A DNA stretch of 63,317 nucleotides. It comes from Shinella fusca. Lineage in GTDB: Bacteria > Pseudomonadota > Alphaproteobacteria > Rhizobiales > Rhizobiaceae. Numbering within the stretch: position 1 is the stretch's first letter; each line of letters starts with the position of its first letter. Of the stretch, positions 1-63,317 are shown in pieces. The DNA lies in NCBI RefSeq assembly GCF_014203155.1, contig NZ_JACHIK010000023.1:1-63317 (forward strand), read 5' to 3'. A model generated the notes under the pieces. The model saw only the letters and a list, made by a program, of their open reading frames with translations. It was not told where the DNA came from and did no database searches. The translations under genes and the position numbers were made by a program.

Positions 1-265
1 CAACGATCCGACCCTCGCCGCTGAGAGAGGGAGGCAACCCTCTCGCAGCGGTTCATATTCGCCCGTCCGGCGCAGAAAGTCATAAGACAAGCGATCTGCC
101 AGAGTCGATATTGCGAATGCTCAACGCGTGACAGCCTGCTAGGCGGCTTGGAATTTTTGTAAGCACTATCGGCTCGCCGTCACCGGCAGGCTTTCTCGTT
201 TCAGCCTCTACAACTTTACGTAACGCCGAAACAGATGGGAAACGCCCCTCGGTTATCCTGCCAGC

Positions 266-529
266 ATGAGCAACTTCATCTACCTCGTCATTGGCGCGTC
301 GGTCACCAGCTTCCTGGCTATGGGCGGGTATTCCCTCATCCCGCGCGAGATCTACGACCCGAGCTGCAATATCAAGGGCAACGTATCGTACAACGGCGGT
401 CAGCGAATTTATCACGTTCCAGGCCAACACTATTACGAAGACACCCGTATCACCTACACAAGGGGTGAACGGTGGTTTTGCTCCGAAGCCGATGCACAGG
501 CCGCAGGCTGGAGACGGGCCGGATACTGA
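266..529 (+). CDS. Small membrane-anchored sunset-domain-like protein
   Basis: An 87-residue protein. Residues 1-22 form a hydrophobic N-terminal segment that could be a signal anchor. The remainder holds the pattern CNIKGN, then RIYHVPG, then Y-T, then RWFCSEADAQAAGWR. From family knowledge this is the short 'sunset' domain seen in many rhizobial proteins, some labelled ExoI-like, often next to thermonuclease domains. Here the domain stands alone, so no enzymatic function can be given. The ATG at 266 is preferred over the overlapping frames because only this frame gives the conserved motif. It has no clear operon partner. Confidence 0.72.
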   Translation: MSNFIYLVIGASVTSFLAMGGYSLIPREIYDPSCNIKGNVSYNGGQRIYHVPGQHYYEDTRITYTRGERWFCSEADAQAAGWRRAGY

Positions 530-626
530 TGTGCCCGGCAGAACCCGGATCTAATCGATAAGTTCAGACAGTTGACTTATCCGCGAAATCGATAGAGATT
601 TCGCGTATTCCGATTAGAGAGAACTC

Positions 627-824
627 ATGACACGCTCCAAGTACGAAGCTGAGATGAGGTTGGCCATGGGGGTCGCGCGCTATGCCATGCGCGATGGATT
701 GACGCCGGAAGAAGCGGTGCAGGCGATCAAGAAACACCGGAAGGTCGTGCAGTCCCTGGATCGCCCGCAGGCTCATGATGAAGACGTGGCAACCACAACT
801 CAAAAACGCTGCGTGGCTGAATAG
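627..824 (+). CDS. Small hypothetical protein
   Basis: A 65-residue hydrophilic protein with an ATG start preceded by AGAGAGAA. The middle of the protein (GLTPEEAVQAIKKHRKV) reads as an amphipathic helix. I do not recognise a family. It is called as a gene because of the plausible ribosome binding site and because no better frame exists here. It ends just before, and converges on, the small minus-strand gene that follows. Confidence 0.45.
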   Translation: MTRSKYEAEMRLAMGVARYAMRDGLTPEEAVQAIKKHRKVVQSLDRPQAHDEDVATTTQKRCVAE

Positions 825-827
825 TCG

Positions 828-1043
828 TTACGCCGAAACAACCAGGCCCTGGCGCCGAGCGCGGCCTTCTTTTTCGTCGACCGCCTGCGAACAGGCAGCC
901 GCCATCTCGATAAAATAGGCAAGCTCCGTGTTTCTCAACTTGGCCTGGATCGCAAGCTCACGGAGCATCTGCGTGATGTAGCTGTCATCCGGCGTTCTGT
1001 GGTCGATGACAGGGTGTGATTTCAGTTCCAGTTTCGTGCTCAT
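828..1043 (-). CDS. Small hypothetical protein downstream of the nrdE remnant
   Basis: A 71-residue protein beginning [14 protein letters not shown], with a good ribosome binding site (GAGGGA) 6 bases before the ATG at 1043. The open frame runs upstream without a stop into the nrdE remnant. The internal ATG with its own site and the change of sequence character argue for an independent small gene. It is mostly charged and helical. No function can be assigned. Confidence 0.5.
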
Positions 1044-1268
1044 GTCATTCCCTCGGTAGATGGAATTTACACAACCTGAACGATAGTTACAACCGTCACT
1101 TTGCGCAAGAGCGATTAATGAATGGTAATTAATTGCACGCATGGTGTGCAATTTGACATAGAATTCTACCAATGATGGGCTTGGAGATTGATATCTATCA
1201 GCGATTTCATTGAAATTCAGCGGCAGGGTGGGACGCCCATTGGTTGTCCTTTTTTGGGAGGAATCCAT

Positions 1269-1928
1269 TGCGCCCATTTCGCGAAGGTTGGTGAGCGACA
1301 GCGCCACGCCGCCGCCGCGCTTGGAAAGCTGGAGGGCCGAATTGATCGACCGGCCTATGCTCTCCATGTTGTCCTCGACGCGCAGCAGGAAGCACGAGAC
1401 GAGCTCGCCGCGCTGCTTCTTGCCGGCATTGAGGAAGGTGGGCGTCGCCGGCTGGAAGCGGCCGGAGATGATCTCGTCGACAAGATTCCGGGCAAGCGCC
1501 TCATCGCCGCGAGCAAGCGTCAGCGCCACCATGCAGACGCGGTCCTCATAGCGCTCAAGGTAGCGCTTCCCGTCGAAGGTCTTCAACGTATAGGACGTGT
1601 AGTACTTGAAGGCGCCGAGGAAGGTCGGGAAGCGGAACTTCCTCTCATAGGCGTGGTCGAAGAGATCGCGCACGAAGTTGAAGGAATACTGGTCCAGCAC
1701 CTCCTGCTCGTAGTAGCCCTCCGTCACCAGGTAATCGAGCTTCTCCCGAAGGTTATGGAAGAAGACGGTATTCTGGTTGACGTGCTGGAGGAAATACTGC
1801 TTGGCAGCCTGCCGGTCCTTGTCGAGCTGAATCTTTCCGTTCTCGTCATAGAGGTTCAGCATCGCGTTCAGCGCATGGTAGTCCAGCGCCGTGATTTCCG
1901 GCGTTTTCGCCGGTTTCTCTATCGTCAT
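1269..1928 (-). pseudogene. nrdE: nrdE 5' remnant (class Ib ribonucleotide reductase alpha subunit)
   Basis: From the ATG at 1928, which overlaps the nrdI stop as ATGA, the translation matches the N-terminal part of NrdE: an [20 protein letters not shown] region, then [21 protein letters not shown] with the first active-site cysteine (SCFL), then [19 protein letters not shown]. NrdE is normally about 700 residues. Here homology stops at about residue 220, near position 1269, and the open frame continues into unrelated sequence. The rest of the catalytic barrel, including the second active-site cysteine and the C-terminal cysteines, is missing, and no nrdF follows. A rearrangement has therefore cut the nrdHIEF operon. 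Confidence 0.85.
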
Positions 1929-2323
1929 CGTGTCCAAAATCGTTCCAGCCCCTGTCTGACATTGTCGACGTCCTCTTTCGTGCCGAGCAGCTCGAAACGG
2001 TAGAGGAACGGCACCGCGCATTTCGCGGAGATGATGTTTCCGGCGACGGCATATCCGGCGCCGAAATTGGTATTGCCCGCCGCGATGACGCCGCGGATCA
2101 GGCTACGGTTCACCGGATTGTTGAGGAAGCGGATCACCGGTTTTGGCACCGCCCCCTTCTCGCCGCCTCCGCCATAGGTCGGCGAAATCAGCACGAAAGG
2201 CTCCTTGGCCTCCGGCGGCGCCCCGGCCGCATCGACCGGCAGGCGCAGGGCCGCAACGCCGAGCTTATCCACAAAGCGGCGGGTGTTTTCCGACCGGCTG
2301 GAGAAATAGAATAGCGCGGCCAT
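1925..2323 (-). CDS. nrdI: NrdI flavodoxin-like protein for class Ib ribonucleotide reductase
   Basis: A 132-residue flavodoxin-like protein. The FMN-binding loop is at the N-terminus ([17 protein letters not shown], residues 6-22), followed by SPTYGGGG near residue 50 and [10 protein letters not shown], both typical of NrdI. NrdI supplies the oxidant that assembles the dimanganese tyrosyl radical cofactor of NrdF. It lies 10 bases after nrdH and overlaps nrdE by 4 bases, the usual nrdHIEF order. Its partner genes are truncated or missing here, so it is probably not useful from this locus alone. Confidence 0.92.
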
Positions 2324-2332
2324 CGACCGGAC

Positions 2333-2554
2333 TCAGGCGAGCGCGCTGATCATGTCCGGGCGGAAGCCAGCCCAATGTCGCTCCCCGGCGATGACGACCG
2401 GAACCTGGCGATGGCCGAGCTGCTGGACGAGCGCATAAGCCTCGGTATCCTCGGAAATATCGACGACGCTGTAGTCGATGCCCTGGCGATCGAGCGCGCG
2501 GGTGGTCGCGGTGCACTGAACGCAGGCCGGCTTGGAATAGACGGTGATGGACAT
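2333..2554 (-). CDS. nrdH: NrdH glutaredoxin-like electron donor
   Basis: A 73-residue glutaredoxin-like protein with the redox motif CVQC near residue 11 and the conserved GHRQVPVV and WAGFRPD segments near the C-terminus. NrdH is the thioredoxin-reductase-dependent hydrogen donor of class Ib ribonucleotide reductase. The start at 2554 (MSITVYSKP) is chosen because it has GAGGAA just upstream and fits the family length; the frame is open further upstream. It is first in the nrdHI-nrdE' operon and downstream of a cobalamin riboswitch. Confidence 0.92.
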   Translation of the reverse strand: MSITVYSKPACVQCTATTRALDRQGIDYSVVDISEDTEAYALVQQLGHRQVPVVIAGERHWAGFRPDMISALA

Positions 2555-2783
2555 GGTTTCCTCGTGATTGGCTATGGGCATGAGAAATCGTTCGGCCATC
2601 CGCCGATGGCCGCTCGTTGCAGTGGAAATGGATGGGCGACCACCGCTGGGCGGCCGAACGCGAAGTGCCGCTTACTCGCGCGGATAGGCTGGAAACAGGA
2701 TCGACATGACTTCACCCCGAAGCAATTCATGCGAGGCATTCGGGAGACGTGGCGGCATCATTGCGCAACCAACGCTCGCCGCC

Positions 2784-3000
2784 GGACACCCCGCCCGTGG
2801 ACGTTCATGGACGAGGCAGGTCTCCTGGCTTGCGGGTCGCGGCATCCATTCACCTTCCCAAGGCATTTGCGCCTCAGTGGCTTACTCGAACGAATGCTCG
2901 CCGCTTACAGTTGCGGGGGCAGCTCCGGATCGTCGCGGCCGTCATGGCCGCCCCGGATTCCCGTCTTAGCCTTCAATCCTTTCGAATCGAAGGAACCTCG
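2784..3000 (-). promoter_or_regulatory. Cobalamin (B12) riboswitch upstream of nrdHI
   Basis: Read on the minus strand, this leader carries the hallmarks of the adenosylcobalamin riboswitch in order: GCTAAGACGGGAATCCGG near 2955-2975, CTGCCCCCGCAACTGTAAGC near 2905-2925, GCCACTGAGG near 2875-2885, and the B12 box GCAAGCCAGGAGACCTGCC at about 2815-2833. The distal segment at 2784-2805 contains CGGGCGGGGTGTCC, the probable expression platform, and is also found behind the other riboswitch at 6.5 kb. B12 would be expected to repress the operon, because class Ib reductase is the B12-independent alternative to class II NrdJ. Confidence 0.93.
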
Positions 3001-3060
3001 TACACAAGATATGGTAGTCCATATAAATTTTAGGTCAACTGGTGGGGCGATTGCCGTGAA

Positions 3061-3543
3061 ATGAAATGTAAATTGTCGCTATCGACTGTGGATAACCGGG
3101 GGCGCCTGATGTCATCCACGACAAGCAATGCAGGGAGCGCGCACGTCCTCTGCCGTTGGCCATAAAGATACGGCAGTGTGTTTGCCCCATGGCAAGATGG
3201 CCTGTGTCGAAGCATCGGGCAAACCTCTTCGTTCGTTTGCCGCCCTGCGCAGTTCGCCGGAAGACGGCCGGCCGACGCAGGCTTCGAGGAAATCCGGCGC
3301 ACGGCAAGATGCGGGACCGGTATGCATCTGCATCCCACCCCCTGAAGCCTCTGCGCCGCCGTCAGCATTTCTCCATCGGTTCCGACCGAGCCGATGTCGG
3401 TGAGATAAGCGTGAATGCGGTGCGGCAGAAAAGCGCCCGGTTCGCCGACCGTCGGTATCTGCTTCGGAAGGATTCCGATGGAGGCGGGAAGGTTACTTGC
3501 ATCATTTTGTATTGGTTTGGTCGTTTCGCACCGACTTGATGGC
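3061..3543. other. Intergenic stretch with no recognised gene
   Basis: About 480 bases between the nrd riboswitch and the 3' end of the flavin reductase gene. Open frames exist on both strands but none gives a recognisable domain or a convincing ribosome binding site. The promoter of the nrd leader must lie at its left edge. Confidence 0.4.
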
Positions 3544-4044
3544 TTACCCCTTGAGATAGCGACGCATGCAATAGAGCAACGTTGCCCGATCTTCATTCTC
3601 ACGGACATCGATCACACGCCCGAAGAGAATGCGGTGAGTTGCCTCATCGACGGCCTTGTCGAGTTCGCATTCAAAGCTGACCGAGGCGTTGACAAGGACT
3701 GGGGTCCCCGTAAGGCCCTCTCTCCAGTCGCCAAGCATAAATCGATCCGCCGTCGGCGGCTTTCCTGCAAAGACATTCGATATATCCTCATGACCCGGCA
3801 TCAGCGTGTTGACGCAGAAATGGCGCGCGTTCTCAAAGGCATGAAAGCACGAGTTCGCACGATTGATGCAGACGAGAAGTGTTGCCGGCGTGTCGCTGAC
3901 GCTACAGACGGCCGAGGCCGTAAAGCCGTAACGCTTCCCGCCGTATCGGGTGGTGACGACATTGACCGTGGAGCCGAAACGAGACATGCCGCTGCGAAAC
4001 GTGGCCTTGTCCACGATATCGAAGCCGTGCTTCACCATGTTCAT
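3544..4044 (-). CDS. Flavin reductase domain protein linked to MesDX
   Basis: A 166-residue protein of the flavin reductase / FMN-binding split-barrel family (HpaC/RutF-like): FRSGMSRFGSTVNVVTT at residues 16-32, then the GFTASAVCSVS motif and NTLMPGHEDISNVFAG, all typical of NADH:FMN reductases that feed two-component oxygenases. GGAGG lies 5 bases before the ATG. It is last in a three-gene operon after mesX and mesD, 26 bases from mesD. The inference is that it supplies reduced flavin to an oxygen-dependent step of the MesX/MesD methionine synthase; this role is not proven. Confidence 0.8.
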   Translation of the reverse strand: MNMVKHGFDIVDKATFRSGMSRFGSTVNVVTTRYGGKRYGFTASAVCSVSDTPATLLVCINRANSCFHAFENARHFCVNTLMPGHEDISNVFAGKPPTADRFMLGDWREGLTGTPVLVNASVSFECELDKAVDEATHRILFGRVIDVRENEDRATLLYCMRRYLKG

Positions 4045-4070
4045 GTCGGCCTCCTCTGCTCAGCCGGTAC

Positions 4071-5099
4071 TTAGGCCGAAAGCTCTTTTCGGACGATTTC
4101 CGCACCCGCAGCCAAGGCATTCAGCTTGCCTCTTGCGACACCGCGGGACAGGGGCGCCATCCCGCAGTTCGTGCAAGGGCAAAGTTTGTCCGCGTCGACA
4201 AACTGAAGCGCCTTTCGCAGGGTCGCGGCCACTTCCTCTGGAGTTTCAATGGTATTGCTTGCCACGTCGATGGCCCCGACCATCACTTTCTTGCCTCGAA
4301 CAAGCTCGATGAGATCCATCGGAACGTGAGAGTTGTGGCATTCCAAGGAAATCATGCCGATACTGGATTTCTGCAACTTGGGGAAGGATTCCTCGTATTG
4401 CCGCCACTCGGACCCCAGGGTCTTTTTCCAATCCGTATTGGCCTTGATACCGTAGCCGTAGCAGATATGGACCGCGGTCTCGCATTTGAGACCTTCGATT
4501 GCTTTTTCCAGCGTGCCGACGCCCCAGTCATTCACGTCATCAAAAAAGACGTTGAAAGCGGGCTCGTCGAACTGGATGATATCGACGCCGGCTGCTTCCA
4601 GCTCCCTCGCCTCCTCATTGAGGATCTTGGCGAATTCCCAGGCCAGCTTTTCACGGCTCTTATAATGGCTGTCAAAAAGCGTATCGATCATCGTCATGGG
4701 ACCCGGCAGAGCCCACTTGATGGGCTGCTTGGTCTGCTGACGAAGAAATTTGGCGTCTTCGACGAAAACCGATTTCTGGCGAGACACGGCGCCGACGACC
4801 GTGGGGACACTCGCATCATAACGATCCCGGATTCGGACGGTCTCGCGTTTTTCAAAATCGACCCCGTCGAGGTGTTCGATGAATGTCGTGACGAAATGCT
4901 GGCGCGTTTGCTCGCCATCGCTGACGATATCGATGCCTGCCTGCCGCTGATCATCCAACGACAAACGCAAAGCATCCTGCTTTCCCTCAATCAGTGCCTC
5001 GTCCTGCAGCTTCCAGGGCGACCAAAGCTTTTCAGGTTCTGCAAGCCACGAGGGTTTGGGCAGGCTGCCGGCGGTTGACGTGGGCAACAGTGTTTTCAT
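4071..5099 (-). CDS. mesD: MesD-type core methionine synthase (MetE C-terminal domain homologue)
   Basis: A 342-residue protein that corresponds only to the catalytic C-terminal domain of cobalamin-independent methionine synthase. The zinc ligands of MetE are recognisable: H211 and C213 in VHICYG, E253 in ISLECHN, and C312 in the C-terminal CPCTNCGMAPLSRG. The SDGEQTRQHF and QFDEPAFNV motifs fit too. The N-terminal folate-binding half of MetE is absent, so the methyl donor is not expected to be methyl-tetrahydrofolate. The adjacent DUF1852 gene identifies it as the MesD family, which needs MesX. The ATG at 5099 is preferred to a TTG at 5108 because of spacing from AAAGG. Confidence 0.87.
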   Translation of the reverse strand: MKTLLPTSTAGSLPKPSWLAEPEKLWSPWKLQDEALIEGKQDALRLSLDDQRQAGIDIVSDGEQTRQHFVTTFIEHLDGVDFEKRETVRIRDRYDASVPTVVGAVSRQKSVFVEDAKFLRQQTKQPIKWALPGPMTMIDTLFDSHYKSREKLAWEFAKILNEEARELEAAGVDIIQFDEPAFNVFFDDVNDWGVGTLEKAIEGLKCETAVHICYGYGIKANTDWKKTLGSEWRQYEESFPKLQKSSIGMISLECHNSHVPMDLIELVRGKKVMVGAIDVASNTIETPEEVAATLRKALQFVDADKLCPCTNCGMAPLSRGVARGKLNALAAGAEIVRKELSA

Positions 5100-5126
5100 G
5101 ACAGGCAACCTTTTGTTTTTGGCTCG

Positions 5127-6110
5127 TCAGCGAGCGTGATTGGCAGACCATCGCTCAAGAATAGTCCTGTACGGCTTGATGAAGTGCTCCTCGGCGAACT
5201 TCCCCTGCTCAATGGCCAGCCGGCTACGTTCTTCTCGATCGTAGACAATGCGGGTCAACGAGTAGTCCTGGTGCTTCAGGTTAGGCTGATAGCAGGCGCC
5301 CGCCGCGGAATTGGCGTTGTAAATCTCGGGCCGATAGATCTTCTGAAAAGTCTCCATCGTGCTGATGGTGCTGATGAGCTCAAGATTGGTATAGTCATCG
5401 AGCAGATCGCCGAGGAAATAAAAAGCCAAAGGCGCAACGCTGTTGGGCGGCATGAAAAAGCGAACCTGCAATCCCATCTTCCCGAAATATGCGTCGGTCG
5501 AGGAGAATTCGCTCTGTTTGTATTCGACGCCCAGTACGGGATGATGATTGTCCGTCCGATGATAGGTTTTGCTGCTTGATGCGCTTAGGCATATGACTGG
5601 CGGCTTGCTGAAATTTTCTTTGTAAGCATTTGAGTTCAGGAAACATTTGAACAGGTTTCCATGCAGATCGCCAAAATTAAGTGGCGTGCTGAACTCCGGT
5701 CGATTTTTGTTATGCTCCGGCAACAACACGCTGAAGTCGTAGTCACGCACATAAGAGGAGAAATTGTTCCCCACGATGCCGTCGATACGTTCGTTCGTTT
5801 TGTGATCGACGACGGTTGTTTTCAAGATTTCAATGAGCGGAAAGGCATCGCTATTGCCTCCGGCACCAATATTCATCTCGACGGAAATGATTTCGAGCGC
5901 GACGGAATAACGATCGCCTTTGGGGTTGTCCCAATGCGCCAGGGCGTTGAAACGGTTATCAATCATCCTCAAGGCGTTTCGCAGATTCTCGCGGCGGCTA
6001 TCGCCTCTGGCCAAATTGGCAAAATTGGTCGTGATGCGCGTATTTTCCGAAGGACAATATTCCTCATCAAATTGAACCGCCTTAATATGGAAGTCTATAT
6101 CACTGCTCAT
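5127..6110 (-). CDS. mesX: MesX (DUF1852), partner of MesD
   Basis: A 327-residue protein beginning MSSDIDFHIKAVQFDEEY and carrying the long conserved DUF1852 body (RITTNFANLARGDSRRENL, NNFSSYVRDYDFSVLLP, LNFGDLHGNLFKCFLNS). In published work on folate-independent methionine synthases, DUF1852 proteins (MesX) are required for the activity of MesD. It heads the operon, 27 bases before mesD, and is transcribed away from the riboswitch at 6.5 kb, with which it does not share a strand. Its biochemical role (oxygenase, methyl-group generation or cofactor delivery) is not known from the sequence. Confidence 0.88.
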   Translation of the reverse strand: MSSDIDFHIKAVQFDEEYCPSENTRITTNFANLARGDSRRENLRNALRMIDNRFNALAHWDNPKGDRYSVALEIISVEMNIGAGGNSDAFPLIEILKTTVVDHKTNERIDGIVGNNFSSYVRDYDFSVLLPEHNKNRPEFSTPLNFGDLHGNLFKCFLNSNAYKENFSKPPVICLSASSSKTYHRTDNHHPVLGVEYKQSEFSSTDAYFGKMGLQVRFFMPPNSVAPLAFYFLGDLLDDYTNLELISTISTMETFQKIYRPEIYNANSAAGACYQPNLKHQDYSLTRIVYDREERSRLAIEQGKFAEEHFIKPYRTILERWSANHAR

Positions 6111-6493
6111 CGTGACAACGCACCCTAATTTATAAGATAAAACCTGAAACTTTTGACGATTATCTCAGGATAGATCGGACTTTATCTTCTTGTTCCCAGT
6201 CGACAGCGGTCACGCCGTCCATACATAGGAGTGGTGCGCGTTTTATGCCTCAGAGATCGATCGAGAAAAAATGGTATTAACTCACGGAAGCATGAGCTGT
6301 GTTCATGATTTGAGGTCGAAGCCAGAGACAAGAATTGCGGGAAACGGCATCTTGCGTGCCGCCGTCCGTATCGAATGGCGCGAAAGCCCGTCAGCGCCCA
6401 GTCCGGCGGGACATGGCCGCGGGGCAGCGAACGTCCCACACAGCCGCCACGCCTCCCCGGCAGGCGCCTTGACCGCTCCGGCAACATGCGACA

Positions 6494-6714
6494 TTGGTTC
6501 GTCATCGTGGTTCTACGGATGAAAGTCCGGAGCTAAGAGGGAATTCGGTGAGGGCTTTGATCAAAGTCTGAAGCCGAGGCTGCCCCCGCAACTGTAAGCG
6601 GCGAGCGAACGTCCATCCATGTCACTGAGGCCTGCCTCGGGAAGACGGACGAAAGCGATGACCCGCAAGCCAGGAGACCTGCCGCGATAGATAACGTCCA
6701 CGGGCGGGGTGTCC
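6494..6714 (+). promoter_or_regulatory. Cobalamin (B12) riboswitch upstream of thioesterase gene
   Basis: The plus strand shows a full cobalamin riboswitch: GGTTC at 6496, GAAAGTCCGGAGCTAAGAGG then GGAATTCGGTG near 6520-6555, CTGCCCCCGCAACTGTAAGC near 6580-6600, a GTCACTGAGGCCTGCC segment near 6620-6640, and the B12 box GCAAGCCAGGAGACCTGCC at 6665-6683. The following segment (6693-6714) repeats the CGGGCGGGGTGTCC platform seen behind the nrd riboswitch. The next gene on this strand starts at 6799, so B12 should control the thioesterase and possibly the MetR-like gene after it. Confidence 0.93.
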
Positions 6715-6798
6715 CGGAGTGCCGCTTTCGCGATGAGCCCTCCCGTGCCGTCGTCTTTGCGTCATGCCACTGCCCGGCCGCACCTGAAGGCAGCGCAG

Positions 6799-7635
6799 AT
6801 GACAGACATCACGACCATAGACCGGCCTGCCGAGCACAGCTCGACAACCAGTCTCATCGATATTGTCTTTCCCGGAGATACCAACCACCACGGCACTCTA
6901 TTCGGCGGAGCCGGGCTTGCGCTGATGGATCGCGTAGCGTTCATCGCGGCAACCCGGTTCAGGCGGGCGCCCTTCGTGACCGCCTCTTGCGAGCGCATCG
7001 ATTTCAGGCAACCCGCACGCATCGGGCATATCGTTGAATTCACCGCCAGACCGGTCAAGGCTGGACGCCGTTCCCTCACGGTCGAGGTCGAGATGGCGGC
7101 AGAGACCATCGTCGGCCGTCAGCGACACACCTGTACGCGCGGCATCTTCCATATGGTGGCGAAACCGGAAGACGGCCACGCCGCAAGCCATGCCTTGCCC
7201 GAATTGGTCCCAGCGACACCCCTGGGCAACGCCGACACCGTTGCCATGGTCGACATCGTCTTTCCGGATCAGGCAAACAGCGTGGGCCGGATGTTCGGGG
7301 GCGAGGCAATCGCCTACATGACCAAAGCTGCATTCGTCGCAGCGTCGCGCCACTCCGGCAAGCTGGTCGTCCTCGCTTCATCAGAGCGTATCGACTTCGC
7401 ACGAGCAATCAAGATCGGTGAAATTGTCGAGGCGGAGGCACGCGTCAAGCGCGTGGGGCGCAGTTCAATGTCCATAGAGACGAAGCTTTGGTCCGAGGAC
7501 CTTCTGACGGGCGAAAGACACGTTACAGCAATCGGGTGTTTCACCATGGTCGCCGTCGACAAAGATCACCGGCCGGTTGCAGTCCAAGATAGCGCCACGG
7601 CGGACGCACGTCCCTTTGACCAAGGGTGGGCCTAA
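6799..7635 (+). CDS. Double-hotdog acyl-CoA thioesterase
   Basis: A 278-residue protein made of two hotdog domains, each opening with a similar motif: IVFPGDTNHHGTLFGGAGLALMD at about residues 20-42 and IVFPDQANSVGRMFGGEAIAYM at about residues 152-173. This is the YciA/BFIT-like acyl-CoA thioesterase family, which hydrolyses acyl-CoA to free CoA and fatty acid in the cytoplasm. The start at 6799 follows GAAGG and is nearest to the end of the riboswitch. It sits directly behind the cobalamin riboswitch, 2 bases before a MetR-like gene. One possibility is relief of acyl-CoA build-up (for example propionyl- or methylmalonyl-CoA) when B12-dependent mutase is idle. Confidence 0.82.
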   Translation: MTDITTIDRPAEHSSTTSLIDIVFPGDTNHHGTLFGGAGLALMDRVAFIAATRFRRAPFVTASCERIDFRQPARIGHIVEFTARPVKAGRRSLTVEVEMAAETIVGRQRHTCTRGIFHMVAKPEDGHAASHALPELVPATPLGNADTVAMVDIVFPDQANSVGRMFGGEAIAYMTKAAFVAASRHSGKLVVLASSERIDFARAIKIGEIVEAEARVKRVGRSSMSIETKLWSEDLLTGERHVTAIGCFTMVAVDKDHRPVAVQDSATADARPFDQGWA

Positions 7636-7637
7636 CC

Positions 7638-8525
7638 ATGCTGGACAGGCAACATCTATCGATCCTGCGTGAAGTCAATCGTTTGGGGAGCCTCACGGCT
7701 GCGGCGGAGCGGCTGAATGTCTCCCAGTCGGCTCTCAGCCATACGATCCGCAAGCTGGAGGAGCGCTACGGCGTGGCCATGTGGGAAAAGGATGGCCGCA
7801 ACCTTCGCCTTACCGAAGCCGGCCGCTACCTCGTGACGCTGGCGCAGCGCGTTCTGCCCCAGATTGAAAGGGCGGAAGATGTCTTGTCAGATTATCGCCA
7901 TGGCCAGCGAGGCTCGCTCAGGATCGGCATGGAATGCCATCCGTGCCACCAGTGGCTGATGAGTGTCACGAAGCCTTATCTCATGGACTGGCCGGATGTA
8001 GGCCTGGAACTGAAGACATCATTTGCTTTCGGCGGTGTGGCAGCGCTGACGGGGTACGAAATCGATATCCTGATTACGCCGGATCCGATCGAGACGCCCG
8101 GCATTCAGTATGTTCCGGTGTTCGACTATGAACTGGTGCTTGCCGTTCCGGCCGATCATCGCCTGACGCTGAAACACCATGCCGAACCGGCGGACCTACT
8201 GGACGAGACGCTGTTCACCTATCCGGTGCCGCAGGAGCGACTGGATGTGTTCACGCAATTCCTCGTGCCCGCTAATTGCCGCGCACGCCATCACCGCAAT
8301 GTCGAGACGACGGAAATGATGCTTCAGCTCGTGGCGGCAGGGCGTGGGGTTAGCGCCATTCCGAACTGGCTGGTGCGCCGAGAAGCAGCGGCGCTCGGTG
8401 TCTGCCCCGTTCGGATTGGTCGGAGCGGTATTCAGAAAAGCATTCACCTTGGATTAAGAGACGGCGACGACACCGTCGATTTCATCGCCGCGTTTCTTGC
8501 GACGTCCCGCCATATATCGGCCTGA
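7638..8525 (+). CDS. MetR-like LysR-family regulator
   Basis: A 295-residue LysR-type regulator. The N-terminal helix-turn-helix reads GSLTAAAERLNVSQSALSHTIRKLEERYG. The effector domain carries segments close to those of E. coli MetR: IGMECHPCHQWL (MetR has IECHSCIQWL) and PVFDYELVLAVPADHRLTL. MetR responds to homocysteine and activates methionine synthesis genes. The ATG at 7638 with AAGGGTGGG upstream is preferred to an in-frame GTG at 7626 that overlaps the previous gene. A likely target is the mesX-mesD operon about 1.5 kb away, or the thioesterase. Confidence 0.85.
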   Translation: MLDRQHLSILREVNRLGSLTAAAERLNVSQSALSHTIRKLEERYGVAMWEKDGRNLRLTEAGRYLVTLAQRVLPQIERAEDVLSDYRHGQRGSLRIGMECHPCHQWLMSVTKPYLMDWPDVGLELKTSFAFGGVAALTGYEIDILITPDPIETPGIQYVPVFDYELVLAVPADHRLTLKHHAEPADLLDETLFTYPVPQERLDVFTQFLVPANCRARHHRNVETTEMMLQLVAAGRGVSAIPNWLVRREAAALGVCPVRIGRSGIQKSIHLGLRDGDDTVDFIAAFLATSRHISA

Positions 8526-8714
8526 CGCGGCGGTGTCTTTGTTGGCAATGCTGTTGGGGAGTGCCTATTTCGATTGGCAAATTCGATTACGGGCGAAACG
8601 AAAACCAGCCGGCACATCCCAAAAGCGCTTGAAGGAATCTGAATCGACGACCACAGGCAACGGGCTTCTGATCGGCTTTGCTACCGGTAGAGAGAAGGGA
8701 ATATCAATCGCCCG
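8526..8714. other. Intergenic stretch, nothing recognised
   Basis: Between the metR-like stop and the end of a decayed lysR copy. No gene-like frame was found. The stretch 8915-9221 on the far side of the remnant is likewise without a recognisable gene. Confidence 0.4.
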
Positions 8715-8914
8715 TCATTCGCTTTCCTGCCTTGCGGTGCGCGTTGTCTTGGACGCTCGGCGGTGTCTGTACCGCAGCGCCTCGACGAAGAGCCTGAAGG
8801 CCGCCGAAGAATGGGACGGCTGGATAGTAGAGATGATAGGCGGGCAGCGGCAGCGGCAGCGTCCATGCGCCGAGCACGCGCACCAGCCGGCCGCTCTCCA
8901 GATACCATTCGAGC
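8715..8914 (-). pseudogene. LysR C-terminal remnant with frameshift
   Basis: On the minus strand one frame reads LESGRLVRVLGAWTLPLP then AYHLYYP, the typical end of a LysR effector domain. A second frame then continues HSSAAFRLFVEALRYRHRR, the usual LysR C-terminus. A stop lies immediately upstream of the first piece and the rest of the gene is gone. It is similar in kind to, but clearly not a copy of, the intact LysR gene 300 bases away. Confidence 0.72.
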
Positions 8915-9221
8915 TAAGTTCATAGATCCAGAAGACGCGCATTGCTGAAAGAAAGCATGCGCGCATCCGAACACGCATCGCACATGCCGCGTCATTGCTA
9001 GCTTGCCGAGCGAAATCACCATCTAACGTAACGCCATCCGGTGTTTGCACCAGAGCTTCGAACCGGGCTCCCAAACCGAATGCGTTGCATGAAAGCAGTT
9101 CCTTGAGGCAAGGGTTGAAACGCCCCCCTGTATTGTATGGTGAGATAATCATTCAGGAAAGCGCACATGCCACACTGCCGCATATCCGGCGAAAGCGGAA
9201 CGAGGACTTCGTGGAGGAGCG

Positions 9222-10130
9222 CTAACCTGCGTCGGCATGAGCCGCGCCGTGCCGGAGGGCGTCCACAAGGACCTTGAAGGCCGGCGCATTCTGCCGGCGG
9301 CTCGGATAGTAGAGATAATAGCCGGTGAAAGGCGGCGACCATTCCGCAAGGACGATCCGCAGCCGGCCGGCGGCAACATGCACGGCCACGATATCTTCCG
9401 GCACATACGCGATGCCGTAGCCGGCTATGGCGGCTTGGACCATCGGCAGGGTCGAATTGAAGGTGAGTTGGCCGTCGACGCGCATACGTATGTCCCGGCC
9501 ATCCCTCTGGAACTCCCAGGCATAGAGGCCGCCCGCCGTGGTCAGGCGCAGGCAGATGCAGTTGTGATGCACCAGGTCCTGCGGCGCCTGCGGGACGCCG
9601 CGCGCCGCAAAATATGCCGGCGCGCCGACGGCGACCCATCGCCAGTCCGGGCCGATGCGCACCGCCACCATGTCCTTCTCGACCGTTTCCCCGAGCCGGA
9701 CGCCGGCATCAAACCCGTCCTCGACAATATTGCGGAAACCGTTGTCGCGGCTGAACTCGACCTTGAGATCTGGATAGCCGACAAGGACCCGCTGCAATTT
9801 CGGCCAGACGAGCCAGTCGAGCGCATGGTCGGAGAGGGTCAGGCGCACCGTCCCCGACGGTGTATCGCGATAGGCCGTCAGCGCCGCGATATCGGTCTCG
9901 ATCTCGGCTACGCGCGGGGCCAGCGACTGGCGCAGCCGCTCACCGGCTTGCGTCGTCGAAACGCTACGCGTGGTGCGGGCCAGGAGCCGCAGGCCCATGC
10001 GCGTTTCCAGTCGCTTGATCGTGTGGCTCAGGGTCGACTGGGTAATGCCGATCTTGGCGGCGGCCTTCGTGAAGCTCCGCTCCTCCGCCACGACAAGGAA
10101 CCATAGAAGGTCATTGAAGTTCTCGCGCAT
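9222..10130 (-). CDS. LysR-family transcriptional regulator
   Basis: A 302-residue LysR regulator starting MRENFNDLLWFLVVAEERSF, with helix-turn-helix FTKAAAKIGITQSTLSHTIKRLE and an effector domain ending YYLYYPSRRQNAPAFKVLVDALR. The start at 10130 gives the standard family N-terminus; the frame upstream is open but unlike the family. It is divergent from the MFS-cyclophilin-cupin-dehydrogenase operon, with 164 bases between, so it most likely controls that operon. Ligand unknown. Confidence 0.88.
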   Translation of the reverse strand: MRENFNDLLWFLVVAEERSFTKAAAKIGITQSTLSHTIKRLETRMGLRLLARTTRSVSTTQAGERLRQSLAPRVAEIETDIAALTAYRDTPSGTVRLTLSDHALDWLVWPKLQRVLVGYPDLKVEFSRDNGFRNIVEDGFDAGVRLGETVEKDMVAVRIGPDWRWVAVGAPAYFAARGVPQAPQDLVHHNCICLRLTTAGGLYAWEFQRDGRDIRMRVDGQLTFNSTLPMVQAAIAGYGIAYVPEDIVAVHVAAGRLRIVLAEWSPPFTGYYLYYPSRRQNAPAFKVLVDALRHGAAHADAG

Positions 10131-10294
10131 CGCCGCTCTTTCGATCAGGAATAACCTAGCCCGATTTATGGCGTCAGTCGATAAGTTCAAGCGAATTGAA
10201 GGTGCTAATCCTGGCAATCTCATGATGCTATCTCTCCGCCAACAGGGCTGCGCGGTTCTCGCACCGGCCCGATATCCCGTGGAAAGCACGTTCT

Positions 10295-11485
10295 ATGGAA
10301 GCAACCCATGACGATGGACTGGCGAGGCCGCAGGCGGCTTGGGGCGCAATCTTCTCGATGGCGCTGTGCGTCGCCGTCCTCATCGCTTCGGAATTCATGC
10401 CCGTCAGCCTCCTGACGCCGATCGCCGGCGACCTCGGTATCACGGAGGGCCGCGCCGGTCAGGCAATATCGGTGTCCGGCCTCTTTGCCGTCGTCACTAG
10501 CCTGTTCATCGCCGGCCTCGTACGGAACATCGACCGCAAGCGCGTTCTGCTCGCTTTCTCGCTGCTGCTTGTCGCTTCCGGCCTGATCGTGACGGCCGCG
10601 CCGACCTACGCGGTGCTGATGCTCGGCCGTGCTTTGCTTGGTGTGGCAATCGGCGGTATCTGGTCGATGTCGACGGCCATCGTCATGCGGCTGGTGCCGG
10701 AAGAGGCCGTGCCGAAGGCGTTGGCGATGATCAACGCCGGAAATGCCATTGCAGCGACCGTTTCCGCGCCGCTCGGCAGCCTTCTCGGCGACTATGCCGG
10801 CTGGCGCGGCGCATTCTTCCTCGTCGTGCCGCTTGCCTTGCTGGCACTGGCCGGGCAATGGACCGGTATGCCGTCGCTGCCGCCGCGGGGACACAAGAGG
10901 CCGGGCAGCGTCTTCCGGCTGCTCGGGCGCCGACAGGTGGCGCTCGGCATGGCGTCGGTCTTCCTGCTCTTCATGGGCCAGTTCGCCCTCTTCACCTATC
11001 TGCGGCCGTTTCTCGAAGCCGTCACCGGTGTCAGCGTTTCGACGCTCTCGGCACTTTTGCTTCTTATGGGCCTTGCGGGCGTCGCCGGCACCTGGGCTAT
11101 CGGGTACCTGCTGGCAACGCGGCTCTACAGCCTCGTCATCGCCATCCCGCTCGTCATGGCGCTGCTGGCGGCCGCGATGATCGCACTCGGCACTTCCGCC
11201 ATCGCCGTCGCAGCACTCCTCGTCGGCTGGGGCTTCCTTGGCACGGCTGCGCCGGTCGGTTGGGGTACGTGGCTGAGCCGCGCCCTGCGCGACGACGCGG
11301 AAGCCGGCGGCGGCTCGCAGGTCGCCGTCATCCAGCTCGCCATTACCCTCGGTGCGGCGCTCGGCGGCTTGTTGTTCGATGCGTTCGGCTGGTGGAGCGC
11401 CTTCGCTCTCGCTGCGTTCCTGCTGGCCGGGTCGGCACTTGCCGCTGCCGCCGCGGCCCATGACAACGAAAGGAACCCGGCATGA
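10295..11485 (+). CDS. MFS efflux transporter (AraJ/NepI-like)
   Basis: A 396-residue membrane protein with about 12 hydrophobic segments. It has the DHA1-type motif pattern: MPVSLLTPIAGDLGITEGRAGQ near residues 35-56, the loop NIDRKRV near residue 80, and ALLGVAIGGIWSMSTAIVMRL near residue 115. The family includes purine ribonucleoside and arabinose or drug efflux pumps that use proton exchange. First gene of a + strand operon divergent from a LysR gene; the stop overlaps the next start as ATGA. Substrate not predictable. Confidence 0.85.
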   Translation: MEATHDDGLARPQAAWGAIFSMALCVAVLIASEFMPVSLLTPIAGDLGITEGRAGQAISVSGLFAVVTSLFIAGLVRNIDRKRVLLAFSLLLVASGLIVTAAPTYAVLMLGRALLGVAIGGIWSMSTAIVMRLVPEEAVPKALAMINAGNAIAATVSAPLGSLLGDYAGWRGAFFLVVPLALLALAGQWTGMPSLPPRGHKRPGSVFRLLGRRQVALGMASVFLLFMGQFALFTYLRPFLEAVTGVSVSTLSALLLLMGLAGVAGTWAIGYLLATRLYSLVIAIPLVMALLAAAMIALGTSAIAVAALLVGWGFLGTAAPVGWGTWLSRALRDDAEAGGGSQVAVIQLAITLGAALGGLLFDAFGWWSAFALAAFLLAGSALAAAAAAHDNERNPA

Positions 11486-12090
11486 CGCCGCACCTCGTCA
11501 CCCGCCGGACAGCCATGCAGGCGGTGTTCGCGATGGCGGTATCCACCCCGCTCGGCATAACGACAGAGACGAAAGCGGAAGGGAAAGCGCCGATGAAGGT
11601 TCGCATCGCGGTCGACGATCAGGTGATGACGGCAACGCTGGAGGACAATCCGTCCGCCTGCGACTTCGCATCCATGCTGCCGCTCCACGATTTGACCATC
11701 GACAACTATTCGAACAATGAAAAGATCGGCGACCTGCCTCGCAAGCTTACCGAAGACGGCAGCGGTCCATTCGGCAACGAGTTGCCGGGAGACCTTTGCT
11801 ATTATGCTCCATGGGGCAATCTCGCCTTCTTCTACGCGGGATATCGCTGGTCCCGCGGACTGATCCGGCTCGGCCGCATCGATGGCAGCTTCGAGCCCCT
11901 GCTGACGCGGGGAGCTTTCCCGCTTCAAATAACCCTTGTCGGCGAACAGACAGGAGAACGACCATGGACATTCTACGGGCAGGTACACGATCCTCGGCAA
12001 AGGGGCCGGAGGTCTGGTTCACCGGGACGGTGCGCATCGATCCGCTCTTCAACCCGTTCGACGCCGAGCGGGTGCAGGGCGCGCAGGTGA
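11482..12090 (+). CDS. Cyclophilin-like fold protein, exported
   Basis: A 202-residue frame. Residues 1-30 look like a signal peptide with a twin-arginine flavour ([19 protein letters not shown]). The body from [19 protein letters not shown] through [26 protein letters not shown] to [16 protein letters not shown] matches the small cyclophilin-like fold family. Homologues normally end shortly after the segment ending [10 protein letters not shown], near residue 150. Here the frame runs on for about 50 residues of arginine-rich, atypical sequence and overlaps the cupin gene by 127 bases. A small frameshift near 11930 or a lost stop is possible. Confidence 0.65.
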
Positions 12091-12359
12091 CCTTCGAGCC
12101 GGGCGCGCGCACCGCCTGGCATACCCATCCGCTCGGCCAGACGCTCATCGTCGTCTCCGGCCTCGGCCGCGTGCAGCGCGAGGGCGGCGCCGTCGAGGAG
12201 ATCCGCCCCGGCGACGTCGTGTGGTTCGCGCCGGGCGAAAAGCACTGGCATGGCGCCGCGCCCGATGTCGCCATGACCCATATCGCGCTCCAGGAGGTCA
12301 AGGACGGCAAGGTCGTCGACTGGTTGGAGCATGTCAGCGACGTCGACTACCGCGCCTGA
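11964..12359 (+). CDS. Cupin-domain protein
   Basis: A 131-residue single-cupin protein. The metal-binding motif 1 reads [21 protein letters not shown] (H-x-H around residue 53) and motif 2 reads [20 protein letters not shown]. It resembles the cupin family annotated as hydroxynitrile lyase-like or carboxymuconolactone-associated. The ATG at 11964 follows AGGAGA by 5 bases, which supports this start inside the tail of the previous frame. It lies 22 bases before the dehydrogenase gene. Confidence 0.85.
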
Positions 12360-12381
12360 AACAATCCACAAGGACTATCCC

Positions 12382-13401
12382 ATGCTTGGAACAGTGCTCT
12401 ACAGCCCCGGCGACATCCGCTGCGAGGAGGTCGCCGAACCGGAAATCCTCCATCCGACCGACGCTATCGTGAAACTGGCGGCCACCTGCATCTGCGGCTC
12501 CGATCTCTGGCCCTATCGCGGGCTCCAGCCGCTGAACGGCCCCACGCATATGGGCCATGAATATTGCGGCATGGTGGTCGAGGTCGGCAGCGCGGTCACG
12601 ACCGTCAAGCCCGGCCAGTTCGTCGTCGGCTCCTTCTGCTGCTCGGACAATACCTGCCCGCATTGCCGCTTCGGCTTTCCCTCCTCCTGCGAGAACCGCG
12701 AGTTCATGAGCCGGGCGCAGGCGCCGCTGCTGCGCGTGCCGCTTGCCGACGGGACGCTGGTCGCCACGCCCCATATGCCCGACGACGACCTGATCCCGAG
12801 CCTGCTCGCAGTTTCAGACGTGCTCGGCACGGGCTGGTATGCCGCCGATGCCGCCCGCGTCCGGCCCGGCGGCACAGCCGTCATCGTCGGCGACGGCGCG
12901 GTCGGCCTCATGGGCGTGCTTGCCGCAAAGCAGATGGGGGCGGAGAGGATCGTCGCCATGAGCCGCCACAAGAGCCGGCAGGACCTCGCCCTCGAATTCG
13001 GCGCCACGCACATCGTCTCCGAACGGGGCGACGACGGTGTCGCCCGCGTCAAGGACCTGACGGGCGGCATCGGCGCGGATTCCGTCCTCGAATGCGTCGG
13101 CACGCAGGAATCGATGGCACAGGCGATCGCCTCCGCCCGCCCCGGCGGCTCGATCGGCTTCGTCGGCGTGCCGCACGGCGTGGAACTCGATGGCCAGCAG
13201 TTGTTCTTCGCCCAGAAGTCCTTGCTCGGCGGCCCCGCTCCCGTTCGCCGCTTCCTGCCGGACCTGATCGACCTGGTGATGAGCCGCAGGATCGACCCCG
13301 GCAAGGTCTTCGATCTCGAAGTTCCCTTGCCGGATGTCGCCGAAGGCTACCGCGCCATGGACGAACGGCGCGCGATCAAGACGCTGCTGCGCCTTTCATG
13401 A
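12382..13401 (+). CDS. Zinc-dependent alcohol dehydrogenase family protein
   Basis: A 339-residue medium-chain dehydrogenase. The catalytic zinc region reads CICGSDLWPYRG near residue 37 and GHEYCG near residue 61; the structural zinc cysteines lie in CCSDNTCPHCRFGFPSSC. The Rossmann region is VIVGDGAVGLMGVLAAKQMG. Function: NAD(P)-dependent oxidation or reduction of an unknown alcohol or carbonyl. The start at 12382 has AAGGA upstream. Last in the MFS-cyclophilin-cupin operon. Confidence 0.87.
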   Translation: MLGTVLYSPGDIRCEEVAEPEILHPTDAIVKLAATCICGSDLWPYRGLQPLNGPTHMGHEYCGMVVEVGSAVTTVKPGQFVVGSFCCSDNTCPHCRFGFPSSCENREFMSRAQAPLLRVPLADGTLVATPHMPDDDLIPSLLAVSDVLGTGWYAADAARVRPGGTAVIVGDGAVGLMGVLAAKQMGAERIVAMSRHKSRQDLALEFGATHIVSERGDDGVARVKDLTGGIGADSVLECVGTQESMAQAIASARPGGSIGFVGVPHGVELDGQQLFFAQKSLLGGPAPVRRFLPDLIDLVMSRRIDPGKVFDLEVPLPDVAEGYRAMDERRAIKTLLRLS

Positions 13402-13489
13402 GGCAGACTGGTTTCCGGTAGATCGCGCCGTCAGGTTGACAATCATCAACCCACTGAACATGCTAGTAATCTTTAGCCGGGAGGTACTT
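13402..13489 (+). promoter_or_regulatory. Candidate promoter region of the first TAXI transporter
   Basis: An exact TTGACA (13437-13442) could serve as a -35 box. The -10 match downstream is weak (TGCTAGTAAT near 13461-13470). No sigma-54 promoter is seen here, in contrast to the second transporter. Confidence 0.3.
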
Positions 13490-14479
13490 ATGAGCATTTC
13501 GATTACTCGTCGCGCCTTTACCATCGGTGCAACCGTCGCAGGATTTGCGGCAGCCGGTTTTTCATCCGCGCGTGCGCAACAGGCATTCTTTCGCATCGGA
13601 ACGGGCGGCACGTCGGGGACCTATTACCCCGTCGGCGGTTTGATCGCCAATGCGATCTCGGCAACGGGACCGGCGGGCGTCGAGGGGCTCGTGTCCACCG
13701 CGGTATCCTCGAACGGCTCGGTGGCCAATATCAGCGCCATCCAGTCGGGCGCGTCCGAGTCCGGCTTCACGCAGTCCGATGTCGCCTACTGGGCTCACTC
13801 GGGAACGGGCCTCTATGAAGGTAAGGGCAAGGTCGACGAACTGCGGCTGATCGCGACGCTCTATCCCGAAACCATCCATCTCGTTGCCCGTGCCGATGCC
13901 GGCATCACGTCGGTGGCGGACTTGAAGGGCAAGCGCGTCTCCCTCGACGAACCCGGCTCCGGCACCATCGTCGATGCTCGGCTCGTGCTCGGGGCTTATG
14001 GGCTGACGGAAAAAGACGTCGAGCCGGAATATCTCAAGCCCGGCCCGGCCGGCGAGCGTCTGCGGGACGGCGCGCTGGATGCCTATTTCTTCGTCGGCGG
14101 CTATCCGACCGGTGCCATCGTCGAGCTTGCCAGCACCAACAACATCACGCTGGTGCCGATCTCCGGTCCGGAAGCCGACAAGCTTCTGTCAGAACAGAAG
14201 TTTTTCTCCACCGACACCGTTCCGGACGGCACCTACAAGAATGTCGGCGAGACCAAGACCATATCCGTCGCCGCCCAGTGGGTGACCAGCGCCAAGCAGG
14301 CCGACGACCTCGTCTACAACATCGTCAAGTCGCTTTACAGCGACGAGACCCAGAAGGCGCTTCAGGCCGGCCATGCCAAGGGCAAGCTCATCACGCTCGA
14401 GAATGCGGTCACCAGCGCCGGCATCCCGTTCCATCCCGGCGCGGAGAAGTTCTACAAGGAAGTCGGCGTCCTAAAATAG
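13490..14479 (+). CDS. TAXI-family TRAP transporter solute-binding protein (1)
   Basis: A 329-residue periplasmic binding protein. It has a signal peptide with a twin-arginine-like start (TRRAFTIGATVAGFAAAG, cut near SARAQ) and the TAXI hallmark FRIGTGGTSGTYYPVGG just after it. The C-terminus HPGAEKFYKEVGV is also typical. TAXI proteins feed TRAP transporters; known ligands include glutamate or glutamine and other carboxylates. GGGAGG lies 6 bases before the ATG. The fused permease follows after a short hairpin-containing gap. Confidence 0.9.
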   Translation: MSISITRRAFTIGATVAGFAAAGFSSARAQQAFFRIGTGGTSGTYYPVGGLIANAISATGPAGVEGLVSTAVSSNGSVANISAIQSGASESGFTQSDVAYWAHSGTGLYEGKGKVDELRLIATLYPETIHLVARADAGITSVADLKGKRVSLDEPGSGTIVDARLVLGAYGLTEKDVEPEYLKPGPAGERLRDGALDAYFFVGGYPTGAIVELASTNNITLVPISGPEADKLLSEQKFFSTDTVPDGTYKNVGETKTISVAAQWVTSAKQADDLVYNIVKSLYSDETQKALQAGHAKGKLITLENAVTSAGIPFHPGAEKFYKEVGVLK

Positions 14480-14506
14480 CACTCTCCAAAAGACTGGCAA
14501 CGGCGG

Positions 14507-14528
14507 GGCGGAAGGCGAGCTTTCCGCC
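14507..14528 (+). terminator. Intercistronic hairpin after TAXI binding-protein gene 1
   Basis: A 7-bp stem (GGCGGAA / TTCCGCC) with an 8-base loop between the binding protein and permease genes. It is followed by TCTTCTGTCT rather than a clean T-run, so it is more likely an mRNA-stabilising or attenuating structure than a full terminator. Confidence 0.45.
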
Positions 14529-14561
14529 TCTTCTGTCTGAAAAGTCAAAAAGGGAACCGGC

Positions 14562-16625
14562 ATGAGCGATGGCGGCAGCGACAAGATCAAGCTTTCCGGC
14601 ATGGAATTCGACGAGGAGAAGGCGCGGGAGCTGGAGGAGAAATTCGACTCCGAAATCCGCTTCCGGCCCCTGACGCCGGCTGCCGGCTGGCTCGTCGGCT
14701 TCCTGCTGGTCGCCCTGTCGCTGTTCCACTACGACACCGCCGGCTTCGGCCTCCTGCAGGAGATGCTTCACCGGGGCATCCATCTGTCGATGGTGCTGGC
14801 GCTGGTTTTCCTGGTCTTTCCCATGGTGAAGACGGGCTATGACACCCCCGCGCAATCCAGCTTGCTGCACCCGCTCGGCATATCCGTCTTCGACTGGCTT
14901 CTGGCGATCGCCGCCGTGGTTGCCGTCATGCATGTGCCGATGATCCCGCTCGACGATCTCGCCTTCCGCGTCGGCAACCCGACGCGGCTGGACGTGGTTC
15001 TCGGCCTCATCCTCATCGTGCTGTTGCTCGAGGCGACGCGCCGCTCCGTCGGCATTCCCCTTCCCATCATCGCCGTGGTCTTCATGGCCTATGCGCTGCT
15101 CGGGCCCTATATGCCGAGCATCCTCATTCATCCCGGCGCATCCGTTTCCCAACTCGTCGATCACCTCTACCTGACGACACAGGGCATCTACGGCATCGCC
15201 CTCGGTGTCGTCGCCACCTACGTCTTCCACTTCGTCCTCTTCGGCGTCTTCGCCACCCGCATCGGCCTTGGCCAGCTCTTCCTCGACTGCGCGGCGTGGG
15301 TCGCCGGCCGCTATGCGGGCGGCCCCGCCAAGGTGTCGATCTTCGGCTCGGCGCTGTTCGGCATGATCTCCGGCTCGTCGGTCGCCAACACCGTCACCGT
15401 AGGCTCGCTGACCATCCCGGCGATGATCCGCCTCGGCTATAAGAAGCATTTCGCTGCGGCAGTGGAGGCCGCCTCCTCGACGGGCGGACAGGTGACGCCG
15501 CCGATCATGGGCGCGGCCGCCTTCCTGATGATCGAGTTCCTGGAGCTGCCCTATACGACCATCATCCTGGCGGCCATCGTGCCGGCCTTCATGCATTTCT
15601 TCGGCGTCTTCATGCAGGTGCATTTCGAAGCCAAGCGTACCGGCCTCAGGGGCCTCAGGCCGGACGAGATGCCCGACGTGGTCGAGGCGCTGAAGCGGGA
15701 CTGGCCGACTGTCATCCCGCTCGTCGTCCTCATCGGCGTCCTGCTCTCGGGCTTCACCCCCTATCTCGCCGCCTTCTGGGGCATCACCATGTGCATCGTC
15801 GTCGGCCTTCTCAATCCGCGGCGGCGCATGTCGGTGGCCGAGATCGTGGTCTGCCTGCGCGACGGGGCCAAATATGCGCTCGCCGTCGGCGCGGCAGCCG
15901 CCACCGTCGGTATCGTCGTGGGCATCGTCACCCTGACGGGCGTCGGCTTCAAGCTGTCCTATATTGTTACCTCGACGGCGGGGCATCTTTCGCTGCTATT
16001 CAGCACCTTCATTCCCGAGATGATCTTCTCGACGCAAGGCCTAACACTGCTGTTCACCCTGCTGATGACCGGCGTGGTGTGCATCCTCATGGGCTGCGGC
16101 ATTCCGACGACAGCCAACTACATCATCATGGTAACCATCGCGGCGCCGGCGCTCGTCATGCTCGGGGTCGAGCCGATCGTCGCCCACTTCTTCGTCTTTT
16201 ATTATGGGCTGCTGGCGGATATCACCCCGCCGGTGGCGCTCGCGGCCTATGCGGCGGCGGGCATGGCGGGCTCGGACCCGTTCAAGACCGGGAACACGGC
16301 CTTCCGGCTTGGCCTCGGCAAGGCGCTGGTTCCCTTCGTGTTTGTCTTCTCCCCGTCCCTGCTTCTGGTGACGAAGGACTTCAACTGGCCGGACTTCTTC
16401 CTGGCCTTCCTCGGCTGCATCCTCGGCATCACCTGCCTCGGCGCTGCGCTGTCGCGTTACCTGCTGGTTCGCACGCGCCCTTGGGAGAACGCGATGCTGG
16501 TGCTGGCGGCACTGCTCCTCGTTGCGCCGGAATTCTATTCGTCGCTGCTCGGCGTCGCCCTTTTCATACCGGTCCTGCTGCGCCATTGGCAGGCGCGCCA
16601 TTCCGGCGAAGCGCAACGCGCCTGA
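14562..16625 (+). CDS. TRAP transporter fused permease, 4TM/12TM (1)
   Basis: A 687-residue inner-membrane protein that combines the small DctQ-like and large DctM-like subunits, as is usual for TAXI-TRAP systems. After a charged cytoplasmic N-terminus of about 45 residues come many hydrophobic segments. The conserved DctM pieces include GSALFGMISGSSVANTVTVG, MIRLGYKKHFAAAVEAASSTGGQ and ADITPPVALAAYAAAGMAG. It uses the sodium gradient to import the ligand delivered by the neighbouring binding protein. Confidence 0.9.
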   Translation: MSDGGSDKIKLSGMEFDEEKARELEEKFDSEIRFRPLTPAAGWLVGFLLVALSLFHYDTAGFGLLQEMLHRGIHLSMVLALVFLVFPMVKTGYDTPAQSSLLHPLGISVFDWLLAIAAVVAVMHVPMIPLDDLAFRVGNPTRLDVVLGLILIVLLLEATRRSVGIPLPIIAVVFMAYALLGPYMPSILIHPGASVSQLVDHLYLTTQGIYGIALGVVATYVFHFVLFGVFATRIGLGQLFLDCAAWVAGRYAGGPAKVSIFGSALFGMISGSSVANTVTVGSLTIPAMIRLGYKKHFAAAVEAASSTGGQVTPPIMGAAAFLMIEFLELPYTTIILAAIVPAFMHFFGVFMQVHFEAKRTGLRGLRPDEMPDVVEALKRDWPTVIPLVVLIGVLLSGFTPYLAAFWGITMCIVVGLLNPRRRMSVAEIVVCLRDGAKYALAVGAAAATVGIVVGIVTLTGVGFKLSYIVTSTAGHLSLLFSTFIPEMIFSTQGLTLLFTLLMTGVVCILMGCGIPTTANYIIMVTIAAPALVMLGVEPIVAHFFVFYYGLLADITPPVALAAYAAAGMAGSDPFKTGNTAFRLGLGKALVPFVFVFSPSLLLVTKDFNWPDFFLAFLGCILGITCLGAALSRYLLVRTRPWENAMLVLAALLLVAPEFYSSLLGVALFIPVLLRHWQARHSGEAQRA

Positions 16626-16794
16626 GCCTCAGCGTCGTCGGCAAGGTCAACGGCGGCTGGCGAACGAACGAGTAAGAGGATTGGCACGCGCAAACCAGGC
16701 ATATTCCTGCCAAGAAGCTCGAGATTTCGGCAACATTCCGCCTAAATACCCCGCCGGTTGCCAGCCCCTGCACGAAAATACAATGACTTACGTT

Positions 16795-16810
16795 TGGCCC
16801 GGCTCTTGCA
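16795..16810 (+). promoter_or_regulatory. Sigma-54 promoter (-24/-12) before TAXI system 2
   Basis: TGGCCCGGCTCTTGCA matches the sigma-54 consensus TGGCACG-N4-TTGCA at all defined positions except one (C for A at the fifth base), with the correct GG-to-GC spacing. It sits 62 bases upstream of the second TAXI binding-protein ATG. The DctD-like sigma-54 activator encoded at 22.3 kb is the natural candidate regulator. Upstream, AAGAAGCTCGAGATTTCGGC and TTCCGCC segments could hold activator sites, but I cannot define them. Confidence 0.72.
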
Positions 16811-16871
16811 GAGTATCTGAACGGCGCGGAGGGAGAGAGCCGCGCCGGTTCACACCACGGGAGGATTTTCC

Positions 16872-17828
16872 ATGAAGCAAATCATGCAACGTATCGCCAT
16901 TACCGCGATCGCCAGCCTGTCCATCGCCCTGCCGGGCACTTCCGCGAGAGCGGACGAATTCATCAACATCCTGACGGGGGGCACGTCCGGCGTCTATTAT
17001 CCGCTCGGTGTCGCGCTGTCGAAGATCTACGGCGACAAGATCGAGGGCGTGCGCACCCAGGTTCAGGCGACCAAGGCGTCTGTCGAGAACCTCAACCTTC
17101 TGCAGCAGGGCCGCGGCGAGATCGCCTTCGCATTGGGCGATTCCGTCAAGCTCGCCTGGGAAGGCAATGCGGAAGCCGGCTTCAAGGCCCCGCTCGACAA
17201 GCTGCGCGGCATCGCGGCCATCTACCCGAACTACATCCAGATCATGGCATCCAAGGAATCCGGCATCGCCACACTTGCCGACTTCAAGGGCAAGAGCCTT
17301 TCGGTCGGTGCGCCGAAGTCGGGAACGGAACTCAATGCCCGCGCCATCCTGGCGGCGGCCGGCATGAGCTATGACGACCTTGGCAAGACGGAATATCTGC
17401 CCTTCGCCGAATCCGTCGAGCTGATGAAGAACCGTCAACTCGACGCCACGCTGCAATCGGCCGGCCTCGGCGTTTCCTCATTCAAGGACCTCGCGACCTC
17501 GCTCGACGTGCAGATGGTGGCCGTGCCGGAAGACATCGCCACCAAGCTTGGCGCGCCCTACATTGCCGCGACCGTTCCGGCCGGCACCTACGAGGGCCAG
17601 GACAAGGACGTTCCAACCGTCGCTGTCGTCAACTTCCTCGTGACCCATTCCGACGTTTCCGACGAGACCGCCTACCAGATGACCAAGCAGCTCTTCGAGA
17701 ACCTGCCGTCCATGGTCGCGGCCCACAAGGCAGCCGAACAGATCGATCTCAAGCAGGCCCTGAAGGGCATGCCGATCCCGCTGCATCCGGGCGCTGAGCG
17801 CTTCTACAAGGAAAAGGGGCTGCTCTGA
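16872..17828 (+). CDS. TAXI-family TRAP transporter solute-binding protein (2)
   Basis: A 318-residue periplasmic binding protein. The signal peptide ends near SARADEF, followed by INILTGGTSGVYYPLGVALSK, the TAXI motif, and a C-terminus HPGAERFYKEKGLL. It differs markedly from the first TAXI protein of the cluster, so the two systems probably bind different ligands. It has a sigma-54-type promoter, so it should be induced through the two-component system downstream. Confidence 0.9.
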   Translation: MKQIMQRIAITAIASLSIALPGTSARADEFINILTGGTSGVYYPLGVALSKIYGDKIEGVRTQVQATKASVENLNLLQQGRGEIAFALGDSVKLAWEGNAEAGFKAPLDKLRGIAAIYPNYIQIMASKESGIATLADFKGKSLSVGAPKSGTELNARAILAAAGMSYDDLGKTEYLPFAESVELMKNRQLDATLQSAGLGVSSFKDLATSLDVQMVAVPEDIATKLGAPYIAATVPAGTYEGQDKDVPTVAVVNFLVTHSDVSDETAYQMTKQLFENLPSMVAAHKAAEQIDLKQALKGMPIPLHPGAERFYKEKGLL

Positions 17829-17842
17829 CGGTCAGGGGCTGT

Positions 17843-17871
17843 CCATGCGGCGATGGAGGATCGCCGCATGG
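17843..17871 (+). other. Perfect 12-bp intercistronic hairpin after TAXI binding-protein gene 2
   Basis: CCATGCGGCGAT and its exact reverse complement flank a GGAGG loop. It lies between the binding-protein stop and the permease start with no T-run, so it probably protects the upstream mRNA segment and lowers permease expression relative to the binding protein. Confidence 0.65.
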
Positions 17872-17905
17872 AGACCGATATCCAACAGTCTCCCGGGAGG
17901 AACCA

Positions 17906-20023
17906 ATGCACGACCCCAACGAACCGGCCGGCGACGCCGCTGCCGAGCTCAGCAAGCATGATGCGCTCGCAGGCGCTTTTCCCGCGACAACGGAAGGGCG
18001 GCTGCTTTTTGCCATCGCCTTTCTGTTCTCCATTTTCCAGATCGCGACCGCCGCGCATCTGCTCGATCCGCCGAGCCAGCTCGTCCGGGCGATCCATGTC
18101 GGTTTCGTCACGGTGCTGATCTTTCCGCTGCTCGCCGCCATATCCGGCAAAGGCACGGTCGTGCGCACCTTCGCCTGGGGCCTTTCGGTTCTCGGCGCGG
18201 CGGTCGCCTTCTATCAATGCTATGAATATGCAGATCTCCTGGTGCGCGCGGGCGATCCGCTACCGCAGGACATGGTCTTCGGGGTCATTGCCATCGGCAT
18301 CGTCTTCGCCGCCGCCTGGGTGCTGATGGGGCCGGCGCTGCCGATCATCTCCGGCATCTTCCTCGCCTATTGCCTTTTCGGCGAATACCTGCCCTCGCCG
18401 CTCAATCATCGCGGCTATGACTTTTCCCAGGTCATCGACCACATGGCCTACGGCACGGAAGGCATCTACGGCATCCCCACGCTGGTCTCCTCCAGCTACA
18501 TCTTCCTCTTCATCCTGTTCGGCGCCTTCCTCGAGAAGGCGGGTATGATCCAGCTCTTCAACGACGTCTCACTCAGCCTTGTCGGTGCACGGCGCGGCGG
18601 TGCGGCGAAGGTCTCGATCATCTCGTCCGCGCTGATGGGCACGATTTCCGGCTCGGGCGTCGCCAATGTGGTCACCACCGGTCAGTTCACCATTCCGCTA
18701 ATGAAGCGTTTCGGCTACCGCTCGGCCTTTGCCGGCGGCGTGGAGGCCACGGCCTCCATGGGCGGACAGATCATGCCGCCCGTCATGGGCGCCGTCGCCT
18801 TCATCATGGCCGAGACGCTGGGCGTGGAATATCACGAGATCGTCAAGGCCGCGATTATTCCGGCCGTGCTCTACTTCGCCTCCGCCTTCTGGATGGTGCA
18901 TCTGGAGGCCGGCAAGCGCGGACTGCTCGGCCTGCCGCGCAACGAGCTGCCGTCGGCCCGGGCCGCGATCATGGAGGGCTGGTATTTGCTCCTTCCGCTC
19001 GCCGCACTCATCTGGCTGCTGTTTTCCGGCTACACACCGCTCTTCGCCGGCACCGTCGGTCTCGGTTTCACGATGCTGCTCATTCTCGGTAGTTCCATAG
19101 CCATCGGCCTTCCCTCGATGGCCGTGCGGGTCATCTTCTGGATCGGCCTCGGTCTTGTGGCCGCAAGCTTCTTCGAGTTCGGTATCAAGGTCGTGATCCT
19201 CGCGTTGGCTGTACTGATTATTGCCAATGCACTCTGGAAGGGTGGGCGGGAAACGCTTGCCGTCTGCCGCGACGCGCTTGCCGAAGGCGCCAAGACCGCC
19301 CTGCCCGTGGCGATCGCCTGCGCGCTTGTCGGCATCATCATCGGCACCATGACGCTAACCGGCGCAGCCAACACGTTCGGCCAGTTCATCGTCTCGGTCG
19401 GCGGCACGAGCCTCTTCCTGTCGCTGCTCCTGACAATGGTGACCTGCCTCGTGCTCGGCATGGGCATCCCGACGATCCCGAACTACATTATCACGTCATC
19501 GATTGCGGGGCCGGCGCTTCTCGAGCTCGGCGTGCCCCTCATCGTCAGCCACATGTTCGTGTTCTATTTCGGCATTCTCGCCGACCTGACGCCGCCGGTG
19601 GCGCTCGCCTGCTTCGCCGCCGCGCCGATCGCCCGCGAAAGCGGCCTGAAGATATCCATCGAGGCCATCAAGGTCGCGGCGGCCGGCTTCGTCATCCCCT
19701 TCATGGCGGTCTATTCGCCCGCGCTTATGCTCCAGGACGGCGGGGCACTCGCCGCCTCCTTCGGCTATCCGGCCGCGGTCGCCTATATCGTCGTCAAGAC
19801 GGGCTTTGCCATCGCCCTGTGGGGGGCCGCGGTGGTCGGCTTCGCCGCTGTCCGGCTCACGATCGCCGAACGGGCGCTCGCCACCATCGCCTCGTTCAGC
19901 ATGCTCGCGGTGCTGCCCCTGACGGATGAAGTCGGCTTTGCCCTCGGCGCGCTCTTCGCCTTCCTCATCTGGCGCAGGGCAAAGGCGGCGGAGCCGCCGG
20001 CAACCACGCCGCGTCCGGCATGA
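17906..20023 (+). CDS. TRAP transporter fused permease, 4TM/12TM (2)
   Basis: A 705-residue fused DctQM permease, similar in layout to the first one. Conserved pieces are SSALMGTISGSGVANVVTTG, GVEATASMGGQIMPPVMGA and LADLTPPVALACFAAAPIA. GGGAGG precedes the ATG. The stop overlaps the DUF1850 start as ATGA, which suggests translational coupling. It forms the second transporter with the binding protein at 16.9 kb. Confidence 0.9.
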   Translation: MHDPNEPAGDAAAELSKHDALAGAFPATTEGRLLFAIAFLFSIFQIATAAHLLDPPSQLVRAIHVGFVTVLIFPLLAAISGKGTVVRTFAWGLSVLGAAVAFYQCYEYADLLVRAGDPLPQDMVFGVIAIGIVFAAAWVLMGPALPIISGIFLAYCLFGEYLPSPLNHRGYDFSQVIDHMAYGTEGIYGIPTLVSSSYIFLFILFGAFLEKAGMIQLFNDVSLSLVGARRGGAAKVSIISSALMGTISGSGVANVVTTGQFTIPLMKRFGYRSAFAGGVEATASMGGQIMPPVMGAVAFIMAETLGVEYHEIVKAAIIPAVLYFASAFWMVHLEAGKRGLLGLPRNELPSARAAIMEGWYLLLPLAALIWLLFSGYTPLFAGTVGLGFTMLLILGSSIAIGLPSMAVRVIFWIGLGLVAASFFEFGIKVVILALAVLIIANALWKGGRETLAVCRDALAEGAKTALPVAIACALVGIIIGTMTLTGAANTFGQFIVSVGGTSLFLSLLLTMVTCLVLGMGIPTIPNYIITSSIAGPALLELGVPLIVSHMFVFYFGILADLTPPVALACFAAAPIARESGLKISIEAIKVAAAGFVIPFMAVYSPALMLQDGGALAASFGYPAAVAYIVVKTGFAIALWGAAVVGFAAVRLTIAERALATIASFSMLAVLPLTDEVGFALGALFAFLIWRRAKAAEPPATTPRPA

Positions 20024-20412
20024 GCATGTCGGTCTGCATCGCCGGCGGCAAGGCTATCGCCGTTGCCGCCGGCCTCTTCACCCTCAGCTGGACCCATTCG
20101 GTGGAAAAGATCGCCTGGCAGGAAAGCTGGACGGCGACGAAGGAAGGGCTGGTGCTGAAGGAGGCGCGTGTCAAGGGATCGGGCGCCGGGATGGAACCGG
20201 GCGATGGCGCGCGGCGACAGGACGGCTGGTGGGTGTGGGAGCCGCATGTCCCGCCGCTGCCGGAACTCGTGCTCGCCGCATCCGGCGCGACCGTTTCCGG
20301 CTGGACGCTTTGCGATGCGGGCGGTTGCCGGGAATTCGGCCGGAAGCGCCAGGCATCCCTCGTGCTGCGCCCCTGCACGGCCGTAGAGGCCGGAAAGGAA
20401 ACCGGAGAGTGA
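20020..20412 (+). CDS. DUF1850 protein of the TAXI-TRAP cluster
   Basis: A 130-residue protein. The segment FTLSWTHSVEKIAWQESW, then KEARVKGSGAGMEPGDGA, then GWWVWEP identifies DUF1850, a family found almost only beside TAXI-TRAP permeases. A short hydrophobic N-terminus could be a signal anchor. The role is unknown; an accessory subunit in the periplasm or at the membrane is the usual guess. Coupled to the permease by an ATGA overlap. Confidence 0.85.
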   Translation: MSMSVCIAGGKAIAVAAGLFTLSWTHSVEKIAWQESWTATKEGLVLKEARVKGSGAGMEPGDGARRQDGWWVWEPHVPPLPELVLAASGATVSGWTLCDAGGCREFGRKRQASLVLRPCTAVEAGKETGE

Positions 20413-20481
20413 AACCCGCGCGTGAATCGGGCCGGCCTTGCCATTCTCCTGTTCTTTCCGTCCAGAACTGGCGTTAAGGTC

Positions 20482-22332
20482 ATGGACAAGAGGACACAAG
20501 GACGGATCGGCCCGAGAATGACGCGCACCATCGGTCGCATGACGATCGGCATGCTCATCGCAACGTGCATCGCGCCGTTCGTCGCCTACGATCTTGCGAA
20601 CGGCGTTGCGGTCGGCTCGCTCGAAAGCCAGCTCCAGCGCAGCCTCGTCTTGACCAACCGGGCGATCGAGACGGAGATCGAGCGCTTTCGGTATCTGCCG
20701 AAGGTGGTCGGCGAGGATGCACGCATCCGCGCGGTGGCCGGCCCCGACCGCAGCGATGCCTCGCTTGCCGCCGCCAACCGCTATCTGGAAACCATCGTCC
20801 GGGAGGCTGGCCCCGCCGATCTCTACGTCCTGGATGCGCAAGGCATCACGCTTGCGGCAAGCAACCATGCGACGCCGGAGAGCTTCGTCGGGCATGACTA
20901 CAGTTTCCGTCCCTATTTCCACAATGCGATCCTCAAGGGCGAAGGACGCTACTATGCGATCGGCGTAACCACCGGGAAACCGGGATATTTCCTCGCCTCC
21001 AGAATCGACAGCGCAGGAAAGCCGCCTCTCGTGGTCGTGGTCAAGGCGGACCTGTCACCGCTGGAACTGACCTGGGAGGCGGCCGGCGTGCAGACCGCCA
21101 TCGCCGACCAATGGGGCATCGTCTTCCTGTCGGGCAACCCGGACTGGAAGTACCGGCCGCTCGTCCCGCTCGGGGCGGAGGCCTCCGGACGGCTTGTCGC
21201 GGAGCGCACCTATGAAGGCGCGGATCTTGCGGCGCGCCCGCCGATCCTGCCGGACGACGCAAGCTTGCCTTCGGCCGCAGCGGAAGGCCCCACCCTCATG
21301 CTCCGCGAGGGCAAGGACCGACTGCTTGCTCGCTTCTCGACGGTCGAGCCGGATGGTTGGCGCGTGCTGGCGGCGACGAGCACAGCCGATACCGCGAAGC
21401 TCGCCGGCTTCTGGGCGCTCGCCGCGCTGATAGCCGGTCTTCTGGCAACCGGCGCCCTCTACTTCCTCCACCAGCGCGCCCAGTTCATCCGCATGCGGCT
21501 GCGGCAGGGCCAGTTGCTCGAGCGCATGGTGGCCGAGCGCACGCAAGACCTCGCCCTGGAAATCGATATGCACCGGAAAACCGAAGAGGAACTGCGCCGC
21601 ACGCAGGAGGGCCTCATCCATTCGGCGAAGATGGCAGCCCTCGGGCGCATGTCGACGGCGATCGTGCATGAAGTGAGCCAGCCGCTTGCCGCGCTCGACG
21701 CGACGCTTGCAACGGCCGGCGTGCTGGCCGGCAAGCAGGCGGCAGAGGCCACGGGCGAGCGCATCGTCGACGCGCGATCCCTCGTCAAGCGCATGCAGCG
21801 CACCGTCAAGCACCTCAAGACGTTCGCGCGCAAGGATGCTTCGGAACTGGAGGACGTCTCCATCGATACGGTTATCCGTAACGTGGTGGAGCTTGCCGCC
21901 CCGCGTGCTAAAACGCTCTGCGTTACGCCGGCCATCGATGCCGAAGCCCCCTCGCCCGTGGTAAGGGCTGTCGCACTGAAGCTGGAGCAGGCGATGCTCA
22001 ATCTCCTCCTGAACGCACTGGATGCGGTAGAGGGGCGGCCCGATCCGTCCATCACCATCCGGCGCACGCAGGACGAAACCTGCGTCGCCGTGGCGATCGT
22101 CGACAACGGGTCCGGCATCGCGCCGGAGCATCGCGGCCGCATCGCCGAGCCCTTCTTCACGACGAAGCTGACAGGGGAAGGCCTCGGCCTCGGCCTGTCG
22201 ATCGCCACGACGATCGTGCGCGAATGCGGCGGCGAGATCCGCTTTGCCGAGGCGCCAGGCGGGGGAACCTCCGCAACCATCCGCGTGCCGCTCGGCAAGC
22301 GCGACACCGGCCGCCTAGAGGCGGCACAATGA
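20482..22332 (+). CDS. DctB-like sensor histidine kinase
   Basis: About 616 residues. There is a transmembrane segment near residues 15-40, then a periplasmic double-Cache sensor with the DctB-like string ASNHATPESFVGHDYSFRPY, a second transmembrane segment (WALAALIAGLLATGALYFL), a coiled coil, and the kinase core: H-box IVHEVSQPLAAL, N-box LLLNALDA, G1 VDNGSGI and G2 GEGLGLGLSIA. The DctB family senses external C4-dicarboxylates or similar acids. The ATG at 20482 with TAAGG upstream is preferred over a GTG at 20422. The stop overlaps the regulator gene as ATGA. Confidence 0.88.
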   Translation: MDKRTQGRIGPRMTRTIGRMTIGMLIATCIAPFVAYDLANGVAVGSLESQLQRSLVLTNRAIETEIERFRYLPKVVGEDARIRAVAGPDRSDASLAAANRYLETIVREAGPADLYVLDAQGITLAASNHATPESFVGHDYSFRPYFHNAILKGEGRYYAIGVTTGKPGYFLASRIDSAGKPPLVVVVKADLSPLELTWEAAGVQTAIADQWGIVFLSGNPDWKYRPLVPLGAEASGRLVAERTYEGADLAARPPILPDDASLPSAAAEGPTLMLREGKDRLLARFSTVEPDGWRVLAATSTADTAKLAGFWALAALIAGLLATGALYFLHQRAQFIRMRLRQGQLLERMVAERTQDLALEIDMHRKTEEELRRTQEGLIHSAKMAALGRMSTAIVHEVSQPLAALDATLATAGVLAGKQAAEATGERIVDARSLVKRMQRTVKHLKTFARKDASELEDVSIDTVIRNVVELAAPRAKTLCVTPAIDAEAPSPVVRAVALKLEQAMLNLLLNALDAVEGRPDPSITIRRTQDETCVAVAIVDNGSGIAPEHRGRIAEPFFTTKLTGEGLGLGLSIATTIVRECGGEIRFAEAPGGGTSATIRVPLGKRDTGRLEAAQ

Positions 22333-23693
22333 GCCGCGGGCGCATCCTGCTCGTCGACGACGACCGCGACCTCCTGAAGGCCGCGGCGGACTGGCTTGCC
22401 GTCAGCGGCTTTTCGGTCGACGCGTTCCACCGACCGGAAGAGGCCTTCACGGCGGCGCTGCGCGAGGAACCGGACGTCGTGGTCACCGACGTGCGCATGC
22501 CCGGCATCGACGGGATGACGCTTCTCAACTCGCTTACCCGCCGCAGGGGTGATCTCCCGGTGGTCCTCATCACCGCCCATGGCGATGTGGGTCTTGCGGT
22601 GCAGGCAATGAAGCAGGGCGCCGAGGATTTCCTGGAAAAGCCCTATGACGCCGACCGGCTTCTCTCCGTGCTGGACAAGGCTGTCGAGAAGCGGCGGATG
22701 AAGCAGGAGATCGCGCGCCTACAAACCCTTGTCGGCGCGCGGGAAGAGCCAGACTCCATCGTCGGCGACAGCCCGGCGATCCGGACCCTGCGCGAACGTG
22801 TGGCAACGCTCGCGGACGTGGATATCGATGTCCTGATCATCGGCGAGACGGGCACAGGCAAGGAACTGGTCGCCCAGGCACTACACCGGCTCAGCCGGCG
22901 TGCGAAAGGCCCATTCGTCGCGATCAATTGCGGCGCACTGCCGGAAACCATTTTCGAGAGCGAGGTCTTCGGACATGTGAAAGGGGCCTTCACCGGCGCC
23001 ATCGCCGACCGCGAGGGCAAGTTCGAGCACGCCGCGGGCGGAACTGTGTTCCTCGACGAAATCGAGTCGATGCCCCTCGGCTTGCAGGCAAAGATCCTGC
23101 GTGTATTGCAGGAGCGGGTCGTGGAACGACTCGGCGAGAACCGTCCGAGACAAGTCGACGTGCGCATCGTGGCGGCAGCCAAGAGCGACCTTTCGGCCGA
23201 TATCGCCGCCGGACGCTTTCGCGAAGACCTCTTCTACAGGCTGGCAACCGTGGATATCCGCATTCCGCCGCTCCGTCAGCGGCAGGGCGACATCGGTCTC
23301 CTGTTCGGGCATTTCGCATCCCTTGCGGCGTGCCGCTACGGTCGCCCCATCCGCCCGGTCCCCGCCGAACGGATCGCGCAACTGCAACAGCAGCAATGGC
23401 GGGGAAATGTCCGCGAACTCAAGGCACAGGCCGAGCGCTTCGCTCTCGGCCTCGACGAGCCCGTCGCGGCGGCAGACGATGAGGCGTTCGGGGCCGATGC
23501 ACTCACCTTGCCGGAACGGATGGCGTCCTATGAGGCGCATCTCATTTCCGAGGCCTACAATCTTAGCGAAGGCAATGCCGTCCGCGCGGCCGCAAGCCTC
23601 GGCATTCCGCTGCGCACATTCAACGAGAAACTGGCCCGCCGTGGCCTGACGGACCTCCGCAAAAGACGGTCACAGATCGATGACGACCGATAG
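22329..23693 (+). CDS. DctD-like sigma-54-dependent response regulator
   Basis: 454 residues in three domains. Receiver: LVDDDRD, phosphoacceptor Asp in VVVTDVRMPG, Lys in EKPYD. AAA+: Walker A GETGTGKE, the sigma-54 contact loop GAFTGA intact, Walker B GGTVFLDEIESM, and an arginine finger region GRFREDLFYRL. The C-terminal Fis helix-turn-helix is NAVRAAASLGIPLRTFNEKL. Paired with the upstream kinase. The sigma-54 promoter before the second TAXI system is the probable target. Confidence 0.92.
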   Translation: MSRGRILLVDDDRDLLKAAADWLAVSGFSVDAFHRPEEAFTAALREEPDVVVTDVRMPGIDGMTLLNSLTRRRGDLPVVLITAHGDVGLAVQAMKQGAEDFLEKPYDADRLLSVLDKAVEKRRMKQEIARLQTLVGAREEPDSIVGDSPAIRTLRERVATLADVDIDVLIIGETGTGKELVAQALHRLSRRAKGPFVAINCGALPETIFESEVFGHVKGAFTGAIADREGKFEHAAGGTVFLDEIESMPLGLQAKILRVLQERVVERLGENRPRQVDVRIVAAAKSDLSADIAAGRFREDLFYRLATVDIRIPPLRQRQGDIGLLFGHFASLAACRYGRPIRPVPAERIAQLQQQQWRGNVRELKAQAERFALGLDEPVAAADDEAFGADALTLPERMASYEAHLISEAYNLSEGNAVRAAASLGIPLRTFNEKLARRGLTDLRKRRSQIDDDR

Positions 23694-23716
23694 CCGGGCG
23701 AAGGTTGCCGCTACCT

Positions 23717-24769
23717 CTATTTTGCCAGCAACGGTATGTTTTCGCGGAAGATGATCTCCATGCTCAACGGAGGGCATGCAAGTCCCGCCGCGTTCATCGG
23801 CGCGGACGTCGAGAACTGCTCGAGCGCCCGGGCGATCACCTGATCCGGATCGGAATTGATGACGGCGTCCATCGTGCCCTCGATCAGGAAGCGGCGCGTG
23901 TCGGCGGTCAGTCCGTGTCCGATGAAGACCACGCTGTCGCCCTTGCCGCGTTCGCGCAGAGCCCGCGCGATCCCATCCGACGAACCGCCGACATTGTAGA
24001 TGCCGACAAGATCTGGGTTCTGGTCGATCAGCGACAATGTGTGCCGATAGTTCTCGTTGCGGTCGTCGTGGCCCTCGCGCATTCCTACCACGCGCAAGCG
24101 GGGATAGGTCTCTTCGAGAAGACCGAGGAAGCCGAGTTCGCGTTCCGAATGGGTGCGATATGTGCGGCTGCCGGCGACGAGCGCCACGCTGCCCTCGCGC
24201 GAGCCGCAGAACCGGCCGAGCAGATAGGCCGCCGTGCGGCCGGCCGCGTGATTGTCCAGGCCGACATAGGCCTCGCGGGCCGGATGGATCATGTCGGAGA
24301 CAATGGTGACCAGACGGGTTCCCGCTGCGCTGACCTCTTCGGCCGCCTCGCGCACCAGCGGATGATCGATCGCCATGAAGGCGATGCCATCGGCCCATTT
24401 GGAATGGAGCCGTAGCGCCGCCGCTATGGCCGCGGCGTTGAAGCTCTCGATGAAGAAGCATCGTACGGGGCTTGCATCGCGGCGGCCGGTCTCCGCCACG
24501 TCCCGGACCTTTTCGCCCAGCAGCTTGAGGTAGGGATTGCCGCCCATCGGCAGCAGGAACGCGATATGGGCGGGGCGCGGGGCGGACAAGAGGTCACGCT
24601 CCTCCTCGCTGAGATAGCCAAGATCCACCGCAGCAGCCAGAACCCGCTCCACCGTGCGCGCCTTCACCCCCTTGCGGCGGTTCATCACGCGGTCGACCGT
24701 TGCCAGCGAAACGCGCGCGGCGGCGGCGACATCGTTCAGGGATGGATTTCCCGACCTGACCACATTCAC
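23717..24769 (-). CDS. LacI-family regulator of the TRAP/RuBisCO-like operon
   Basis: A 350-residue regulator: N-terminal helix-turn-helix SLNDVAAAARVSLATVDRVMNRRKG, then a periplasmic-binding-like ligand domain (HIAFLLPMGGNPYLKLLG, VSDMIHPAREAYVGLDNHAAGRTAAY, VGIYNVGGSSDGIARAL). It is divergent from the DctPQM operon, 136 bases away, so it is probably its repressor, with a sugar acid as ligand. The start is a GTG with tandem GAGGTGA sequences upstream, one of which must act as ribosome binding site. Confidence 0.87.
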   Translation of the reverse strand: MNVVRSGNPSLNDVAAAARVSLATVDRVMNRRKGVKARTVERVLAAAVDLGYLSEEERDLLSAPRPAHIAFLLPMGGNPYLKLLGEKVRDVAETGRRDASPVRCFFIESFNAAAIAAALRLHSKWADGIAFMAIDHPLVREAAEEVSAAGTRLVTIVSDMIHPAREAYVGLDNHAAGRTAAYLLGRFCGSREGSVALVAGSRTYRTHSERELGFLGLLEETYPRLRVVGMREGHDDRNENYRHTLSLIDQNPDLVGIYNVGGSSDGIARALRERGKGDSVVFIGHGLTADTRRFLIEGTMDAVINSDPDQVIARALEQFSTSAPMNAAGLACPPLSMEIIFRENIPLLAK

Positions 24770-24905
24770 CTCAAATCACCTCAATTTTTGCTGTTTGACC
24801 TGAGGCTTTCTGTTTCCTACCGTGTTGTCAAGAGGAGGAGATTATCCGGCATCCGTGTGGAGCGGTCGCGGGATGATCACATCAATTTCACTCAGGGAGG
24901 ATCTC

Positions 24906-25925
24906 ATGAACCGCAAGTCATTCGACATTACACGCCGCGGCGTGATGGGCCTCGGCCTTGGCGCCGGCGTGGCCCTGTTCGCACCGGCCATCGTGCGCGC
25001 GGAACCAGTTTCGCTGCGCTATGGCCACAACAACGAGCCGGCAAGCGTCGCCGGCGCCCAGGCGGACTGGTTCGCCGAGGCGGTCGGCAAGCATTCGAAC
25101 GGCGACGTCAAGGTCGAGGTCTTTCCCTCCTCGCAGCTCGGCAAGCTCCAGGAACTGGCCGAGGCCGTCTCGCTCGGCACCATCGCCTTCTCGCACAACA
25201 CTGCCGGCGGCATCGGCTCTCTCTACGAACCCTTCGCCGCGCTGGATACGCCCTATCTCTACCGCGACATCGATCACCTGATGAAGGTGATGGACATCAA
25301 TTCTCCGGTCATGCAGGAACTCAACGAGGGCCTGATCCAGACGGCGAACTGCCGCGTCATCTACGCCCACTATTTCGGCCGCCGGAACCTGACCTGCAAC
25401 AAGGAGGTCAAGACGCCCGCCGACCTCGCCGGCATGAAGATCCGCGCCGTTCCGTTCCCGATCTACCAGGCCGCCGTCGAGGGCATGGGCGCGGCGCCCG
25501 TCCCGGTCGACTGGTCCGAAGTGCCGACCGCCCTTGCGACCGGCGTCGTCAACGGCCAGGAAAACCCGGTCAACGTCATCCTCAACGTCAAGCTCTACGA
25601 AGTGCAGTCGCACCTCATGCTGACGGGCCACATGTCGAACGCCGAAGTCGTCGTGATGAACGAAGACGCCTGGCAGGGCCTGTCGGACACCCAGAAGGAC
25701 GCCGTCGGGAAGGCCTCGCTGGAAATCCGCGACCGCGCCACCAAGGCGATCGAGGACAACGAGGAAAAGGACACCCAGGCGCTGCGCGACAAGGGCATGA
25801 AGGTGATCGGCCCTGCAGAAGGCCTCGATGTCGATGCCTTCCGCGCCTCGGTCGGCAAGGTCGTCGAGGAACGTTTCGGCGAGAAGTTCGGCGCGCTCTA
25901 TGAGAAGATCAAGGCGATCGCCTGA
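24906..25925 (+). CDS. TRAP transporter solute-binding protein, DctP family
   Basis: A 339-residue periplasmic protein. Signal peptide with twin-arginine-like start (DITRRGVMGLGLGAGVALFA, cut near VRAEP). DctP motifs: LGKLQELAEAVSLGTI, MKIRAVPFPIYQAAVEGMGAAPVPVDWSEVPTAL interrupted only by typical variation, and NGQENPVNVI. GGAGGA precedes the ATG at 24906. First gene of a six-gene catabolic operon. The RuBisCO-like protein and kinase at the end suggest a branched sugar acid as the ligand. Confidence 0.9.
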   Translation: MNRKSFDITRRGVMGLGLGAGVALFAPAIVRAEPVSLRYGHNNEPASVAGAQADWFAEAVGKHSNGDVKVEVFPSSQLGKLQELAEAVSLGTIAFSHNTAGGIGSLYEPFAALDTPYLYRDIDHLMKVMDINSPVMQELNEGLIQTANCRVIYAHYFGRRNLTCNKEVKTPADLAGMKIRAVPFPIYQAAVEGMGAAPVPVDWSEVPTALATGVVNGQENPVNVILNVKLYEVQSHLMLTGHMSNAEVVVMNEDAWQGLSDTQKDAVGKASLEIRDRATKAIEDNEEKDTQALRDKGMKVIGPAEGLDVDAFRASVGKVVEERFGEKFGALYEKIKAIA

Positions 25926-25953
25926 TCCTCATCCGGCCCGAAAGGACAATCAG

Positions 25954-26481
25954 ATGATGAACGAAACGGCAGGCATGCCGGGCGGCAGGTTATTGGCGAC
26001 CATATCCAGGGCTTGCCTCAATCTCGGTATCCTCCTGCTTGCCATGATGAGCATACTCATCGTCGCTCAGGTCCTGGGCCGGAACCTCTTCGACCTCGGC
26101 ATGCCCTGGGCAGACGAGCTTTCGCGCTTCTGCGGCGTGGCGCTCGTCTTCCTCGGCGTGCCGCTGTTGGCACTGCGCGGCAGCCATGTCGCCGTCGACA
26201 TGGTGCCGACCATGCTGCCGCCCGCCGGCCGGCGGGCCTGCGCCCTGATTGTCGAGATCATGGTCCTTGCCTTCGGCGCAATCTCCGTGTGGTCGATCTA
26301 CGCCTTCCTGTCGCGCGCCTGGAAGTTCGCCACGCCCACCCTCGGCATTCCGAACTGGGTCTACTACACGCCGGCGGCGATCGCACTGGCGCTACTCACG
26401 ATCATCACCGTCTCCCGGATAGCAGCCCTGCTGCGCGGCGCCCACCTGTCACACGATGAGCCCGGGGTTTCGCCGTCATGA
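25954..26481 (+). CDS. TRAP transporter small permease, DctQ family
   Basis: A 175-residue protein with four hydrophobic helices. The DctQ signature is NLFDLGMPWADELSRF near residue 45, followed by GSHVAVDMV. It forms the small subunit next to DctM and overlaps it by 4 bases (ATGA). Confidence 0.9.
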   Translation: MMNETAGMPGGRLLATISRACLNLGILLLAMMSILIVAQVLGRNLFDLGMPWADELSRFCGVALVFLGVPLLALRGSHVAVDMVPTMLPPAGRRACALIVEIMVLAFGAISVWSIYAFLSRAWKFATPTLGIPNWVYYTPAAIALALLTIITVSRIAALLRGAHLSHDEPGVSPS

Positions 26482-27755
26482 GCCTGCTCCTCATCGCCCT
26501 CTTCGCCGCCGCGCTCATCGTGGGCGCGCCGATCGCGGTCGCGCTTGGCCTGTCGTCGGCGATCACGATCCTCGCCTACGGACTGCCGATCCATGTGCTC
26601 GCACAGCGTGGCGTCAACGCGCTCGACTCAACGCCGCTGCTGGCGGTGCCGCTGTTCATCCTGGCCGCGAGTCTGCTGAGCGCGATCGGCGTGACACAAC
26701 ACATCTTCGACCTGATCCGCATGCTGGTCGGGCGCATCCGCGGCTCCTTCGCCCAAGTGGCCATCCTCGTGAGCCTCATCTTCTCCGGCGTTTCCGGAGC
26801 GGCGCTGGCCGACATCGGCGCGCTCGGCAGGATTCAGATCGACGAGATGGTCCGGCAGGGCTACAAGAAGAACTTCGCGGCAGGCCTGACCATCGCCGCG
26901 GCGACGATCGGCCCGATCTTCCCGCCATCCATTCCGATCATCATCTATGCCAGCGTCACCAACGTTTCGGCGGTTCAACTGCTCATCGCCGGCGTCGTTC
27001 CCGCGATCCTGATCACCCTGTTCCTCATGCTTCAGGTCGCCGTGATGGCGCGCCTTTACGACCTGCCCCGCGATACCGTGAAGCCGACGGTGCGTGAGGT
27101 CGCCGCAAAAGCCGTGATCTCCTTCCCCGCGCTGCTTGCGCCGCTTATTCTGATCGGCGGCCTGCTCAGCGGCTATTTCGGCCCGACGGAAGTCGCCGGC
27201 GTGACCGTCGCCTATGCGCTCCTCATCGGCGCCTTCATCTACCGTTCGCTCACGCTGAAGGCGATCCTGGACGGTTTGAGGGAGACGGTCGAGGCGACCG
27301 CCAGCATCCTCTTCATCGTCTCGACGGCCGCCGTGTTCGCCTGGGTGCTGACGCTCGACCAGGTGCCCGCCAAGGCCGGCGCCCTGCTGCTCGGCCTTTC
27401 CGACAGCCCTTTCGTGCTGCTGCTGATGGTCAACCTGCTGCTGCTGATCGTCGGGATGTTCCTGGAATCGATTGCCGCCATCCTCATCATCGCGCCGATC
27501 GTCGCACCCACCCTGCATGCGGCAGGCGTCGATCCACTCCAGCTCGGCATTGTCTTCGTGCTCAACCTGATGGTTGGCCTGCTGACGCCGCCGGTGGGCA
27601 TGAGCCTCTACATGGTGTCGATCATTGCCAGGATGCCGGTTCATTCGGTGGTGCGCGGCGTCCTGCCATTCTTCATCCCGCTGATCCTATCGCTGCTTGT
27701 GGTCACGGTCGTACCCGCGGTGTCCACCTGGCTACCGCATCTCATTTCTCAATAG
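26478..27755 (+). CDS. TRAP transporter large permease, DctM family
   Basis: A 425-residue protein with about 12 hydrophobic helices. DctM signatures: VPLFILAASLLSA, IFSGVSGAALADIGALG, AAATIGPIFPPSIPIIIYA and VLNLMVGLLTPPVGMSLYMV. It forms a secondary transporter with the two preceding subunits. It ends 9 bases before the VOC gene. Confidence 0.92.
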   Translation: MSLLLIALFAAALIVGAPIAVALGLSSAITILAYGLPIHVLAQRGVNALDSTPLLAVPLFILAASLLSAIGVTQHIFDLIRMLVGRIRGSFAQVAILVSLIFSGVSGAALADIGALGRIQIDEMVRQGYKKNFAAGLTIAAATIGPIFPPSIPIIIYASVTNVSAVQLLIAGVVPAILITLFLMLQVAVMARLYDLPRDTVKPTVREVAAKAVISFPALLAPLILIGGLLSGYFGPTEVAGVTVAYALLIGAFIYRSLTLKAILDGLRETVEATASILFIVSTAAVFAWVLTLDQVPAKAGALLLGLSDSPFVLLLMVNLLLLIVGMFLESIAAILIIAPIVAPTLHAAGVDPLQLGIVFVLNLMVGLLTPPVGMSLYMVSIIARMPVHSVVRGVLPFFIPLILSLLVVTVVPAVSTWLPHLISQ

Positions 27756-27764
27756 GACACTTCC

Positions 27765-28304
27765 ATGAGCAAATTTCTCGGGCCAATCCGCCAGCTCGGC
27801 TACGTCGTCGACGACATCGAAGCGGCAATGAAGCACTGGTACGACGTGATGGGCGTCGGTCCCTGGTACTACAATCCGCGCGTGCCGATCGAGGATTACC
27901 GCTACGACGGCAAATCCTACGACGTGCATAATTCGGTGGCGCTCGCCAACAGTGGTTATGTCCAGGTCGAGCTGATCCAGTGCCGCAACGACGCGCCGTC
28001 GATGTATCGCGACTTTCGGCAGGCGGGCCATCGCGGGCTTCAGCATGTCGCCTACTGGACGCAGCAATACGATACCGACCTCGCGGCGATGGAAGCCGAA
28101 GGCTTCAAGGTCAGGATGAGCGGCAAGGTCGGGGAGAACGGGCGCTTCTGCTATTTCGACCGCGAGGCCCACCCGGGCACGGTGATCGAGCTCTCGGAGG
28201 TCATGGGGCCGAAGGGCCGCATGTTCGACCTCATTCGCGCGGCATCGGAAGGTTGGGACGGCAGCGACGCCGTCAGGCCCTTCCCCGACCTGTCGGCGAT
28301 CTGA
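27765..28304 (+). CDS. VOC-family (glyoxalase-like) protein
   Basis: A 179-residue protein of the vicinal oxygen chelate fold: IRQLGYVVDDIEAAMKHWYDVMGVGPWYY at residues 8-36 and, in the second half, HVAYWTQQYDTDLAAMEAEGF and CYFDREAHPGTVIELSEV. Candidate metal ligands are H95 (QHVAYW), E161-type Glu in VIELSE and the early Gln/His positions. Its position between the transporter and the RuBisCO-like gene suggests an isomerase, epimerase or lactone-opening role in the pathway. The exact reaction is unknown. Confidence 0.75.
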   Translation: MSKFLGPIRQLGYVVDDIEAAMKHWYDVMGVGPWYYNPRVPIEDYRYDGKSYDVHNSVALANSGYVQVELIQCRNDAPSMYRDFRQAGHRGLQHVAYWTQQYDTDLAAMEAEGFKVRMSGKVGENGRFCYFDREAHPGTVIELSEVMGPKGRMFDLIRAASEGWDGSDAVRPFPDLSAI

Positions 28305-28306
28305 GC

Positions 28307-29581
28307 ATGAGCGCCGAACGCATAGAGGCGTCCTACCTGATAGAGACGCCGCTCGATCCTCGCAGGATCGCCGACATCATGGCCGGCGAGCAGTCGAGCG
28401 GCACCTTCGTGCGCGTCGCCAACGAGACCGACGAATTGCGCGAGCGCGCCGCCGCCGAGGTCCTTTCCATCAAGGAGCTGGAGCCTGCCCAAGTGCCCAG
28501 CCTTGCAAGCGCCTATCTCGAGCGCAAGGCCATCGGCGGGCCCTGGCGGCGCGCCCATGTGCGTGTCGCCTTTCCCATGGCGAATATTGGCGCCAGCCTG
28601 CCGACGCTTGCAGCGACCGTTTCCGGAAATCTCTACGATCTCGGCGAGGTGACCGGCCTGAAGCTCATCGACGTCGCGCTGCCACAGGCCTATCGCAACC
28701 GCTTCGAGCAGCCGGCCATGGGAGTTTCCGGAACGCGCCGCGCAACCGATGTCCATGACCGGCCGCTATTCGGCACGATCATCAAGCCCAATGTCGGCAT
28801 GCGCTCGCACGAGATCGCCGATGTCGCGGAGCTTCTGTGTGAGGCCGGCATCGACTTCATCAAGGACGACGAGGTCTGCGCCAATCCGGACCATGCCCCG
28901 ATTGCCGAGCGCGTGCCAGCCGTGATGGCCAAGATCCGGGCGCACCGGGACAGAACCGGCAAGCATGTGATGGTTGCCTTCAACATCACCGACGAGACCG
29001 ACGCGATGCGCCGCCATGCCGATCTGGTCGAGCAGGAAGGCGGTTCCTGCGTCATGGCAAGCCTCAACTGGTGCGGCCTATCCGGGATGCAGACATTGCG
29101 CCGCGCGACAGGGCTGGCCGTCCACGGCCACCGCAACGGCTACGGCGCCCTCGCCCGCCACCCGGCGCTTGGCATCGGCTTCGACGCCTATCAGGCGCTC
29201 TACCGGCTTGCCGGCGTCGACCATATGCACGTCCACGGCATCGGCGGAAAATTCTCCGACGCGGCGGAAGAGGTGAAAGCCGCGGCGCGCCGCTGCCTTC
29301 AGCCGCTGGCGGCCGACGCTTCCGGCGACGGCGATATCGTCATGCCGGCGTTTTCGTCCGGCCAGTGGGCCGGCACCTTGCCGGTGACGCTCGATGCGGC
29401 GGGCTCCGCCGACTTCATGTTCATGGCGGGCGGCGGCATTCTCGCCCATCCCGACGGCCCGGCTGCCGGCGTCCGTAGCCTGCGCCAGGCCTGGGACGCC
29501 ATCTGCCTCGGCCAAACCCTTGAAAGCGCCTCATCTTCGCAGAGCGAACTTGCGGCCGCCCTGCGATTCTTCGGTTCCTAG
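28307..29581 (+). CDS. oiaX: RuBisCO-like protein, probable 3-oxo-isoapionate-4-phosphate transcarboxylase/hydrolase
   Basis: A 424-residue RuBisCO large-subunit homologue. Visible catalytic elements: GTIIKPNVG (K160, equivalent to RuBisCO K175), FIKDDE (K186 the carbamylation lysine, with D188 and E189 as metal ligands), HGHRNG (H273/H275) and a loop-6-like GIGGKFSD (K315). It is not a carboxylating RuBisCO by length or context. RuBisCO-like proteins followed by a DUF1537 kinase are known in D-apiose/D-apionate catabolism, where OiaX cleaves 3-oxo-isoapionate 4-phosphate. Assignment rests on that pairing and on the TRAP transporter. Confidence 0.75.
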   Translation: MSAERIEASYLIETPLDPRRIADIMAGEQSSGTFVRVANETDELRERAAAEVLSIKELEPAQVPSLASAYLERKAIGGPWRRAHVRVAFPMANIGASLPTLAATVSGNLYDLGEVTGLKLIDVALPQAYRNRFEQPAMGVSGTRRATDVHDRPLFGTIIKPNVGMRSHEIADVAELLCEAGIDFIKDDEVCANPDHAPIAERVPAVMAKIRAHRDRTGKHVMVAFNITDETDAMRRHADLVEQEGGSCVMASLNWCGLSGMQTLRRATGLAVHGHRNGYGALARHPALGIGFDAYQALYRLAGVDHMHVHGIGGKFSDAAEEVKAAARRCLQPLAADASGDGDIVMPAFSSGQWAGTLPVTLDAAGSADFMFMAGGGILAHPDGPAAGVRSLRQAWDAICLGQTLESASSSQSELAAALRFFGS

Positions 29582-29582
29582 A

Positions 29583-30806
29583 ATGGCGCGGATCGTGTTC
29601 ATCGGCGACGACTTCACGGGCGCGTCGGACACGCTGGCGACGCTTTCGGAGCGCGGCGCGAAGGCGCGCCTGTTCCTGGACATGCCGAAGGCCGAGGAGA
29701 CCGCAGGCCTCGACGCCGTTGGAATAGCGACCGATCTCAGAGCCCGGTCGCCCGAGGACATTGCCACGCGGCTGGGTGCGATGGCGCCTGCCCTGCGCGC
29801 GCTTTCACCACGGTTCGTGCACTACAAGATCTGCTCGACGTTCGATTCGGCGCCGCAGACCGGTAGCATCGGCGCTGCCGTGAAGACGCTTGAAGCGACG
29901 CTTGCCCCGTCACGCACGATCGTGGTCGGCGGTCAGCCGAGTCTCGGACGCTACTGCCTCTTCGGGACGCTCTTCGCGCGCGCGCCGGACGGTGAGGTGT
30001 ATCGGATCGACCGGCACCCCATCATGAGCCGTCACCCGGTCACGCCGATGGACGAGGCGGACTTGCGGGTTCACCTGGCCAAACAAGGCGTGGAAGGTCT
30101 TTCCCTGACGGGCCGCAAGACGTTGGACACCGCCCTGAAAACGGGCCGAACCCTGATCGACGCAATCGAACAGCCGGATATCGACCGCCTCGGGAAACGG
30201 CTGGCGGAAATCGACGATCAAGAAGGACCACTACTCCTTGTCGGCGCCAGCAGCGCGGCCGAAGCGCTTTTTCCCGGGGATCCCTTGACGGAACCGAACA
30301 CGGCCTCGGCTGTGTGGGAACGCGGCCCGATCCTCGCCGTAGCCGGCAGCCGCTCGTCGGCGACGGCGGTTCAGGTAGCGGCCGCCGATAGCTATGAACG
30401 TCTCGCGCTCCGGCGGGAGGACCTCAGCCGTCAGGAAGAGCTCGCAAGCCGATGCGCCGGCCGGATCGAAGCCGGTGCGAACGTGATGATCCACCTGAGG
30501 CCGAATCTCGACTATGGCCGGACTCCGGCCGTACTGTCCGATTGGCTGGCCCGGCTGACCGGGTCGATCCTGTGCCGGTGCAGCGTCGCCGGCATCGCGG
30601 TCGCCGGCGGCGACACGTCCAGCGTGCTCGTGAAACAACTCGGGTTCAGAAGTCTTTCATTCATCGAGCGCGCAGGCCCGGGCGTCGCCGTCTGCCGGGG
30701 ACATGCAACCGGGAGCCCACTCGACGAAACCGTCCTCCTGCTGAAAGGCGGACAGGTCGGTGCGACCGACCTGTTCGAGCGCTTTGCGGCGCGATTTCCC
30801 CGGTAG
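29583..30806 (+). CDS. oiaK: DUF1537 four-carbon acid sugar kinase, probable 3-oxo-isoapionate kinase
   Basis: A 407-residue kinase of the DUF1537 family: IVFIGDDFTGASDTLATL at the N-terminus, HYKICSTFDSAPQTGSIG near residue 80, GGQPSLGRYCLFGTLFA, and C-terminal nucleotide-binding parts AGGDTSSVLVKQLG and LLLKGGQVGA. These kinases phosphorylate sugar acids. It starts 2 bases after the RuBisCO-like gene. In the proposed pathway it makes 3-oxo-isoapionate 4-phosphate for OiaX. Confidence 0.78.
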   Translation: MARIVFIGDDFTGASDTLATLSERGAKARLFLDMPKAEETAGLDAVGIATDLRARSPEDIATRLGAMAPALRALSPRFVHYKICSTFDSAPQTGSIGAAVKTLEATLAPSRTIVVGGQPSLGRYCLFGTLFARAPDGEVYRIDRHPIMSRHPVTPMDEADLRVHLAKQGVEGLSLTGRKTLDTALKTGRTLIDAIEQPDIDRLGKRLAEIDDQEGPLLLVGASSAAEALFPGDPLTEPNTASAVWERGPILAVAGSRSSATAVQVAAADSYERLALRREDLSRQEELASRCAGRIEAGANVMIHLRPNLDYGRTPAVLSDWLARLTGSILCRCSVAGIAVAGGDTSSVLVKQLGFRSLSFIERAGPGVAVCRGHATGSPLDETVLLLKGGQVGATDLFERFAARFPR

Positions 30807-30888
30807 CTCCGCGGACGGACAGACCGACAACCTTGGCTGAGGCACGGCTGCCTCGCGGCAGGATCGCCATTGCCATTCCGACCCACCC

Positions 30889-31923
30889 TTGCCGATCCGC
30901 AAAATCGGGCCATATCGCTTCAGGAGGTTCACCGGAGCGAAAGCAATTTTCCGTCGCGCGCTACCCATCCTGCTGATCCCGTTGAGCGGCTGTTCCGGCG
31001 TTCAGTCGGCGCTCGCCCCCGCGGGTGAAGAGGCGGTCGCGATCTACCGGCTCCTTCTCCTCATGGTCGTCGGCGGCACGCTGATCTGGCTTGCGGTCAT
31101 GGGATTGCTTCTTCACGCCGCAAGGCGGCGGAGCGCCCGATGGACCGCGCAAGAGGCCGGCCGGTTGATCCTCTTCGGCGGCGTCGCCTTTCCTGTCGTC
31201 GTACTGCTCGCCCTGCTTGCCTACGCCGTCTGGCTGATGCCGGCGATCCGGCCCTGGTTCGCGCGACAGGCAACGAAACCGGAAATGATTGAGGTGACGG
31301 GCGAACAATTCTGGTGGCGCATCCGCTATCCGGCGGGCGGTGGCATGCCTGCCTTCGAGACGGCAAACGAGATGCGCCTTCCCGTGGGGGAGCGTGTCAC
31401 CTTCTCGCTCGAGGCTGCCGATGTCATCCACTCCTTCTGGATCCCTGCGCTCGGCGGAAAGATGGATATGATTCCCGGGCGCACGAATACGCTGTCGCTT
31501 CTGCCGACGAAAACGGGCGTCTTCCGCGCGCCCTGCGCGGAATTCTGCGGCACCGCCCATGCGCTGATGGCCTTTTCCGTGATCGTCATGGAGCCCGCCG
31601 ATTACTCGGCTTGGCGGCGCGCACAGACCGCCGGCAACAGGTCGGGCGGGAGCGAAGGGGAACGGCTCTTCGCACATCACGGCTGTGCGGGCTGTCACGG
31701 CATAAGAGGCTTGACGCCGCCCGCGAGCCTGGGACCGGACCTCACATTTTTCGGCCAACGCCAGACGGTCGGGGCCGGCACCCTTGCCAATACGCGCGAA
31801 AACGTAACCCGCTTCATCCGCAATCCCGCTGCCGTGAAGCCCGGTGCGAAGATGCCGGCCTTCGACATGCTGCCGGACGAGGACATTGCCGACATCGCCG
31901 AATATCTCGTGGCGCTCGAATGA
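30889..31923 (+). CDS. ctaC: Cytochrome c oxidase subunit II with fused cytochrome c (caa3 type)
   Basis: Lipoprotein signal LPILLIPLSGC, two transmembrane helices, the CuA domain (H181; C216, C220, H224 and M227 in CAEFCGTAHALM) and a C-terminal heme c domain (CAGCH at 266-270, Met ligand in AKMPAF). Subunit II receives electrons from cytochrome c and passes them to subunit I. Start is uncertain: a TTG at 30889 gives 19 extra charged residues, while an ATT at 30946 with GGAG 9 bases upstream would give a clean lipoprotein signal MFRRALPILLIPLSGC-like. The stop overlaps the next gene as ATGA. Confidence 0.9.
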   Translation: MPIRKIGPYRFRRFTGAKAIFRRALPILLIPLSGCSGVQSALAPAGEEAVAIYRLLLLMVVGGTLIWLAVMGLLLHAARRRSARWTAQEAGRLILFGGVAFPVVVLLALLAYAVWLMPAIRPWFARQATKPEMIEVTGEQFWWRIRYPAGGGMPAFETANEMRLPVGERVTFSLEAADVIHSFWIPALGGKMDMIPGRTNTLSLLPTKTGVFRAPCAEFCGTAHALMAFSVIVMEPADYSAWRRAQTAGNRSGGSEGERLFAHHGCAGCHGIRGLTPPASLGPDLTFFGQRQTVGAGTLANTRENVTRFIRNPAAVKPGAKMPAFDMLPDEDIADIAEYLVALE

Positions 31924-34439
31924 CCGACGCGGCCCGACCCGAACCTTCGACGGAAGAACGCAAGTCTCAGGAAGCCGAGCTTCGTGCGGTCTGGCGAACG
32001 CCGTCCGGCTGGCGCTACTGGACCTCCGTCAACAACACCGAGATCGGCCTGTGGTATGGCGGGGCCGCCTTCTTCTTCAGGCTGTTTGCCGGCGTGCTCG
32101 CCCTTCTGGTGCGCGTGCAGCTTGCCGTGCCCGATAACGACTTTCTCTCCGCGGAAACATTCAACCAGGCCTTCACCCTGCACGGCACCGTCATGATGTT
32201 CCTCTTCGCCGTGCCGATCTTCGAGGCGGTGGCGATCTTCCTCCTGCCTTCCATGCTCGGCGCGCGGGAACTGCCCTTCCCTCGCCTTTCCGCCTTCGGC
32301 TTCTGGAGCTTCACCCTCGGAGGCGTCTTCGTCTGCGGCTCCATTTTCTTCGGCGCGGCACCCAATACCGGCTGGTTCATGTATCCGCCACTCGCCACCG
32401 ACAAGGAATATTCCGGCATCGGCGCCGACATCTGGCTTCTCGGGCTTTCCTTCATCGAGGTTGCCTCCATCGCTGCGGCCGTCGAGCTGATCGTCGGCAT
32501 CATGAAGTGCCGCGCACCCGGCATGCGCGTCAACATGATGCCGCTCTTCGCCTGGTATCTCCTCATCGTCGCCGGCATGATCCTCTTCGCGTTCCCGCCG
32601 CTGATTGCCGGCGACATTCTCTTCGAGATGGAGCGGATGTTCGACTGGCCGTTCTTCGACGCGGCGCGCGGTGGCGATCCGCTGCTCTGGCAGCACCTGT
32701 TCTGGATCTTCGGCCATCCTGAGGTCTATATCATCTTCCTGCCGGCCATTGCGCTCATGGCGATGATCGTGCCGACCTTCGCGCAACGTCCCATCGTCGG
32801 CTATTCCTGGATCGTGCTCGCCGCCGTCGGCACCGGCTTCCTGAGTTTCGGCCTGTGGGTGCACCACATGTTCACGACGGGCCTGCCGCAGATATCGCTC
32901 GCCTTCTTCTCCGCCGCGTCGGAGGCGGTGGCAATCCCGACCGGCGTGCAGATCTTCGTCTTCATCGCCACCATGCTCGCCGGCCGCGTGATCTTTTCCG
33001 TGCCGATGCTGTTCGGCGCGGGCGGCCTTGCGATCTTCATCATCGGCGGGCTGACGGGCGTCATGGTCGCGCTGGTCCCTTTCGACTGGCAGGCGCACGA
33101 TACCTATTTCATCGTCGCCCACCTCCATTACGTGCTGATCGGCGGCATGCTCTTCCCGGTCGTCGCCGGCATCTATTATTACTATCCGCTGCTCAACGCG
33201 CGAAAGCTCTCCGACCGGCTCGGCAAGGCCGCCTTCTGGCTGATGTTCGTCGGCTTCAACGTCGCCTTCTTTCCGATGCATCTCGCCGGGCTGCGCGGCA
33301 TGCCGCGGCGGGTCTTCACCTATCCCGCCGGGGTCGGCTGGGACTGGTTCAATCTGATCTCGACGATCGGCGCCTTCGTCTTCGCCAGCGGTGTCGCCGT
33401 GGTGGTGATCGACGTGCTGAGGCCGAAGCTCCGGCAACCCAAGGGCGAGCAGAACCCGTGGAATGCCGGCACTCTGGAATGGATCAGCGAGCCGGAGGAA
33501 AAGTGGGGTGTTCGCTCCATCCCCATCATCACGAGCCGCTATCCGATCTGGGACCAGCCCGGCATCAACGACGATATCAAGGCGGGCCGCTACTATCTGC
33601 CCGATGCGAAGGACGGCGCGCGCGAAACGCTCGTCACCTCGGTGCTCGATGCAGAGCCTGTCCAGTGCCTGCGCGTCGGCGGCACCTCCGTCCTCACCAT
33701 CGTCGCCGCCTTTTCGCTCGGCGGCGTCTTCATCGCGCTCACCTTCCACTGGTGGATCACGACGGCGATCTGCGCGGTGGTCACCCTTGCCGCCATCGTT
33801 GCCTGGCTCTGGACGGGCACCGCCGCCATTCCCAGGGAAGAGATGCGCGATGTCGGGCTGGGAAAGACCTTGCCGCTTTACATGTCCGGCCCGCAATCGG
33901 TCGGCTGGTGGGCCATGTTCATCACCATGGCCGGCGACGGCACCGCCTATGCCAGCCTGATGTTCGGCTACTTCTTCTACTGGACCATCCACGACGATTT
34001 CACGGCCGGCCATGCCGGGCCCGGCATGCTCTGGCCGCTCGTTGCCGCCGGCCTCTTCACGCTGGCCTGGCTGGCCATGCTGCTGGCGCGCTGGGTCAAC
34101 GGCAAAGACCGGCCGGGCCTCACGCGTCTTTCGCTCCTCGTTTCCCTGTTCCTGACGCTTGCGGCGGGTTGCTCTGGCCTTGCCGGCCCCTATCTCACCG
34201 GCATGGAACCGACAGCGCACGTCTATCCGGCTATCGTCTGGGTCGTTGCGCTCTGGACGGTGGTGCATGGCGGCGTCGGCATCGTCATGCAGCTCTATTG
34301 CCTGGCGGGTAGCCTTGCCGGACGGATGGACGCCCGCCATGACATCGACCTCCGCAATGTCGTACTCTACTGGCATTTCCTAGTCGTCACGGCGGTCACG
34401 TCCTTCAGCGTCCTCGGCCTCTTTCCGGTGTTGAGGTGA
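31920..34439 (+). CDS. Cytochrome c oxidase fused subunits I and III (caa3 type)
   Basis: 839 residues. Subunit I covers roughly residues 1-570, with heme and CuB ligands recognisable in TLHGTVMMFLF (low-spin heme His), WIFGHPEVYI (His-Tyr cross-link pair), LWVHHMFTTGLP (CuB histidines) and FIVAHLHYVLIGG (heme ligands). Subunit III-like helices follow (GWWAMFITMAGDGTAYASLMFGY onward, then AHVYPAIVWVVALWTVVHGG). Fusion of I and III is known in caa3/ba3-type enzymes of alphaproteobacteria. It is the proton-pumping core of a terminal oxidase in the inner membrane. Confidence 0.93.
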   Translation: MTDAARPEPSTEERKSQEAELRAVWRTPSGWRYWTSVNNTEIGLWYGGAAFFFRLFAGVLALLVRVQLAVPDNDFLSAETFNQAFTLHGTVMMFLFAVPIFEAVAIFLLPSMLGARELPFPRLSAFGFWSFTLGGVFVCGSIFFGAAPNTGWFMYPPLATDKEYSGIGADIWLLGLSFIEVASIAAAVELIVGIMKCRAPGMRVNMMPLFAWYLLIVAGMILFAFPPLIAGDILFEMERMFDWPFFDAARGGDPLLWQHLFWIFGHPEVYIIFLPAIALMAMIVPTFAQRPIVGYSWIVLAAVGTGFLSFGLWVHHMFTTGLPQISLAFFSAASEAVAIPTGVQIFVFIATMLAGRVIFSVPMLFGAGGLAIFIIGGLTGVMVALVPFDWQAHDTYFIVAHLHYVLIGGMLFPVVAGIYYYYPLLNARKLSDRLGKAAFWLMFVGFNVAFFPMHLAGLRGMPRRVFTYPAGVGWDWFNLISTIGAFVFASGVAVVVIDVLRPKLRQPKGEQNPWNAGTLEWISEPEEKWGVRSIPIITSRYPIWDQPGINDDIKAGRYYLPDAKDGARETLVTSVLDAEPVQCLRVGGTSVLTIVAAFSLGGVFIALTFHWWITTAICAVVTLAAIVAWLWTGTAAIPREEMRDVGLGKTLPLYMSGPQSVGWWAMFITMAGDGTAYASLMFGYFFYWTIHDDFTAGHAGPGMLWPLVAAGLFTLAWLAMLLARWVNGKDRPGLTRLSLLVSLFLTLAAGCSGLAGPYLTGMEPTAHVYPAIVWVVALWTVVHGGVGIVMQLYCLAGSLAGRMDARHDIDLRNVVLYWHFLVVTAVTSFSVLGLFPVLR

Positions 34440-34442
34440 TCC

Positions 34443-34823
34443 GTGCGCCTGATTCCCAAGGAGATCGAGAGCCTCTGGACCCTCTTCACGGCACCGACCA
34501 TCTGGGCATTGCATTTCCTCGTCTGCTACATCACCGCCGCCATCTACTGCGCGAAGGCGGGCGCAGCCCCCTTCTCCTTCGAGGCGATGCGCCTTGCGCT
34601 GGGGACGGTCACCGTGGCCGCCCTTGCCGGCATCGCGCTCTCCGCCTTTCTCGCCTGGCGGCAGTGGGGCTTCGGGTCCGGCGATCCGCCGCACGACGAG
34701 CCGACCCGGAAAGACCGCATGCTCTTCCAGGGATTTGCAACGCTGCTCCTCTCCGGCCTCAGCTTCGTAGCGGTGCTCTTCGTCTCCGTGCCGCTCGTGT
34801 TCATCGGGACGTGCCAGCCATGA
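34443..34823 (+). CDS. Small membrane protein of the caa3 oxidase operon
   Basis: A 126-residue protein with three hydrophobic segments (TIWALHFLVCYITAAIYCA, LGTVTVAALAGIALSAFL, LLLSGLSFVAVLFVSVPLVF). Begins with GTG 3 bases after the oxidase stop and overlaps the ctaG-like start as ATGA. The family is regularly found in this operon type. Function unknown; an assembly or small subunit role is likely. Confidence 0.72.
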   Translation: MRLIPKEIESLWTLFTAPTIWALHFLVCYITAAIYCAKAGAAPFSFEAMRLALGTVTVAALAGIALSAFLAWRQWGFGSGDPPHDEPTRKDRMLFQGFATLLLSGLSFVAVLFVSVPLVFIGTCQP

Positions 34824-35461
34824 AGAGGATCGCACGCATCCTCGGTTTCATCCTTCTCGCGGTGCTCGGCGCGACGCTACTTGGCGGTTTCGGCGGTGGC
34901 TCGTTCGGCCTCCATATGATCGTCCATATGGGGATCGTCGCGGTCGTCGCTCCGCTACTCGCTTATGGCGTGCGCGGCACGCGGTTCGATCTGCCTGCGG
35001 GCGCGGCCCGGATAAGCCCGATGCTCGCCTCGCTCGTCGAGCTCGTTATCGTCTGGTTCTGGCATTTCCCCGCATTTAGAAAGATCGCCGATGCCAGCCT
35101 TGCCGTTTCCCTCCTCGAACAGGCGAGCTTCCTGGTCGCAGGCGTCATTCTCTGGCATGCCTGCTTCCGGCCGGGCGATGGGCGCCTGGCCGGCACGATC
35201 GGCCTTCTGTTCACATCCATGCACGTGACGCTTCTCGGCGTGCTGCTCGCCCTCGCCCCGCGTCCGCTCTATCGCGTAGGCGATGTTACCTGTTTTGGCA
35301 TTCTCCTTCCCGCGGCCGCGGATCAGCAGATCGGCGGCGTGGTGATGCTGATGGTCGGCGCGCTAGCCTATCTTCTTGGGGGCATCGTTCTGTTGGCCGG
35401 CTTGCTTAGGGAGGACGAAGCGCGATGCCGATCGGCTGGAAGCATATTGCCGGCCTCGTAG
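34820..35461 (+). CDS. CtaG-like cytochrome c oxidase assembly protein
   Basis: A 213-residue membrane protein. HMIVHMGIVAVVAPLLAYGVRG near residue 35, the motif VELVIVWFWHFPAFRKIAD and SMHVTLLGVLLALAPRPLY identify the caa3_CtaG family (PF09678-like) thought to aid copper insertion into the oxidase. Conserved histidines H33, H37 and H76 are candidate metal ligands. Overlaps the next gene by 37 bases. Confidence 0.85.
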   Translation: MKRIARILGFILLAVLGATLLGGFGGGSFGLHMIVHMGIVAVVAPLLAYGVRGTRFDLPAGAARISPMLASLVELVIVWFWHFPAFRKIADASLAVSLLEQASFLVAGVILWHACFRPGDGRLAGTIGLLFTSMHVTLLGVLLALAPRPLYRVGDVTCFGILLPAAADQQIGGVVMLMVGALAYLLGGIVLLAGLLREDEARCRSAGSILPAS

Positions 35462-36489
35462 TCGCCGTCGCGCTGGCGGCCTTCCTGATCGCCTGGTCCG
35501 GCGTCATCGGCATCGGCGCGAGCACGGGCCACTGGAAAGTGACGGACTGGTTTCTGCACTGGGTCATGCGCTCCTCGGTACGCACCGCCGCGCTTGGCAG
35601 GAAGGTGCCGGAGTTCACACAGGATATGCTGGCGATGGCCGCCGGCCATTTCGAGGCCGGCTGCGTGCCTTGCCATGGCTCGCCCGCCCTGGAACGACCG
35701 GAGAGTGTCGGCAGGATGCTGCCTCCACCACCCGATCTGAAGGACAAGGTGGCGTCCTGGGCAGATACCGAACTCTTCCAGATCGTGCAGCATGGCGTGC
35801 GCTTTACCGGCATGCCTGCCTGGCCGGTCGCAAACCGCGAGGACGAGGTCTGGGCCATGGTCGCGTTCCTGCGCCGATACCCCGACCTGGATGCCGGGAG
35901 CTATCGTGCGCTGGCGGGTTACGCGGCCACGCAATCGGCGGAAACAGACCGAGTGCTTGAGACCTGCAACGGCTGCCATAGGCCGGATCGTCTTCGCGCC
36001 GGAAGCCTCATCCCAAATCTGGCGGGACAGTCATCGACCTATCTCGAGCAGGCGCTCGCGGCCTACGCGAAAGGAACCCGACCGAGCGGCATCATGGCCG
36101 TGGCGATTGAAGGATTGAGCGAGGCGGAGCGCAATATCCTCGCACGGCATTTCGCGAGCCTGCCGCCGACCGTCCTGCAACCGGCGGCGCGGGACAGCTT
36201 GATACGGCGCGGCGAGGCGCTCGCCCTGAAGGGAGACGCCGAGCGGCGCATCCCGGCCTGCCTCTCCTGTCACGACAGGAGGGACGCAAATCCGGCTTAC
36301 CCGCGCCTTTCCGGTCAAGCTGAAGCCTATCTCGCCAATCAAATGCGGCTCTTCGTCAGGAAGGCACGCGGCGGGGGCCCGTTCAGGGAACTGATGACGC
36401 GGGCGGCCGCCAATCTCGAAGAGGAGGACATCGCGGCGCTGGCCGCTTATTTCTCCGCGAGCGGGATGCGTGCGCCGGCCCTGCGATAA
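35425..36489 (+). CDS. Membrane-anchored triheme cytochrome c
   Basis: A 354-residue protein with an N-terminal transmembrane anchor (residues 8-30) and three heme c motifs: CVPCH at 80-84, CNGCH at 181-185 and CLSCH at 279-283. The last two sit in repeated cytochrome c4-like domains (NLAGQSSTYLEQAL and RLSGQAEAYLANQM). It probably passes electrons to the caa3 oxidase from a dehydrogenase or from the bc1 complex. Good ribosome binding site GGGAGG inside the end of the ctaG-like gene. Confidence 0.87.
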   Translation: MPIGWKHIAGLVVAVALAAFLIAWSGVIGIGASTGHWKVTDWFLHWVMRSSVRTAALGRKVPEFTQDMLAMAAGHFEAGCVPCHGSPALERPESVGRMLPPPPDLKDKVASWADTELFQIVQHGVRFTGMPAWPVANREDEVWAMVAFLRRYPDLDAGSYRALAGYAATQSAETDRVLETCNGCHRPDRLRAGSLIPNLAGQSSTYLEQALAAYAKGTRPSGIMAVAIEGLSEAERNILARHFASLPPTVLQPAARDSLIRRGEALALKGDAERRIPACLSCHDRRDANPAYPRLSGQAEAYLANQMRLFVRKARGGGPFRELMTRAAANLEEEDIAALAAYFSASGMRAPALR

Positions 36490-36515
36490 AGCTCAGGACC
36501 GAGCACGAATGCTCC

Positions 36516-38579
36516 TCAGAACTGCACGCCCAGCCGCAGCGCATCCAGCATGGCGGCGTGGACGGAGCGGCTGCTGACCGCATCGCCGATCCGGTGCAAC
36601 TCGAAACCGGCCGCCGGCCGCGCGCGCAGGGGCGCGGGATCGACAAGCGTCACGATGTCCGTGACCCCGTCGTTCGACGAGAGAGGCCGCAGGCCATCGA
36701 AGAGCTCGTTCATCGGGATCGTCCCGTGCTCGACGATGACCTGCGCGTGGATCGAGCGCCGTTCCCGCCCGGTCAGCAGGTGGCGCAGCACCGCTTCGCG
36801 CCGCCCGTTGCGCATGGCGACCGAAACCAGCTCGTATTCCAGCAGAACCTTTACATCGTGTTCCGCGAACGCCTTGCGATAGGTGATGCCGGAGTGATGC
36901 TCCATTTCCGGCGCGACGGAGGGATCGCGGGCGACGAAGGTCACGGCCTTGCCGGCCGCGGCGATCTCGGCAGCTACGGAGGGCGCAGGATGACGGCCGG
37001 TCGCGTCGTAGACCAACACGTCGCCGTTGACCTGCACCGGGTTGGCGAGCGCGTCAAAGACGCTGAGACACAGCTCGCTTCCCGCGACGGGGCCGAAATC
37101 CGGAATGCCGCCAGTGGCGAGGAGGACGAGATCGGGCACCTCGGCCAGAACGTCCGCCGCCTCGGCAAAGGTGTTGAGCCGGACGTCCACGCCGAGCCGC
37201 TCCAGTTCGGCGATACGCCAGTCGACAATCCCGGCGAGATCGCGCCTGAGACGGGCCTTGGCGGCAAGGACGAGTTGGCCGCCCAGCCGGTCGGCTGCTT
37301 CCAGCAGCACGACACGATGCCCCCGTTCGGCCAGCACCCGCGCAGCCTCCAGCCCTGCCGGCCCGCCGCCCACGACGACCGCCCTGCGTTCCGCGTGCGC
37401 CGAGCGCTCGATCACCTGCGGCAGCCAGGTCTCGCGTCCCGTCGCCGGATTGTGGATACAGTGCACCGGGCGGTAGAGACAGTGCGAGGCGCCGACGCAG
37501 GGGCGGATCTCCGCTTCGCGGCCCGCGCGCAGCTTGTTGACGATCTGCGGATCGGCCATGTGCGCCCGCGTCATGCCGACCATGTCGACGATCCCCGCGC
37601 CAACGGCATAGCGCGCCGTGGCGACATCCGCGATCTTGGCCGCGTGGAACACCGGCAGGCCCGTTTCCGCCTTGAACGCGCCGACCCTGCGCAGCCAGGG
37701 TGCGGAGGCGGCCGTCATGTCGGGGATGTTGTAAACGAGGAGGTTGAGGCGGGTATCGAAGCGGCCGAAGATGCAGTTGAAGAAATCGACGAGGCCCTCA
37801 CGCTCCAGCACGTTGGCAATCGCGACTGCCTCGGCGAAACCCAGGCCGTCCGCGTGGTCCTCGTCGATCGTGTAGCGGATGCCGAGCGGGTATTCCGTCC
37901 CGACGGCCGTGCGGATCTCCTCGTAGACCATGCGCAGGAACCGCATCCGGTTTTCCAGCGAGCCGCCGAAGGCGTCGGTGCGCCGGTTGACGAGCGGCGA
38001 CAGGAACTGCCCGATCAGATGACCGCCCGTCATGGTCTCGATGCCGTCGAGCCCACCCTCCTTCGCCCTCCGGGCCGCCGCACCGAATTCACGCACGATG
38101 CGCGCGATGTCATGGCGATCCATCTCATGGGCGAAGGCGCGGTTGTAGTCCTCGCGGGAATGGGAGGGGCCGAGCGCCGGCAACCAGGCGCCGACCGTGG
38201 CATTCGCCCGGCGGCCGACATGGGATATCTGGCACATCACCGCCGCACCATGGCGGTGGATGCGATCGGAGAAGGCCCGGAACGCCGGAACAACCGCATC
38301 GCTCGATACGTCGAGCTGCGTGCCGCCCCAACTCGTATCGGCGGAGATGCGGGCCGAGCCGCCGAACATCGTCAGCGCGAGGCCGCCCTTCGCCTTCTCC
38401 TCGTGATAGCGCTGATAGGCCTCGAGCGGATGGCCGCCCTCGTCGAGGGCGGTCTCGTGGCTGGTGCTCATGATCCGGTTGCGGAGCGTAAGCCGGCCAA
38501 CCTGCAGCGGCCGCAATAGCGGGTCACCCTTTTCCCGCACGGGCGGCACCTGTTTCCCGGATGGCGTCCTGTCGTCCAT
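36516..38579 (-). CDS. FMN/FAD/4Fe-4S oxidoreductase of the dienoyl-CoA reductase / N-methylproline demethylase type
   Basis: A 687-residue two-part flavoprotein. The N-terminal old-yellow-enzyme barrel runs to about residue 370 (LRNRIMSTSHETALDEGG, GGLDGIETMTGGHLIGQFLS, NRRTDAFGGSLENRMRF). Then come cysteines of an iron-sulfur cluster (CVGASHCLYRPVHC near residue 375) and an FAD/NAD(P) domain (AVVVGGGPAGLEAARVLAERGHRV). The family includes trimethylamine dehydrogenase and demethylases of methylated amino acids. Last of a minus-strand operon, 10 bases after the epimerase gene. The substrate is likely an N-alkyl compound. Confidence 0.83.
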   Translation of the reverse strand: MDDRTPSGKQVPPVREKGDPLLRPLQVGRLTLRNRIMSTSHETALDEGGHPLEAYQRYHEEKAKGGLALTMFGGSARISADTSWGGTQLDVSSDAVVPAFRAFSDRIHRHGAAVMCQISHVGRRANATVGAWLPALGPSHSREDYNRAFAHEMDRHDIARIVREFGAAARRAKEGGLDGIETMTGGHLIGQFLSPLVNRRTDAFGGSLENRMRFLRMVYEEIRTAVGTEYPLGIRYTIDEDHADGLGFAEAVAIANVLEREGLVDFFNCIFGRFDTRLNLLVYNIPDMTAASAPWLRRVGAFKAETGLPVFHAAKIADVATARYAVGAGIVDMVGMTRAHMADPQIVNKLRAGREAEIRPCVGASHCLYRPVHCIHNPATGRETWLPQVIERSAHAERRAVVVGGGPAGLEAARVLAERGHRVVLLEAADRLGGQLVLAAKARLRRDLAGIVDWRIAELERLGVDVRLNTFAEAADVLAEVPDLVLLATGGIPDFGPVAGSELCLSVFDALANPVQVNGDVLVYDATGRHPAPSVAAEIAAAGKAVTFVARDPSVAPEMEHHSGITYRKAFAEHDVKVLLEYELVSVAMRNGRREAVLRHLLTGRERRSIHAQVIVEHGTIPMNELFDGLRPLSSNDGVTDIVTLVDPAPLRARPAAGFELHRIGDAVSSRSVHAAMLDALRLGVQF

Positions 38580-38588
38580 CTTCCCCTC

Positions 38589-39428
38589 CTATGCCGGCCC
38601 GAGGGCCTTGCGCATCGCCTCGACGCATCGCTTCAAGGGCGGGGTGGGATCGACATTGTATTTCCAGTTGGTCAGCTCGATCGTCAGCGCCCCCTCGTAG
38701 TTCTGGCTCCGCAGATAGGCGACCAGCCCGTCGAGATCGATGATGCCCTCGCCCCAGGCAAGATGGCTACCGTCGGCATCCGAGTCAGTGAAATGCACAT
38801 GGGCGATGCGGCCGGCGAGATGGGTAAAATAGTCTTCCGGCTGTTCTTTCGTCATTACGGCGCCCGCTACGTCATAGACGGCGTGGAGCGCCGGGCTTGC
38901 GAGCGTGTCCATGAGGGCGCGGATCTCCTTGGCCGAGCGGACGATGTTGGCGAAGGAATCGGGCAGCGACTCCATCCAGAGATCGACGCCGAGCCTTGCC
39001 GCGCGGTCGCACAGGATGCCCATGGAATCGACGCAACGCTCCAGCGCTTCGGCGGCCGGCTCGTCGCGGTAGCCGCCGCCGGCCGTCACCAGCAGGGCCG
39101 GCGCGCCGCATTCGACGGCGAATTCCATCGATTCCAGGAAATAGCGCACCGATCGATCGCGCAATTCCCGCTCCTTCGCCGAGATGTTGACGGGGTAGAT
39201 GCACTGTTCCGGCGTGAAGGCGACGATGTCGAGGCCCATGCCGCGCACCTTCCGTCCGAGCGCCCGCGCCTCGGCCAGCGTCTTGTCACCGATATAGAAA
39301 TGCGGAGCGGCGGCCCAGAGCTCGATGCGGGAGACGCCGGCATCGCACACATCGGCCAGAAAGCGGTCCATCGTGTGCCGGACATAGTGGAAGTTCATCA
39401 CGCTGATATTGCGCTCGTCGAGTGCCAT
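38589..39428 (-). CDS. Sugar isomerase/epimerase TIM-barrel protein, FrlC-like
   Basis: A 279-residue AP-endonuclease-2-type barrel. Metal ligands are visible as E in WMESLPDSF, D in VYDVAGAV, H in HVHFTDSDADGSH and E in LTIELTNWK. The segment DIVAFTPEQCIYPVNISAKERELRDRS, in two stretches, parallels FrlC (fructoselysine 3-epimerase), which has GYTPETNGYPYN at the same place. It presumably epimerises a fructosyl-amine or keto-sugar acid. A LacI-type palindrome lies 60 bases upstream of the start. Confidence 0.75.
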   Translation of the reverse strand: MALDERNISVMNFHYVRHTMDRFLADVCDAGVSRIELWAAAPHFYIGDKTLAEARALGRKVRGMGLDIVAFTPEQCIYPVNISAKERELRDRSVRYFLESMEFAVECGAPALLVTAGGGYRDEPAAEALERCVDSMGILCDRAARLGVDLWMESLPDSFANIVRSAKEIRALMDTLASPALHAVYDVAGAVMTKEQPEDYFTHLAGRIAHVHFTDSDADGSHLAWGEGIIDLDGLVAYLRSQNYEGALTIELTNWKYNVDPTPPLKRCVEAMRKALGPA

Positions 39429-39488
39429 TGCATTTCCTCCGCTCGTCGCCGCCCCGCGGCCATTTCAGGATAATTCCACTGCCTTGTA

Positions 39489-39502
39489 TGATAACGTTCT
39501 CA
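39489..39502. promoter_or_regulatory. LacI-type operator upstream of the epimerase gene
   Basis: TGATAACGTTCTCA matches the palindrome TGAGAACGTTCTCA found three more times in this cluster (one mismatch). It is 60 bases before the start at 39428, where a repressor could block transcription. Confidence 0.7.
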
Positions 39503-39545
39503 CTTCGCATTGCACGTTGATATCCCCCTCGCCGTCCTATTCCGC

Positions 39546-41027
39546 TTATGAGCGAAGACCGAATTCGCGGGCGGTTTCGGCGACGAAGGCTGCGACCTCG
39601 GCCGCCCTCTCCTCCTCCGTCCAGCCGAGGTGCCGGGCGGCCAGGCGCGCGGCGGTTTCCGCGTGAGGAAGACCGAGATCCGGCTCCCATCCGACGGACA
39701 GGCGGCGGCGCAGGATGTCCGAGAGCGTACGGGCCTGCTCGTGCAGCACCGCATGGTTGACGGAGGCTTCCGTGACGCCGTCGAGACCATCGAGAGATGG
39801 CGCGGCGGGATCGAGCGGGCGCGGCGGCCCGGAGGGCTTCAGCCGGCGGGAGACCGCCCGCGTGAGCCGCCGCCCGGCGTCGCGGTGAGTCATCAGCAGG
39901 CCACCCGTAAAGGTGAAGACGTTCGGCAGTCCCTCGTCGGTGAGGTCGTGCTCCCGCACCGCCGGCGCCGAGCCCTCGCCGTCGCCTGCAAGGCTGCGCG
40001 GCCGCACGCCGGCCCAGGAATAGAGCACGTCCTCGCGACGTGGAGAGAGACCGGGAAACAGCCGTCCGAGCTGGTCGAGGATCGCGGCGATCTCCGCCTC
40101 GCTGGCCCGAAAACCTTCGGGCCTCCCGTCCGAGGCGGAATCCCACGGGCCGACATAGTGCAGTTCGCCCCAGGGGATCAGGTAGAAGGGCGCGCCCGCG
40201 GCGGTGACGGTCTCGAAGCCGATGCCGCGCAGGCTCTCCGGCAGACGCAGGACGATGTTCGTGCCCTTCTCGCCGGTGTTCTTGCGAATATGCGGCGCGC
40301 CCGCGAGCGCGGTGATCTCATCGACCCAGACGCCCGCGCAATTGACCACCGCGCGCGCCAGCACGTCGCGCGATCCCTCGGCCGCCGTCAGCGTCACGCG
40401 CCACAGGTCGCCCTCGCGCGCGAGCGCCGTCACCGCCGTGTGGTTCAGCGCCTCCATGCCGATCGCGCGCGCCTTCATCACGGTATCGACGACGATGCGC
40501 TCGGGCCAATGATACTGGTATTCCGTGAAGGTCATCGCGCCGCGGATGCCTTCGAGCCCCGCCATGCCTTTCAACGCCTGATGCGTCCGTGCCTCCGACG
40601 CGGACAGGATGCGCAGGTCGAGCGGCACGCGGCCGCCGTCGCTCGCCGCCATTAGCCAAAAGGCCAGCCGCGCCTTCCAGCGAGGAACACCGTTCGCCTG
40701 CGTCAGGGGGATGATGAACGTGACGGGCCTCACCCGCTCGGGCGCGGTGCGGACGAACTCCGCCCGGCCCTGCATGGCGCGGCGCATGAGGCTGAAGCAT
40801 TCGATCGCGCTTCTCGGCCGGGCGAGAAAGGCGGCGATTGATCCGCTGGCGGCCGAAAGATAGCCGAGCCCGCAATGCTGCAGCCGCGATGTCTTGCTGG
40901 TCGTGCCCGCACCGTAATCGTCGCGTTCGACGAGCAGCGTGCGATAGCCCGCCGCCGCCAGATGCTGCCCGGCCGCCGCGGCGATGATGCCGCCGCCGAC
41001 GACCACGGTGTCGTAAGTCTGGGTCAC
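39546..41027 (-). CDS. FAD-dependent oxidoreductase, glycerol-3-phosphate dehydrogenase-like
   Basis: About 493 residues. The N-terminus carries the dinucleotide motif TVVVGGGIIAAAAGQHLAAAG and ends the first strand with LVERDDYGAGTTSKTSRLQH, as in GlpD. The C-terminal DAO_C part has SVNHAVLHEQARTLSDILRR. It oxidises an unknown alcohol or amine with FAD and may pass electrons to quinone. The start chosen is a GTG at 41027 with GAAGG upstream; a longer frame up to 41108 would run over the LacI-type operator and is unlikely. Confidence 0.78.
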   Translation of the reverse strand: MTQTYDTVVVGGGIIAAAAGQHLAAAGYRTLLVERDDYGAGTTSKTSRLQHCGLGYLSAASGSIAAFLARPRSAIECFSLMRRAMQGRAEFVRTAPERVRPVTFIIPLTQANGVPRWKARLAFWLMAASDGGRVPLDLRILSASEARTHQALKGMAGLEGIRGAMTFTEYQYHWPERIVVDTVMKARAIGMEALNHTAVTALAREGDLWRVTLTAAEGSRDVLARAVVNCAGVWVDEITALAGAPHIRKNTGEKGTNIVLRLPESLRGIGFETVTAAGAPFYLIPWGELHYVGPWDSASDGRPEGFRASEAEIAAILDQLGRLFPGLSPRREDVLYSWAGVRPRSLAGDGEGSAPAVREHDLTDEGLPNVFTFTGGLLMTHRDAGRRLTRAVSRRLKPSGPPRPLDPAAPSLDGLDGVTEASVNHAVLHEQARTLSDILRRRLSVGWEPDLGLPHAETAARLAARHLGWTEEERAAEVAAFVAETAREFGLRS

Positions 41028-41067
41028 GTTCAGATCCGCCTTCGGCAGTAGATTTCGATGCCTGATG

Positions 41068-41081
41068 TGAGAACGTTCGCA
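41068..41081. promoter_or_regulatory. LacI-type operator in the divergent FAD-oxidoreductase/SIS promoter region
   Basis: TGAGAACGTTCGCA, one mismatch from the 14-base palindrome. It lies 41 bases upstream of the oxidoreductase start on the minus strand and 86 bases upstream of the SIS gene on the plus strand, so it may act on both. Confidence 0.7.
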
Positions 41082-41128
41082 AAATTTCGTCGCCGGTGTC
41101 AACCCCACTTGACGCGACGACCGGGATT

Positions 41129-41152
41129 ATAATACGTATTATGACGTCATAT
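41129..41152 (+). promoter_or_regulatory. Promoter-overlapping palindromes before the SIS-gntR operon
   Basis: ATAATACGTATTAT at 41130-41143 is a perfect palindrome overlapping a perfect -10-like TATAAT (41129-41134). It is followed directly by TATGACGTCATA at 41141-41152, also a perfect palindrome. These are good candidates for the operator of the GntR/HutC regulator encoded two genes on. No well-spaced -35 is seen. Confidence 0.55.
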
Positions 41153-41166
41153 AGAAAGGTACGACC

Positions 41167-42168
41167 ATGCCCCTGCCCTCCGCCTTCGACGCCGGCGTCG
41201 CCGCGGCGCTCTCCGCTCTCGACGCGAAATCGGTGAAGCACGTCTTCTTCGTCGCCTGCGGCGGCTCGCTGTCGATCATGCATCCGGCCAAGTTCCTGCT
41301 CGACCAGCATTCTGCGCTGCCGTCGGACGTCTACAACGCCGCCGAGTTCGTGGCGCGCGCCCCGCGCGCGCTCGACGGCAACTCGCTGGTCATCCTCTGC
41401 TCCATGACGGGCACCACAAGGGAAACCACCGCCGCCGCCGAATTCGCCCGCGCGAAGGGCGCGGCGACCATCGGCCTCACGGTCGAGCCCGCCTCCCCGC
41501 TCGCCAAGGCGGTCGACCATGTCGTCGGCTTCGAGGCGCCCTATACGACCGGCGTGCCGATCGACGCCAAGGACAGCAACTATTCGCGGATCTACCAGAT
41601 CGTCATGGGCCTCGTTGCGCTCACCGGCGGCGAGGACCTGACGGAAACGCTGATCGAAAGCCTCCAAGCACTCCAGCCGGCCATCGACCGCGCCCAGGCG
41701 GCCTTCGCGCCGATGTTCGAGGACTACGCCCCGCGCTTCGCCGGGGAAGACGTGATCTACACGGTCGCCAGCGGCGCGAGCTACGGCGCGGCCTATTCCT
41801 TCGCCATCTGCGTGCTCATGGAGATGCAGTGGATCAATAGCCAGGCGATCCACGCGAACGAGTTCTTCCACGGCCCCTTCGAGGTGTTGGACAAGGATCG
41901 CGCCTTCATCCTCATGAAGGGCCTCGACAGCACGCGGCCGCTGGAAGAGCGCGCCGACGAATTCCTCCACCGCTTCGGCTCGGCGGAGAACATCCTGGTC
42001 CTCGACGCCAAGAAGCTCGACCTCACCGGCATCGATCCGCGCTTGCGGGGCAATGTCGTGCCGCTGATCTTCTTCGACACGCTCTGGCGTTTCGCCTATA
42101 AGATCGCCGACCTGCGCAAGCACGAGATGCTTCAGGCGCGGCGCTACATGAAGAAGATCGCCTACTGA
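41167..42168 (+). CDS. SIS-domain sugar isomerase, FrlB-like deglycase
   Basis: A 333-residue protein of two SIS domains: HVFFVACGGSLSIMHPAKFLLDQH (residues 20-43), LVILCSMTGTTRETTAAAEFA, and in the second half YTVASGASYGAAYSFAICVLMEMQWINSQAIHANEFFHGPFEV in several motifs. ANEFFHGPFEV is the loop that bears the catalytic Glu and His in FrlB and GlmS-type isomerases. FrlB cleaves fructosamine-6-phosphates to glucose 6-phosphate and an amine. With the FrlC-like and PfkB genes in this locus it supports Amadori catabolism. AAAGG precedes the ATG. Confidence 0.82.
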   Translation: MPLPSAFDAGVAAALSALDAKSVKHVFFVACGGSLSIMHPAKFLLDQHSALPSDVYNAAEFVARAPRALDGNSLVILCSMTGTTRETTAAAEFARAKGAATIGLTVEPASPLAKAVDHVVGFEAPYTTGVPIDAKDSNYSRIYQIVMGLVALTGGEDLTETLIESLQALQPAIDRAQAAFAPMFEDYAPRFAGEDVIYTVASGASYGAAYSFAICVLMEMQWINSQAIHANEFFHGPFEVLDKDRAFILMKGLDSTRPLEERADEFLHRFGSAENILVLDAKKLDLTGIDPRLRGNVVPLIFFDTLWRFAYKIADLRKHEMLQARRYMKKIAY

Positions 42169-42186
42169 CCGGGCCTGGAAGGGCGG

Positions 42187-42897
42187 ATGGACGACCAAGC
42201 ACAGCTTTTACCGCTCTATGAACAGGTCCGGCGTTCGATCCTGGCGGGCATCGAGGCCGGCCAGTTCGCCGAAGGCAGCTTCCTGCCGGCCGAACCCGAA
42301 CTGATGGCGTTCTACGGCGTCAGCCGGATCACGCTGCGGCGCGCCATCGGCGATCTTTGCGCCGACGGCCGCCTGCAGCGCCAGCAGGGCCGCGGCACCG
42401 TGGTGATGCCCGACAAGGTGCGGCAGACGCTCGTTTCGCTCTCCGGCTTTTCGGAGACCATGGACGGTCTCGGGCGAAAGGCCGGCCACCGCATCCTTGC
42501 CCGAGACGACAATCCCGACGCGCCGGCCATCCGCGAGCGCCTGCGCGCCGCAGCCCTGATCCGTTTCGACCGTCTGCTGGAGGACGGCGGCAGGCCGATG
42601 ACGCTGGAGACGCTCTGGTTCGACGCGGCGCGTTTCCCCGAAATCGTCGAGCCGGTTGCGGCGGGCGGTTCCTTCTTCACGGCGCTCCGCGACAAGGCCG
42701 GCATCGTACCGGCGCATGCGGAGCGGCAGATCGATGTCGGTCTCGCCTCCGCCGGCGAGCGCGGCATTCTCGCGGTGACGGCCGCTCAGCCGGTCTACCG
42801 GATAGAGAAGATCGTCACCGACCGCGAGGGGCGCCCGCTCGCCCTGTCGCAACTCGTCACCCCAAGCCATCTGGTCACGTACACGATCAAGACCTGA
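42187..42897 (+). CDS. GntR-family regulator, HutC/UTRA type
   Basis: A 236-residue regulator. The winged helix is LLPLYEQVRRSILAGIEAGQF with SFLPAEPELMAFYGVSRITLRRAIGDL in the recognition part; a UTRA ligand domain follows (RFDRLLEDGGRPMTLETLW, RIEKIVTDREGRPLALSQLV). It lies 18 bases after the SIS gene and probably senses a phosphosugar or amino sugar and controls its own operon through the palindromes at 41.13 kb. Confidence 0.87.
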   Translation: MDDQAQLLPLYEQVRRSILAGIEAGQFAEGSFLPAEPELMAFYGVSRITLRRAIGDLCADGRLQRQQGRGTVVMPDKVRQTLVSLSGFSETMDGLGRKAGHRILARDDNPDAPAIRERLRAAALIRFDRLLEDGGRPMTLETLWFDAARFPEIVEPVAAGGSFFTALRDKAGIVPAHAERQIDVGLASAGERGILAVTAAQPVYRIEKIVTDREGRPLALSQLVTPSHLVTYTIKT

Positions 42898-42907
42898 AAG
42901 GTTCGAC

Positions 42908-43846
42908 ATGCACGTTTTCGACGCCGCCGCCGTCCACGCGGCGCTTGACTGGCCCTTCCTCATCGAGGCGTTGCGCAAAGCCCATCTCGGGCCCATGCCG
43001 GCTTCGGACGTCCTCGTGCAATCCGATCCGGCAGGCGGCAAGGCCCAGTTCGTCACCCTGCCCGGCTGGGCGCCTGGCGGGCCGGTCGTCGTGAAGATGG
43101 TGGGCGTCTTTCCGCAGAACGCATCCCTCGAGCCGCCGCAACCCGCCGTCCAGGGACTGGTGGCGCTCTTCGACGGGGCGACCGGCGCACCGCTGCTTGC
43201 CGCGGACGGCGCGGCCATGACCGCGCGCAAGACCGCCGCCGATTCAGCGCTCGGCGCATCAATCCTGGCCAGGGAGGATGTCGAGGATTTGCTGATCGTC
43301 GGAGCCGGTGCGCTCGCGCCGCATTTCGCCGAGGCGCATCTTGCGGCCAGGCCCTCGCTCCGTCGGGTTACGATCTGGAACCGCACTGCGGCCCGGGCGG
43401 AGGCGGTCGCGGCGCAGTTGCGCGAGAAGGGCATCGACGCCTCGGCCGGCACAGATCTCGACGGCGCGGTCGCGCGCGCCGACATCGTGTCCTGCGTGAC
43501 CATGTCGGACACGGCGCTGGTCAAGGGCGCGCTCCTGCGGCCGGCCACGCATCTCGACCTCGTCGGCGCCTATCTGCCGACGCTGCGGGAAGCGGACGAC
43601 GCGGCGCTTTCGCGCGGCACGATCTTCGTCGACAGCCGCAACAACATGGAAGGCGGCGGCGACCTCTCGCAGGCCGTCGCATCGGGCGCGATCACCTGGG
43701 AGGCCGTGAAGGCCGATCTCTTCGAGCTTGTCCAGGGCCGGAGCGAAGGCCGCACCGGCGCCGATCAGATCACCGTGTTCAAGAACAACGGCGGCGCGCA
43801 TCTCGACCTCTTCACCGCCGCTGCGCTTTCGCAGACGCTCGGCTGA
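42908..43846 (+). CDS. Ornithine cyclodeaminase / mu-crystallin family protein
   Basis: A 312-residue NAD(P)-binding protein: the Rossmann segment LLIVGAGALAPHFAEAHLAARPSL near residue 123, VTIWNRTAARAEAVA, ADIVSCVTMSD, and HLDLVGAYLPTLREAD. The family includes ornithine cyclodeaminase, alanine dehydrogenase and ketimine reductases. It ends the SIS-gntR operon. It may process the amino acid or imine released from a glycated substrate. Confidence 0.83.
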   Translation: MHVFDAAAVHAALDWPFLIEALRKAHLGPMPASDVLVQSDPAGGKAQFVTLPGWAPGGPVVVKMVGVFPQNASLEPPQPAVQGLVALFDGATGAPLLAADGAAMTARKTAADSALGASILAREDVEDLLIVGAGALAPHFAEAHLAARPSLRRVTIWNRTAARAEAVAAQLREKGIDASAGTDLDGAVARADIVSCVTMSDTALVKGALLRPATHLDLVGAYLPTLREADDAALSRGTIFVDSRNNMEGGGDLSQAVASGAITWEAVKADLFELVQGRSEGRTGADQITVFKNNGGAHLDLFTAAALSQTLG

Positions 43847-43850
43847 CGCC

Positions 43851-44639
43851 TCACGCGTCGGCGAGCACCCGCGCCAGGAAGGCCCGTGTGCGATCTTGCT
43901 GCGGACGCGTCAGCACATCGACCGGCCGGCCCTCTTCGACGATCACACCACCATCCATGAAGATCAGGTGGTCGGCGACGTCGCGTGCAAAGCCCATTTC
44001 ATGCGTGACGACGACCATGGTCATGCCGTCGTCGGCAAGCTGGCGCATCACGGCCAGCACTTCGCCGACGAGTTCCGGATCAAGCGCCGAGGTCGGCTCG
44101 TCGAACAGCATGACATCCGGCTTCATCGCCAGCGAACGGGCGATGGCCGCCCGCTGCTGCTGGCCGCCGGAAAGCTGCGCCGGATAGTAGCCCGCGCGCT
44201 CCTCCATGCCGACGCGTTCCAGAAGCACCATCGCCTCCTCGATCGCCGTGCCGCGCGGCACGCGCTTGACCTGCACCGGCGCCTCGATGACGTTCTCAAG
44301 CACGGTCTTGTGCGGGAAGAGGTGGAAACCTTGGAAAACCATGCCCATGCGCTGGCGCTGCCGGGCAAGCTCATTGAAGCTCATCTCGTAGAGCTTGTCG
44401 CCCTTCCAGCGCACGCCGACAGGCTCGCCGCGCAGGAAGATCGCACCGCCGGTCGGCTTTTCGAGATAGTTGAGGCAGCGCAGGAGCGTACTCTTGCCCG
44501 AGCCGGAGGGTCCCACAATGCAGGTCACGTCGCCGCGCATCACCGCGACATCGATACCGCTCAGCACCTCATGCGCGCCGAAACTCTTGCGTAGGCGCTC
44601 CACCTTCAGCAGCGGCTCGGCAGTCGTCTGGTCGTTCAT
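43851..44639 (-). CDS. Polar amino acid ABC transporter ATP-binding protein
   Basis: A 262-residue ATPase: Walker [11 protein letters not shown]-loop [11 protein letters not shown], signature LSGGQQQR, Walker [14 protein letters not shown], switch [10 protein letters not shown]. It belongs to the GlnQ/HisP class. The start overlaps the permease stop as TGATG. Confidence 0.93.
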
Positions 44640-45562
44640 CAAAGGGCCTCCTGCTGGCGCGCGAAGAGCCGGAAGGAGAAGAGCCCGCCCGCCTTCTTCG
44701 CGCCGGTGCGATGTTCGGATTTCAGTCGGTGCTCGACGGCGTGCTCGCTCACCGTCAGGACCGTGGTGAGCACGAGATACCAGATGGTCGCGACGATCAG
44801 CAGCGGCACGGTCTGGTAGGTGCGGGCATAGACCATCTGGGCGGAATAGAGCAGATCGGGCAGCGCCAGCACGGAAACGAGCGAGGTGAACTTCAGCATC
44901 GAGATCGTGTCGTTGCCGATGGGCGGGATGACGATGCGCAGCGCCTGCGGCAGAACGATGCGGCGCAGCGTCTGGCCGCGCGTCATGCCGAGCGTCGCGG
45001 CCGCTTCCGTCTGGCCGGCACTGACGGCCTGGATGCCGGCGCGGATCATCTCGGCGGCATAGGCGCTCTCGGTGAAGGCGAGCCCCATGATGGCGGCGCT
45101 GAACGGGGTGATGAGCTGGTTGGTGTTCCAGGAAATGAGCTTCGGCCCACCGAACGGAATGCCGATCGATATCTCGGGCAGAAGGAGCGCCAGGTTGTAC
45201 CAGAAGATCATCTGGACAAGCGGCGGCACGCCGCGGAAGAACCAAATCCAGCCCCAGCTTACGGCCTGGAAGACGCGGCTCGCCGACAGGCGCATGATGG
45301 CGAGCAGGACGCCGATCGCAAGGCCGAGCACCATGGCGAGGAACGTCAGGAGCAACGTCATGCCGAGGCCCGACAGGATGGCGGGGCTCAGCATGTATTC
45401 GGCAACCACGCCCCACTGCATGTTTTTGTTGGTGACGAGCACCTGCACAAAGACGACCGCCAGGACGGTGATAACCGCTCCGCCCACCCAGTGGCCGATC
45501 TTTGGCACCGCGATGGGCTTGACGTCGTGGATCGAGGGGCGGTGGGGCGGTTCTTCAGACAT
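44639..45562 (-). CDS. Polar amino acid ABC transporter permease
   Basis: A 307-residue permease of the HisM/GlnP class with about five helices and the coupling motif [23 protein letters not shown] (EAA-loop). AGGAAA lies before two adjacent ATG codons (45565 and 45562); the second has better spacing. It appears to be the only permease of the system, so a homodimer is expected. A strong hairpin separates it from the binding-protein gene. Confidence 0.92.
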
Positions 45563-45593
45563 CATCGTTTCCTGTGCCGGTCGCAAGCCTCCG

Positions 45594-45621
45594 CCCCGGC
45601 CCGGGTCATCCCGGGCCGGGG
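45594..45621 (-). other. Perfect 12-bp GC hairpin between binding-protein and permease genes
   Basis: CCCCGGCCCGGG, a 4-base loop, then the exact complement CCCGGGCCGGGG. There is no T-run, so it is unlikely to be a simple terminator. It is placed to protect the binding-protein mRNA and reduce expression of the downstream permease. Confidence 0.72.
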
Positions 45622-45628
45622 AACGGTT

Positions 45629-46474
45629 CTAGAGGTCCGCCGGATTTTCTTCCGTGATCAGGAGCGCCTTGCTCAGCATCCCGGAATCGTCCAGACCCCA
45701 CTTGGCCATGATCTTCTCATAGGTGCCGTCGTCGATCATCGACTGAATCGCATCCGTCATGACCTTACCGAGCGGATCGCCCTTGCGCACGCCAATGCAG
45801 CTATTCACCGGCGAGAGGACCAGTTCGGACACCTTCAGGTCTCCGGTCTGCTTAGCCATGTAGGCGAGCTTGACGGAGCCGGCGACGGTCGCCTCGGCGC
45901 GCTTCGAGCGGACGGCGAGTTCGGCCTGGGCCTGCGTGCCGTGCGTCTGCACGGTCAACGGGTGGTCCTTGCATTCGTTGGCATTCAGCCTTTCGACGAG
46001 CCCGAGATCCCACGAGCCGTTCAAGACCGCGACCGTCAGGCCGCAGGTGTCCGTCGCGGCCTTGATGTCGAGCTTGCTGTCCGCGGGGTAGGCAAACGAG
46101 GTCCCGATCTTGCGCTGGGAGACGAAATCGAGCGTCTTCAGGCGCTCCGCGGTCGTGCCGAAGGACGAGAAGCCCGCGTCGAAGCGCTTGGACTGAAGAC
46201 CCGGAATGATGGCGTCGAAGCTCGTCCCCTCGAAGGTGAAGGGCACGCCCAGGCGATCCTCCATCTCTTTCGCGATATCCACGCTCCAGCCCTTGAGCTG
46301 ACCGTCGGAATCAAGGAATTCGTCGGGCGCCCAGTCGTTGAAGACCGCGGCCTTGATGCCGTTGTCCTTGTATTCCTGCGGCAAGGCATCGTGCAGGGCC
46401 GGGATGACATCGGCAAGCGCCGGCATCGCCAGCACCGCGCTTAGAACACAACCGGCCAGAATAGACTTGAACAT
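45629..46474 (-). CDS. Polar amino acid ABC transporter substrate-binding protein
   Basis: A 281-residue periplasmic protein with signal peptide FKSILAGCVLSAVLAMPALA and family-3 features: APDEFLDSDGQLKGWSVDIAKEMEDRLG, FDAIIPGLQSKRFDAGFSSFG, and DFVSQRKIGTSFAYP. The ligand is probably an amino acid or its glycated derivative, given the neighbours. Preceded by a LacI-type palindrome 69 bases upstream. Confidence 0.9.
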   Translation of the reverse strand: MFKSILAGCVLSAVLAMPALADVIPALHDALPQEYKDNGIKAAVFNDWAPDEFLDSDGQLKGWSVDIAKEMEDRLGVPFTFEGTSFDAIIPGLQSKRFDAGFSSFGTTAERLKTLDFVSQRKIGTSFAYPADSKLDIKAATDTCGLTVAVLNGSWDLGLVERLNANECKDHPLTVQTHGTQAQAELAVRSKRAEATVAGSVKLAYMAKQTGDLKVSELVLSPVNSCIGVRKGDPLGKVMTDAIQSMIDDGTYEKIMAKWGLDDSGMLSKALLITEENPADL

Positions 46475-46542
46475 GACATCCTCCTTGTCGTGCGGACCCG
46501 GCGGGACCGCGATTCGTTCTCTGGTTCCCTTGCTAATGATGG

Positions 46543-46556
46543 CGAGAACGTTCTCA
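46543..46556. promoter_or_regulatory. LacI-type operator upstream of the ABC transporter operon
   Basis: CGAGAACGTTCTCA, 13 of 14 bases of the cluster palindrome. It lies between the binding-protein start (46474, minus) and the lacI gene (46735, plus), so autoregulation is also possible. Confidence 0.75.
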
Positions 46557-46734
46557 CATATGAGACACAGTCATCGCCCGCTCGTCAAGCGCCGTTTTGC
46601 GCGGAATGATTCGGAAAGGGCGTTGAAAACGGCCATCGATCTGGTAATGCCTGTAAAAAGACTGTCGATTTTTTGCGAGATCCGCATGATGAAATTCTCA
46701 TTCGGCAGGCCCGGAATGTGAGAGGGAAATGCTG

Positions 46735-47823
46735 ATGGCTCCAAAAAGCAAGGCGACGATCGCAGATGTTGCACGCGCAGCAGGCGTTTCCACGGCGACG
46801 GCGGGGCGCGTGCTCGGCGGCTACGGCTATACCAGTGAGGAGAAGAAGGAGCAGGTCCTCAAGGCCGCCCAGAATCTCGGCTATCGGCCTAACGCGCTTG
46901 CCCGCAGTCTCATCACCGGCAAAACGCGCACGCTCGGCGTCGTGGCCGGCGATATCCAGAATCCCTTCTATGCCTCGGTCCTGCGCGGCGTTTCCAATGT
47001 CGCCGAGGCCAACGGCTTCGGCCTTCTGATCACCAATAGCGACGAAGCGCAGCCGAAGGAGGTCCATTCGGTCGAGCTTCTGGCGCAAAAGCAGGTGGAC
47101 GGACTGATCGTCACGCCCAGCGACACGCGCAGGGCGCGGCACTTGCACAGCCTCAGGGCGATGGGCGTGCCGCTCGTGCTGATCGACCGCGCGGTCGCCG
47201 GCCTGATGGTGGACCGTGTGGCGACCGACAACATCGCCGCCGCCGAACAGGCCGTGCGCCATCTTATCGCGGCAGGGCACCGCCGGATCGGCATCGTGGC
47301 GGAACTCGTCGACGAGGAGCGCGGCGGGTTGGATGCGTTCCTGGCGCGCGCCGTTGCCGGCGATCCGATCGAAAGCGAAACACTCTATCCGAGCTGGCAG
47401 CGCCTTCTTGGCTATATCCGGGCGCACAGGATCGAGGGCCTGCCCGTCGATCCGCGGCTCACGCTCAGGGCCGGCAGCTATTCGGCCCTCGCCGCGCAGG
47501 CGGTCGTCCCGCAGCTGATAACGGCGCCCGATGCGCCGACGGCACTCTTCACCACCGACGGCACCATGTCCGAAGGCACCATGCGGGCGCTTGTGGAACT
47601 GAAGCGTTCCATTCCGCAGGATCTCTCGATCATCTGCTTCGACGACCTCGACTGGATGAGCTTCCACCGGCCCGGCATCACCACCGTCGCCCAGCCGCGC
47701 CTTGCTATGGGCGAGGCCGCCGCGCGGATGCTGCTGGAGCGCATTCGCGGCGAAGACTATCCGCCGCGCACCGTGCTGATGCCTGCAGAACTCATCGAAC
47801 GGGGTTCCGTCGCACGGCTCTGA
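46735..47823 (+). CDS. LacI-family regulator of the fructosyl-amine locus
   Basis: A 362-residue LacI regulator: helix-turn-helix ATIADVARAAGVSTATAGRVLGG, hinge helix PNALARSLITGKTRTLGVV, ligand domain with DRVATDNIAAAEQAVRHLI and DLSIICFDDLDWMSF. The ATG at 46735 has GAGAGGGAA at good spacing; another ATG at 46729 is too close. Divergent from the ABC operon and just upstream of the PfkB kinase gene. Four copies of one palindrome nearby are the likely binding sites. Confidence 0.9.
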   Translation: MAPKSKATIADVARAAGVSTATAGRVLGGYGYTSEEKKEQVLKAAQNLGYRPNALARSLITGKTRTLGVVAGDIQNPFYASVLRGVSNVAEANGFGLLITNSDEAQPKEVHSVELLAQKQVDGLIVTPSDTRRARHLHSLRAMGVPLVLIDRAVAGLMVDRVATDNIAAAEQAVRHLIAAGHRRIGIVAELVDEERGGLDAFLARAVAGDPIESETLYPSWQRLLGYIRAHRIEGLPVDPRLTLRAGSYSALAAQAVVPQLITAPDAPTALFTTDGTMSEGTMRALVELKRSIPQDLSIICFDDLDWMSFHRPGITTVAQPRLAMGEAAARMLLERIRGEDYPPRTVLMPAELIERGSVARL

Positions 47824-47986
47824 CTACTCGAAGCCGCGGCCCATTCTTTTCCGCTTTTCCCGCGCATATTCATGCGCGAACGATCACCTGCGGCACCGGA
47901 ACCGCCCCTTCGATTGGCCCCGCGAGCAAATCGAATGCCCTTTTCCGCCGAAATCATTTGCCTTTCGCGACGCGGCCTTGTAGGTG
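47824..47986. other. Intergenic region between lacI and pfkB
   Basis: Contains no gene. It should hold the promoter of the kinase gene, just left of the operator at 47987. Confidence 0.4.
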
Positions 47987-48000
47987 AGAGAACGTTCTCA
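47987..48000. promoter_or_regulatory. LacI-type operator upstream of the PfkB kinase gene
   Basis: AGAGAACGTTCTCA, 13 of 14 bases of the cluster palindrome, 25 bases before the kinase start and thus placed to block transcription or promoter escape. Confidence 0.75.
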
Positions 48001-48025
48001 GCCTCGTCTCAGGAGAGCCTGCCAG

Positions 48026-48913
48026 ATGCCCCGCCCCGTCAGAATCCTCGCCTTCGGTGACAACGTGGTCGATTGCTACCGCGACCAGAACCTGATGTTT
48101 CCTGGTGGGAACTGCGTGAATCATGCGGTCTTCGCCCGCCGGGCGGGCGCCGAGGCGGCCTATGCCGGCGCAGTCTGCGAAGACGAGGCGGGCCGCCTTA
48201 TCCGCCGGGCGCTGATCAAGGAAGGCGTCGACGTCTCGCTATTGCGGATGGAACCGGGACAGACCGCCTATTGCGTGATCGAGACGCAGGGCGGTGATCG
48301 GGTGTTCGTCGGGGCCAATCTCGGCGTGTCAATCATCGCGCCCACAAACAAGGATTTGGCGCGGCTTCAGGAAGTCGATGCGGTCCACACTGGCAGATCG
48401 AGCCATGTCGATGCATGGCTGCCGCGCTTTGCTGAGGTGACGAAAGTCTCCTACGATCTCGCGACTGTGCACGATCCCCGACGCATCGCCCTTGTGGCGC
48501 CGCACTGTTTCCTTCTTGCCTTCTCCGCGGGCGGCGTCTCGCGCGCGGAAGCGCTCTCGCTCGCCCAGCTTGCCCGGTCGGCCGGCGCCCGTTGGAGCCT
48601 CGTCACCCGCGGCATCGAAGGCGCTCTTCTGGTCGGCGAAACCGGCGTCTTTGAAATGCCGGCCCGACCGGTCGACGCCGTCGACACGTTGGGCGCCGGT
48701 GATACCTACATCGCCAACGTCCTCGTCGGCCTGCTGAACGATCTGCAGCCCGAGACCGTCTTGAAGAGGGCCACGGAAGCTGCCGCGCAAACCTGTCTGA
48801 TGCGTGGCGCCTTTGGGCATCAGGCAACCATGACCATCGATCTGTCGAACATGATGAGCCTGGAGGAGGTCTACCGCTTTACCCGCCCTGCGGAAGCGCC
48901 CGAGGCGGTTTGA
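48026..48913 (+). CDS. PfkB-family sugar kinase, FrlD-like
   Basis: A 295-residue kinase. The N-terminus ILAFGDNVVDCYRDQNLMFPGGNCVNHAVFARRAG, with GGN, parallels FrlD (fructosamine 6-kinase: [22 protein letters not shown]). The C-terminal motif VDAVDTLGAGDTYIANVL carries the catalytic Asp. It would phosphorylate a fructosyl-amine at C6 for the SIS deglycase. CAGGAG precedes the ATG at 48026. Confidence 0.85.
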   Translation: MPRPVRILAFGDNVVDCYRDQNLMFPGGNCVNHAVFARRAGAEAAYAGAVCEDEAGRLIRRALIKEGVDVSLLRMEPGQTAYCVIETQGGDRVFVGANLGVSIIAPTNKDLARLQEVDAVHTGRSSHVDAWLPRFAEVTKVSYDLATVHDPRRIALVAPHCFLLAFSAGGVSRAEALSLAQLARSAGARWSLVTRGIEGALLVGETGVFEMPARPVDAVDTLGAGDTYIANVLVGLLNDLQPETVLKRATEAAAQTCLMRGAFGHQATMTIDLSNMMSLEEVYRFTRPAEAPEAV

Positions 48914-49184
48914 AAACGGCAGCGCAAGTGGCTTGGAACCGGGCCTCGTGGGGCAACGTTCTGTTTGGGCCAACCTTGTGGATGCAATGCTGCCGCGTAG
49001 GCGTTTTCCTCGGAAACCGCGCAGACGTCCTGGCCCTGGCACCACGCTTTTGGGGAAGCTGCTCCGCCATGTGCCACTGCATTCAGTGCGGTGCACACGA
49101 CGGAGCATTTCACCATGGATTCCCGCTGTCCAGCAGGCTTGGGACCGGCATCAAGCCGCAGCACGGCACGTCAGTTCGATCGTC
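48914..49184. other. Intergenic stretch, nothing recognised
   Basis: About 270 bases between convergent genes. It contains GGGCAACGTTCT, which matches only one half of the LacI-type operator. No gene or clear terminator was seen. Confidence 0.35.
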
Positions 49185-49304
49185 TCAACGCATGTAGTGA
49201 TAGATCAGTGGCCCGATCGCCAGTCCATAGATAACCGCGCTTAGCGCGATCCCGATCGCCGTGCCGAAACGTGTGGCAACATCAAGGTTCTTACTGACGT
49301 CCAT
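49185..49304 (-). CDS. 39-residue single-span membrane protein
   Basis: A short protein MDVSKNLDVATRFGTAIG, followed by a hydrophobic stretch (IALSAVIYGLAIGPLIYHY) and ending in MR. AAGGAT lies 6 bases before the ATG at 49304, a good ribosome binding site. It lies downstream of nhaA on the same strand. The composition is typical of real small membrane proteins; the function is unknown. Confidence 0.6.
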   Translation of the reverse strand: MDVSKNLDVATRFGTAIGIALSAVIYGLAIGPLIYHYMR

Positions 49305-49413
49305 CGCGTGATCCTTCCCCAACGAAGGTACATTGGAAAGAAATCTTAACGTTGTCCAGCGCGCAGGTGCGCTTTTCAAGCGCACCGCCGCAGTTGGGCT
49401 ATAGGGCACAGAT

Positions 49414-50619
49414 CTACTGTACGTGAAGATCAACACGTTTCGTTCGCCTGCCGAACAGACCGAGGAAAATAGCTCCCAGTGCACCAGCAGCCACGGATCC
49501 CGTCAGGATTCCGATCTTTACATGGTCCTGGACGATTGGATCACTGAAGGCGAGGAGGCCGATGAACAGGCTCATCGTGAAGCCGATCCCGCAAAGAAGG
49601 GCAACCCCGATTAACTGGCCCCAACTCGCCTGTGCCGGCAGGTCCGCGAGATCGAGCTTGACCAGAAGGGCGACCGTGCCGAGGACACCGATAAGCTTGC
49701 CGAACAGCAACCCGGCGGCAATGCCCAACGTGATCGGTTCGCCCAGCACGTCCATGGTCACGCCGGTAAAGGAGACACCGGCATTCGCGAAGCCGAAGAT
49801 CGGCACGATGAGGAATGCGACCGGCTTATGAAGCGTATGTTCGAGCTTATGTAACGGCGATTGCGCAGGCGTTGCCTCGGGCATGCCCGGCGTCGCCTTC
49901 AGAGGGATCGTCAAAGCCAACATCACGCCCGCGAGCGTCGCATGAATACCCGAAGCGAATACAAGGAACCAGAGCAACACACCAAGCGCCAGATAGGGCC
50001 AGAGCGTAGTGACTCTCATGCGGTTGAGACCATAAAGCGCGGCCAGAATCGCTGCGGCTGCACAAAGCGCCATGATATTCACATCTGCGGTATAGAAAAT
50101 AGCAATGACAACCACCGCCCCGAGATCATCGAGAATGGCGAGCGCCGTTAGGAAGATTTTCAGCGATGCCGGGACGCGCGAGCCGAACAGGGAGATCACG
50201 CCGAGAGCAAAGGCGATGTCCGTCGCCGTCGGAATAGCCCATCCTCGCACCGCCGCCGGATCGCTCCAGTTGAAATAGAGGAAGAACAGCGCTGGCACGG
50301 CCATACCACCCGCCGCCGCCGCGCCCGGAAGAACACGTCGGCTCCAAGTTGACAGTTGACCGTCAAGCATCTCGCGTTTGATCTCAAGACCCACTAGCAG
50401 AAAGAAGACGGCCATCAAGGCGTCGTTGATCCAGTGCCGCAGGCTAAGTGGCCCGATATAGGCGTGGAGCAGATGGAAATATTCCTCCGCGAAGGCTGAG
50501 TTCGCGGTGACAATGGCAAGAACTGCAACTGCCATCAAGACGATGCCGCCTGAGGCCTCGGCATCGAGAAACTGACGAAGAGTCGACTGGATGCGGCCTT
50601 TGAGAACCGGTGAAGACAT
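49414..50619 (-). CDS. nhaA: NhaA sodium/proton antiporter
   Basis: A 401-residue antiporter with about 12 helices. NhaA motifs: HWINDALMAVFFLLVGLEIKRE near residue 65, WAIPTATDIAFALGVISLFG and LAILDDLGAVVVIAIFYT, which carries the ion-binding aspartate pair. It exchanges sodium for protons to hold pH and salt balance. The start at 50619 has GAGGAGCG upstream; the frame upstream is cysteine-alanine rich and unlikely to be translated. Confidence 0.95.
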   Translation of the reverse strand: MSSPVLKGRIQSTLRQFLDAEASGGIVLMAVAVLAIVTANSAFAEEYFHLLHAYIGPLSLRHWINDALMAVFFLLVGLEIKREMLDGQLSTWSRRVLPGAAAAGGMAVPALFFLYFNWSDPAAVRGWAIPTATDIAFALGVISLFGSRVPASLKIFLTALAILDDLGAVVVIAIFYTADVNIMALCAAAAILAALYGLNRMRVTTLWPYLALGVLLWFLVFASGIHATLAGVMLALTIPLKATPGMPEATPAQSPLHKLEHTLHKPVAFLIVPIFGFANAGVSFTGVTMDVLGEPITLGIAAGLLFGKLIGVLGTVALLVKLDLADLPAQASWGQLIGVALLCGIGFTMSLFIGLLAFSDPIVQDHVKIGILTGSVAAGALGAIFLGLFGRRTKRVDLHVQ

Positions 50620-51328
50620 GGGTTCGCGCTCCTCCGCTGGAAGGTTGATCGAAGTCTCCGTCGATTTCGGGGAACCCGCAGCGCACGCAGCACACGCCGC
50701 GTTCACACTTAGTGGCTATATCTGTCTGAATCCAGTCATGATCGAACCGAAGGCACCTTTAAAGTCCACCGGGCAAACAGTCAAACGAAGTCGACGTCCG
50801 GACGGATGACGGAATCCTATAAGTCATGTTTGCTGTCCAGACCGCGGCACGGTCTGCTTTTCCTTCCTATGGTTTCATGGGCTTCTCCTTGCTGCAACTT
50901 AGGCTCTTCTCATCAACTGGAAGGTCCCATCTCGAACATCGTCCAGGTCAGCATGGGCGAGTAGGTAGCAGAAAGGGCAAGAAAGGAGCCTGAAGCAGCA
51001 ACTCACCAATCACGCTGAAGTAAGACCATTTTTCCTCCCGAATTTCGCCACGGAAACCTTTGCCGGTTCATCCCGAAGCGGTGACCAAGAGCGCGCGACA
51101 GAACAGGCGCCCCTAGTTCGCCTCTCCTCCACCCATTGAGATACACCTTGGAAGAAATCGCCGTTGACCGCTGCGTAACATTTTCTATAACGGGGCCATT
51201 CACCCTGGACCCGGTGAAACTCCGGGTGGCTCTTCTGGCCGCCGATCCGCCAGACAACGCAAAAGCATCAAACCAGTTTACATGTCGGACATGCCCGGCC
51301 TGGATGCACTACTCTTGCGGACTTTTCC
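50620..51328. other. Long intergenic region between nhaA and the SulP gene
   Basis: About 709 bases without a convincing long gene. It holds a terminator-like hairpin at 50838 and, on the minus strand at 51003-51029, an 8-codon open frame (MVLLQRDW) behind a very strong ribosome binding site GGGAGG. The latter could be a leader peptide of nhaA, which starts 384 bases further on, or a remnant. Confidence 0.4.
50838..50862 (+). terminator. Terminator-like hairpin
   Basis: CAGACCG, a 5-base loop, CGGTCTG, followed by CTTTTC on the plus strand. No plus-strand gene ends here, so either a short RNA is terminated or the structure acts within the nhaA leader on the other strand. Confidence 0.45.
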
Positions 51329-52816
51329 ATGTTCAATCTGACAGCCTACAAGCGCGAGTGGTTCTCGAACATTCGCGCCGACATTCTCTCCGGCATCGTC
51401 GTCGCGCTTGCCCTCATCCCCGAAGCCATCGGCTTCTCCGTCATTGCCGGCGTCGACCCGAAGGTCGGGCTCTTTGCCTCCTTCGCCATCGCCTGCGTGT
51501 CCGCCTTCGTCGGCGGCCGGCCGGGCATGATCTCCGCCGCGACTGCTGCGACGGCCGTGCTCATGATCACGCTCGTAAAGGAACAAGGCCTCGAATATCT
51601 CTTCGCCGCGACGTTACTGATGGGCCTTATCCAGTTATGCGCCGGCCTCCTGAAGCTCGGCCGTGTGATGCGCTTCGTCTCGCGCTCGGTCATCACCGGC
51701 TTTGTCAACGCGCTGGCGATCCTGATCTTCATGGCGCAACTTTCGGAACTCATCGGCGTGCCGGGGCTGACTTACGCCATGATCGCAGCCGGCCTCGCGA
51801 TCATTTACCTCTTCCCCTATGTTACCAAGGCGATTCCGTCGCCGCTGGTCGCCATCCTCGTCCTGACCGCCGTTGCGTGGTGGGGCGGCCTGGACCTGCG
51901 CACCGTCGGCGATCTCGGTGAATTGCCCTCGTCGCTGCCGATCTTCGCGCTGCCACAGGTGCCGCTGACTTTCGAGACGCTCCAGATCATTTTCCCTTAC
52001 TCGATCGCGCTTGCCGCAGTCGGCCTGCTGGAATCGCTGCTGACGGCACAGATCGTCGACGACATGACGGACACGCCAAGTTCGAAAAGCCAGGAATGCA
52101 TCGGCCAGGGCGCGAGCAACATCGCCTCGAGCCTGATCGGCGGCATGGGCGGTTGCGCCATGATCGGACAATCGGTAATCAACGTCACCTCTGGCGGTCG
52201 CGGCCGCCTCTCCACTTTCGTGGCAGGCAGCGTCCTGCTGTTCCTCATTCTTGTTCTGGACGATCTTGTGCGCATCGTCCCGATGGCCGCGCTGGTTGCC
52301 GTTATGATCATGGTGTCGATCGGGACCTTTTCCTGGCGTTCGATCCTCGATCTGCGCCGCAACCCGCCGTCTTCTTCCATTGTCATGCTGGCGACGGTCG
52401 TGACCGTGGTCGGCACGCATGACCTTGCCAAGGGTGTTCTCGTCGGTGTTCTCCTTTCTGGCGTGTTTTTCGCCGGCAAGGTGGCAAGGCTCTTCCGCGT
52501 CTGTTCCACGCTAGATAACGCAGGCAACGAGCGCACCTATCATGTCGACGGCCAGATTTTCTTTGCCTCAGCGGAGAGTTTCATCGCGGCCTTCGATTTC
52601 ACGGAGACGCTGCACAAGGTGACGATCGATGTCACGGAAGCGCACCTCTGGGACATCACCGCGATTGGCGCGCTCGACAAGATCGTCCTTAAATACCGCC
52701 GCCAAGGCGTGGATGTCGCCGTCATAGGCGTCAACGAGGCAAGTGCGCATATGCTCGACCGCTTCGCCCTGCACGACAAGGAGCATGCGGCATTTTCAGG
52801 GGTCGGCGGACATTGA
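51329..52816 (+). CDS. SulP-family anion transporter with STAS domain
   Basis: A 495-residue transporter. Residues 1-400 are about 12 helices with SulP motifs ([36 protein letters not shown] across two helices, [47 protein letters not shown] in the ligand region). The C-terminal STAS domain includes [22 protein letters not shown]. Substrates of the family are sulfate, bicarbonate or dicarboxylates. Next to NhaA it may be a sodium-linked bicarbonate or sulfate importer. Confidence 0.9.
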
Positions 52817-52972
52817 TAGACTTACATCCGAAAACACTGCGGGCATCCATGGTGGGAGTGTTCCGCGCAACCGGAGCCATGTAGTGGCAGAGGATTCGAA
52901 CATCTTCTTTACTACCAAAGGATATTGTTTCGAGATCGCAGCCTTTTAGTTAAGGCCGCGATCTTTGGAGCG

Positions 52973-53215
52973 ATGATGCTTAGCACTGAGATGGTCATAT
53001 CTCTTGAGGCTTGTCCGACGGCAGCGTTTGTTCTCGATGCTGCCCGCGTAGTCGTATTTGCAAATACTGCCGCGCGCAGACTATTTCATCCTCGAGATAG
53101 CCTCGACGGTCTCTCGGTAGAGATGCTTCTGCCTGATTGGCCGCCGCCATCCCAGGTCTCGCCGTGTCGCATCGGGGAAGGTTCAGGCCACGAAAATTCC
53201 GCGCGGGTGAGATAG
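52973..53215 (+). pseudogene. PAS-domain fragment
   Basis: An 80-residue frame with GGAGC before the start: STEMVISLEACPTAAFVLDA then ARVVVFANTAARRLFHPR, which reads as the first half of a PAS domain from a sensor protein. It stops after LLPDWPP and no kinase or output part follows, so it is probably a truncated gene. Confidence 0.5.
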
Positions 53216-53420
53216 GTGGACTGGCAGGCAACCTCGGGAACGATGACTACGCTTTTCATCGAAGCCGAGCGGAAGGTGGCGGGTGCCGGCGCAATCCGTT
53301 CGTGGATTCCGTATCGCTCCGCTCAACGGTGCATAGAAGCCTCCTCTATCGTCAGGCAAGCGGCAAGTTTCCGGCATGTCCGCTCAAAACCGCCGGTCTG
53401 TCCTCCCCCCGACAGGCTAT

Positions 53421-53626
53421 TCAGCACATAAGCCGATCGGCACGACGGACGGGATGGGTCGTGCACTGGAAGATTTTCACGCCAAGCTGTGCTTCAATTC
53501 GTTGAACGGCCTTACCCACGTCGACTTGCTGGTCGCAAATTGCAAGGCGCCACGCGTGAAGCTGTCGCTCTCCGCCACCGCCGCGAAGATTGCGATATCT
53601 GTATCGAAGAAGGTTCCTTCGTCATC
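53421..53626 (-). pseudogene. LysR N-terminal remnant with frameshift
   Basis: On the minus strand one frame reads DIAIFAAVAESDSFTRGAL, the start of a LysR helix-turn-helix. A second frame continues GKAVQRIEAQLGVKIFQCTT then HPVRRADRLMC before a stop. Together they form the first 60 or so residues of a LysR regulator, broken by a frameshift and missing the effector domain. Confidence 0.7.
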
Positions 53627-53797
53627 GTCTCGGGCTTGGAATTAATTCAGAACGGAGCGACCACGTTTCTTTGGTGATATTTATTGTCCTTGTTGCCCTC
53701 CTGACATGTCGAGCGGGCGTTCGACTTCTTGTAAGTGGATATCGCAACGGCTATCACAATCCGGAAGGTCGCTTGATACCACCGGTACACCTGCCGG

Positions 53798-54171
53798 TCA
53801 GCACCCCGGCAGCGGGCAGGCTTCGCCGCCGCCGAAGAGGCGCGAGCGGGTGAGGGAGCGTTTTTCCCGTCCGTTGTCGAGCGAGAACATGCCGCTCCGG
53901 CCCGGCACGACGTCGATGATCAATTGCGTGTGCCGCCAGACATTGAACTGGCTTTCACTGATATAAACCGGCACGCCGCCGATCTCGCCAAGCTTCACAT
54001 CCCGGTCGCCGACGATATAGTCGTCGGCCGGGTAGCACATGGGCGCGGAACCGTCGCAACAGCCCCCGACTGGTGAAACAGGATTTCCGGATGATCAACC
54101 TGGATTTCTCGAATAAGGTCTAGAGCCGCTTCGGTCGCTACCACGCGCGGCTCGGTCACGACTTCGGACAT
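53798..54171 (-). pseudogene. DUF779 gene with a single-base frameshift
   Basis: The first frame starts MSEVVTEPRVVATEAALDLI and runs to EILFHQSG. The second frame continues MCYPADDYIVGDRDVKLGEI through GGEACPLPGC. DUF779 proteins normally have a continuous HQSGGCCDGSAPMCYP here; one G is missing in the G-run at about 54069-54073. If this base is restored the protein is a normal 124 residues. DUF779 is often next to acetaldehyde or alcohol dehydrogenase genes, as here. It may be a sequencing error. Confidence 0.82.
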
Positions 54172-54280
54172 GATGGTCCTCCTTGAGCAAAATCCCTCCC
54201 CGCAAGCGAGGGAAGGGAGCGTGCCGCACCGCGCCCGGGAAACCTCCTCCATCAGCGAGGCGGAGAAGGCGGGAGGGCGC

Positions 54281-55789
<1,509 letters not shown>

Positions 55790-55939
55790 GTCATTCCTCC
55801 CATCAAAGACCCGGATTGGGCCGTCGACAGGATGGTGCAGCGCTTTGCCGGCATGCGGTAGACGCAGACCGGCGATGGCCGGCACAACTGTTTCAGATTT
55901 GAGACAGGACAGAGCAACGGCCTGCGCTGCGGCGCAACA

Positions 55940-56899
55940 TCAATTGACCGAGAGCTTCTTCATCTTCCGGTACAGCGTCGCGCGGCTGATGCCGAGCATG
56001 TCCGCCGCCTGGCTGACATTGCCGCCGGCACGGGTGAGCACGCGGCGAAGGGCAGCACGTTCGGCGTGGTCGAGCTCACGCCCTTCCTCTACCCGATCCT
56101 CGCGCAGGAGATCGGAGGCCGCGATTCCTGTCGCGATGCGCCGGTCATCAAGGCCGAGGGCCTGCCTTGCCGCTCGGGTGGCGCCAAGGACGAGATCGTC
56201 GCGGTCAATCGCGAGCAAGGCCGGTGCCGCTTTGCCGTCAATGGGCACGAGAAGGATGCGAGCCGCCGAAAAGGCACGGCGGAAGAGACCTGCCTCGATC
56301 CGTGCGGCGGCATCGCGCACGGCCTGGGAGAGGATCGACATGATCATCTCGTTGGCGTCGTTGCGGCAGCTGGAGATGTCGATGGCCGCCGCAACGCGGC
56401 CGGCATGGTCACGGATCGGCGCCGTCGTGCAGGAAAGACCAGTGTTGCACGACAGGAAATGCTGGTCGCGCAGGATCAGCACGGCTCGCTCATCGGCAAG
56501 CGCCGTGCCGATTCCGTTGGTACCGACGCTGGCTTCGCTCCAGACCGTGCCGGACCAGAGGCCGACGCCGCGGAAGTCACGGTCGTCGCCCGCCGCGCCG
56601 CGGCGTTCAAGCGCAATGCCGTTCTCATCCGTCAAAAGCAGGCAGCAGCCGGCCTTCCCGACGGTCGCGAACAGCCGGTCGATCTCGCCACGCGCCTCTT
56701 CGATCAGCGCGTTGGAACGGTATCGGGCCTGCCGGAACTCGGCGTCGCTGAGCCGCCAGGGCGTGCGGTCTTCCTCAGGGGAGAGACCGTGAAGGGTGAG
56801 GCAGCGGCGCCAGGAGGCTGCGACTAAGGAACTTGCCGCAGCCGAGGAATGGGCCGCAACGGTATGCACATGATCTGCGTGATCGAAACGCATAGGCAT
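55940..56899 (-). CDS. AcoR-like regulator with GAF and Fis domains, no AAA+ domain
   Basis: A 319-residue protein. The N-terminal half has the AcoR-type GAF sensor (SWRRCLTLHGLSPEED, LWSGTVWSEASVGTNGIGTAL, CRNDANEMIMSIL) and the C-terminus is a Fis helix-turn-helix (NVSQAADMLGISRATLYRKMKKL). The central sigma-54-activating AAA+ domain of AcoR is missing, yet the join is clean, so this is a real short form rather than a truncation. GGAGGAAAG precedes the ATG at 56899. It should control the aldehyde dehydrogenase gene. Confidence 0.85.
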   Translation of the reverse strand: MPMRFDHADHVHTVAAHSSAAASSLVAASWRRCLTLHGLSPEEDRTPWRLSDAEFRQARYRSNALIEEARGEIDRLFATVGKAGCCLLLTDENGIALERRGAAGDDRDFRGVGLWSGTVWSEASVGTNGIGTALADERAVLILRDQHFLSCNTGLSCTTAPIRDHAGRVAAAIDISSCRNDANEMIMSILSQAVRDAAARIEAGLFRRAFSAARILLVPIDGKAAPALLAIDRDDLVLGATRAARQALGLDDRRIATGIAASDLLREDRVEEGRELDHAERAALRRVLTRAGGNVSQAADMLGISRATLYRKMKKLSVN

Positions 56900-56953
56900 C
56901 CGCTTTCCTCCCGAAGGCTTCCTACCAATGCACCAGACTATAATGCAGAGCAC

Positions 56954-57369
56954 ACCGTAGTCTGTCTCCAGATGTCAGTCCAGTTGGCCTGCCTGCGATG
57001 AATGCATACATCGCCCATCCTCGGGCTTCAACGCGAAGGGGGGGGCGCGCGTCCCGGTGGGGGTACTGCAGGTCCCCTGGACAGGCTTCCCCACCGCGTC
57101 CGTATCCTGGAAATGAATGGTGACGGGAACTGGCTCGCCAACGAGGCAAATACAAAAGCCCCGTCGGGACGAAACCGGCCCGCGGAAATAGTTCGCCTCT
57201 CCATCGTCGGAAAATGGCAAAGGGCGAGCGAATGCCGGAAACGGTGTCGCGGGCTGGCATGCCCCAAGGGGCATAGCGGCGAACGACATGCCTATTCCTA
57301 TAACCACCCATATGTAGCGGAATGTTTATGAGGCGATGAAGGCCTTTCGTCCGCCGCTGCTGCGGTTCG
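56954..57369. other. Intergenic stretch, nothing recognised
   Basis: About 415 bases with only short overlapping frames and no recognisable domain. Promoter sequences for the GAF-Fis gene should be at its left end. Confidence 0.35.
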
Positions 57370-57576
57370 TTAGAACTCCACGCCTTCCAGTTTCCCGATC
57401 AGCGTGTTGCGATCCTCGACGGACTTCAGGCGCACCGTCAGGGCCGTGCTCTTGACGGGAACCTGGGGCGGCAGGGACACGGCAACGCCCGGAATGTTCT
57501 CCGCCGCCCACTGGCGGAAGCGGGGCAGCTTGTTCGGGCCGATGATGGGGAAGGTATGGCTGTATCTGAAGGTCAT
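57370..57576 (-). CDS. Small hypothetical protein
   Basis: A 68-residue protein starting MTFRYSHTFPIIGPNKLP, with mixed hydrophilic and hydrophobic sequence (AAENIPGVAVSLPPQVPV). The ribosome binding site is weak (AGAAAG). I do not recognise the family. Confidence 0.45.
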   Translation of the reverse strand: MTFRYSHTFPIIGPNKLPRFRQWAAENIPGVAVSLPPQVPVKSTALTVRLKSVEDRNTLIGKLEGVEF

Positions 57577-57785
57577 TTCTGGTCTTTCTGGATAGGGCAA
57601 CGGACACGGCAAGGCCGACCGGCGTTGCTCCGCAGGTTTCAATCTCGGATCGGCAATTCCTGGCATCACTCTTACCGTGGCAGGTAGTGACGCCAGGCAA
57701 TCAGCGTCCGGCGCTGACCCTATGGATGGAACGAACGGGAAGCCGCCGCCGGCGTGTGGGGCCTGTCGAAGACATCGGCATCGCC

Positions 57786-58322
57786 TCAGCCCCCGATCAT
57801 TTGCGGTTCACCGGGCGGCGGTTTTCTACCGCCCGTGCAGCGGAAGGGTTCGGGGTGCTCCGGTTCATCATCGAGCGCCCGCACGAAGGCGGCGAGCTCG
57901 GCGTCGTCGAGCCTGTCTGCGGCCTCTCCAAGCGAAAACCATTGCCGCTGTCTTTGCCCCTTCTCCCGCCAATGGCTGAGCGTGCCGCGCACGTTCATGC
58001 CGAACACTGTGACACGGCAGAGTGCCTGCGAACCGTCGTCCAGGATCTTCTGGTACCGAAAGGCCATCATCGGTGACGGCGAAATATCGCCGATGACGCC
58101 TGCCTCCTCGAAGGCTTCGCGCGAGGCCGCGACGAGGAGCGGATATCCCTTCACCGGCCACCCCTTGGGCACGATCCAACGCCCGCGTGCACGCGAGGTG
58201 ATGAGCAATATCCTCATCTCGCCATCGCGCTGGATGCGCCAGGGAAGGGCGCCGACCTGCTGCCGTTCGCCCGGCACGTCAGCACCGGAGACGTGTTCCG
58301 TCACCTTGACTGCCAGATTCAT
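57786..58322 (-). CDS. NUDIX hydrolase
   Basis: A 178-residue NUDIX protein. IVPKGWPVKGYPLLVAASRE then AFEEAGVIGD forms the Nudix box with the REAFEEAGV core; the earlier acidic position of the box is Ala instead of Glu, as in a known rhizobial subgroup. These enzymes hydrolyse nucleoside diphosphate derivatives or diphosphoinositol-like substrates. The start at 58322 overlaps the upstream zinc-ribbon stop as ATGA. Confidence 0.87.
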   Translation of the reverse strand: MNLAVKVTEHVSGADVPGERQQVGALPWRIQRDGEMRILLITSRARGRWIVPKGWPVKGYPLLVAASREAFEEAGVIGDISPSPMMAFRYQKILDDGSQALCRVTVFGMNVRGTLSHWREKGQRQRQWFSLGEAADRLDDAELAAFVRALDDEPEHPEPFRCTGGRKPPPGEPQMIGG

Positions 58323-58462
58323 TGCCGGGCCCTCCACAACAGGCCCGGCGCACTACGCGGGACGATAGCGATGGGCGTCCGGCACCAGGGGCAACGGACT
58401 GCGGCCCGTGGCTGGGGCCGGTCGCAGGAAAGGCAGACACGGAAGAGCTGGGAGAGAGACAT
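58319..58462 (-). CDS. 47-residue zinc-ribbon protein coupled to the NUDIX gene
   Basis: Too short for most gene finders. The frame from the ATG at 58462 reads MSLSQLFRVCLSCDRPQP, then RCPWCRTPIAIVPRS, with two CxxC pairs (CLSC and CPWC) spaced as in a rubredoxin-like zinc ribbon. GGAGCG lies 7 bases before the start and the stop overlaps the NUDIX start as ATGA. Good site, coupling and paired cysteines all support translation. Role unknown. Confidence 0.65.
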   Translation of the reverse strand: MSLSQLFRVCLSCDRPQPRAAVRCPWCRTPIAIVPRSAPGLLWRARQ

Positions 58463-58879
58463 GGATACGCTCCATCGATGCGCCGGATAGAGGCGCAAAT
58501 GAACCGCACTGTTTGGTCGTGGGGTTCCCGGAGCGGCGGGGTCTGCGGCGGCGTTACAGGTTTAGGGCTGCCGGCTCCGGGGAACGGAGCGTGCTTGATC
58601 GATCAGCCGCGATATCCTGACAAACGTATCCATGTGCATGCCCCCGACATGGCCTTTCATTGCGGCGATTTCAAGAGCTAAATTGGCGCTCCTAGCGCCT
58701 GCCGCAATTGGATGCGGCTAAGTCGCGTAGCACTCGCATGATCACCCCGGCGCATATATCCGATCGGCAGGTCGGCAGGGTGAACGCCCTTTCAAAGGAA
58801 TTGGACATGTCCGCCTCAATTTGCGGGTGCCGAAACCGTCACCGGTCGGATTCCGAGCCGAGCACGGTGGCCTAATCGC
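58463..58879. other. Intergenic stretch, nothing recognised
   Basis: About 400 bases with no convincing gene. It leads into the lacI remnant on the plus strand. Confidence 0.35.
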
Positions 58880-59290
58880 TTGCCGGCGCGCCGATCTCCG
58901 GCGTCATCGCGCTTGGCACCGAACTAACGGAGGCCGACATCCCCCTCATCCAGGGCTTCGGCCTGCCTACGGTCTTCATCGACACGTTCCACGACGTGCT
59001 CGACGCCAATTTCGTCGACATGAACAACGAGGATGCCGTCTGCAAGGCGCTGTCCTGTTTCCGCATTCAGGGCTTCCAGCGTACCAGCTTCGTCGCCCCC
59101 CATGTGGACAAGACCAATTTCCGCTTGCGCCGCGGGTCTTCTTCAAGAACATGGGGGCTCGGCATGCCGGTGAACGAGGCCGATATCCTCTGGGTGGAAT
59201 TACGACCGAACTTATCTCGATATCCGCGCCCTGCTCTCGACCGGCCTCGACCTCGCCGGATGCTATTTCTGCACCAAAGACTCCTCGTTT
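58880..59290 (+). pseudogene. LacI-family regulator remnant
   Basis: The plus strand reads GVIALGTELTEADIPLIQGF, then GLPTVFIDTFHDVLDANFVD, then MNNEDAVCKALSCF, the ligand-domain core of a LacI regulator. After about position 59120 the frame shifts and pieces such as YDRTYLDIRALLSTGLDLAG appear in another frame. The DNA-binding domain is missing. This is a decayed copy. Confidence 0.75.
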
Positions 59291-59919
59291 GCTATTGGCC
59301 CTGTAGTGATGAGGCAGGGGCCGGCCGGACGGCTTGCGGGACTGCTCGAACCCCCTTCACACGATCCGACATAGGAACCCGGCTGCGGTCTGCGATCCTG
59401 ATAAAGATCATCGTCATGAGGGCTCTTCTCTCTCCAACAAGCCTGCCCTCCTCCCGGCCCTCTTCTCCTCCCACCGCAACCAAACCGCCCCCCCGCCTCA
59501 GCGAAATGGTCACCGTTCAGTGCGATAGGGTCCACGCAAGATGGGAAAATCGGACCCCCAACGGGCGCTACCGTCGTGCCAGGTTCGATCAGAAAGAAGG
59601 AGAAGACCTACCGGAAGGTGGGCTGACAGCAGCTCCGCCAGGACGGATCCAGCTCTCGGAAAGTGAGGCCAGTCTGTCGCGATCCCTGTGCCGGTCAGTT
59701 CGGTTCTATCCCTGTGCCAACGCCAGAGCACGCGCTGTTAGCGTGGACGGCTACCTCGTCGAACCCCGGGCGCGGTTGCTGCGACTCCGAATAGAAGCAT
59801 GATGCGAACTGCCCGGCATCCCCTCGGCTCAGAGGAGCTTGGCGCGTTGCCATGCGACGTTAACCTGCCGCCCCATTGATGGAAAACATGCGGGCCATTG
59901 CTTTGGCCAAGGGGAAAAT
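59291..59919. other. Region without recognised gene
   Basis: About 630 bases with overlapping low-quality frames on both strands, arginine- and serine-rich, without a domain. Probably remnant DNA between the lacI and tacT pseudogenes. Confidence 0.35.
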
Positions 59920-60427
59920 CTAGTGGGCAATGTTCGCGAGCCAGAGGCGAATGTCGTCGATGGAACGCATCAGGATGGAAGGGTTGTCGCGAGAGGGAAT
60001 GAACCCCCAGCCCTGCCAGTAGCGCTCGGCCTCCGCGTCGACCGCCCTGACGACGACGGCGCGGCCGCCGACGATGTCCGCCCCGGCGAGGCAGCGGTTC
60101 AAGGCATCCTTGACCAGCCCGCTACCGATACCGCGCGCCCGGTATGGTTCTGATCAACAGCCAGTTGTCCGATCAAAAGGCAAGGGATCGGGTCCGGTGG
60201 CCGTCCGGTGCGAATGGCCCGCGGCGCACTGTTCGGCTGAATGACACTCGGGGCAGGCCCATAATAGCCGACCAAGACTTGTTCATCGTGCATGACCAGG
60301 ACGCGCGTGAAGCCGCGCGCCTGGCTTGAGCGGGCGAAACCGTCAACCACGCATCGAGCGCTGGCTTGCCACAATCGAATGCGTCGAGCCGGTGCGCGTC
60401 ATCAGGCAATTCGGGGCGTGAAACCAC
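59920..60427 (-). pseudogene. TacT-type GNAT acetyltransferase toxin, frameshifted
   Basis: The parts of a GNAT toxin of the TacT/DUF1778-linked class occur in three frames: FDCGKPALDAWL near the start, then SSQARGFTRVLVMHDEQVLV and IGQLAVDQNHTGR in the second, and GIGSGLVKDA, NRCLAGADIVGGRAVVV and RYWQGWGFIPSRDN in the third. At least two frameshifts (near 60335 and 60135) break it, so no functional toxin is made unless they are sequence errors. Confidence 0.82.
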
Positions 60428-60430
60428 CGC

Positions 60431-60718
60431 CTAGCGTTCCCAAGGAGCTATACGGCGGCGCAACCGTTCCGCCGCCTTTGGAGGCGGAACGGTTGCGGGA
60501 GCGGAGATGGCCCGCATGAACGCATCATGCGCATCGGGCGAAAGGCGGATGACGGTTTCATTGAGGATCGCGGTCTGCGCTTCATGCAGCGCGGCGCGGC
60601 GCATGAACTCGGTGCGGGACAGGCCGAGCAGTTCCGCGCCACGATCGATGATTGTCAGATTGTCGTCGCTAAACCGCATCGAGACGGTTATTTCCTTTCG
60701 CGGGACCGTGCCTGCCAT
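60431..60718 (-). CDS. tacA: DUF1778 antitoxin, TacA-like
   Basis: A 95-residue DUF1778 antitoxin: KEITVSMRFSDDNLTIIDRG (ribbon-helix-helix DNA-binding part), then AELLGLSRTEFMRRAALHEA and a C-terminal toxin-binding tail. GGAGCG precedes the start. It is intact, 3 bases upstream of the broken toxin gene, so only the antitoxin half of the pair is likely to work here. Confidence 0.87.
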   Translation of the reverse strand: MAGTVPRKEITVSMRFSDDNLTIIDRGAELLGLSRTEFMRRAALHEAQTAILNETVIRLSPDAHDAFMRAISAPATVPPPKAAERLRRRIAPWER

Positions 60719-60950
60719 GGTGCGCTCCTGTGCAGCGAATGTATAACGCGAAATGCAATACTCTTGCGTTTCAAGCGGCGATGAGGTGCGCTGACGGCAT
60801 ATTGCGGCGAGATGGATCTATACCGCAATGCAGAGCTCAGAACGTCAGTTTTTCCCCGATTAAAGCATGCACTATGTCTATCGGAACGGGCGCATGAACA
60901 ATGAGACTGTTTTGATGCCTGTATTCACCCTTGAAACTGTGTGGCGGCAG

Positions 60951-60988
60951 GGTAGAATGGTAGAAAAGTAGCTGCTCAGGTAGAATGG
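60951..60988 (+). repeat. Direct repeat upstream of vapB
   Basis: GGTAGAATGG occurs at 60951-60960 and again at 60979-60988, 28 bases apart. The repeats sit just before the vapB start, where VapB or VapBC would autorepress. They are candidate operator half-sites. Confidence 0.5.
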
Positions 60989-60999
60989 AGTGTCGCCAC

Positions 61000-61248
61000 A
61001 TGAGTCTCAACGTGAAGGATCCAGAAGCACATCGCCTTGCTCAGGCTATTGCCCATGCGACCGGGCAGAGTATGAGCCGCGTCGTGACCGACGCTCTGCG
61101 TGAGCGGTATGCACAAATTGAAAAACAGAGAGGCAGGGCTTCGGTCGGAGAACTTCTGGCGATCGCTGACAGAGCTGCGGCCCATCTGAAACGACCTTAT
61201 GCCGATCACGCCAAGCTTCTCTATGACGAGGACGGCCTGCCGAAATGA
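61000..61248 (+). CDS. vapB: VapB-type antitoxin
   Basis: An 82-residue antitoxin starting MSLNVKDPEAHRLAQAIAHA, with TGQSMSRVVTDALRERYAQI as the DNA-binding helices and a C-terminal tail that would bind the toxin. It resembles the Rv0623/PSK-type VapB family. The ATG at 61000 has GGAG 10 bases upstream; an ATG at 60985 is less likely. It overlaps vapC as ATGA. Confidence 0.85.
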   Translation: MSLNVKDPEAHRLAQAIAHATGQSMSRVVTDALRERYAQIEKQRGRASVGELLAIADRAAAHLKRPYADHAKLLYDEDGLPK

Positions 61249-61634
61249 TTATCGACACATCCGCCATGGTGGCGATACTTTATGGCGAGCCGGAAGCCGT
61301 TCCCTTCACGCGACTGATCCACGATTCTGCAACCAGCCGAATCAGCGTGGCGAACTATTTGGAACTGTCCATGGTGATCGAAAAGCAACTCGGGCCGGAA
61401 GGCATGAGGCAGGCCGATGCTTTCTTCCGCCGTGCAGCGATCAACATAGAGCCAGTGACCGTCGAACAAGGCCATCTGGCCCGACAGGCATTCCTCGATT
61501 TCGGGAAGGGCAGACACAAAGCTGGACTGAATTTCGGTGACTGTTTTGCCTACGCTCTTGCCCGGGATTTCGACGAGCCGTTGTTATTCAAGGGTACCGA
61601 CTTCACAGAGACAGACATCCGTTCGGTTGCATGA
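61245..61634 (+). CDS. vapC: VapC PIN-domain ribonuclease toxin
   Basis: A 129-residue PIN-domain protein. Catalytic acidic residues are all present: D4 in MIIDTSAM, E40 in ANYLELS, D99 in NFGDCFAYALA and D119 in FKGTDF. VapC toxins cleave tRNA or rRNA to stop growth. The pair with vapB appears intact. Confidence 0.92.
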   Translation: MIIDTSAMVAILYGEPEAVPFTRLIHDSATSRISVANYLELSMVIEKQLGPEGMRQADAFFRRAAINIEPVTVEQGHLARQAFLDFGKGRHKAGLNFGDCFAYALARDFDEPLLFKGTDFTETDIRSVA

Positions 61635-61962
61635 CACACGCGACTTGGAATGATGATTCGGCTGCTAGCGCCCTTTACTGGCGTTTTGGCTTCCGCAAAG
61701 CGGTTCCGCTTTCGACCCCATCTCTGCCCGTCCATTCTCCGTGAGACGAACGGCAGGTTTCAGGCAGGGAAGCCCCTTTAACGGCGACAATGAGGGTCGG
61801 AAGCTGAACGGCTGGCGCGCGGTGGTCTGCGGACAGGCAGCTTTTAGCAAGCTGTGGGCTGAACCGGAAACTGTGTGGTGCCGAACTGCGGGATTTGCAC
61901 CAGACTACATTGGTCGGCGACCGTAAGAAAAATTCAAAGCTGTTTCGTTGGACACATAGCCA
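61635..61962. other. Intergenic stretch, nothing recognised
   Basis: About 330 bases between vapC and the methyltransferase remnant; no gene was recognised. Confidence 0.35.
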
Positions 61963-62367
61963 TCAATAGCATCCGCTTCGACGCTTCGAATTAAAATCAT
62001 CGCGCATGACTTGACGCTCTGAGGCGGTAGCATCCTTGATGGGTGCCCATGCTGGGTGGTCAACCCGTTGGTCCCACAACTCTAACGCAGCCTGTACCGG
62101 CACTGTTGCGGTGTCGGCAAACTCGGTGCGAACGCTCAAGACCTCCAGTCCCGCGCCTGAGAGCAACACCTGGCACTTGCCTTGCGTGTCGGCAACCTCG
62201 CCATAGGCGAGGTGGATTCCGCGGCGTGCAGCGACTTCCACGGCGCGTTGCGATAGTCCGAACGGCTTGGCAGGCGTCTCGAAGGCAAGAACACCTCCGG
62301 CCTTGAGGAAGGTCACCCAATGCCGCAAAGCACCGGCAACGTCCGACATGAGCACCAAGGCCGACGC
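61963..62367 (-). pseudogene. SAM-dependent methyltransferase C-terminal fragment
   Basis: The minus strand reads FASALVLMSDVAGALRHWVT, FLKAGGVLAFETPAKPFGLS and AAWAPIKDATASERQVMRDD-like C-terminal sequence, which fits the second half of a class I methyltransferase. The N-terminal SAM-binding part is missing, replaced at about 62345-62375 by IS66 sequence. Confidence 0.6.
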
Positions 62368-62665
62368 GAACATCTCGGCCATTGCGCGTCGGTTTGGCGT
62401 CAATCGCGGACTTTTGAACACATGGCGGCGGGCGGCAGGGCAGATTGGTCCGGCTTCAGCCGTTGCCGCGGCGGAACAACCCGTTTTCGTGCCGATCATG
62501 ATCGCCGACCATCAAAATGAACGGCACGCTGATGAAGCAGATGCCAGCGCGGGCGCCGCCGGCCGGATCGAGATCGAACTCGGCGGCGGGCGGATGATCG
62601 TTACAGGCAATGTTGCTCCCGACCTGGCGCATGCGGTGGTGACAGCACTACGGGGTAGACGGTGA
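62348..62665 (+). pseudogene. tnpA: IS66 TnpA, 5'-truncated
   Basis: The frame reads ANISAIARRFGVNRGLLNTW, the second part of the helix-turn-helix, then GRIEIELGGGRMIVTGNVAP near the end, typical of IS66 TnpA (accessory protein). The normal first 30-40 residues are missing, replaced by sequence from the methyltransferase remnant. Overlaps tnpB by 4 bases. Confidence 0.82.
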
Positions 62666-63015
62666 TCGGTCCTGCGAGGGGGCTGAGGATCATGGTGGCG
62701 ACCCAACCGGTCGATTTCCGGCGTGGGATGAACGGCCTGATCGCATTGGTGGCGTCCGCCCTTTCGGCCGATCCCTATTGCGGCGATATTTTTGTTTTCC
62801 GGGCCAAGCGGCGCGACCGGTTGCGCTGCATTTATTGGGACGGGTCAGGGATGATCCTTTCGACAAAATGGCTGGAAAGCGGGACGTTCACTTTCCCGCC
62901 CGTCAAGGATGGCGCTCTTCACATGACCCCCGAGGAGTTCGGCCTGCTTGTTGCGGGTCTGGACTGGACGCAGGTCCGGCAAAAGCCCGTGAAGCGCCCG
63001 ACGAAAGTTGCTTGA
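62662..63015 (+). CDS. tnpB: IS66 TnpB accessory protein
   Basis: A 117-residue protein with the IS66 Orf2 signature: VATQPVDFRRGMNGLIALV, DIFVFRAKRRDRLRCIYWDGSG and GTFTFPPVKDG. It begins with GTG overlapping the tnpA stop. It is required for IS66 transposition but is not the transposase. Confidence 0.93.
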   Translation: MIGPARGLRIMVATQPVDFRRGMNGLIALVASALSADPYCGDIFVFRAKRRDRLRCIYWDGSGMILSTKWLESGTFTFPPVKDGALHMTPEEFGLLVAGLDWTQVRQKPVKRPTKVA

Positions 63016-63063
63016 TCTCATTGTATTTGCTTGCAGATTCATGCCGATGTGGTAGTTTTCGGC

Positions 63064-63317
63064 ATGTCTCTTCGCCACGATCAGCTCCCGCAGGATGTCG
63101 AGCAACTGAGCCGGATGGTCCTCGATCTGAGAGCGGAAGTTGCCTATCTGAAGCGGCTCATCCACGGCGCAAGATCAGAGGGGCTTTCGACAATCGACCC
63201 CGCACAGACCAGTCTCGATCCTGGTGATCTTTCGGCTGTTCCGGTCGCCGCCAACGACGATCAGCCTGACGGTTCCCGGCACAAGGCTCGTGGCCGACAG
63301 TCCGCAGCCCGCAATAT
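63064..63317 (+). CDS. tnpC: IS66 TnpC transposase, N-terminal part only
   Basis: Begins MSLRHDQLPQDVEQLSRMVL with a coiled-coil-like region (DLRAEVAYLKRLIHGARSE) and continues to the end of the window (84 codons). This is the start of the DDE transposase of IS66; the catalytic domain lies beyond the window. Confidence 0.85.
   Translation, partial: MSLRHDQLPQDVEQLSRMVLDLRAEVAYLKRLIHGARSEGLSTIDPAQTSLDPGDLSAVPVAANDDQPDGSRHKARGRQSAARN

Follow-up and report, generated by a model that had tools for sequence, protein, structure and literature searches.

Do the four near-identical palindromes in a 63,317-nucleotide stretch of the Shinella fusca genome (the window) mark one regulon, and what would that regulon do? 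A sequence-only reading had joined the epimerase, flavin oxidase, ABC transporter and PfkB genes of this locus into a single LacI regulon. The proposal was supported by the uniqueness of the sites in the genome, their conservation with orthologs of the regulator, co-occurrence across 199 genomes and the contrast of recognition helix and operator with paralogs. The four named members stood, but the SIS deglycase–GntR–OCD operon, which shares site 2, had been left out, and the likely function, Amadori-compound catabolism, had not been named. Judging from sequence, we consider it highly probable that the palindromes are operators of the LacI protein encoded at 46729–47823 and control an Amadori-compound cluster, with this protein most likely a repressor and a GntR regulator a second lock.

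Palindromic sites in the window and the genome

The four sites were located as follows.

39489..39502, minus strand: putative LacI operator 1, TGATAACGTTCTCA, 5' of the FrlC-like epimerase operon
41068..41081, no strand assigned: putative LacI operator 2, TGAGAACGTTCGCA, between the divergently oriented FAD oxidase (minus) and FrlB-like deglycase operon (plus)
46543..46556, no strand assigned: putative LacI operator 3, CGAGAACGTTCTCA, 5' of the ABC importer (minus)
47987..48000, plus strand: putative LacI operator 4, AGAGAACGTTCTCA, 5' of the PfkB (FrlD-like) kinase

The positions of the 14-base palindromes given in the sequence-only reading were confirmed, each site differing by one mismatch from TGAGAACGTTCTCA. 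Its distance of 25–69 bases to a gene start was also right: 60 bases lay between site 1 and the epimerase start codon, 40 between site 2 and the FAD oxidase start (GTG at 41027 used as start), 68 between site 3 and the substrate-binding protein start codon, and 25 between site 4 and the PfkB start (ATG 48026). The SIS gene started 85 bases from site 2 and the LacI gene (plus strand) 172 bases from site 3.

At up to two mismatches, TGAGAACGTTCTCA matched four times in the window, whereas 100 shuffles gave a mean of 0.12 and a maximum of 1. The 4.85-Mb genome (39 contigs) contained four matches at up to one mismatch, all intergenic and all at this locus. The restriction of the palindromes to the LacI-encoding locus thus held genome-wide at this threshold, with the qualification that 17 further LacI-family genes of the genome passed the Pfam cut-off, including one at 24611–24739 of the window. 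Two genomic matches at two mismatches (C1:43263 and C6:7374) lay inside mechanically called ORFs 271 and 417 aa long. A genome search for more regulon members with the relaxed pattern TGHGAACGTTCDCA and one mismatch added only C15:84245, and the motif was not common at random positions in this genome. The shorter 12-mer GAGAACGTTCTC barely exceeded chance in the window at up to three mismatches (35 matches; shuffle mean 26.0, maximum 34), and its extra two-mismatch matches at 40023 and 44286 were both intragenic.

Gene content and the predicted pathway

The cluster comprised the following genes.

36516..38579, minus strand: OYE/FadH-family flavin oxidoreductase; lies 9 bases downstream of, and presumably in one operon with, the epimerase gene
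38589..39428, minus strand: FrlC-like sugar epimerase/isomerase (TIM barrel), from sequence matches
39546..41027, minus strand: FAD-dependent oxidoreductase of the glycerol-3-phosphate dehydrogenase type (DAO + DAO_C)
41167..42168, plus strand: FrlB-like SIS-domain protein, likely a fructosamine-6-phosphate deglycase, from sequence matches
42187..42897, plus strand: GntR regulator of the HutC/UTRA type, sharing 30% identity with E. coli FrlR
42908..43846, plus strand: ornithine cyclodeaminase/mu-crystallin family enzyme (OCD)
43851..44639, minus strand: ABC importer ATPase, amino-acid-type
44639..45586, minus strand: ABC importer permease; the relatives' gene at the same place is annotated as an amino acid ABC permease
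45629..46474, minus strand: ABC importer substrate-binding protein, family 3
46729..47823, plus strand: LacI-family regulator with the recognition helix STATAGRVL
48026..48913, plus strand: PfkB kinase, fructoselysine 6-kinase-like (FrlD)

Together the genes resemble an Amadori-compound pathway of the kinase/deglycase (FrlD/FrlB) type, combined with an amino-acid-type ABC importer. The best PDB match of the deglycase was 3eua (E 9.6e-84), a putative fructose-amino-acid-6-phosphate deglycase. A Glu/His pair 16 residues apart (E219 and H235), of the kind with a role in GlmS and FraB, was kept in alignments to 3eua and 3fkj. FrlB-like enzymes release glucose 6-phosphate and an amino acid. The best NCBIfam models for the deglycase, kinase and epimerase were the fructoselysine ones; we name the cluster frl-like rather than frl because all three scored below the curated cut-off (SIS 102/430, PfkB 142/247 and epimerase 123/305 bits). 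By homology, the probable substrates are Amadori compounds. An amadoriase (fructosyl-amino-acid oxidase), as expected of an oxidative soc (santhopine) locus, was considered for the FAD enzyme and not supported: its best matches were glycerol-3-phosphate dehydrogenases/oxidases, and none of its 11 PDB matches was an amadoriase.

The LacI protein contained a helix-turn-helix domain (PF00356) and a periplasmic-binding-protein-like sensor domain (PF13377), both over cut-off. We propose that its dimer would sit on the four palindromes, over or just past the promoters, most likely as a repressor, and would be released by an Amadori compound or its phosphate. Under its control would come fructosamine import, FrlD-like phosphorylation and FrlB-like cleavage, and so would the accessory enzymes (FrlC-like, FAD oxidoreductase, OYE and OCD).

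A variant of this proposal, that the LacI protein is an activator or that the substrate is another amino-sugar conjugate, seems unlikely; it overlaps with the main explanation, and the likelihoods therefore need not sum to unity. The sign of control is unreadable from sequence, and published results on B. subtilis FrlR conflict, with a repressor described in the available text of PMC12632257 and an activator in that of PMC7475707. Site placement relative to TTGAC nevertheless fits blocking. Counted on the sequence, TTGACA begins 21 nt upstream of site 2 and TTGACG 32 nt upstream of site 3, both on the minus strand, and the positions of TTGAC before sites are mostly 32, 20–21 or 11 nt; a sigma-70 scan across the region found no promoter at the scan threshold. 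Another conjugate would suit the sub-threshold fructoselysine scores and the E. coli frl operon, whose annotation includes no counterpart of the OCD, OYE and FAD-oxidoreductase genes. The match to 3eua argues against it, as do the matches of the kinase, deglycase, epimerase and GntR regulator to E. coli frl proteins.

Conservation with the regulator and a second element

Of the 78 loci that hold a LacI ortholog, 72 carried the palindrome at up to one mismatch (153 sites), while 419 permuted palindromes were found in a mean of 0.21 and a maximum of 12 loci; the loci are related, hence these counts are not independent. The analysed set excluded loci L118–L132. Most of the relatives' sites (139/153) preceded a gene of their locus by at most 400 bases, 14 were upstream of frlC orthologs and 41 were of the substrate-binding protein/LacI kind, like operator 3. 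Among the six loci lacking such a site, L049, L068 and L075 had two-mismatch sites instead, the sole site of L074 was SocR-type and beside its paralog, and L046 and L092 had no site in the locus DNA examined.

Across 199 genomes of the family (its own included), LacI and FrlB orthologs occurred in the same 15. All 15 carried the site (33 sites), versus 53 of the 184 genomes without a LacI ortholog (69 sites; Fisher 3e-8, with the relatedness of genomes ignored). The motif in the LacI-negative genomes exceeded the backwards control (25 matches in 199 genomes), and other regulators may use similar sites.

A further element was found in the promoter of the FrlB–GntR–OCD operon.

41130..41151, plus strand: second element TAATACGTATTATGACGTCATA, putative GntR operator

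All 30 loci that carry the GntR gene had it, against none of the 37 that lack the gene, and no further copies were detected in the genome at up to three mismatches. The palindrome followed a different pattern. In the 200 bases before frlB, GntR-less loci kept it at 13 or more of 14 positions in 28 of 37 cases and at 12/14 in the other nine; GntR-bearing loci had it at 13 or more positions in 28 of 30, with 12 in L026 and 9 in L032.

These distributions bear on whether the palindromes could instead serve another regulator as operators, either the GntR protein of the same operon or one of the 17 other LacI proteins. The GntR gene does lie in the locus, and site 2 is within the promoter region of its operon. 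We nonetheless judge this explanation very improbable, since the palindrome before frlB persists without the GntR gene, whose presence tracks the other element, and since the ATAGR recognition helix, found in 76 of the 78 LacI orthologs, was absent from all 17 other LacI proteins. That the repeats arose by chance or are inverted repeats of another type (terminator, mobile element end) is hardly credible despite the sites in LacI-negative genomes, given the confinement of all four genomic matches at up to one mismatch to 8.5 kb, their conservation upstream of orthologous genes, and no overlap of the palindromes with any of the four terminator-like sites found.

With the palindromes assigned to the LacI protein, the GntR regulator would form a second lock on the FrlB–GntR–OCD promoter, binding the ACGT-rich 41130–41151 nearer the operon start. 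The earlier reading of this promoter was sound for its LacI part and overlooked the GntR-linked element. The arrangement suggests that the key enzyme, the deglycase, is under two switches.

A proposed operator code and known systems

Operators of local LacI regulons are typically CG-centred palindromes. The window shares this trait, since one CG-centred palindrome recurs in the locus promoters and is conserved alongside the regulator. Local regulons of LacI proteins that control sugar genes were described by Ravcheev et al. 2014 (PMC4052901), with 72% of these regulators autoregulated; a search of the main text for fructosamine, fructoselys-, Amadori and glycated found none of these terms. Among the papers listed in literature searches, no title or abstract opening linked a regulator of the LacI family to a fructosamine cluster of the kinase/deglycase type. 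The regulon is apparently an unnamed LacI regulon related to SocR.

Homologs of E. coli frl proteins (frlABCD, frlR) were FrlB (25% identity), FrlC (26%), FrlD (32%) and FrlR (30% over 228 aligned positions). Ahead of frlA stands a ACATCATATGTTGT stretch similar to the GntR-linked element of the window. The E. coli system is without a LacI gene and has the permease FrlA where the window has an ABC importer. The B. subtilis frlBONMD-frlP operon, like the window, has a deglycase, a kinase and an ABC importer, with FrlR as repressor; unlike in the window, CodY also controls the operon, and the available text mentions no LacI regulator (PMC12632257).

The soc locus of Agrobacterium pAtC58 (santhopine/deoxyfructosyl-glutamine use) has a LacI-family regulator, SocR, 38% identical to that of the window and beside an ABC importer; its genes, unnamed in the record, were assumed to be soc from their position next to repABC (available text of PMC4231840). 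This cluster has an FAD-binding oxidoreductase and a Gfo/Idh protein, with no kinase or SIS gene annotated. Its LacI gene carries the operator-like TGAGACCGGTCTCA, which differs from the window sites in the core alone (ACCGGT versus AACGTT), and the recognition helix is KATAAR versus TATAGR. Membership of the window's regulator in the SocR clade, with its KATAAR helix and CCGG-core operator, was rejected on these differences. The SocR-type pattern TGAGAYCGRTCTCA occurred in the window at chance level (two matches at two mismatches, 1.0 expected). In a quick tree, SocR grouped with paralogs L024 and L070 (support 0.99); the relation of the window's regulator to SocR is based on identity rather than on the tree because deeper nodes were partly weak.

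A CCGG-core palindrome lay upstream in 9 of 11 paralogs with K-A-[TQ]-A-A-R and no palindrome was found upstream of the other two; ATCGAT palindromes lay close to their regulators without preceding them. The window's regulator type occurs in alpha- and beta-proteobacteria and Actinobacteria, and is more diverged on gamma-proteobacterial plasmids. The case is evenly balanced for a wider scheme, in which an Amadori-sensing LacI subfamily would have split into at least three regulators, their operators differing in the core alone (AACGTT, ACCGGT or ATCGAT) and two residues of the recognition helix changing along with it. In the type seen here, the LacI protein would run the whole pathway and, in part of the lineages, a separate FrlR-like GntR protein would guard the promoter of the deglycase, giving that step a control of its own.

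Plasmid records label the LacI regulator mostly by family alone; the exceptions among the 30 listed of 349 were one kdgR/alanine racemase, one DegA and some unannotated genes. The regulator gains a putative function, a list of targets and a class of candidate inducers, and a testable operator code can be set alongside the known soc system.

Palindromes and genes of the LacI locus

Four near-identical 14-base palindromes, each one mismatch from TGAGAACGTTCTCA, were located at 39489, 41068, 46543 and 47987 (sites 1–4), close to gene starts as the sequence-only reading had claimed; the nearest start codons were 60, 40, 68 and 25 bases away, respectively. The motif had also been claimed to be confined to the LacI locus, and a search of the 4.85-Mb genome at ≤1 mismatch returned these four sites and no others. 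At two mismatches, two further palindrome matches were detected, both within mechanical ORFs. Shuffled windows contained on average 0.12 matches to the 14-mer at ≤2 mismatches, while a shorter 12-mer at ≤3 mismatches barely exceeded chance (35 matches, 26.0 expected). The genes were arranged as follows, from left to right:

Minus strand: OYE-type (flavin) oxidoreductase, 36516–38579; FrlC-like epimerase
Minus strand: FAD oxidoreductase
Plus strand: FrlB-like deglycase; GntR regulator; OCD-family enzyme
Minus strand: ABC importer (ATPase, permease, binding protein)
Plus strand: LacI regulator; FrlD-like kinase

Since only 9 bases separate the first two genes, they were considered one operon. 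Its OYE/FadH-type oxidoreductase was not seen in the locus DNA examined for many relatives. Among known structures, the deglycase came closest to 3eua (E 9.6e-84), which is described as a putative fructose-amino-acid-6-phosphate deglycase. It retains the Glu/His pair E219/H235, to which a role is assigned in GlmS/FraB. The E. coli frl proteins were 25–32% identical to the deglycase, epimerase, kinase and GntR regulator. Only general matches were obtained for the family-3 substrate-binding protein; one of them was 5l9o (E 3.8e-9), a binding protein for deoxyfructosyl amino acids. From its sequence, the gene set resembles a pathway in which Amadori compounds (fructosamines) are broken down by a kinase and a deglycase, supplemented by redox genes. 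The likely substrate is named by class alone, as the fructoselysine models, which ranked best for three of the proteins, scored below their cut-offs. The window also contains another gene of the LacI family (24611–24739), whose recognition helix, LATVDRV, is different.

Conservation and covariation of regulator and operator

A scan of the LacI protein against 84,980 species genomes yielded 89 relatives, the best 80 of which were used (78 loci, 48–94% identity), including loci from Paraburkholderia and Actinobacteria, e.g. Pseudarthrobacter. The palindrome (≤1 mismatch) was present in 72 of the 78 loci. Of 153 sites in total, 139 were ≤400 bases upstream of locus genes, 14 were elsewhere and none was within those genes. 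The upstream sites preceded SBP/LacI (41), FrlB/FrlD (36), FrlD (25), DAO/FrlB (18), FrlC (14), FrlB (3), DAO (1) and LacI (1), where SBP is the binding protein and DAO the FAD oxidoreductase. In comparison, 419 other palindromes made by half-site permutation occurred on average in 0.21 loci (maximum 12). Six loci had no such site: L049, L068 and L075 contained palindromes at two mismatches, the sole palindrome of L074 was SocR-type and next to its LacI paralog, and L046 and L092 had none in the locus DNA examined.

In Ensifer/Mesorhizobium loci (L072, L076, L078–L088), the palindrome preceded genes for an ABC permease and an ATPase by ~1.1 kb. These had only ~32% and ~50% identity to their counterparts in the window, as if the transporter may have been exchanged and the operator retained. 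An IncF plasmid of Klebsiella quasipneumoniae (L095) carried a LacI–SIS–PfkB–amino-acid ABC cluster with AACGTT-core palindromes; its LacI was 45% identical (helix STAAAGR), SIS, PfkB and amino-acid ABC genes adjoined, and TGATAACGTTATCA and AGAGAACGTTATCA were in the intergenic region by the LacI gene. A GntR–SBP–SIS–PfkB cluster was close by.

Among 199 genomes of the family, counting that of the window itself, 15 had a LacI ortholog (E ≤ 1e-90), and the FrlB orthologs (E ≤ 1e-70) fell in exactly these 15; both thresholds were set by the analysis. The palindrome occurred in 15/15 LacI-positive genomes (33 sites) versus 53/184 LacI-negative genomes (69 sites; Fisher 3e-8, relatedness ignored). 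A backwards-pattern control gave 25 matches in 23/199 genomes, none of them LacI-positive. In the LacI-negative genomes the AACGTT palindrome was commoner than this control, an excess that possibly reflects sites of other regulators.

The recognition helix was ATAGR in 76/78 LacI orthologs and in 0/17 other LacI proteins of the genome; L073 and L075 had ATASR instead, with sites TGAGAACGTTCACA and TGAGAAGGTTCACA. Thirteen LacI paralogs (33–45% identity) were present in 12/78 loci, excluding weaker ones in L030 and L039 (25–28%). Eleven had a K-A-[TQ]-A-A-R helix, with TGAG[AT]CCGG[TAG]CTCA upstream of nine (exceptions L019 and L077), and two (L021, L091) had R-A-T-A-A-R, with TGAGATCGATCTCA near the gene, not upstream (L021:544, L091:18780). 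This third, RATAAR type was also encoded on a Shinella plasmid (L135) with SIS and FAD-oxidoreductase genes alongside, and TGAGATCGATCTCA was located there at 1294–1307, ~80 bases before the SIS gene. Because regulator and operator core change together, the AACGTT palindrome was assigned to the LacI of the window. The finding of one predicted LacI regulon is right, and its support, which comprises predicted sites in most ortholog loci, co-occurrence in the same 15 genomes and helix/operator covariation, is stronger than originally stated.

Predicted control at the promoters

In 278 oriented segments of related sequences, the raw counts of TTGAC starts ahead of the palindrome were 42 at 32 nt, 56 at 20–21 nt and 21 at 11 nt. 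In the window it was 32 nt before site 3, between importer and LacI genes, and 21 nt before site 2, between the FAD oxidoreductase and deglycase genes. This spacing fits a repressor at or just past the promoter; a sigma-70 promoter scan gave no promoter at its threshold. We infer that LacI would repress, sitting at the promoter or just after it. By analogy with frl systems (PMC12632257), the inducer would likely be an Amadori compound or its phosphate.

The regulon reading stood for the LacI palindromes but had overlooked an AT-rich element, TAATACGTATTATGACGTCATA, in the frlB promoter (41130–41151), which was seen on comparing frlB upstream regions and was unique in the genome at ≤3 mismatches. 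Scoring of the element covered the 67/78 loci whose FrlB ortholog was ≥50% identical; the reference was a 24-base consensus built from loci positive for GntR (GntR gene counted at >40% identity). Scores of at least 15 were obtained in 30/30 loci with the GntR gene versus 0/37 without. Shuffled sequences reached 15 once in 67, so L061 (score 15) is not separable by this score. The idealised palindrome ACGTCATATGACGT matched at 12/14 positions in the window, 10–13 in GntR loci and 7–9 in loci without GntR. It matched 11/14 before E. coli frlA (5/500 mononucleotide shuffles were equally good), a lead only, because both consensus and palindrome were designed after the sequences had been inspected.

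Comparison with HutC and SocR

In most HutC-type sites, GT and AC are separated by four bases (PMC4494728), whereas the window element would have six. A second, GntR-linked control at this one promoter would be the most unusual feature of the locus. The soc genes are placed beside repABC on pAtC58 (PMC4231840), and the K-A-[TQ]-A-A-R type of paralog is, by position, SocR. The pAtC58 LacI protein beside repABC, whose helix reads KATAAR, was 38% identical to the LacI of the window and 60% to the L024 paralog. TGAGACCGGTCTCA sits between its gene and the binding-protein gene, and this intergenic region (L136:8755–8979) holds a second copy with one change; the two are likely the SocR operator pair. 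The regulon in the window, apparently unnamed so far, is of a well-known kind and related to SocR.
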